Shown one piece after another: positions 1 through 32,839 of a DNA stretch of 32,839 bases (within the stretch, counting starts at the first letter, position 1; every line of letters begins with the position of its first letter). The notes under the pieces are model-generated. The model searched no databases. It worked only from the letters and a program-made list of their open reading frames with translations, and was not told the DNA's origin. The stretch spans positions 1-32,839 of the forward strand of contig JAKAON010000004.1 of assembly GCA_021812185.1 (NCBI GenBank), given 5' to 3'. The stretch comes from Microcaldota archaeon (GTDB lineage Archaea > Micrarchaeota > Micrarchaeia > Micrarchaeales > CABMGC01). The position numbers and the translations under genes were made by a program.

Positions 1-76
1 AAAGGACAGTCTACGAGAGCTTGAGATAAGCAATATGGTAGCTTCAAGGAGCATAGGCGGGATACTCACGTATTAT

Positions 77-1078
77 ATGCTGGAAAATGAACTCCGCAAG
101 ATACTCGTAGTTGAGGATGACAAAAATATCAACAAACTGATAGTGCTGTCAATAGGCAAGGGATTCGAGGTAAAGCAGGCATATGACGGTAAAGAGGCGA
201 TAGTAATGATGAGAAAGGATAAACCAGATTTGGTTGTCCTAGATTTGATGTTGCCTGGAACGGATGGATTAGACGTGTGCCAAACAGTAAAGACAGACCC
301 TAACCTAAAAGATACGATAGTGATAATCGTAAGCGCCATGGACCCGACATTCAACAGGTTCAAAGGCATAAAGTACGGAGCGGATTACTACATAAAAAAG
401 CCGTTTGATCCAGAGGAGCTGCGTAGTTTGGTTAGGATATTCCTTAAGAAGAAAGGAAAGAAATTTGATCCGTTGATAGATTTGCCAAACGAGGACAAGA
501 TATCCGAGGCCGTAGAGAAGGCGGTCAACGAAGGCAATGAGTATGAGATAGGGAGACTTAGGGTTGATGGCATCGCTAATTTCGCAAAGAGATTCGGGGA
601 GAAATCCACAGTGACTATACTTAGGTTGATATCCCAATTGCTGCAAGATCAAGTCAAGGTAGCCGGGACAAAAACATTTGTCGGATTTCTTGACAGCGAC
701 GACTTTGTTATTGCAGGAGATAGGAATTCGGTAAATAGCGTGATCAAAGAAGTTAGCGGGGAGTTTTCAGCAGTGAAGAATTTTATATACCAAAGCGGAG
801 GATACAAGCCTCAGGAGCTTGGAATAGAGGACGCATACGAGGCGGATAGGCCAAATCTGCACCTCACATACAAAAAGATAGCAAAAGAGTCCATGGTCGA
901 GAAGAGGACACAGATATTAAAGAATAAGAAGAAGGATAGCGAAGGGGTAGGATCATACACCTATGAGGAACTGCGTAAGATACTTGGTAGCGATAGCTTA
1001 GACATAATAATAAAGAGGGACGAGCACGGGGTTAAGCTCTCGGTAGGAAAGAACTCCAAGGATGACGACAAGAAATGA
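77..1078 (+). CDS. Response regulator: REC receiver domain plus degenerate GGDEF-like domain
   Basis: REC signatures: KILVVEDD, DLVVLDLMLPG (phospho-acceptor Asp), VSAMD, YYIKKPF. C-terminal half has PLIDLPNEDKI and RLRVDGIANFAKRFGE...VGFLDSDDFVI, GGDEF-like. ORF track starts at 35; the frame is open to the window edge, so the true start may be upstream; ATG 77 fits the REC domain. Confidence 0.85.
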   Translation: MLENELRKILVVEDDKNINKLIVLSIGKGFEVKQAYDGKEAIVMMRKDKPDLVVLDLMLPGTDGLDVCQTVKTDPNLKDTIVIIVSAMDPTFNRFKGIKYGADYYIKKPFDPEELRSLVRIFLKKKGKKFDPLIDLPNEDKISEAVEKAVNEGNEYEIGRLRVDGIANFAKRFGEKSTVTILRLISQLLQDQVKVAGTKTFVGFLDSDDFVIAGDRNSVNSVIKEVSGEFSAVKNFIYQSGGYKPQELGIEDAYEADRPNLHLTYKKIAKESMVEKRTQILKNKKKDSEGVGSYTYEELRKILGSDSLDIIIKRDEHGVKLSVGKNSKDDDKK

Positions 1079-1140
1079 CGTGCGAAAATTCACGCGGCAG
1101 GCGCAGGCATGCACTTGATAATCGCAGGTAAAATTTGGTA

Positions 1141-1461
1141 TTACCTTCGCTTTTTCTTATTGGTTTTTTTCGCGACTTTTACCCTGTTTTTAGGCTTGGC
1201 CCTCATAGGCATTGCCCTTGGAGCATGTTTCATCGCATGCTTTGCGGATTTGGCATGCTTGGACGAACTTTTAGATACGGCCACTATGCTCTGCGAATTG
1301 GAGTTTTCTAGCAGCTCGAATGTATGGGATTCGTCAGCAGGGTGCAGGTCTTCGGAGCTATTTAGCAATGCCTGCTCTTCTATATCTCCGCGCTCCAGCA
1401 GTGCGTCGACTTTGTTGCTTTTTTTCAACATCTCCAATTGCTTTTTTAGCTTATCTTTCAT
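1141..1461 (-). CDS. Hypothetical small protein with Lys/Ala-rich basic C-terminal tail
   Basis: 106-aa ORF in a gap with no other candidate; charged N-terminus, tail KHAKSAKHAMKHAPRAMPMRAKPKNRVKVAKKTNKKKRR. Confidence 0.55.
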   Translation of the reverse strand: MKDKLKKQLEMLKKSNKVDALLERGDIEEQALLNSSEDLHPADESHTFELLENSNSQSIVAVSKSSSKHAKSAKHAMKHAPRAMPMRAKPKNRVKVAKKTNKKKRR

Positions 1462-1688
1462 TTACCCACTTAAAAATCTGATATCTATGCCATGAGTAGC
1501 TATAAAAATATAATGTACAGCCGTTTTTTCACGCAGTTTGTTACTGCTCGATGAACTGGATTTAGGGTTTTTGCCGCAGAATTCGGTTTATGCCCAGGCG
1601 TATGGTCCTGCCAGGTAAGTGGCCAACCTAACATCGGGTTATAAAAACTTGAAAAGTTAAAAGCAAGCACGTCTCGTTTGATGATTTG

Positions 1689-3623
1689 ATGAAATTCGCA
1701 CTTAAAGCACCATACAAGGTTTCTCCAGGGCAGGCTACTGCCATAGGGCAGATTGTGTCTGGTTTTGCCAAATTTAAAAAACAGACGCTTCTCGGCATAA
1801 CCGGAAGCGGAAAAACATTTGTTATGGCCAATGTTATTCAGTCTTTGCAAAAACCGACCCTGATAATTGCGCACAACAAGACACTCGCAGCTCAGCTCTA
1901 CACCGAGCTAAAGGAGCTTTTCCCGGAAAATAGAGTTGAATATTTCGTTTCGTATTACGATTATTACCAGCCAGAATCGTACATGCCGACTACGGATACA
2001 TATATAGAAAAAGATTCATCGGTAAACGAACAGATAGAAAAGATGAGGCTGCACGCGGTCTCGAGCCTTGTCAGCAGAAAAGACACTATAGTAGTCGCAA
2101 GTATAAGCTGCATATATGGTATTGGAAATCCAAAAGATTTCAGCAATATGTCCATAGAGCTGAAAGCAGGTGCAGAAATTTCAAGGAGCAAGCTTCTACA
2201 CTCGCTAATTGAGATACAATATCAAAGAAATGACAACAGCCTTGATTCTGGAAAGTTTCGGGTACGTGGCGAAACAATTGACGTCGTCCCTGCATACGAA
2301 AACAACATAATAAGAGTGGAGATAGATGATGGAAGGATAAAGAGCATAAAGGAGATTGACTTTTTGACTGGAGATAGGATAGTAGATATCGACAGCACAG
2401 TGATTTATCCGGCCCGGCAGTACGTGGTCCCTCAAGAAAAGAAGATTGTAGCGCTTGAGGCAATTAAGAAGGAATTGCAAGAACAACTTCCAAAACTTCC
2501 TGCACTGGAGGCGCAAAGGCTCGAGAGGAGAGTAAGGTATGACATTGAGATGATCAATGAGATTGGATATACGAGCGGCATTGAGAATTACAGCAGGCAT
2601 TTTGATGGAAGGGCACCGGGAGAACCGCCATACGTGCTTATGGATTACTTTCCGAAGGATTTTCTCTTGATAATAGATGAAAGCCACCAGACAATACCTC
2701 AATCGAGGGCCATGTATAATGGGGATTTCATGCGCAAGAAGAACCTTGTGGATTTTGGTTTTAGGCTGCCTAGCGCTTTTGACAATCGCCCATTAAAATT
2801 TGAAGAATTTGAAGCGAAGATGGGAACTACGTTATTCGTTTCTGCAACACCTGCGCAGTACGAGCTTGCGCATAGCCAAAAGGAAGTTGATTTGATTACC
2901 CGTCCGACAGGCCTGCTAGACCCGGAGGTTGAAGTAAGACCAATGGAAGGGCAGATGAAGTATTTGATGGAACAAGCGCAAGTGACTATATCAAATGGGA
3001 ATAGAGTGCTGATCACGACACTTACAAAGAGAATGGCAGAGGACCTTACGGATTTTTTGGCAAAGGAGAATTTCAAAGTGAGATATTTGCACAGTGAGAT
3101 ATCGAACCTTGATAGAATTGAGCTAATAAGGCAACTTCGTGCAAAGGAATTCGATATTTTAGTTGGGATAAATCTGCTAAGGGAAGGGCTTGACATACCT
3201 GAAGTTGCAACCATATTCATACTTGATGCGGACAAGGAAGGTTTTTTGAGGGACACTAGAAGCCTTATCCAGACAATAGGTAGAGCTGCAAGGAATGTTG
3301 ATGGGCTAGTTATCTTGTTTGCAGACAAGATTACCGACTCGATTGCACAAGCAGTAAAGATAACCGAACAAAGAAGATTGCTACAAATGGAATATAACAA
3401 AAAATACGGCATAACCCCAAAGACCGTAGTAAAGAGCATTGAAGAGAAAAAGAGGTCAGTGGCTGGGATAAAGCATATGGGAAGGTCGGATATCCAAAAG
3501 GAGATTGCAAGGATGGATGCTGAGATGAAGAAGGCCGCAGAGAACCTTCAATTTGAAAAAGCAATAGAACTACGAGAGAGCATTGAAGAGATGAAGAGGC
3601 TGGCTGCGAGGCGAGAGGGATGA
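1689..3623 (+). CDS. uvrB: Excinuclease ABC subunit B
   Basis: Walker A GITGSGKT, beta-hairpin region [16 protein letters not shown], helicase motifs, C-terminal UVR motif ([15 protein letters not shown]). Start at TTG 1686 or ATG 1689; TATA-like ttataaaaac around 1639. Confidence 0.97.
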
Positions 3624-6484
3624 GAGATAGCATATTTGTAAAGGGAGCACGGGAGCATAATTTAAAGAACATAGATGTGGAATTGCCAAGGAACAAGCTT
3701 ATTGTTATGACGGGGCTTTCAGGATCTGGAAAATCTACACTTGCTTTTGACACAATATATGCCGAAGGTCAGAGGAGGTATGTTGAGAGCCTGTCAGCAT
3801 ATGCAAGGCAGTTTCTCGGACTTATGGACAAGCCAGATGTTGATAGCATAGATGGACTTTCGCCTGCGATTAGCATAGAACAGAAAACAACCAACAAGAA
3901 TCCAAGGTCGACAGTTGGAACGGTTACCGAGATTTATGATTATCTAAGGCTTCTATACGCCAGAATCGGAACGCACCATTGCCCAAAATGCAACAGCCCA
4001 ATAAAGCCTCAGAGCGCAGAGAATATAACAAGCCTCATAATGGATGCGAAAGGCAAGACGCTTGTCTTCCTCGCACCTATAGTAAGAGGGCAGAAAGGGA
4101 CGCACGACCAGGTAATTGAGGATCTTAAAAAGCAGGGTTTTGCAAAAATAAGGATAGACCAAAGGATTTACTCTTCGGATACGGTGAGAAACGATGCAAG
4201 GCTTGCCAAATATGAAAAACATTGGATAGAGGCAGTAATAGACTCGGTAAAAATTGATGAAGAAGAGAGATCGCGCATTGCAGAAGCAGTTGAGCAGGCG
4301 CTTAGAGTTGGAAATGGAAGGATGATAGTTATTGGGAGCAGGGGAAATCGAGAGGCAAAGAAAGAATTGAACAGATTCTCAGATGAGATAGCATATAGCA
4401 CTTTTGGGGCCTGCCAAAATCACCCGGAGATAGTGTTCGAGAGTTTGGAGCCTAGGATGTTCTCGTTCAACAGCCCTTTCGGAGCCTGCCCGACTTGCCA
4501 CGGGCTTGGGGAGATAACCGAAATCTCCGCTGACCTGCTCATACCGGATAAATCTAAGTCGGTAATGGAAGGTGCAATAGAGATATATGGAAGGATGGAC
4601 CTTGCGTGGAGGGCGGAGCAGATAGCAGTTGCCGGGAGGAGGCATGGATTTGATGTTTGGAAGCCTATAGAGAAGTTTACGCCAAGGCAATTGGAGGTCC
4701 TTTTATATGGAGATAGAGAGGACGAACCAACGAGCAAGTGGAACATGCGAAAGTGGATGGGTTCAAAGAGTGACAAATTCGAAGGCGTTATTCCGCAAAC
4801 GATGAGGTTATACCGCGATACGAAAAGCGAATGGAGAAAGGAGGAGATCGAGAAATTCATGAAGGCCGATCCGTGCAAGACATGCATGGGCAAGAGGCTC
4901 CAGCCAGTTGTGCTCGCAGTCAAGATTGAAGGAATGAGCATAATAGATGTGACTGATTTAAGTATCGAGGATGCGGTGGGGTTCTTTGGAGAATTGAAAT
5001 CTAAACTTGCCCAGAAAGAACTTGCAATAGCTACGCAGGTACTAAAAGAGATCAACGAGAGGCTCGGATTTTTGAAAAATGTGGGGCTTGGATACCTTTC
5101 CTTATCTAGAAGCGCTAGGACTCTTTCGGGAGGGGAAGCGCAGCGCATACGGCTCGCTACGCAGATAGGGAGCAATCTTATGGGCGTACTGTATATTTTA
5201 GACGAGCCTAGCATAGGCCTCCACCAAAGGGACAATGCAAAACTAATCAGCACGCTGCATAGGCTTAGGGATATAGGAAACACGCTGATAGTGGTAGAAC
5301 ATGATCTTGATACGATTCTTGCGGCAGATTATATAGTGGACATAGGGCCGGGAGCAGGCATACACGGAGGGCATATAACCGCGCAGGGAACGCCAAAAGA
5401 GGTCATGAATAACAAAAAGAGCCTGACAGGTAGATACCTTTCTGGAGAGCTTAGGATAGATATCCCAAGCATCAGAAGAAAGCCGAAAGATTTCATGCGG
5501 ATAACAGGGGCAAGCCAGAACAATCTGAAAAACCTGACAGTGCCACTGCCAATAGGGGTTCTGTGCGGAATAACTGGAGTGTCTGGATCTGGAAAGAGCA
5601 CTTTGATGAACCAGACAGTGATGCCGCTTCTGAAGAAAAAATTCGGAGAGCAGGCGGATTTGATAGGATCATATTTGTCCTTTGACGTGCCAAGGGTTGT
5701 ACAAAACGTTATAGTTATAGACCAGGATCCGATAGGGAGGACGCCTAGGAGCAATCCCGCAACATACACAAAACTCTTTGACGAGATAAGGAAACTCTTT
5801 GCGTCAACAAGAGAGGCCCAGGTTAGGGGATACCTGGAGGGCAGGTTTTCATTCAACGTAAAAGGCGGCAGATGTGAAACATGCCAGGGAGACGGAGTCC
5901 TGAAGATCGAGATGAATTTTCTTCCGGATGTCTACGTTGAATGCAGCGAGTGCCACGGCAAGAGATACAATAAGGAAACGCTTGGCGTACTGTATCGCGG
6001 AAAGAACATTTCCGAAATACTGAATATGGAGGTTGAAGAGGCAAATGCATTCTTCGAGAATATTCCGCCCATCTCAAGGAAACTCAAAACGCTTGTTGAT
6101 GTAGGGCTTGGTTACATAAAACTTGGGCAGAGCGCGACAACGCTTTCCGGAGGAGAGAGCCAGAGGATAAAGATTGCAAGGGAATTAAGCAAAAATAAGC
6201 AGGGCCATGTGGTATACATGCTCGACGAACCCACTACGGGTCTCCATTTCGACGATACAAAAAGGCTGATAGGCGTGCTCAACAACCTTGTAGAAAAAGG
6301 CAATAGCGTATTTGTCATAGAGCATAATTTAGACGTGGTAAAAAGCTGCGATTATATAATCGACTTAGGGCCTGAAGGAGGCGGGGGCGGAGGCGAGATA
6401 GTAGCAAGCGGGACCCCCGAGGAAATAATAAAAGTTAAGGGATCGCACACTGGCAGGTTTCTAATCCAAGCTTTAGGCAGGTAA
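3620..6484 (+). CDS. uvrA: Excinuclease ABC subunit A
   Basis: Two ABC ATPase modules ([18 protein letters not shown]), signature [24 protein letters not shown], zinc modules ([22 protein letters not shown]). Overlaps the uvrB stop by 4 nt. Confidence 0.98.
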
Positions 6485-6489
6485 ATATA

Positions 6490-8115
6490 TTGATACAAAT
6501 AAAAAACTGGACAGATTTTGATCCCCATCTGGTGCCGATGGATCCAGGGGTGTACTTGTTTAGGGATGATGAGGATGCAGTCTTATATTGCGGAAAGGCA
6601 AAAGCCCTGCGAAAGAGGGTGAGTAGTTATTTTTCTAACCAAGATAGGCTTGCAACAAGGACGAGGCAGCTAGTATCTAAGATACGCAAGATAGACTGGA
6701 TAGTTGTAGGTAGCGAGGTCGAGGCGCTGCTGCTTGAGAATAAATTGATTAAAAAATATTCCCCGAAGTACAACATCAGTTTAAAGGATTCTAAGACATT
6801 TGCATACATCGCATTCACAAAGGATGTGTACCCTAGAATCTTAAGTAGCAGGAAGAGCGGGCCAAAACTAGAATCTTTTGGACCTTATACTGACGGCACT
6901 ATGCGCAGGGACCTGCAAAAACTCGTAGTCAGCACGTTCAAGTTAAGGACATGCAGGACTATGCCAAATAAGGCGTGCTTAAATTACCATATCGGAATAT
7001 GCACCGCACCGTGCATCGGAAATGTGAGCCAGTTGGATTATCAAAAACAGGTAGATGATGCAAGGCGGTTCCTTGAAGGCGACAGCGCGCGCACGGTGGA
7101 TGCCTTGACAAAACGCATGCACGAAGCATCGATGGGAATGAGGTACGAAGAGGCTCTTGAACTTAGAAACCAGATAGATAGCATCAGAGCCTTGTCAGAA
7201 AAACAGATAGTGGATCATGAAAAAAACTATGACCAGGATATACTCGTATTCAAGAAAGTGGGCGAGAAGGCACTCGTCGTCCAAATGGGGATTAGGAGAG
7301 GTGTGCTACTTGGGAAGAAAGATTTTGAAATTGAGAACCAGGAGAATTTCGAGCAGGAATTCTTAAGGGCGTTTTACTCTGCGAACCAGATCCCACGAGA
7401 GATAATGCTAAACAAAGCCTGTTGGACAGATGAAGTCGAGAGAGAAGCGTTGGAAGGATTTTTGGAGCGTTCGAGGGGTGCGCGTGTCAGCATTATTGTT
7501 CCGATCAAAGGAGAAAAGCGCGCTCTAATAGACCTTGCCGAAAAGAATATCGAAGCCAATATGGAGCATGATAGCGCACTTGCAGATTTGCAGGAATCCT
7601 TAAATTTGCCATCTATCCCACTAGTGATAGAATCGTTTGATATATCAAACCTAGGAGACGAGCACATAGTTTCGGGCATGGTAAGGTTTGTGAACGCAAA
7701 ACCGGACAAAAAAGGGTACAGGAAATTCAAGATAAGGACGGTGGATGGCGCTGACGACTTCGCAAGCATGCGTGAAGTTGTGCATAGGAGATATAGAAGA
7801 CTGTTGGATGAAGGCGCAAAGATGCCTGACCTTATTTTAATCGATGGCGGGATCGAGCAGCTAAATGCAGCTAGGGATTCGCTCAATTCGCTTGGACTTG
7901 CACTTCCCGTTATAGGGCTTGCCAAAAAATTTGAAGAGATTTATCTACCGGACGAATCAACCCCAAGGAGATTTAACAACAACAGCAAGATGATGCTTTT
8001 GCTCAGGAGGATCAGGGATGCGACCCATAACTTCTCGATAGGATACAACAGGAAACGCCGGGAAATGAAATTGCGAGAGGAATTTGAAGGTCATGCGGTA
8101 CCATCTTCGCAATAG
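6490..8115 (+). CDS. uvrC: Excinuclease ABC subunit C, lacking the C-terminal HhH region
   Basis: GIY-YIG type N-terminus (GVYLFRDDEDAVLYCGKAKALRKRVSSYF), UVR motif, RNase H-like nuclease motifs (FDISN, DDFASM, IDGG, RIRDATHNF). TTG start. Confidence 0.96.
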   Translation: MIQIKNWTDFDPHLVPMDPGVYLFRDDEDAVLYCGKAKALRKRVSSYFSNQDRLATRTRQLVSKIRKIDWIVVGSEVEALLLENKLIKKYSPKYNISLKDSKTFAYIAFTKDVYPRILSSRKSGPKLESFGPYTDGTMRRDLQKLVVSTFKLRTCRTMPNKACLNYHIGICTAPCIGNVSQLDYQKQVDDARRFLEGDSARTVDALTKRMHEASMGMRYEEALELRNQIDSIRALSEKQIVDHEKNYDQDILVFKKVGEKALVVQMGIRRGVLLGKKDFEIENQENFEQEFLRAFYSANQIPREIMLNKACWTDEVEREALEGFLERSRGARVSIIVPIKGEKRALIDLAEKNIEANMEHDSALADLQESLNLPSIPLVIESFDISNLGDEHIVSGMVRFVNAKPDKKGYRKFKIRTVDGADDFASMREVVHRRYRRLLDEGAKMPDLILIDGGIEQLNAARDSLNSLGLALPVIGLAKKFEEIYLPDESTPRRFNNNSKMMLLLRRIRDATHNFSIGYNRKRREMKLREEFEGHAVPSSQ

Positions 8116-8160
8116 CCTAGAGTTTAGGATCTTCCCACAATGACGCGCGACTCCAAAAGA

Positions 8161-8170
8161 ATATATAAAA
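8161..8170 (+). promoter_or_regulatory. TATA-box for the LamG/pilin-signal gene
   Basis: gaatatataaaagg about 35 nt upstream of ATG 8199, in the intergenic gap after uvrC. Confidence 0.5.
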
Positions 8171-8198
8171 GGCGTATCTGAACATATCTATTGAGACA

Positions 8199-9128
8199 AT
8201 GAGGCTAACGCGCACGCTGCAAAATGCAGAAGTTAACATAGAGTCTACTGCTTCTAAAAGTCCAAAATCGCAAAGCGAGATGGAAAGAAACTTCTTAGGA
8301 AGAAGTTCCATCAAGAACCAATCCGCAATGGAATATCTCATGACGTACGGATGGGCTATACTTATTATTGCAGTCGTGCTTGTCGCACTCTTTCAAATGG
8401 GTGTATTCAACTCGGCAAATTTCGCGCCCAAGGCGCAACCTGGTTCGTGCCAGGTGTTTAGAACAACAGCTGCGACGTCTCTTGAAGGAACTTGTAATAA
8501 TGAGTTGCCGCAGTATGTCGCGCAGTTTGATGGGGCGAGCAGCAATATTAATGCCCCTTCTAGTTCTTACACACCAGACCAAATTACAATAAATGCATGG
8601 ATAGATGTATCCTCTGCAGATATATCAATACACGATGCTATAATAAATCTAGACAATGTAGAACTTTTCTCAGTGCTTAGTACAGGTATGGAATATTGGC
8701 CTGACACGAGTAACTATGGATTTAGTTATACTACTAACTTTCTAAACGGTTGGAATTTTGTTACGGCAGAATATAATTTTCAAACTCAAAACGGATTACT
8801 TTTTGTAAATGGTAGGGAAGTTGCAACAGGTTCCTCATCGTTGCCCCAAAAAAAAGCAATAACTCAAACAATAATTGGTACTTGGAGCGGAGTGTATTAT
8901 AAAGGTGGAATAGCCAATATCCAAATCTACAACACCTCCCTCTCAGCGAATGATGTGGCTGCACTTTATCATGAAGGAATCGGAGGTGCTCCTCAAAATA
9001 CGCAGAATCTTGTAGGGTGGTGGCCGCTGAACGGGAATGCGAACGACTACTCCGGGAATAACAACAACGGTGCTGCGACCAACGTGATATATACTGGTTC
9101 TTGGACTAGCGGGTATAGCGCTCCGTGA
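8199..9128 (+). CDS. Class III (type IV pilin-like) signal protein with LamG domain, paralog A
   Basis: QSAMEYLMTYGWAILIIAVVLVALFQMGVF pilin-like N-helix; LamG features (AQFDG, ITINAWI, ANIQIYNTSLSANDVAALY, LVGWWPLNGNANDYSGNNNNG). Same architecture as 19446..20375. Confidence 0.85.
   Translation: MRLTRTLQNAEVNIESTASKSPKSQSEMERNFLGRSSIKNQSAMEYLMTYGWAILIIAVVLVALFQMGVFNSANFAPKAQPGSCQVFRTTAATSLEGTCNNELPQYVAQFDGASSNINAPSSSYTPDQITINAWIDVSSADISIHDAIINLDNVELFSVLSTGMEYWPDTSNYGFSYTTNFLNGWNFVTAEYNFQTQNGLLFVNGREVATGSSSLPQKKAITQTIIGTWSGVYYKGGIANIQIYNTSLSANDVAALYHEGIGGAPQNTQNLVGWWPLNGNANDYSGNNNNGAATNVIYTGSWTSGYSAP
8289..8307 (+). repeat. Perfect hairpin in leader-coding region of paralog A
   Basis: AACTTCTT-AGG-AAGAAGTT (8-bp arms, 3-nt loop). 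Confidence 0.7.
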
Positions 9129-9140
9129 GCAATAATATTT

Positions 9141-10055
9141 CTACTTGTTCAAATACTCTCTTACGTGGAGTGCGGCCTTGACACCGCTTGCAGCAGCAGT
9201 TGCAGCCTGCTTGTAAAATGGATCCGATACGTCCCCAGCGATAAATACGCCTTCTATATCGCTTAAAACCTCATCTTTGACCACCAGAAAACCGCGTGCA
9301 TCGACATTTAGCTTTCCTTTTAGGAAAGTGGTATTTGGCGTATGCCCTATGGCAACAAACACGCCATCTATTGGGATGTTTGTGAGAGTTCCGGTGTTGA
9401 CATCTTTTATAGTGGCACCGTTGACATGCGTTCCATCGCCTAGTATCTCCTGGACCGTGGAATTCCATACGACTTTTATCTTCGGGTTAGAAAGAACCTT
9501 GTCTTGCATAACCTTGCTTGCCTTAAACGAGTCTTTTCTGTGGACTATCGTGACGCTCTTTGCGAACTTGGTCAAAAATTCCGAATCTTCCATGGCGGTG
9601 TCGCCTCCGCCTACAACTATAACATCCTTGTTCTTAAAGAACGGCCCATCGCATGTTCCGCAAGTGCTGACGCCCTTGCCCATGTATTTTGTTTCTGATT
9701 CAAGGCCCATTAACTTTGCATTTGCCCCAGTTGCGATTATGACAGAATTCGCTTCATAGGTATTAGGTCCTGTGCTTATCTTGAAAGGTTTCGAGGAAAA
9801 ATCTACGTCCATTACGTCTTCGTATACCATCTTCGCACCGAACCTCTCTGCCTGCTTGCGCATTAATTCTATTAGCTCCGGCCCCTGCACGCCGCTGGGA
9901 AATCCAGGGTAGTTCTCCACTGTTGTCGTAAGCATCAATTGCCCTCCGGATATCGAACCTGCTATTACGAGAGGCTGGAATCCTTCCCTTGCAGTGTATA
10001 TCGCAGCCGATAATCCTGCACACCCAGACCCTATTATTAAGACATTTTCAGCCAA
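9141..10055 (-). CDS. trxB: Thioredoxin reductase
   Basis: FAD motif GSGCAGLSAAIYTAR, redox CGTCDGPFF, NADP motif VVGGGDTAMEDS, C-terminal GVFIAGDVSDPFYKQAATAAASG. Confidence 0.95.
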   Translation of the reverse strand: MAENVLIIGSGCAGLSAAIYTAREGFQPLVIAGSISGGQLMLTTTVENYPGFPSGVQGPELIELMRKQAERFGAKMVYEDVMDVDFSSKPFKISTGPNTYEANSVIIATGANAKLMGLESETKYMGKGVSTCGTCDGPFFKNKDVIVVGGGDTAMEDSEFLTKFAKSVTIVHRKDSFKASKVMQDKVLSNPKIKVVWNSTVQEILGDGTHVNGATIKDVNTGTLTNIPIDGVFVAIGHTPNTTFLKGKLNVDARGFLVVKDEVLSDIEGVFIAGDVSDPFYKQAATAAASGVKAALHVREYLNK

Positions 10056-10111
10056 TCAAGCACCAATCTACCTTTTTATTTTTAGCCTATTTATACTATA
10101 TTGGTAAGATT

Positions 10112-10579
10112 GTGGAAGTAACTATTTATACGGATGGGGCATCCAGGGGAAATCCAGGTAAAAGCGCTTCCGGATATATGATATTCGATGACAAACACGT
10201 AAAAATACATGGTGAAACTGTATTCAACGGAATAAAGACAAACAATTTCGCTGAATATAACGCGGTCATTCTTGCCTTAAAGAAGGCACTTGAGATATTT
10301 GGGAAAAACTGCAATGTTACACTCTACTCAGATAGCAAGCTTGTAGTAAACCAAGTATTGGGCAATTATAAGATAAGGGATAAATACCTGAAAATACAGT
10401 ATATGGAGGCAATAAAGCTAGTTGGGGAATTCGCAAGCTGCAAGCTGATAAACGTACCCAGGGAGAACAAGTATATTTCGATGGTTGACAAGTCATTAAA
10501 TATATTGCTCGATAAATTGGAAATTGAAAAGCAGGAAGATATTGAGATTAAGAGGATTTCGCAAAAGAAGTTGATGTGA
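10112..10579 (+). CDS. RNase HI family protein
   Basis: VTIYTDGASRGNPGKSASGY, NNFAEYNAVILAL, LYSDSKLVVNQ. ORF track start (9989) overlaps trxB; in-frame GTG 10112 sits right before the domain. Confidence 0.88.
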   Translation: MEVTIYTDGASRGNPGKSASGYMIFDDKHVKIHGETVFNGIKTNNFAEYNAVILALKKALEIFGKNCNVTLYSDSKLVVNQVLGNYKIRDKYLKIQYMEAIKLVGEFASCKLINVPRENKYISMVDKSLNILLDKLEIEKQEDIEIKRISQKKLM

Positions 10580-10581
10580 AC

Positions 10582-12069
10582 ATGGCAGACCAACCAAAGA
10601 AGAATGATACTGCAAATCCTGTTGCAAAGGATTACTATACCAAGGCAGGCAAATTCTTTGAAGAGAACAAATTTGATGAAGCTATAGATTACTACGGGAG
10701 AGCCATAGCCGAGGATCCTACATATTCCAGTGCGTATTTCAACAGGGCGCTCGCGTATGCCATAGTTAATAAGTACGATCTTGCAGTACGCGATGTTGAC
10801 AGGGTCCTTATGATTGAGCCAAACAGCCATGACGCACCTTATGTGATGGGAGTCATATGCGAATACCAGCAGGATTATCAGGGTGCAAAAGAGTGGTATG
10901 AAAAATCGCTTAAGGTCAAACCAGACTACGACCAGGCAAGGTCCAGGCTTGAGCAGCTAAGGCCTAAGCTAGATAGCATGCAGGGACCTAGACCTTTGAT
11001 GGACAAGAATAACAATGTGCCTGAGCCAGCCACGCAGGGGACTGTTTCTCAGGATGGACAGTTAAAGAAAGTCAAATGGTTCAAATCCAATACCACATTC
11101 AAAGATGTTGTAGGCATGGAAAAAGAGAAAGAGCTGATTTACCAAAACATAGTTCTTGCAATCAAAAAACCCGATCTTCTCAAGGCTTATGGGAAGAAAC
11201 TCGGCCTTGGAGTAATCTTTTATGGTCCGCCAGGATGCGGAAAGACGTACTTTGTAAGGGCAGTGGCTGGAGAGACGCATTCTAATGTGATAATAGCCAA
11301 CATCAACGAGATAGTTGATATGTATGCAGGAAACACTGAAAAGAACATGCATGCGATATTTGAACAGGCAAGGAATGCTATTCCATGCATAATATTCTTT
11401 GACGAAGTGGATGCGCTTGGAACCAAGAGAGACGGAGGCGGAGGAGAGTCACAGAGTTTCATGAAGATGGCGGTCAACCAATTTTTGCAGGAACTTGACG
11501 GTGTGGAAAAAAATCCGGAGGGGATATACGTAATAGGAGCCACAAACCAGCCTTGGGATATGGACCCAGCCCTAAAGAGGGCAGGAAGATTTGGAGAATC
11601 GATATACATACCTCCACCTGACTACAAGACCAGAAAGCAGGCTTTCATATTACATACAAGAAAGATGCCTATAGAAAAACTCTCGTTTGGCAGGCTTGCG
11701 CGCGCGACTATAGGATTCTCTAATGCAGATCTAGATGCGATAGCAGACAAAGCCGCACTCATACCTGCAGTCGAAGAAGACAGGACAGGAAGGAAGAGGA
11801 AGATTGGAATGCGAGACTTCCTGAGCATCATAAAGAAACAGGGGAATGCACTGGACGAGTGGTATGGGATGGTTGCAAAAGACATAGTGAGCAAGAAGGA
11901 GGTTCAGGTAGTTGATGGGAAGAGGACCGAGATAGTAAAAGAGGGCAAGCTAACTCCTGAAGAGAAGGTGAGGTATAGCGCGCTTGTGAAAGACGTTAAG
12001 AGAAACAACTTTATTTTATACAAGTGGGCAAAGAAATTCATTAGATATTTTGCATGGTACATACTCTGA
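10582..12069 (+). CDS. N-terminal TPR repeats fused to an AAA+ ATPase
   Basis: TPR helices (AKDYYTKAGKFFEENKFDEAIDYYGRAIAEDPTYSSAYFNRALAY); Walker A GPPGCGKT, Walker B IIFFDEVDAL, sensor GATNQP, RAGRF. Confidence 0.92.
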   Translation: MADQPKKNDTANPVAKDYYTKAGKFFEENKFDEAIDYYGRAIAEDPTYSSAYFNRALAYAIVNKYDLAVRDVDRVLMIEPNSHDAPYVMGVICEYQQDYQGAKEWYEKSLKVKPDYDQARSRLEQLRPKLDSMQGPRPLMDKNNNVPEPATQGTVSQDGQLKKVKWFKSNTTFKDVVGMEKEKELIYQNIVLAIKKPDLLKAYGKKLGLGVIFYGPPGCGKTYFVRAVAGETHSNVIIANINEIVDMYAGNTEKNMHAIFEQARNAIPCIIFFDEVDALGTKRDGGGGESQSFMKMAVNQFLQELDGVEKNPEGIYVIGATNQPWDMDPALKRAGRFGESIYIPPPDYKTRKQAFILHTRKMPIEKLSFGRLARATIGFSNADLDAIADKAALIPAVEEDRTGRKRKIGMRDFLSIIKKQGNALDEWYGMVAKDIVSKKEVQVVDGKRTEIVKEGKLTPEEKVRYSALVKDVKRNNFILYKWAKKFIRYFAWYIL

Positions 12070-12075
12070 AGTTAG

Positions 12076-12357
12076 CTAATTTTTAATTAGGAGATATCCG
12101 AATGCTGTTTGCATTGTGCACTGGCTTGCGTAGCAATACAGTTTTGCATTATTTAACTGTGCGATGTTTTGCATGCTTGAATTTTCGGTTCCCATATTGC
12201 CGATTATTTGGTTAAGGGACTGGAGGCGGATATTTGCGGCTAGGGAAGAGTACGCACTTGACAGTGATCCTTGCACCTGCGCATTTTCAGACATAGCGTA
12301 TGCAAGCGAAATGGCACATATTATTATTGACGACACGAATATTCCGTAAAATGACAT
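12076..12357 (-). CDS. Small pilin-like/secreted protein of the pilus operon
   Basis: N-terminal hydrophobic helix FYGIFVSSIIICAISLAYA; last gene of a tight minus-strand cluster. Confidence 0.6.
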   Translation of the reverse strand: MSFYGIFVSSIIICAISLAYAMSENAQVQGSLSSAYSSLAANIRLQSLNQIIGNMGTENSSMQNIAQLNNAKLYCYASQCTMQTAFGYLLIKN

Positions 12358-12753
12358 TCATCCACCCCCTAACAAGCACGCTGTTAGTTTGGCACCAGTG
12401 CCAGTAAATTGGGCGCATGCCCTAAAATTTGTTTGGCTTGAGTTGCCAAATGTGGCATTCCCAACAACTATCGCAACGTTACCTGCTTGATAGATATTTT
12501 TGTATTCCGATACGTAGCTCTCTGCGCACAAGTATCTTGCGCTTGAATTTGTTTGTGAGAGGCAAGAGGCGAACGATTTGTTTTGATAGAGCTGCTGCAC
12601 AAAATCGTATCCTGCGATATTTGAATTTAACGCTCTTGAGCTTGAGTAGAAAGATGCATTCGATCCGTTCAATATGACAGATCCAAATGAGATGAATGCG
12701 ATCACTACAGACACTGAGACAAGAGACTCTATGGTGGCGAATTGGGCATTCAT
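12358..12753 (-). CDS. Pilin-like protein
   Basis: MNAQFATIESLVSVSVVIAFISF: short leader, Glu before the hydrophobic helix. Confidence 0.65.
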   Translation of the reverse strand: MNAQFATIESLVSVSVVIAFISFGSVILNGSNASFYSSSRALNSNIAGYDFVQQLYQNKSFASCLSQTNSSARYLCAESYVSEYKNIYQAGNVAIVVGNATFGNSSQTNFRACAQFTGTGAKLTACLLGGG

Positions 12754-12757
12754 GATA

Positions 12758-14050
12758 TCATGTGCTATTTATTTTGACTTTGGAGCCTTCTGCATATATT
12801 GTCTGATTGTGTACCGGGCTTTTTCCTAAATTGACGTTTATGGAATACTGGAATGGGTATGGAGAGCTGCAATATAAGGAGTTTGCCAGTATGTTGCACC
12901 CCTGAATTGATTGCGGTCTAGATGCAAGCAGCTGCTGCGCGGCATTATTGAATTCCGCAAGCTGTTGCTGTATTGCACTTTGGTCGCCAACAGTGTTGTT
13001 GTAGAATGAGAATGTTGAGAATGCAGAAGTTTGTGCCTGCTCATACGAGTTTAAGTATGTGGAATTTGCGAATTTAGATGAAGTGTTGTTTGATAGGATT
13101 TCAAAATTTGGGTAGTATGGCTGGGAATACACGCTCATGACATTCGCAGTGCCGATATCTGCGCCGTTATAGAAAACTGGAGATGACGCGCTTGAGCTGT
13201 TTAATGATGATAGATATGCACTTGTGCCATTGTATATGCCAAGTGAGAAATTATACTTGTAATTATAATTTTGGCCGCTTGGCGATTTGATGTCCGTTCC
13301 GGTCTGGGTTGGATATATGCAGTAAGTTTCAGTTTGGGACTGGCCCGACTCGTAGCACGAGCCTGAGAACACTTGGTAGTCCCAGCTATCCCCATTCTGG
13401 CACTGCCTTGATGCAGGAAGGGGAGTTCCCGAAAAGGTAGTGAAAGTGCAGTGGCTTGATTCACTTAATGTATAAAGCGGATTTGATGAGAAGTTGTTGT
13501 ATGATAGCGATTCGTTCCTTTGGGAGATATATGCGGATAATTGGACCTTCGTCGGATATGGGGAGGTGGCGCTTGTCGAATTTGCGGCGACCTGCGAAAA
13601 TGACGAAAGAGTATATGTCCCATTTGAACTTTCTTTTGAGCAAAATATACTGTATCTAATTTCCAAGTTTACCAACCCAACATTTGCTGGCATGAAATAG
13701 TCGGTCATTGGATAAGTATCGTTGAATATTATGTTTTGGTAAGCTTTGTATAAGATGAAAGATGCGTTTGAGCCCACCGAGATATTGGCATACCCCATTT
13801 GGCACCCGTAGAGAAGCATTGAAATGGGATTTGCCTTACCAACAATCGAAGTTTGATTCACATACGCAATCAACCCCGAACCGTTTGGTTTTAGCGTAGG
13901 TGGGTTTTGGAACATCGATATATTTGAATATGCTTTTTCGCCGCCGGTGTAGAGCGTTAGGTCCTTTCCATAGTAGATTATGGTGCTTAGTATTAGTGCA
14001 CTTACTGCGCTGAGTATGAGCACAAATTCAAGGCTTGTTTGGATTCTCAT
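12758..14050 (-). CDS. Large pilin-like/surface protein (430 aa)
   Basis: MRIQTSLEFVLILSAVSALILSTIIYYG class III-type N-terminus; long Ser/Asn/Tyr-rich, Cys-containing exodomain. Confidence 0.75.
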   Translation of the reverse strand: MRIQTSLEFVLILSAVSALILSTIIYYGKDLTLYTGGEKAYSNISMFQNPPTLKPNGSGLIAYVNQTSIVGKANPISMLLYGCQMGYANISVGSNASFILYKAYQNIIFNDTYPMTDYFMPANVGLVNLEIRYSIFCSKESSNGTYTLSSFSQVAANSTSATSPYPTKVQLSAYISQRNESLSYNNFSSNPLYTLSESSHCTFTTFSGTPLPASRQCQNGDSWDYQVFSGSCYESGQSQTETYCIYPTQTGTDIKSPSGQNYNYKYNFSLGIYNGTSAYLSSLNSSSASSPVFYNGADIGTANVMSVYSQPYYPNFEILSNNTSSKFANSTYLNSYEQAQTSAFSTFSFYNNTVGDQSAIQQQLAEFNNAAQQLLASRPQSIQGCNILANSLYCSSPYPFQYSINVNLGKSPVHNQTIYAEGSKVKINST

Positions 14051-14420
14051 TTCTTACCACCAGAAGATACGAATTTCGCTCTATCTCTATTATTCTGCAG
14101 ACGGAAGTTTCGCCGCATGCCGCATTTTCACTTAGATCAATTATTGAGATATTGAAGTTGAATAGTGCGTATTGAGAATGCACAAGTCTTATGGCACTTG
14201 AATAATTTATTCCCCCTGCGTCGATCGCGCTTGCTAGTTCCTGCGATACTGCGTATTGGTTTAGTTTGTTGGAATAAAACGAAGAGGATGTTATTTGGTA
14301 GTTTGAGGTGTATGAGAAATTCGCAAATAACAAATACGATGCTGCGAGAGCTATTGGCATTGCCAAAAGCAAGTCCATTGATATCATTGCACGTTTGCAA
14401 GCATTCATGTCAACACTCAT
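14028..14420 (-). CDS. Pilin-like protein
   Basis: N-terminal RAMISMDLLLAMPIALAASYLLFANFS; overlaps neighbouring ORFs in the cluster. Confidence 0.65.
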   Translation of the reverse strand: MSVDMNACKRAMISMDLLLAMPIALAASYLLFANFSYTSNYQITSSSFYSNKLNQYAVSQELASAIDAGGINYSSAIRLVHSQYALFNFNISIIDLSENAACGETSVCRIIEIERNSYLLVVRNENPNKP

Positions 14421-14631
14421 TCCTAACTAAACTTATGCAGTAGCTGCATTGATTTGCTATCTTACTTGATAGATTTATTGCGTCGCATGCGAGCGCTCTC
14501 TCGTTTGAATGCATCTTGCCGTAACTTGAATATGCTGCAGTGAACGACGTAAATACATAAAGTGCTATGAGCATCGCAACTGACATCGAAAGCAGGATCT
14601 CAAGAGATATTTGCAGCTTAATTTTGCCCAC
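14410..14631 (-). CDS. Pilin-like protein
   Basis: GKIKLQISLEILLSMSVAMLIALYVF; GTG 14631 is preferred over the longer ORF start because it gives a short leader and no overlap with the upstream ORF. Confidence 0.65.
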   Translation of the reverse strand: MGKIKLQISLEILLSMSVAMLIALYVFTSFTAAYSSYGKMHSNERALACDAINLSSKIANQCSYCISLVRNEC

Positions 14632-14653
14632 GCATGGAGCTGGCTTGGACCCA

Positions 14654-14959
14654 TCATCTGCATACCGATTGCACATTTATGTCACCGATTATGGAAAAAT
14701 TCCCATACTTAGTCTCCATCAGACCGCCGTTGAAGGTTTGATTGCACATTTGCGTGTATGAGAGCGCAGCATAGCTATTTGCATTGCCTGATAGCAATGC
14801 GGCATTTATCTGCTGCGCAAGCATGTACATGCTATACTCGCCGCGAAATTCCCGTATGGCATTTTGCCACCCGGCCTGCGTTGCGACTATGGTGGCGATA
14901 GAGACAAATGCCAGTGCGAGGTATGCCATAAATTCAAACGATAACTGCAGCTTCATCAA
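14654..14959 (-). CDS. Pilin-like protein
   Basis: MMKLQLSFEFMAYLALAFVSIATIVATQAG: short leader and (S)FEF motif. Confidence 0.68.
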   Translation of the reverse strand: MMKLQLSFEFMAYLALAFVSIATIVATQAGWQNAIREFRGEYSMYMLAQQINAALLSGNANSYAALSYTQMCNQTFNGGLMETKYGNFSIIGDINVQSVCR

Positions 14960-14960
14960 A

Positions 14961-15236
14961 CTACACCGTATTTGACGATATTGCCGATAGCTGACTGGAT
15001 ATTGCCTGCGATATGCTCATCGAATTCCCGTTCATAGTCACATTTGAGACCACTGCGCCCTTGAGCTTTACAATCATTGCAAGTGCGAGAACGATAACTA
15101 TGCTTGCAGCTGCGAGCATCATTATGTACTCCAGCGAACCCTGTCCCTTTGAAGATTTTGCCATCATTGCAAGGCATGCGGCTTCCGGAGATATCACTTC
15201 TATTGCTTTTCTCATTTTTTCTTTGATTTTTCTCAT
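14961..15236 (-). CDS. Class III signal peptide pilin, likely major pilin
   Basis: SSKGQGSLEYIMMLAAASIVIVLALAMIVKL: canonical archaeal G|QxSxEY prepilin motif; first pilin after the assembly genes. Confidence 0.82.
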   Translation of the reverse strand: MRKIKEKMRKAIEVISPEAACLAMMAKSSKGQGSLEYIMMLAAASIVIVLALAMIVKLKGAVVSNVTMNGNSMSISQAISSQLSAISSNTV

Positions 15237-15244
15237 TTATTCAC

Positions 15245-15988
15245 CTATAAGACACTTGAGAATGAAGATGCAAGAAGGAATACCAGTACGCCCGTGACGA
15301 ATAACGGGACAACTGCGCTTATCCTGTGAATCGGGGGAGACTTTGGATTCTTGAACGATGAAGTTATGAATAGAATTGTGCCTATGTACAGCATAACCGA
15401 GAGCACAAAGGTTCTTGACGTGGATCCAAGCGAACCTGCACTTAGGGATGCTTGCATTATGTTTGAGCTTATACCTGCAAACATGGGGAAGAAGAACGAT
15501 ATGCCTAGTTGGGAGATCACGTGCATCCCCTCTGTTTTTTCTCTAATCAAATTCTCATGTGCATTTGTACTGCGGATTTTCTGCAGCATTATATCGATTT
15601 CTTGGCTTATGTCCCTGCCGCTGGTCATCCCATTTGCTAATGTTCCAATAAATTTTGCGCACTGACTGCCGACATTGCATGAATTTTTTATTTTCTGTGC
15701 CCCAAGCCTGGCCGATTTTACAGCGCCGCAAACTGCCGCCTTGTTTGGGCCAAATAAACTCAAAACTGTTTCTGCTGCCTTTATTGCGCTTTTGTGTTGT
15801 GCGTAGCGCTTTGAAAAATCCCCGATTATCATTTCCATGTTTTCGGTTTTATCTGACTTGCGGGCACGGACCATCTTGCGAATGTAGATGGCGTATATCA
15901 GCATCGCAATTCCAATGCACGCTGCAATATTTTGCATGAGCGCAGAAATTGCAAAAGCTGCAGCGAGTAGTATGTTTGTGCTATTCAA
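15245..15988 (-). CDS. Type II/IV secretion membrane platform protein (half-size, TadC/ArlJ-like)
   Basis: Multi-TM protein with cytoplasmic helical region, between a platform paralog and the pilins and downstream of the secretion ATPase; architecture-based. Confidence 0.7.
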   Translation of the reverse strand: MNSTNILLAAAFAISALMQNIAACIGIAMLIYAIYIRKMVRARKSDKTENMEMIIGDFSKRYAQHKSAIKAAETVLSLFGPNKAAVCGAVKSARLGAQKIKNSCNVGSQCAKFIGTLANGMTSGRDISQEIDIMLQKIRSTNAHENLIREKTEGMHVISQLGISFFFPMFAGISSNIMQASLSAGSLGSTSRTFVLSVMLYIGTILFITSSFKNPKSPPIHRISAVVPLFVTGVLVFLLASSFSSVL

Positions 15989-16676
15989 GTAATCCCCTAT
16001 ACATAGTAAAATTGCTCAGCGCGTAGAGAAACGGTATTATCAAGTTCATTATAACTACAAGCGCGCTTATCCCCACTGCCTTTTGTGATATCACCAGGCT
16101 CCCAATGAACCCGAATATCACAAATGAGGGCACTATTGTTGACACAAACATGTTTGCGGTGGCGTATCTTTGCAGGCGTGATGCGGCGGTCGACGAAAGA
16201 GTTTGCATTTTATCGTAATGCTGCGCTATGATGTTTGAGAGGAATGTAGCTGCGCCGACTTCGGTTGGAATGCTTCTTGTCAAATCCCCCACCTTTCCAA
16301 GCCGCAAGTGAGCCTTCGCAATTGCGACATGCACAGGATAGCCAAGCCTTGATAGGTATGAAGCCGTGCGGAATGATTTGTTAAGCCTTGCGTCCCTGCA
16401 CGGGAAAATTGCAGACATTCTTTTTTTCATGGGCAACGTAGCAGTTTTTGCGCCTGAGATCGTGCGTATTTTTTCTACGAACTCTTCAAGCATATCTTTA
16501 TCCTCCGTTAATTTTTGAATTTTTGTTATAGACGTTGATATGAAAAACGCAAATGGCAACGGGATTGTGCACAAAATTGCAAATGTGTATGCTGATGGCC
16601 CTGCATATGCGGATACAAGGACGCACGTGATCAGCATAGAAATTGACAGTGGCACAAGTAATGATCCATAATCCAT
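15981..16676 (-). CDS. Type II/IV secretion membrane platform protein (half-size, TadB/ArlJ-like)
   Basis: TM pairs flanking a helical domain (SYLSRLGYPVHVAIAKAHLRLGKVGDLTRSIPTEV); overlaps the next gene by 8 nt. Confidence 0.72.
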   Translation of the reverse strand: MDYGSLLVPLSISMLITCVLVSAYAGPSAYTFAILCTIPLPFAFFISTSITKIQKLTEDKDMLEEFVEKIRTISGAKTATLPMKKRMSAIFPCRDARLNKSFRTASYLSRLGYPVHVAIAKAHLRLGKVGDLTRSIPTEVGAATFLSNIIAQHYDKMQTLSSTAASRLQRYATANMFVSTIVPSFVIFGFIGSLVISQKAVGISALVVIMNLIIPFLYALSNFTMYRGLLE

Positions 16677-16684
16677 TTTACTAC

Positions 16685-18178
16685 CTAATAGTTGTATATG
16701 GCATCCGCCATCTCCATGACCCCTATTTTTTTCTTGCTTAAAGATTTTAGGAAAGTTCCTCTTTTTTGCAGCTCTTTTATTGCATCTTGGGTTTGTTTGC
16801 TGTTTGTTTTGCAGTACATATTGATTATTTTGGATTCGCCTAGCTTATCTTGGTAGAATAATGAATCCTTGGCCATATAGCGCATCTCGACCGAATCGCC
16901 ATTTTCAAGTGTTGTACCGCCACCTTGGACCTCGGCCCTGCTAAGCCAGTTATATTCAATGATCTGTGATATGTGCTTGCCGCTCTCGTTCCTCTTTTCC
17001 ATATGTATTGAAAGGTCAAGCATGCTCAGCACCCTTGGATCGACTTCCAGAGGTTTTGCAAGGAGCCTGTTTATGACAGCTAGGCCATTTTCATTGCTGT
17101 GAAGGGTCGTCATGAATTGTACTCCAAGGTTAGCCCCGGAAAATAGCTCCCTCGCCTCATTTCCCCGAACCTCTCCGACAACGAGCACGTCTGGCCTCAT
17201 CCTCAGTGCATTTATTGCCTGGTCCCGAGTATTGCAAAACAGCTTTGACTTAAATCCGCTGAGTTGGACGATGTTTGCGACATTCGGATAAAATTTAAGC
17301 TCGTTTATGTCCTCTTCTATTGTAACTATCCGCCTATGCCTTCGAACGAATGATAATATAGAGACTAGAAGCGTTGTCTTTCCGCTGGCCGGAGGCCCAG
17401 ATATGATTATGTTTGCGCCACTCTCTACTGCAAGCCAAATATATGCAAGTGTGTTTGGGTCTGCAGTTCCATCTATTATTAACGACGATACATTTGCCTT
17501 GCTGCGTCCGCCCACTCTTATTGTTGCGTTTGCCCCACTTGTAGCATAGGGGCTTATTTGGGCGTGCAATCTTGCGTCGTCAACCTGGACATCTATGATA
17601 GGAGTGTCTTCATTTAATTCGCAATTAGAGTCGTATATGAATTTGTTTATTGTCCTCCTGAACCCTTCCAGGTGAGTGAAACGCATGTTTGTAAGACATC
17701 TGCCATATTTGGAATGAACTATGGATATTGGAGATGTAGGACCGTTTACCTCTATTTCCTGGATGTTTGCCTTGTCCTCCATCAGTATGCTTATTGGACC
17801 ATATCCAGTAATGTCGTGAGATAGTATCTTTGAGAAATACCTCGCATCCGATTCACCTTTGAATTTGGATAGTTCATAGTACGCCATGCCCTCTGCCGCC
17901 CTCATGTCCATCTGGGGATTAGGAGCGCTAACAATGCGTTCTATCACGCTTGATTTTATCTCCTCTAACTTTTTTGCTTCGAATATGCTAAGGCCTCCAA
18001 AACGACTCTCTACATTGTACTTGTATGATTGGCCCGATTTGGAAATGGCACGCGGTATCTCAAGAGGAACGCTTATGTCATTTTCAAGCTTTTGCGCGTA
18101 TTGCACATAAAAGGACAGACTCTCTGCATTTTTCTCTGGTTCGATTGTATGTTTTGGAATAATGTCTAATTTTAGCAT
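16685..18178 (-). CDS. Type II/IV secretion ATPase (ArlI/TadA/VirB11-like)
   Basis: Walker A GPPASGKTTLL, DVLVVGEVRGNEARELF Walker B, MTTLHSNENGLAVINRL His box. ATG 18178 (MLKLDIIPKH) preferred over the ORF start 18229 because of the promoter position. Confidence 0.93.
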   Translation of the reverse strand: MLKLDIIPKHTIEPEKNAESLSFYVQYAQKLENDISVPLEIPRAISKSGQSYKYNVESRFGGLSIFEAKKLEEIKSSVIERIVSAPNPQMDMRAAEGMAYYELSKFKGESDARYFSKILSHDITGYGPISILMEDKANIQEIEVNGPTSPISIVHSKYGRCLTNMRFTHLEGFRRTINKFIYDSNCELNEDTPIIDVQVDDARLHAQISPYATSGANATIRVGGRSKANVSSLIIDGTADPNTLAYIWLAVESGANIIISGPPASGKTTLLVSILSFVRRHRRIVTIEEDINELKFYPNVANIVQLSGFKSKLFCNTRDQAINALRMRPDVLVVGEVRGNEARELFSGANLGVQFMTTLHSNENGLAVINRLLAKPLEVDPRVLSMLDLSIHMEKRNESGKHISQIIEYNWLSRAEVQGGGTTLENGDSVEMRYMAKDSLFYQDKLGESKIINMYCKTNSKQTQDAIKELQKRGTFLKSLSKKKIGVMEMADAIYNY

Positions 18179-18193
18179 AATCCTATTTTGTTT

Positions 18194-18221
18194 ACTTAAG
18201 TATATAAATTTATACTTAAAT
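18194..18221. promoter_or_regulatory. Near-perfect palindrome overlapping the TATA region of the pilus operon promoter
   Basis: TTAAGTATA-TAAATT-TATACTTAA (9-bp arms, 18196-18219), centred about 30 nt upstream of ATG 18178; divergent wHTH gene next door. Confidence 0.65.
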
Positions 18222-18347
18222 ATCAACAATATGTTTTTATATATTTCGTGGACTTGGGTGATGTTTGATGTTGCAATCAGGCAGATTGTGGAAATAGCGT
18301 TTAGATACCCTTTATATTATTTGTTGCCCAATTAATACTGTGTTCTA

Positions 18348-18674
18348 ATGATAACTAGAGAAAAGGAGAAGGACGAGATATGGGTGTTGAGAAAGATCCT
18401 AAGTAGGCCAAATTATGCGGTGTTGAAGCTCCTCATGAAAAAGAGCCCTAGAACCACAAGGGAACTCTACACTCTATTGGGCAAAAAATTCACGAGAAAG
18501 ACGCTGATAATAACGCTTCGGGACCTCTCCATAGATCTCAATGTGCTGCAGCCGACCCACATAAGGACAGAGCGAGGATACGGACTTGGATATAATATAA
18601 ACCCAAAGCTCAAGGAGATAATAAAATCGGTTGAAAAATTCGAGCACACAATAGAAGAGCTCACAAAAAATTAG
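18348..18674 (+). CDS. Small winged-HTH-like transcriptional regulator
   Basis: 108 aa; SRPNYAVLKLLMKKSPRTTRELYTLLGKKFTRKTLIITLRDLS... resembles wHTH; divergent from the pilus operon; TATA-like tttatatt near 18311. Confidence 0.72.
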   Translation: MITREKEKDEIWVLRKILSRPNYAVLKLLMKKSPRTTRELYTLLGKKFTRKTLIITLRDLSIDLNVLQPTHIRTERGYGLGYNINPKLKEIIKSVEKFEHTIEELTKN

Positions 18675-18686
18675 CATGGTAGTTGC

Positions 18687-19403
18687 ATGATAGTCAAGAA
18701 ACCTTATGCCATCGTGGAATTGTTCAATACTGCCAAAGACGTTGATGTTCTTCGGCTTAAAGCCATAGATGATGCAACTTTGAGCTTTGACCCGGGGATG
18801 TTCGTAATGCTTATATACAAGGATCCTGCAAGTGGGGCTGAGATAAGCAGGGCATTTTCCTTGGCATCGAGCCCAGACTCTAAGACACTTGATTTTATAA
18901 TAGCAATGATACATGGGCAGTTCACATCCAAACTCGATGTGGCCAAACCTGGTGATGTGCTCTATGTCAGCGGGCCTCATGGACAGTTCAAGTTCGATGC
19001 AAACAAAGACAAGAAGGTACTCTTCCTTGCCGGTGGAACGGGACTTGCGCCGTTTATATCGATGCTGAGGCTTATACGTGAGAAGAATTTGCAAATAGAC
19101 GTGAACCTTATATACAGTATTAAGCATCCAGACGAGATAATACTTAAGGAGGAGCTAGAGAGCTATGTAAAGGATCTTGGAATGAAGATGACGATAACAG
19201 TTACTAGAGATGACGGAGCAGAATCATGGACAGGAGAGAAGGGGCACATAGATGCTAACATGATATCAAGGCATGCGCCGGACTTCCTTGAGAGGGGAGC
19301 ATACATATGCGGACCGCTCAATTTCGTAAAGGCAATGAAAGACGCATTGGTTTCCATCAAATACCCCGCAGATAAGATAAGTGCAGATGTTTGGGGACAT
19401 TAA
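18687..19403 (+). CDS. FAD/NAD(P)-binding oxidoreductase, ferredoxin-NADP reductase-like
   Basis: RAFSLASSP (FAD), GGTGLAPFISMLR (NAD(P)), YICGPLNFVKAM; 12 nt after the wHTH stop. Confidence 0.88.
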   Translation: MIVKKPYAIVELFNTAKDVDVLRLKAIDDATLSFDPGMFVMLIYKDPASGAEISRAFSLASSPDSKTLDFIIAMIHGQFTSKLDVAKPGDVLYVSGPHGQFKFDANKDKKVLFLAGGTGLAPFISMLRLIREKNLQIDVNLIYSIKHPDEIILKEELESYVKDLGMKMTITVTRDDGAESWTGEKGHIDANMISRHAPDFLERGAYICGPLNFVKAMKDALVSIKYPADKISADVWGH

Positions 19404-19445
19404 TATGCGTTTTTATTTTTATAAGATGCAATTTACTGGAACATC

Positions 19446-20375
19446 ATGAAAAATATTGTCTCTCTCTCTGAGGAGCCACAAAAAAAGGATACCTCTCAGA
19501 GTAGCTCTTCCCTGAAATCCCAGTCCGTTAAACTCTTTGGGAAAGAGTTTAATCAGAAATTGAAGTTGCAAAGCGCAATGGAGTATCTCATGACGTACGG
19601 ATGGGCGATACTTATTATCGCCGTTGTGCTTGTCGCACTCTTTCAAATGGGCGTATTCAACTCGGCGAATTTCGCGCCTAAGGCGCAACCAGGCTCGTGC
19701 CAGGTGTTTAAGACAGTGGCTGCGACATCTCTTGAAGGGACTTGCAATAATGAGCTGCCGCAGTATGTTGCGCAATTTGATGGGGTAGATAGCGTAATTA
19801 ACTTAGATTCTGTTCCAAAACCTTCTCTACCTATAACTTTTGTGATGTGGATAAATCCAAACACAGATAATCCAACAGGAATGTTTGATGCTGATCCAGG
19901 TCAACCATATGATTTAAGAAGTGGTTCACCTGGAAATGTTGAATGGTGGAACGCAAATCCCTTAGTTCCTTTGGGGCTTAGTGCAAGAAATTGGTATATG
20001 CTTGTGTTTGTTTACAGGCAAACATCTGTAAATATTATTGATTATTATAGAAACGGTGCCCTTATAGGAACCTATTCCGGTACTAGTGCAACTGGTTATA
20101 ATTTTTTTAATATGCAATTGGGACTTTCTACTAATGTTGGATATTATAATGGAATTATAGCAAACGTCCAAATCTACAACACCTCTCTTTCAGCAAATGA
20201 TGTGGCTGCACTTTACTATGAAGGAATTGGAGGCGCCCCTCAAAATACGCAAAACCTTGTAGGTTGGTGGCCGCTGAATGGGAATGCGAACGACTACTCT
20301 GGGAATAATAACAACGGAGCTGCGACTAACGTGATATATACTGGCTCTTGGACTTCAGGGTATAGTGCACCGTGA
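19446..20375 (+). CDS. Class III (type IV pilin-like) signal protein with LamG domain, paralog B
   Basis: Same 72-aa N-terminal block and 72-aa C-terminal block as paralog A; divergent LamG-like centre. Confidence 0.85.
   Translation: MKNIVSLSEEPQKKDTSQSSSSLKSQSVKLFGKEFNQKLKLQSAMEYLMTYGWAILIIAVVLVALFQMGVFNSANFAPKAQPGSCQVFKTVAATSLEGTCNNELPQYVAQFDGVDSVINLDSVPKPSLPITFVMWINPNTDNPTGMFDADPGQPYDLRSGSPGNVEWWNANPLVPLGLSARNWYMLVFVYRQTSVNIIDYYRNGALIGTYSGTSATGYNFFNMQLGLSTNVGYYNGIIANVQIYNTSLSANDVAALYYEGIGGAPQNTQNLVGWWPLNGNANDYSGNNNNGAATNVIYTGSWTSGYSAP
19528..19552 (+). repeat. Perfect hairpin in leader-coding region of paralog B
   Basis: TTAAACTCTTT-GGG-AAAGAGTTTAA (11-bp arms, 3-nt loop). Confidence 0.75.
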
Positions 20376-20393
20376 TTCCTTTCTTTTTTTATT

Positions 20394-20771
20394 CTATCCG
20401 AAAATTAGTCCGAGCCCTTGCTCGCCTTCGCTGCGCTCCTTGTTTATTATCTCTACTATCTTCTTCTCTTGGTCAGCTGATGCACGTTTTGCACTTGGCA
20501 CTTTTGCCTTGAGTTTTTTCTCCGCACGCTCAAGAAAGTCAGCATCCTCGGACTTTATATACAAATAATACTCTTTTGCATTTAAGCTGCTTGATACTCC
20601 ATCCTTTAACACGTAGTCTTGCCTTGCAAATATTATGTTTGCCTCAGGATCAGCCTTTATCTTCTGCAAATCCTCAGGGCTTAGGCTGCCGTCCAGATAT
20701 GGATCGTATTCGAGAACCTTCTTCATCACTGCTATTTCAGATGAATCAAATGAGAAGACTCGTTCTGGCAA
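20394..20771 (-). CDS. Hypothetical protein
   Basis: 125-aa ORF, charged and helical, 4 nt after the rps8e stop on the same strand. Confidence 0.65.
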   Translation of the reverse strand: MPERVFSFDSSEIAVMKKVLEYDPYLDGSLSPEDLQKIKADPEANIIFARQDYVLKDGVSSSLNAKEYYLYIKSEDADFLERAEKKLKAKVPSAKRASADQEKKIVEIINKERSEGEQGLGLIFG

Positions 20772-20775
20772 GAAA

Positions 20776-21186
20776 TCACTTCTCGACCAGCCTGGCGTTG
20801 ACGCATCCGTCTCTTCCTGGCCTGTTTATAACCATTGCCCTGCCAGCATCAGTGTCTATTAGGGTGCCTTTCGTTATTATGTTGAGCCTGGCAAAGTTTC
20901 TGTTGTCCCTAGATTCTGCGACTCCGGTTATCTTTGCCTTCTTATATCCTGATTTTGTCAGTATATTTGCAAATGCCGCATTTTTTAGCTTGCTCTTCCT
21001 TGTGCCTCCCCTTGTTCTTGCCACTTTGGTAATATTCTTCGCATCTGCGCCTGTTGAGAGTTTAGTGGCAACGAAGTATCCGCCCATCTCATGCCTTCTC
21101 TTGTCCCTGTTCTTTATCTTAAGTTTCCCATTACCAGAAGTCTTCCTACCTGGCCTTTTGTGTATTTGCGATCCGAATTGGCTCAT
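20776..21186 (-). CDS. rps8e: Ribosomal protein S8e
   Basis: KRPGRKTSGNGKLKIKNRDKRRHEMGGYFVATKL...RTRGGTRKSKLK...GTLIDTDAGRAMVINRPGRDGCVNARLVEK. Confidence 0.95.
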   Translation of the reverse strand: MSQFGSQIHKRPGRKTSGNGKLKIKNRDKRRHEMGGYFVATKLSTGADAKNITKVARTRGGTRKSKLKNAAFANILTKSGYKKAKITGVAESRDNRNFARLNIITKGTLIDTDAGRAMVINRPGRDGCVNARLVEK

Positions 21187-21381
21187 TATATCACTTGTTG
21201 ATAAGTGTTCCTAAGAGTAATTAAAACATCCAGGAACGAGTATTAGTGAGTTATATATCAATAAATACTTTTCGCCATTGCCTACTTGATGGCATGTTCG
21301 GCGCAATTTTAGGCGCTTTGGATTTGTTATAAACGTTCGTATAGAAAAACTTAATAAACGAGAACATGCTAACGATAAAAC

Positions 21382-21939
21382 ATGGATCCTGAAGAACTTC
21401 GTGATGCGATTAGGGGTTGCAATGGAGAGGCAGATAGAGCCGCAGCTAAAGAGATGCCTAGAATTGTTGAGTACACGATGTGCGCAATAATTGATAATGA
21501 TAGGATGTTGCTAAAATATGCTAATCGGGGAATTGGCATTGGCAAATGGAACTTCCCAGGAGGAAAGATAGATGCAGGGGAAGGAGCGGAGGAGAGTGCG
21601 AGGAGGGAAGTTTTTGAGGAAACCGGGCTTGAGGTAGAGAACCTGTTTTACCACGGCAAAAAAGACTATTATGATGGAACTTCAGTAGTTAGAAGGGTAC
21701 ATATTTTTTCCACCAAGTCGTTTAGCGGAACATTGCAAAGCAGTGATGAGGGTGAAATCGCATGGTTCAAGATAGGAAGCTTACCATTTGAGAAGATGTG
21801 GAAAGACATGAAAATTGGGCTTGATTGGATTTGCAACGGCCGCAAGTTCGATATTAAGATATATTATGCCGACAGCAGGGCAAACGAGGTTGTTGGAACA
21901 AGCTTAGCGACAGATTCCAGGCAAAAGAGGATATTTTAA
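21382..21939 (+). CDS. NUDIX hydrolase, MutT/MTH1-like
   Basis: Nudix box GGKIDAGEGAEESARREVFEETGLEVE; DEGEIAWFKIGSLPFEKMWKDM resembles the MTH1 C-terminal region. Confidence 0.9.
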   Translation: MDPEELRDAIRGCNGEADRAAAKEMPRIVEYTMCAIIDNDRMLLKYANRGIGIGKWNFPGGKIDAGEGAEESARREVFEETGLEVENLFYHGKKDYYDGTSVVRRVHIFSTKSFSGTLQSSDEGEIAWFKIGSLPFEKMWKDMKIGLDWICNGRKFDIKIYYADSRANEVVGTSLATDSRQKRIF

Positions 21940-22038
21940 TAAGGAAAGTATACTGCCTTTGTACAGTATGCGCATGCCGAAGCATGATGCTGCCCGTTAT
22001 ATGCATAATTTATAATAGGATTAGCGCAATATCTGGTT

Positions 22039-22479
22039 ATGGATTTGGAATTCCTTACGCACAACTTTGATCCAGCACTATGTCTTTGCGAGTCTGAAAA
22101 GTTAAAGGAAGTAGTAGAACTCTCTGAAAAGATGTCACAGGGCAAAAATGTGATCCAGCTCTTTGGAAGTGGGAACCAGATACTTAAAAGAATAATTCCC
22201 GCATACATCAATGCCGCACTTAGGAACTATGATGGATCCATGCACACAAGAAGCATGAGATCCGAGATGATGATCCTTGTTTCAGGCAAGATGGATATTG
22301 CAAGCGCACTGGAATTATGCGGGGCAAGAGACTCGAAATTTATAGTTTTCTCAAATGATAGACGCATCTTTGACTCGTTTGTAAAAAAGGGGAAAATAAG
22401 AGTATTAAAAGAGTATACGCCTTCTCTAGAGCTGGAGGTTGCTTGCGATGTCGCTGCTATAGAACTGAAAAATGAATAG
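22039..22479 (+). CDS. KEOPS complex subunit Cgi121-like
   Basis: 146 aa; RSMRSEMMILVSGKMDIASALELCGARDSKFIVF resembles Cgi121; TATA tttataata just upstream. Confidence 0.62.
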   Translation: MDLEFLTHNFDPALCLCESEKLKEVVELSEKMSQGKNVIQLFGSGNQILKRIIPAYINAALRNYDGSMHTRSMRSEMMILVSGKMDIASALELCGARDSKFIVFSNDRRIFDSFVKKGKIRVLKEYTPSLELEVACDVAAIELKNE

Positions 22480-23389
22480 AAGCGTAGGTAAAGGCAAATG
22501 CGATTATGAAGCTCACTATTATCATGTATATCCATGCCTTGATTATGTCTATTGCAGGCTTCTTTATCAGCAGCCTGTTCTTGTAGCTAAGCCCTGCGCC
22601 GTATATGCTCATTGTGAACGACTGGGTGTTCGACATCGGTATCCCGAAGAGAGTCGCGACCTCCACTATTATCGCAGATCCCAACTGAGAAGTTATAGAA
22701 TTGAGATACCTGAAAGGTATTATCTCGTTTCCTATCTTATTTAGCTCCCTGCCACTTAGCACCATGCTTCCGAATATGAGTGCTACCACGACTATGATGA
22801 AGTTGCTGCTATCAGAGGGTATTGCAGAATATACAAACCCTATGGTGTTTGCGCCCAAGGTGAATGCCGTAAAGAATGACACTATTACAAGCAGGATCTT
22901 TATCTTGTTTATAGTCCCCCATATGTTCTTCTTGTCAATAATTCGCCTTGACCCCTTCATCATAGCTAAAGTCAGAGCGATTGACACTATTGGTGTGAGC
23001 GCCCAAAATAGCACCATCGTAAGCACGAATGTGAAATTTATATTAAGTCCTGCAGCGCTGCTTATGCCCAGTATAACGCTTGCAAATGTGAAAGAGAGGG
23101 AATTTGGTATCCTCTTAAAGTGAGCGTATATGAAGATTATTATAGAAACCAGAAGGGCTATGGTTATGAACAGGGTGCTATTTACAGGCAGTAGGGCAGA
23201 AACGCCATTTTTGAGTATATTTCCTTCCAGGACGAGCCCGCTGATGTATCCCAGTATTGCTATAATTATCCCTGATCGCTTTGTGACTATCTTGCCCGAT
23301 ATTATCGCGCCGGTGCATGATGAGAGGTTGTTTCCTGCAACTAGGGATATTAGCAAGAATGTTAGTGCGAGGATTATTAGGCTGGACAA
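22457..23389 (-). CDS. Inorganic phosphate transporter, PiT family
   Basis: VAGNNLSSCTGAIISGKIVTKRSG, GIPMSNTQSFTMSIYGAGLSYK, multi-TM; followed by a PhoU-like gene. Confidence 0.88.
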   Translation of the reverse strand: MSSLIILALTFLLISLVAGNNLSSCTGAIISGKIVTKRSGIIIAILGYISGLVLEGNILKNGVSALLPVNSTLFITIALLVSIIIFIYAHFKRIPNSLSFTFASVILGISSAAGLNINFTFVLTMVLFWALTPIVSIALTLAMMKGSRRIIDKKNIWGTINKIKILLVIVSFFTAFTLGANTIGFVYSAIPSDSSNFIIVVVALIFGSMVLSGRELNKIGNEIIPFRYLNSITSQLGSAIIVEVATLFGIPMSNTQSFTMSIYGAGLSYKNRLLIKKPAIDIIKAWIYMIIVSFIIAFAFTYASIHFSVL

Positions 23390-23396
23390 TGCACCA

Positions 23397-24029
23397 TCAC
23401 GTTATAATGGATGAAACTATTGTCATGAATGTGTCTGACGAGTTTTCGCATCCGTCGAGTATGTCGTCAGCTTGGTGTGCAGTCTGTATTAAGTGGTAGA
23501 AACCCTTGAAGTTGATCTTGTGGCTGTATGCAGTGTCGAAAAGGGCATCTTTTATCTCGTCCCCTGCCTCCTCGAGGTCCTCCACGTCTTCGCGCAGATC
23601 CTGTATCTTGCTTAGGTCGTCTTGCCTATACATGTCAAGGAGCGTATGGAGCGCCGTATCGTTTAGGCTGTTCATGTCCATGAGCTTGCCGTTTATGAAA
23701 TTGTCGAGCTTTGAATCGGATATCTTATAGCGCCCCAGCTCCCTTGAGAGATTGTATATCGAATCGACTATTCCATCTTGTTGCCCTACCAGTTCAAGTA
23801 CGTTGTCTATTAGGTTAGGCGCTACTGCCCCTGAAGTCACTATATTAGATATTCTAAACCTGTCCTTGTCTGCCCTCTTTTCAAGCTCTCGTATCTTCCC
23901 AATTCCGTGTTTTCCTTTTACTACCTGCGCAAGCTCCTTGTTTGCATCGATTGCGATGTATATCATCTTGGAGCATTCCCTGAGTATCCCTTCTTCGCCG
24001 CCTTGCAGGAACTTGCTTATTAAATCCAT
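23397..24029 (-). CDS. PhoU-like / DUF47 family protein
   Basis: All-helical 210-aa protein directly upstream of the PiT gene; ...HKINFKGFYHLIQTAHQADDILDGCENSSDTF. Confidence 0.8.
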   Translation of the reverse strand: MDLISKFLQGGEEGILRECSKMIYIAIDANKELAQVVKGKHGIGKIRELEKRADKDRFRISNIVTSGAVAPNLIDNVLELVGQQDGIVDSIYNLSRELGRYKISDSKLDNFINGKLMDMNSLNDTALHTLLDMYRQDDLSKIQDLREDVEDLEEAGDEIKDALFDTAYSHKINFKGFYHLIQTAHQADDILDGCENSSDTFMTIVSSIIT

Positions 24030-24038
24030 AAAATATCT

Positions 24039-24686
24039 TCACACTCCATTGTTAATTTCTTTATTTAAAACTTCCCATATGCGCTGGGCCTTCTTCTTTC
24101 CTATCTTTTCGATTTCTGACAGGTCCTTGACATTTGCATTTGCTATAGCCCTTATGCTTTTGAATCGTTTTAGCATATCCCTTGCAAGTTTCTCGCCAAC
24201 GCCAGGTATAGATCTTAGAACCAGTATCTGCCACTGGTAGTCACTATACGCCCTCTTGATGCCGACCAGCCTCGGCTCATTGACATTTGCGCGCTGCTCC
24301 CTTGAGGCGATTGCACATATTATGTCGGCAGTGTCTGCTGGGCCCTTGGAATGGATAACCTGTATGCCGTAATCCAGATATAACGACGCCACAAGGCCCA
24401 GCATGACATTCGCGCCCAAGTTAAACCCTGCGCTATCGTGCTCTATCACAAGCATGGGCTTTTCGAAACTCTGCCTTAACCTTTCAAGTTGATCAAAGAG
24501 CCTGGAGTTTATCACGGAGTTTTGTAAATCTGATTCGGTCTTGCGTTCAATGCAAACCCTCTCGGATAGCGCATAATCTCCGACAGGCATCTGCCCATAC
24601 TCGATTAGCACGCCTTTGGATTTGAGGCACGAGAGTATTTCTTCGTTCCTCTCCCTGTTATCCATTATTATTTTTACCTGATGCAT
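24039..24686 (-). CDS. XPF/ERCC4-type nuclease with C-terminal HhH
   Basis: MDNRERN, MPVGDYALSERVCIERKTESDL (GDY..ERK active site), SIPGVGEKLARDMLKRF and KIGKKKAQRI HhH motifs. Confidence 0.93.
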   Translation of the reverse strand: MHQVKIIMDNRERNEEILSCLKSKGVLIEYGQMPVGDYALSERVCIERKTESDLQNSVINSRLFDQLERLRQSFEKPMLVIEHDSAGFNLGANVMLGLVASLYLDYGIQVIHSKGPADTADIICAIASREQRANVNEPRLVGIKRAYSDYQWQILVLRSIPGVGEKLARDMLKRFKSIRAIANANVKDLSEIEKIGKKKAQRIWEVLNKEINNGV

Positions 24687-24751
24687 AGTATATTTGCACT
24701 TGGAAGCAATAAATTGCTTTGTCTGTAGTGCAATGTTAGATTTGTGATATT

Positions 24752-25516
24752 ATGGCGCAGAGAAGGAGCAAGAAAAAGAGATCGGGCAGGGAAGATTTCA
24801 TGCTTAAAGAGCAGTCGAAGGTAGAAGGAGGGATGCTTGATGAAAAGACGATTATGAGACTTGGAAAGTTCTTTACCCACAACATAATCTCCAGGCTGAT
24901 GTACATGGTGGGAAGGGGCAAGGAAGCAGACACATATATTGCACAATCAGGGCTCGATATCAAGAAAGGGTACGTAGCTGTGAAGATATTCCGTATAGAG
25001 ACATCGAGCTTTGGAGCGAGGATAGACTATATTGACGGCGATCCAAGATTCGGGAAGATAAAGCCAGGGATGTTCAATCTTGTAAACGAATGGTGCAAAA
25101 AAGAGTTCAGCAACCTTAAGATAGCAAATGAGGCGAAGGTGCACTGTCCAAAGCCATACATGTTCAACGGCAACATACTTGCAATGGAGATGATAGGCGA
25201 AGATGACGTTCCTGCGCCTCAGATGCGTAAGATAGACCTTGAGGAGCCAGACAAAGTACTTGACATCGTACTTGGAGATATGAGGAAGATGTACCAAAAC
25301 AACCTGGTGCACGCAGACATGAGCGAATATAACATACTGATTAAGGGAGGCACACCGTACATAATAGATTTTGGGCAGGCTGTGGTGCTTGGCCATCCGA
25401 ACGCAGAGCAATTTCTCAAGAGGGATGTAAAGAATATACTTTACTATTTTTATAGGAAATACGGAATTGAGAGATCGCAGATTCAGGTCATGGAATACAT
25501 AACCAAGGGAAAATAG
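24752..25516 (+). CDS. RIO1-family atypical serine kinase
   Basis: GRGKEADTYIAQ, YVAVKIFRIETSSF, LVHADMSEYNILIKGGTPYIIDFGQAV. Confidence 0.95.
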   Translation: MAQRRSKKKRSGREDFMLKEQSKVEGGMLDEKTIMRLGKFFTHNIISRLMYMVGRGKEADTYIAQSGLDIKKGYVAVKIFRIETSSFGARIDYIDGDPRFGKIKPGMFNLVNEWCKKEFSNLKIANEAKVHCPKPYMFNGNILAMEMIGEDDVPAPQMRKIDLEEPDKVLDIVLGDMRKMYQNNLVHADMSEYNILIKGGTPYIIDFGQAVVLGHPNAEQFLKRDVKNILYYFYRKYGIERSQIQVMEYITKGK

Positions 25517-25532
25517 ACGAATCGGTAGAAAA

Positions 25533-25541
25533 CATATAAAT
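25533..25541 (+). promoter_or_regulatory. TATA-box for the 633-aa tandem-module gene
   Basis: gaaaacatataaatacg about 34 nt upstream of ATG 25571. Confidence 0.5.
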
Positions 25542-25570
25542 ACGAAGACCGGAGATTCCATATTGTTCTT

Positions 25571-27472
25571 ATGCGCTCGTTCAAGCGCAGAGACAGGGGA
25601 GCGCAGAGTGCAGCACAGGAAGCTCGCGTAGTCTTTGATTCTGCAAAAATGGGGTCTGGTTCTCAGGTTAGCAGGCAGGATGAAGAATGCAAAATTTCTT
25701 TTTCGTTTAGCGCGCGCGATATAAAATCTAAGGAGATTTCAATTAGCAAAAAGAGACTTTCGGAGGATACAGGCATACTTAACGAACGCGAGATGCTTGT
25801 TAAGCTCGCTTTGCTAAAAAGCGGCATACCCGCGTATTATGAACCTTATGAATTCGTTTCCGAGAATGGAATTTGTGCATTTTATCCGGATTTCATCACT
25901 TCGCTGTTTATAAATGATAGGCCGGTTGTCATAGAAAGGCATACTTCCCCAGCTTTTCCCGATTCGAAGATTAAGAATTTGGATGAAGTACGCCAGAAAT
26001 ATTTGGATTATATAAAAAGGATAAGCAAGATAAGCAAGGACTACGACTTCCATCTTGTTTTTATATCGCAGATCTCAAAAGGGGAGATGGATAGGAGGCT
26101 TGGGGAGGACATCAATAACTACGTTGACGACTATTGGTATGTTAGCGATTGTTTGAAGCACAGGCTTTGTTTTGAATTTGAGATGTCCGGACACGTAAAT
26201 CCTAACTTCATTTCAAATGAAGTGCTAAGAAACATACGCGATGCTGCACTGATTGATTCGGATTCCATAAAGCATCCTGAGCACGACGTGCCAAGGTACG
26301 AAATTGAGATAGTTGCCCAGCACGAAGGCAATGTAAAAACTAAGGGATTGGTTTATGTGCATACGTCTTTTTCTGTGGAAGACCTGTCATTTTTATCTTG
26401 CGCTATAGAGAGCATATCGAATTTGGAGATTAAAGATGATAAGGGCAGGACGACAAATAGGCCGGTGGCATTTCGCACTGTTGGTATAGAGAATGGGCTG
26501 GAGAGAGTTAGGAAGAGCAGGAGGGAAGAAGAGGAAAAATTGACGAGTTTGATCGAAGGGCTAAAGATGCGCGGAAAGATAGACAGTGAGCAGCTATTTA
26601 GAGAATTCTTGATTTTTGACAAAAAAAGCTCAGATGCCATAAAACTTAGGGATGCGAATAAAAAAGTTAAGCCAGAGCTCCATTTAATCAGAAAAGATCA
26701 TCCAGATGAACATATTGGCCTTGCCTTGCATGACACAGCTAGCGATGACCCAGCATATTTAGCTGTTAACTTGCCGCAGGAAATCGGGGATAAGAAACTT
26801 AAAAGGAGCGTGGTAGTCGTAAACAGGAGAGAGCAGGCGCTTAAGGACGGGATTCTAAAATACGGAATTCCTGCCTATTACGAACCTTACCAGTTTAAAG
26901 GAGAGAGGACGAAGAAGATTTATCCGCCTGATTTTCTCACAGGACTGTTTATAGACGGGAAATCAGTGGCGATAGAGAGGCACTCTAGTCCACGTGATGA
27001 TGGCGATTGGGCTTCATTTAAGAAGTATCTGGAAAAGCTTGATGATGTTAGGAAAACCCATGGTTTCCATATGGTACTAGTAAGTCAGACGCCAAAAGGC
27101 AAGATTAACCGAATGACAGGCATAGACATAGACGATTATGTTGATGAATACTGGTTTGTTAACGACCCCAATGAGTCCAAATTTAGGCAAAATAGGCATA
27201 CCCGACACGGCAAAGAGAAGCGGGGAGGGAACGAGCCTTGCATAGATTATCTCTATGATGCACGCAGAGAGAGGGATAGAATCGAAAGCAGATTACGCTC
27301 GCTTCTTGAGCGTGGAGTTATTGACGAGAAGCTTTTGGACATCAGGATTGCAAGGGCAATAGAGAAGAGCAAAAATATAGGCAATAATAAAAATGCCGGA
27401 AGTGGCGAGGATAAAAAAGATTTGCCAAGGCAAGAAGAGCTCAAATCGCAGCTTAGGGATAAAGAAGCATGA
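25571..27472 (+). CDS. Uncharacterised protein with two PD-(D/E)xK-like nuclease-fold modules (predicted)
   Basis: Internal repeat: GIPAYYEPYEF..YPDFITSLFINDRPVVIERHTSP..FHLVFISQ..INNYVDDYWYVSD versus GIPAYYEPYQF..YPPDFLTGLFIDGKSVAIERHSSP..FHMVLVSQ..IDDYVDEYWFVND. Confidence 0.75.
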   Translation: MRSFKRRDRGAQSAAQEARVVFDSAKMGSGSQVSRQDEECKISFSFSARDIKSKEISISKKRLSEDTGILNEREMLVKLALLKSGIPAYYEPYEFVSENGICAFYPDFITSLFINDRPVVIERHTSPAFPDSKIKNLDEVRQKYLDYIKRISKISKDYDFHLVFISQISKGEMDRRLGEDINNYVDDYWYVSDCLKHRLCFEFEMSGHVNPNFISNEVLRNIRDAALIDSDSIKHPEHDVPRYEIEIVAQHEGNVKTKGLVYVHTSFSVEDLSFLSCAIESISNLEIKDDKGRTTNRPVAFRTVGIENGLERVRKSRREEEEKLTSLIEGLKMRGKIDSEQLFREFLIFDKKSSDAIKLRDANKKVKPELHLIRKDHPDEHIGLALHDTASDDPAYLAVNLPQEIGDKKLKRSVVVVNRREQALKDGILKYGIPAYYEPYQFKGERTKKIYPPDFLTGLFIDGKSVAIERHSSPRDDGDWASFKKYLEKLDDVRKTHGFHMVLVSQTPKGKINRMTGIDIDDYVDEYWFVNDPNESKFRQNRHTRHGKEKRGGNEPCIDYLYDARRERDRIESRLRSLLERGVIDEKLLDIRIARAIEKSKNIGNNKNAGSGEDKKDLPRQEELKSQLRDKEA

Positions 27473-27500
27473 TCGAATAATGTTGGATTGAAAAATAAGG

Positions 27501-27809
27501 CTAAGGTATTTTATATCCTTTATTTTTAAGCGAATCTTTGTCCATTATGCTGTATCTCCATACTATATCCCCGCGTACCTCGCTTTGCACCACCCAGGGT
27601 TTTACCAGCACGAGATCGTTTTCCTTCACCCAAAATCTCCTTTTCAGTCTTCCAGGTATGGTACATACACGTTCATGGTCATCCGAACACGCCACTGAGA
27701 AATTTGACGCACCTAGGCCTTTGATAACAGTGCCTATGACCTCAGTATTTTGAGGGAGAGGCATTCTGTGTTCCACATTTTGGCCAGGTTTTCTGAACAT
27801 TAAAATCAT
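27501..27809 (-). CDS. Translation initiation factor aIF-1A
   Basis: MILMFRKPGQNVEHRMPLPQNTEVIGTVIKGLGASNFSVACSDDHERVCTIPGRLKRRFWVKENDLVLVKPW; ATG overlaps the upstream stop (TGATG). Confidence 0.93.
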   Translation of the reverse strand: MILMFRKPGQNVEHRMPLPQNTEVIGTVIKGLGASNFSVACSDDHERVCTIPGRLKRRFWVKENDLVLVKPWVVQSEVRGDIVWRYSIMDKDSLKNKGYKIP

Positions 27810-28222
27810 CAGTAATTTTTGACTGTGTACCTTGCTCCGCAAGCCTCGCACACCAGCGTAACGAATCCCCTTGTAATGGATTCTGTATGCGTGTCGGGTT
27901 TATGGCATTCCTTACATATGACATATGACTCAAAGTATTTCTTTATCTTTGCATTGAGGGTTGCTTGGTTTATCTTGGCATTTATCACAAGCCTTTGATC
28001 TTCAACATTCAGGTGAACTGCGAGCTCTCTTGTAAGATACGCCTCTATTTCATCCTTGCTTCTTCTCGCGACGTCAGCTATTTGCGAGAAATTCCTGATT
28101 ATGGTCTTATTGCCTTGTATTATTGCATCTGGCTCGGGTATTTTGAAATCTACATTTTCAACAGACAAGCTAGGCAGTTTGGCGAATGCCCTGTCCAATA
28201 ACTTTTCGTAATTGACATCCAT
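27809..28222 (-). CDS. Translation initiation factor aIF2 subunit beta
   Basis: IRNFSQIADVARRSKDEIEAYLTRELAV..., zinc ribbon VICKECHKPDT...LVCEACGARYTVK. Confidence 0.95.
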   Translation of the reverse strand: MDVNYEKLLDRAFAKLPSLSVENVDFKIPEPDAIIQGNKTIIRNFSQIADVARRSKDEIEAYLTRELAVHLNVEDQRLVINAKINQATLNAKIKKYFESYVICKECHKPDTHTESITRGFVTLVCEACGARYTVKNY

Positions 28223-28342
28223 TTAATGCATCAGGATTTGAGTTTTACAAGGATAATATTGCTTGTATCCTTATATATAGCTTTTTGTTATCCTAAAAGC
28301 TGATGATAAATAGTTTTTATATCCTCAGTGCAAAATATGATT

Positions 28343-28588
28343 ATGCCACGACCGATTTACCGCAGCAGGATAATGCGATTCTTCTCAACAGCAAAGCACG
28401 GATATGACCAAACATACTGGATCTTTGTCCTTTTGGGGTCCGGTGCGCTGCTCAACCAGGCTTTCGGTATAGCCGGACCGATAGCGGTAGTCATAATCTT
28501 CTTCTTTTTCTACTGGATGGGAAGGATACATTTCAGATTGGAGGAAAAACGAGATGCGCTAAAGAAGGGGAAACGCAAAGAGGCCTGA
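28343..28588 (+). CDS. Small membrane protein, hypothetical
   Basis: Hydrophobic helices YWIFVLLGSGALLN and GPIAVVIIFFFFYWMGRIHF; TATA-like tttttatat about 25 nt before ATG 28343. Confidence 0.6.
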   Translation: MPRPIYRSRIMRFFSTAKHGYDQTYWIFVLLGSGALLNQAFGIAGPIAVVIIFFFFYWMGRIHFRLEEKRDALKKGKRKEA

Positions 28589-28622
28589 CACTTAAGTTGG
28601 AAGCACCTAGTTATGTGATTGC

Positions 28623-29888
28623 ATGTTTACACTTTCCAGAAATAAAGGCACGGGAGGAGTGATAAAGACAGACCCAGACTCTTTCATAGTAGAGGAGATA
28701 ACTAAAAATGGTACTGTCTTAAGGTCAGGATCACAATATTCTTGCACTGACCTAAGTGAGGAAACAGATCAGAAAGGCAAGTTTGCGCGATTTGTTTTGG
28801 AGAAGAGCAATTGGAACACGATACAGGCGCTTAGGGAGATTGGAAGGAGATTTGGACGTGGAAACAAATCAGTGGGATATGCAGGAATGAAGGACAGAAA
28901 TGCCAAAACGACGCAGCTTGCAAGCATATTTGGTATCAAAGCCTCGGACCTTGCAAGAATCCATATAAATGACATATTGATAAATGGGGCTTGGCAGTCA
29001 AGCGTTGGGGTAGAGACAGGAGATTTGCTGGGCAACCATTTTATTATACGCATATCAGATGCGAGTAGTCCGCATAATGCGGATGCCATAATTAGAGAGC
29101 TTAACGGATCGATGCCAAATTATTTTGACAAGCAAAGATTTGGATCAAGGCTCAATAACCACAAGGTAGGTTTGAAGATAATTAAAGGGGATTTCGAAGG
29201 TGCGGCAATGGAATTTTTGACAGGCACAGATAACGAGATCAATAAAGATGCGGTAGATGCCAGGAACAAGCTTAGAGAGGATCTTGACTTCAAGGCAGCT
29301 ATGACTTATTTTCCAGGATACTTGAAGTATGAGCGTACTGTAATAGAGTATCTCTATAGGTATGAAGGAAATTATGCTAATGCATTGAGAAAGCTCCCAC
29401 GGGGCATATTGCTCATGTTCATACACGCGGTGGAGGACGTTGTTTTCAACTACGCATTAAGCAAACGTGTGGAACATGCTGATTTTGAGAATTGCAATTT
29501 GTGGTGCAAAGTAGGATTATACGGATTTCCGGATATATCTAACATCACAAACGACACGCAGGGGCATGAAAATTGCATTCCTCTTGGCAACATAATAGGA
29601 TACGAGACTAAAGACGAATTGATATCGGATTATGAGAAGGAAGCTATGCTCACACTGGGAATAAGCAAGGATGAATTCAAAATAAAAGGAATGACTGAAC
29701 TTAGTTCGAAAGGAGACATGCGTGCAATGCTTGCAAGCGTAAAGGATATCGAATCCAAAGTTAATGGAGATAGCGTTACGGTAAGTTTCTCGCTCCCTTC
29801 TGGGTCTTATGCCACAGTTATGATGGCCGAGATTACAAAGGATTATGCTGCTTTGAACGGAACCCCGGGCGTGTCAGGCTCGATTTGA
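28623..29888 (+). CDS. truD: tRNA pseudouridine synthase TruD
   Basis: VGYAGMKDRNAKTTQ catalytic motif, NYFDKQRFGSR, LPSGSYATVMMAEI. Confidence 0.95.
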   Translation: MFTLSRNKGTGGVIKTDPDSFIVEEITKNGTVLRSGSQYSCTDLSEETDQKGKFARFVLEKSNWNTIQALREIGRRFGRGNKSVGYAGMKDRNAKTTQLASIFGIKASDLARIHINDILINGAWQSSVGVETGDLLGNHFIIRISDASSPHNADAIIRELNGSMPNYFDKQRFGSRLNNHKVGLKIIKGDFEGAAMEFLTGTDNEINKDAVDARNKLREDLDFKAAMTYFPGYLKYERTVIEYLYRYEGNYANALRKLPRGILLMFIHAVEDVVFNYALSKRVEHADFENCNLWCKVGLYGFPDISNITNDTQGHENCIPLGNIIGYETKDELISDYEKEAMLTLGISKDEFKIKGMTELSSKGDMRAMLASVKDIESKVNGDSVTVSFSLPSGSYATVMMAEITKDYAALNGTPGVSGSI

Positions 29889-29897
29889 TGCATTTTC

Positions 29898-31325
29898 TCA
29901 TCTCACGCAGCTCGCATTATCTGGCAGGAGAATTGAATAGTAGCTGCCATTGTATGCTATTTTGTATCTTGAGAGATTTGAGATGAATGAGGGAGACACT
30001 CCGATTTGCTTGAATATTATCAAAGGATATGTTCCTGAGTTCGTAGAGTTCACTGAAAATGGAGAGTACGCATTGGCATTTAAGTATACGAGATAGACCC
30101 AGGAGTTGGAGAACACCTTGCATCCCCCGTATCCCATCGAGCTTAATTTGTCTAGCCCCATGTGGACCACTGACCCGTTGTAGTTTATGTTGTAAGGCCC
30201 GTACACGTTTCCCGATTGGTGATATGCACTGAAATTTGAAACAGTAGCAATCGTCATTATCAGTAGTGAAAATATCGCAATATTGCGCGAGATAGTAGGC
30301 ATCTTCTCTGATCCCTTCTGCAGGATAGGAAGGGATACGAGTATGGCAGATAAGGCAATAAAATCTGCAAAACGGATTTGGTCGAATTGGATAGAATGCA
30401 TTGAGAGTATCAAATAGCATATCGCAGACAAAGGTATGAAAAGAGATAGCATCCTCGCATAACTATGGTCCTGGCGCAGATGCATAATGATTTTTTTGAT
30501 GTCTTTTAGTTTGAATTGAAGCAATCCAAACGCCAAAAATGCAACAGGTATCAGCAATGCGATAATTGCAGGGTATGCCGATATCGATGTAGGCAAACTT
30601 GGATTTGCTAAAGTAATGTCTATGGAACTCGTATAGCTTGCAAGCGGGCTGCCGAAATAGACATAGTTTATTGCAAGCCATGGAATCGTAAATAACAAGA
30701 ACAATGCAAATGCCATGAACACCTTGCCAGGCTTTTCGAGTAATATCACCATAGGCAGAAATATCAATGCAGGATACTTGCTAAGCCCGGCCAATGCGAA
30801 AAATGCGCCGCACATTGGATCTTTCTTGTATAGGAAAGCTATTGCGACAAGCACCATTGAAAGTGATAATATATCCGTGCTATCCACAGTGAAGGACAAA
30901 TAAATGAAGTATGGATTTAGCATCAGGCCGTATACCAAAAGAGTGTCAACATTAAGCGACCTGCCGAAGAATCTTATCGATAGGAGGAATATTGAAAAGA
31001 GCACAATTAAGTAGAAGAGCATTGGATTTTGCACAAAATGCATTATAACTGCAAGAATCGCGCTTTCGATTGGAGGCCTGAAAATTTCTATATAAAATAA
31101 GTTATTTTGCACTATGAAATAATTCGACAGGTGGAATGCCCCTGATATGAACTGAGAGGTTGAATAACTCCTTGCATTTAGAAACTGCGCCACGAAGTCC
31201 CATGAAGGACCCTGTGTTAGGTATGTTGCTATGATTGCAACAAGGGATAAGCCGATAAGAATCAGCAAGATAACATTATTTGCCAGCGGCATTAATGTAT
31301 TCGCGGAACTTAAGTTTTTGCCCAT
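29898..31325 (-). CDS. Polytopic membrane protein, GT-C-type glycosyltransferase-like
   Basis: Many TM segments, loop FLNARSYSTSQFISGAFH...EIFRPPIESAI. ORF track start 31472 reads through a tRNA gene; ATG 31325 (MGKNLSSANTLM) is the likely start. Confidence 0.68.
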   Translation of the reverse strand: MGKNLSSANTLMPLANNVILLILIGLSLVAIIATYLTQGPSWDFVAQFLNARSYSTSQFISGAFHLSNYFIVQNNLFYIEIFRPPIESAILAVIMHFVQNPMLFYLIVLFSIFLLSIRFFGRSLNVDTLLVYGLMLNPYFIYLSFTVDSTDILSLSMVLVAIAFLYKKDPMCGAFFALAGLSKYPALIFLPMVILLEKPGKVFMAFALFLLFTIPWLAINYVYFGSPLASYTSSIDITLANPSLPTSISAYPAIIALLIPVAFLAFGLLQFKLKDIKKIIMHLRQDHSYARMLSLFIPLSAICYLILSMHSIQFDQIRFADFIALSAILVSLPILQKGSEKMPTISRNIAIFSLLIMTIATVSNFSAYHQSGNVYGPYNINYNGSVVHMGLDKLSSMGYGGCKVFSNSWVYLVYLNANAYSPFSVNSTNSGTYPLIIFKQIGVSPSFISNLSRYKIAYNGSYYSILLPDNASCVR

Positions 31326-31357
31326 GTTTCCCTGCCTATATGCTTGAAAAAGAGATG

Positions 31358-31470
31358 CGCCGGAGTTGGGATTTTCAAGCTTGTTTTTGAACCCAAAATG
31401 CCTAAAAGGCAACCAGATCTCGAGTTTCGCCGCTTTGCTCTGGCGCGTTACCTGGTTCCGCCACTCCGGC
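31358..31470 (-). tRNA. tRNA-Ser(CGA) with two candidate 14-nt introns
   Basis: Minus strand: GCCGGAG acceptor / CTCCGGC + G73; D-arm GCG-GAACCAGGTAA-CGC; anticodon stem CCAGA/TCTGG with CTCGAGA loop; long variable arm TGCC-TTTTA-GGCA; T-stem TTGGG/CCCAA. Removing 14 nt at the anticodon arm and 14 nt in the T-loop gives an 85-nt type II tRNA. Confidence 0.88.
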
Positions 31471-31531
31471 ACGTTTGTTTAAGGCATTTAGCAATCTTTT
31501 TATTTGTTATATAAGTAATAAAAGTGTATTT

Positions 31532-31579
31532 ATGCTAGTGCCTCACAAGATGTTTGGGGCCGCAATGCTGGTTTTATGA
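31532..31579 (+). CDS. Possible 15-codon upstream ORF (MLVPHKMFGAAMLVL) overlapping the GT2 start
   Basis: ATG 31532 to TGA 31577-31579; the TGA overlaps ATG 31576 (ATGA). TATA-like ttatataag near 31508. Confidence 0.3.
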   Translation: MLVPHKMFGAAMLVL

Positions 31580-32839
31580 AAAAATGGTATATTGACAGGA
31601 AATTCCTTACACGGTTATTTACTGCAATGATGTTCGTGATACTCTCGGTGGCAGGAGTCGGATTTGCCATATATTTGTTTTTCGTATCTACGAGCCTTTA
31701 CACCTACCTGATAGCGATATGCTTTATGCTGCTGTCGCTTGTATCGGGATTCTTCAACATATATGCTTCAGTTTGGTATGTCAGGTCTTATTTCTACACA
31801 GATTACCTCAGGAACATAAACAAGAACTTGGAACCGATTACTTCGTTCCCCACAGTTGCTGTTGTAGTTCCAGCCTACAATGAGGAAGCAGCAATGGTTA
31901 AGAAGAACTTGACCAGGCTAAAAGAGCTAAACTACCCGAAGGACAAGATAAGATTTTATCTTGCCGACGATTCCACTAAACCAGAAATATCTGGAGAACT
32001 TGAGATGTTTTGCAAGAGGAATGGGATACATTTCCTTCACAGGAAAAACAGGACAGGATACAAGGCAGGGGCGCTCAACGAATTTATGAAGATTTCTAGA
32101 GAGAGCTTTGTAGCCATCTTTGACGCAGACGAATATCTTACAGATAAGAATTTTCTTATGGATACGCTTCCGTATTTCCAAGATCCCTGCCTTTCGTACG
32201 TTCAAACTGAAAAGAGATACATGAAAGGGAGCTTCTTCTCCGATTCAGTAGATACATTTGACGCATTCTTCTTCACGTTCATACAGCCTGCAAGAGCATT
32301 GAACAACACAGCAGTGTTTGCAGGTTCGTGCGGGCTTATACGAAGAGCTGCACTGGATAAGATAGGCGGTTTTCCCGAATATGTAATAGAGGATACGTTC
32401 TTCAGTTTTGAATCAGACGCCCATAATTTCAAGAGCCTTTATCTACCTAAAGTCTATGCGCTTGGCAGGCCGATATCGACATTCAGTGCGCTGGTAAAAC
32501 AACAATGGAGATACAATTATGGAGATACGCAGTTCATAGGATACTTCTTCAAAAGGGCAGGATTTTCCAAGAGGAAATCGCCCCTGTCCAACATGGATTA
32601 TGTAACGCACGGGTTTGGGCTCAACTATCTATCAGTTTTCCTGATACTCTTTACAATACTCTCGATAGGCATAGTGTTTTCTAGCACGCCTTTTGCCCAT
32701 ATTACAATGGCCGAATTTTTCACTCAAAATCAATTAAGCTTTGATTTGGAGTTGTTGGGTCTATTTGCATTCACACTCTCGCTCTTCGTCCCTATCATAC
32801 TTGCGAAAATGTATTTCACATCTTGGAGGAAGGGACTTA
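31576..32839 (+). CDS. Family 2 processive glycosyltransferase (cellulose synthase-like), truncated by window end
   Basis: FPTVAVVVPAYNEE, FYLADDSTKP, VAIFDADEYL, QQWRYNYGDTQ; N-terminal TM pair. Not in the ORF track because no stop occurs before 32839. Confidence 0.9.
   Translation, partial: MKKWYIDRKFLTRLFTAMMFVILSVAGVGFAIYLFFVSTSLYTYLIAICFMLLSLVSGFFNIYASVWYVRSYFYTDYLRNINKNLEPITSFPTVAVVVPAYNEEAAMVKKNLTRLKELNYPKDKIRFYLADDSTKPEISGELEMFCKRNGIHFLHRKNRTGYKAGALNEFMKISRESFVAIFDADEYLTDKNFLMDTLPYFQDPCLSYVQTEKRYMKGSFFSDSVDTFDAFFFTFIQPARALNNTAVFAGSCGLIRRAALDKIGGFPEYVIEDTFFSFESDAHNFKSLYLPKVYALGRPISTFSALVKQQWRYNYGDTQFIGYFFKRAGFSKRKSPLSNMDYVTHGFGLNYLSVFLILFTILSIGIVFSSTPFAHITMAEFFTQNQLSFDLELLGLFAFTLSLFVPIILAKMYFTSWRKGL

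Follow-up and report, generated by a model that had tools for sequence, protein, structure and literature searches.

On its minus strand, the window (the whole 32,839-nt stretch of DNA analyzed, which is contig 8 in the 921-kb draft genome of a member of the Micrarchaeota, assembled in 78 contigs and 88.5% complete) almost certainly carries a functional tRNA-Ser(CGA) gene interrupted by two short, protein-spliced introns of the bulge-helix-bulge (BHB) family, at tRNA positions 30/31 and 59/60 (Table 1). When both 14-nt inserts are taken out, all stems of the resulting 85-nt molecule are intact, and ARAGORN calls it tRNA-Ser(cga). The spliced form has the marks of a class II archaeal tRNA-Ser, namely, a cloverleaf with a 7-bp acceptor stem, a long variable arm, the anticodon CGA, and G73, a base found in 77 of the 77 parsed copies of the gene described below. 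A first-pass annotation had proposed a minus-strand tRNA-Ser(CGA) with two 14-nt introns and an 85-nt product with G73; the former is confirmed by ARAGORN on the spliced form and by the relatives of the gene, and the latter by the ARAGORN call.

A TATA-box-like element and a possible terminator were picked out by eye on either side of the gene (Table 1); a sigma-70/terminator scan, which is of a type not suited to archaea, returned nothing useful. A listed reading frame at window positions 29898 to 31472 (minus strand) crosses the tRNA gene, and a start at 31325, just beyond the tRNA, is likelier. Elsewhere in the window, adjacent UvrB, UvrA, and UvrC-like genes (1686 to 8115, plus strand), named putatively from their sequences, are repair genes of bacterial type in an archaeal genome. 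Two 309-amino-acid (aa) pilin-like proteins (8199 to 9128 and 19446 to 20375, plus strand) flank an apparent type IV pilus gene cluster; their N-terminal membrane segments are nearly identical and their C-terminal ends identical, while their middles differ.

Table 1. Parts of the tRNA-Ser(CGA) gene and its surroundings (positions in the window), and other tRNA genes of the genome with predicted 59/60 introns; slashes within bulges mark the cut
Feature	Position	Strand	Basis
tRNA-Ser(CGA) precursor, 113 nt; mature form 85 nt, G73	31358..31470	-	sequence reading; ARAGORN on spliced form; covariance model R1; orthologs
Exon 1, GCCGGAGTGGCGGAACCAGGTAACGCGCCAG, through tRNA position 30	31440..31470	-	sequence; intron-1-less orthologs L259-L261
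Intron 1, 14 nt, AGCAAAGCGGCGAA, at 30/31	31426..31439	-	conserved 3' end, covarying inner helix, intronless relatives
Intron 1 pairing: exon CGCC with intron GGCG; bulges AG/A and AA/A; inner GC/GC pairs, AAA loop	31426..31439	-	
Exon 2: A31, loop CTCGAGA (anticodon CGA), 3' stem TCTGG, variable arm, 5' T stem, TTCAAA (54-59)	31386..31425	-	sequence; ARAGORN
Intron 2, 14 nt, AACAAGCTTGAAAA, at 59/60	31372..31385	-	RNAfold of T arm, own tRNA-Ser(TGA), homologous T-loop introns
Intron 2 pairing: exon TTCA with intron TGAA; 3' bulge AA/T; 5' side an open loop (bulge-helix-loop)	31372..31385	-	
Exon 3: T60, CCCAA, CTCCGGC, G73	31358..31371	-	sequence; ARAGORN
TATA-box-like TTATATAA, ~40 nt upstream of tRNA 5' end	31507..31514	-	candidate, seen by eye in sequence
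T-rich stretch directly 3' of tRNA, possible archaeal terminator	31345..31353	-	candidate, seen by eye in sequence
tRNA-Arg(TCT), 59/60 intron 14 nt, ends TGAAAA before T60			L037/L038/L258 set (G000:C27:7144, G000:C17:21576, G000:C5:105051)
tRNA-Ala(GGC), 59/60 intron 31 nt, ends TGAAAA before T60			L037/L038/L258 set
tRNA-Arg(CCT), 59/60 intron ~15 nt, ends TGAAAA before T60			L037/L038/L258 set

The unspliced gene is easily missed, as the first-pass annotation had warned. In scans of the window, no tRNA was found for it by ARAGORN or, at gathering thresholds, by Rfam, and it is absent from the RF00005 matches across the whole genome at an E value of ≤10, where 35 other tRNAs lie above the cut-off. 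Removal of the T-loop insert alone allowed ARAGORN to find the gene and to place a 14-nt intron in its anticodon arm. We also built a covariance model from the three serine tRNAs of the genome (model R1), which recovered exactly positions 31358 to 31470 (71.2 bits, E value = 2 × 10−17); because the spliced tRNA-Ser(CGA) was among the training sequences, this match is a fit and not an independent discovery. The intron form of the anticodon arm recurs in 79 genomes of the phylum, however, and the match is therefore not a matter of chance. The intron models of tRNAscan-SE 2.0 cover Crenarchaeota/Euryarchaeota and Thaumarchaeota (PMC8450103).

The exact junctions were set by comparison with relatives. 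The string GGCGAAACTCGAGATCTGG, in which the final 6 nt of intron 1 are followed by exon 2, was sought in 85,488 species genomes and yielded 83 stretches; a pattern scan of viral contigs gave no match. Eighty of the 83 were parsed (L138 to L217): 76 are complete tRNA-Ser(CGA) genes, two (L161 and L212) appear to be cut off on the 5′ side, and two bacterial records (L140 and L214) are not tRNAs. The titles of the parsed stretches name mostly Micrarchaeota, some Marsarchaeota, one “bacterium,” and two Hadarchaeota (L163 and L213). Intron 1 ends in GGCGAA in 77/77 parsed genes, the window's own included, but since this motif belonged to the string that gathered them, a fairer count comes from a search of the phylum with GCGCCAG-N(0-30)-ACTCGAGATCTGG, a pattern of which GGCGAA is not a part. 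Among 303 Micrarchaeota genomes, 88 matched this pattern; the arm has an intron of 11 to 18 nt in 79 of them and is uninterrupted in 9, and the 3′ end was GGCGAA in 78 of the 79 introns and GGCGAG in the other. A few further copies have introns of 44 to 45 nt at the same position. Three complete orthologs that lack intron 1 (L259 to L261) were read, and around the junction they equal the predicted spliced sequence. Two boundaries, 30/31 and 31/32, had been left open by the first-pass annotation; relatives with CCAGT or CCAGC keep the stem only if the cut falls at 30/31, which upholds the first and rules out the second.

Both Hadarchaeota sequences are tRNA-Ser(CGA) genes with an intron at 30/31 and a GGCGAA 3′ end, which could reflect shared ancestry, transfer, or convergence. 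Members of genus g3 (L118 in G028 and L119 in G002) have intronless serine-type tRNAs with the loop CCCGAAA, which is read as having the anticodon CGA and a C in place of T at position 33.

For the T-loop insert, whose boundary had been given as ambiguous, the relatives fix the position at 59/60: in the T loop of all 77 parsed genes, TTCAAA or TTCGAA is followed by T, either directly or with the intron in between. Homologous inserts at this place range from 14 to 45 nt, and the flanking exon bases stay fixed. The genome's own tRNA-Ser(TGA) has a T arm, TTTTGGGTTCAAATCCCAA, that is identical to that of the spliced CGA tRNA and has no insert. Two similar genes, L162 and L188, show the same arrangement with introns of 12 plus 19 and 14 plus 15 nt, respectively. 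Among tRNA-Ser(CGA) genes, only members of the window's own family showed the T-loop intron, and members of the sister family with a matchable gene have lengths of 95 to 100 nt, corresponding to the first intron only. Model R1 found serine-type tRNAs in 61/61 genomes of the relatives search; reading 60 of these places revealed tRNA-Ser(CGA) genes in which intron 1 again interrupts the anticodon stem, the T-loop intron being present in some and absent in others.

We then evaluated the pairing at the splice sites. Across relatives, intron 1 keeps exon CGCC opposite intron GGCG, with bulges AG/N and AA/A. Its inner helix varies in sequence, and yet over 65 distinct introns (the parsed loci and a few copies from the phylum search) 93 of the 130 possible pairs are formed, compared with a shuffle mean of 56 (0 of 5,000 shuffles reached 93) and 43 to 55 pairs in slid registers. 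In the T-loop introns, exon TTCA pairs with four intron bases ending two bases before the cut. At this offset of 2, all four positions pair in 31 of 37 introns (mean, 3.8 of 4, versus 0.9 to 2.4 at other offsets), and the longer introns (n = 31) have an inner helix with 101 of 124 pairs (shuffle mean, 57; maximum, 77). Both inner helices beat all 5,000 shuffles and all slid versions; because the tests ignore relatedness among the sequences, the shuffle counts are not probabilities, and the sliding control agrees with them in direction.

These sites share the central exon-intron helix of about 4 bp that defines the BHB family, with cuts in the flanking bulges; the helix is invariant or nearly so at an exact offset across relatives and has covariation support. 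The first-pass annotation had looked for a BHB-like structure at each insertion, and one is present at both, but in relaxed form: neither intron in this genome has the strict form, in which each bulge is 3 nt long and a stable helix lies on either side. The outer helix of intron 1 is nearly absent here, and intron 2, being too short for an inner helix, is a bulge-helix-loop and not a full BHB. Relaxed motifs are known substrates of the ARMAN-type endonuclease (PMC6379350, PMC4033280), so membership in the family does not depend on the strict form. Folding of the T arm with RNAfold returned a bulge-helix-loop with a 3-nt bulge, in which the TTCAA and TTGAA segments, already noted as complementary in the first-pass annotation, are paired. 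For the isolated 40-nt anticodon region around intron 1, RNAfold did not prefer a BHB fold; thermodynamic folding alone is therefore no proof, and it was comparison that provided it.

The same evidence weighs on whether the gene is instead a decayed tRNA-Ser(CGA) pseudogene broken by random insertions, which we consider highly improbable. The stems are all intact once the two inserts are removed, dozens of genomes share the positions of the inserts and their 3′ motifs, and the inner helices covary, even though standard tRNA finders miss the gene and the assembly is incomplete. The serine tRNAs found in the genome are GCT, TGA (with a canonical intron), and CGA. A second tRNA-Ser(CGA), which the first-pass annotation had suggested looking for, was not found in the 88.5%-complete assembly, outside which a further copy could lie.

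A matching splicing endonuclease and an RNA ligase are both encoded in the genome. A 383-aa protein (L031, 1144 to 2295, minus strand) matches the three-unit (epsilon2) splicing endonuclease of ARMAN-2 (PDB 4fz2, 9w2k; PMC12397907) over its full length with 506 bits, which settles the endonuclease type as the ARMAN one, a point that the first-pass annotation had marked for checking. The protein has the catalytic Tyr, His, and Lys, and the Tyr-Lys of the ARMAN-specific loop (156 and 157 in this enzyme) is conserved in 28/28 aligned three-unit enzymes; this loop is required for cutting and confers broad specificity (PMC12397907, PMC6379350). Unlike the ARMAN-2 enzyme, the present one is a homolog from another genome, known by its sequence. 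The ligase is RtcB (E value = 3.8 × 10−163). Single reading frames of about 380 to 430 aa with the endonuclease domain occur across the class, including in families whose tRNA-Ser(CGA) arm is uninterrupted, and thus the endonuclease allows but does not need these introns. Short endonucleases of 173 to 176 aa that lack the ARMAN loop were seen in G157, G161, and G162 (L227 to L229); of these genomes, G157 and G162 at a minimum encode a long one (~400 aa) as well.

From these parts we infer that the gene is transcribed and its RNA cut and joined in the cell, as well as the order in which the two introns are excised. The precursor would fold with exon CGCC paired to intron GGCG and exon TTCA to intron TGAA, the genome's own three-unit endonuclease would cut two bases beyond each exon-intron helix, and RtcB would join the exons. 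If the 14-nt segments were retained instead, the anticodon arm or T loop of the tRNA that the cell uses would be enlarged. This seems improbable in the extreme: although splicing is deduced here from sequence, the T-loop inserts of homologs vary widely in length between fixed exon bases, relatives have uninterrupted forms, splicing enzymes are encoded in the genome, and the normal contact between the D loop and the T loop would be disturbed if the latter were 21 nt long. An assembly error, to which a draft in 78 contigs might be prone, has a negligible chance of explaining the inserts and is refuted in practice by the recurrence of equivalent introns in independently assembled genomes from many projects and by the two similar genes (L162 and L188) with the same arrangement. 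The view of the first-pass annotation that the insertions behave as introns is thus borne out by the intronless orthologs, the T arm of tRNA-Ser(TGA), the splice-site pairing, the enzymes, and the lack of a second copy in the assembly.

Next, we searched 61 genomes with a motif for T-loop introns, GGGTTCRAA-N(4-34)-TGRAANTCCC, and obtained 132 matches in 54 of them, with 0 for the reversed control pattern. By this measure, predicted introns at 59/60 are widespread in the window's order. The present genome has four matches, in tRNA-Ser(CGA), tRNA-Arg(TCT), tRNA-Ala(GGC), and tRNA-Arg(CCT), the last named by its anticodon loop. A repeat family within the long T-loop introns was sought in the gathered loci, and only a few scattered hairpins were found. 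A hairpin-like sequence, AACCTTTTTACGAAAAGCTTTACCAAAAAGT, recurs with variants in several genomes (L224, L164, and L168) and loosely resembles some long T-loop introns.

Other tRNA genes of the genome have unusual forms as well. The tRNA-Leu(CAA) gene (L048; G000:C2:1670-1768, minus strand) has a 21-nt T loop, equal to a 14-nt insert, with a 3′ end that lacks the usual TGAA pairing at 59/60. An insert of variable length lies in the D arm of tRNA-Leu(TAA) (L046; G000:C48:14027-14134, minus strand) and of its counterparts in relatives (L085, L090, L092 to L094, L096 to L098, and L100 to L103). A 3′ half of tRNA-Ala(TGC) (L040/L224; G000:C48:58757-58811, minus strand) has intact anticodon and T arms and no recognizable 5′ half nearby; it could be part of a split tRNA, a gene with a long intron, or the remnant of an integration site. 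No partner was found for a split form, and the sole exact new candidate for its 5′ half, C50:2617, does not continue as a tRNA. Two tandem tRNA-Ala-like 3′ ends lie at the end of contig G000:C35 (L042/L225), and a long intron interrupts the anticodon arm of a tRNA-Trp(CCA) gene (L041/L226; G000:C41, minus strand).

In 2011, Fujishima et al. reportedly described tRNA genes with several introns from ARMAN-1 and ARMAN-2. Published sites of noncanonical archaeal tRNA introns include 29/30, 30/31, 45/46, 53/54, 56/57, and 59/60, among others (PMC4090602), and ARMAN-1 and ARMAN-2 are among the archaea with multiple-intron tRNAs (PMC4033280); the tRNA-Ser(CGA) gene therefore belongs to a known kind. 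The ARMAN genes come from the same lineage, the Micrarchaeota, and go with the same type of endonuclease. Noncanonical BHB introns of Thermoproteales and others (PMC4090602) are likewise short, occupy the same 30/31 and 59/60 positions, can be several to a gene, and have the same kind of exon-intron helix, about 4 bp long and flanked by bulges, whereas the phylum here is a different one and its three-unit epsilon2 endonuclease contrasts with the crenarchaeal alpha-beta type. Possible novelties are the scale of the comparative evidence and how far T-loop introns reach across the order. It is conceivable, if somewhat doubtful, that the Micrarchaeota are a second lineage besides the Thermoproteales in which 59/60 introns have come to occupy many tRNA genes, with fast turnover and a separately evolved broad-specificity enzyme, and that the 30/31 intron shared with Hadarchaeota is old or was exchanged between phyla.

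Such genes are missed by ordinary tRNA finders, so Micrarchaeota genomes can seem short of essential tRNAs. The comparative set could train a Micrarchaeota-specific intron model and guide the choice of test substrates. Moreover, the 79 intron-bearing and 9 intronless arms, together with the 132 T-loop matches in 61 genomes, amount to a natural experiment on the gain, loss, and drift of splice sites for an archaeal splicing enzyme with a solved RNA-bound structure.
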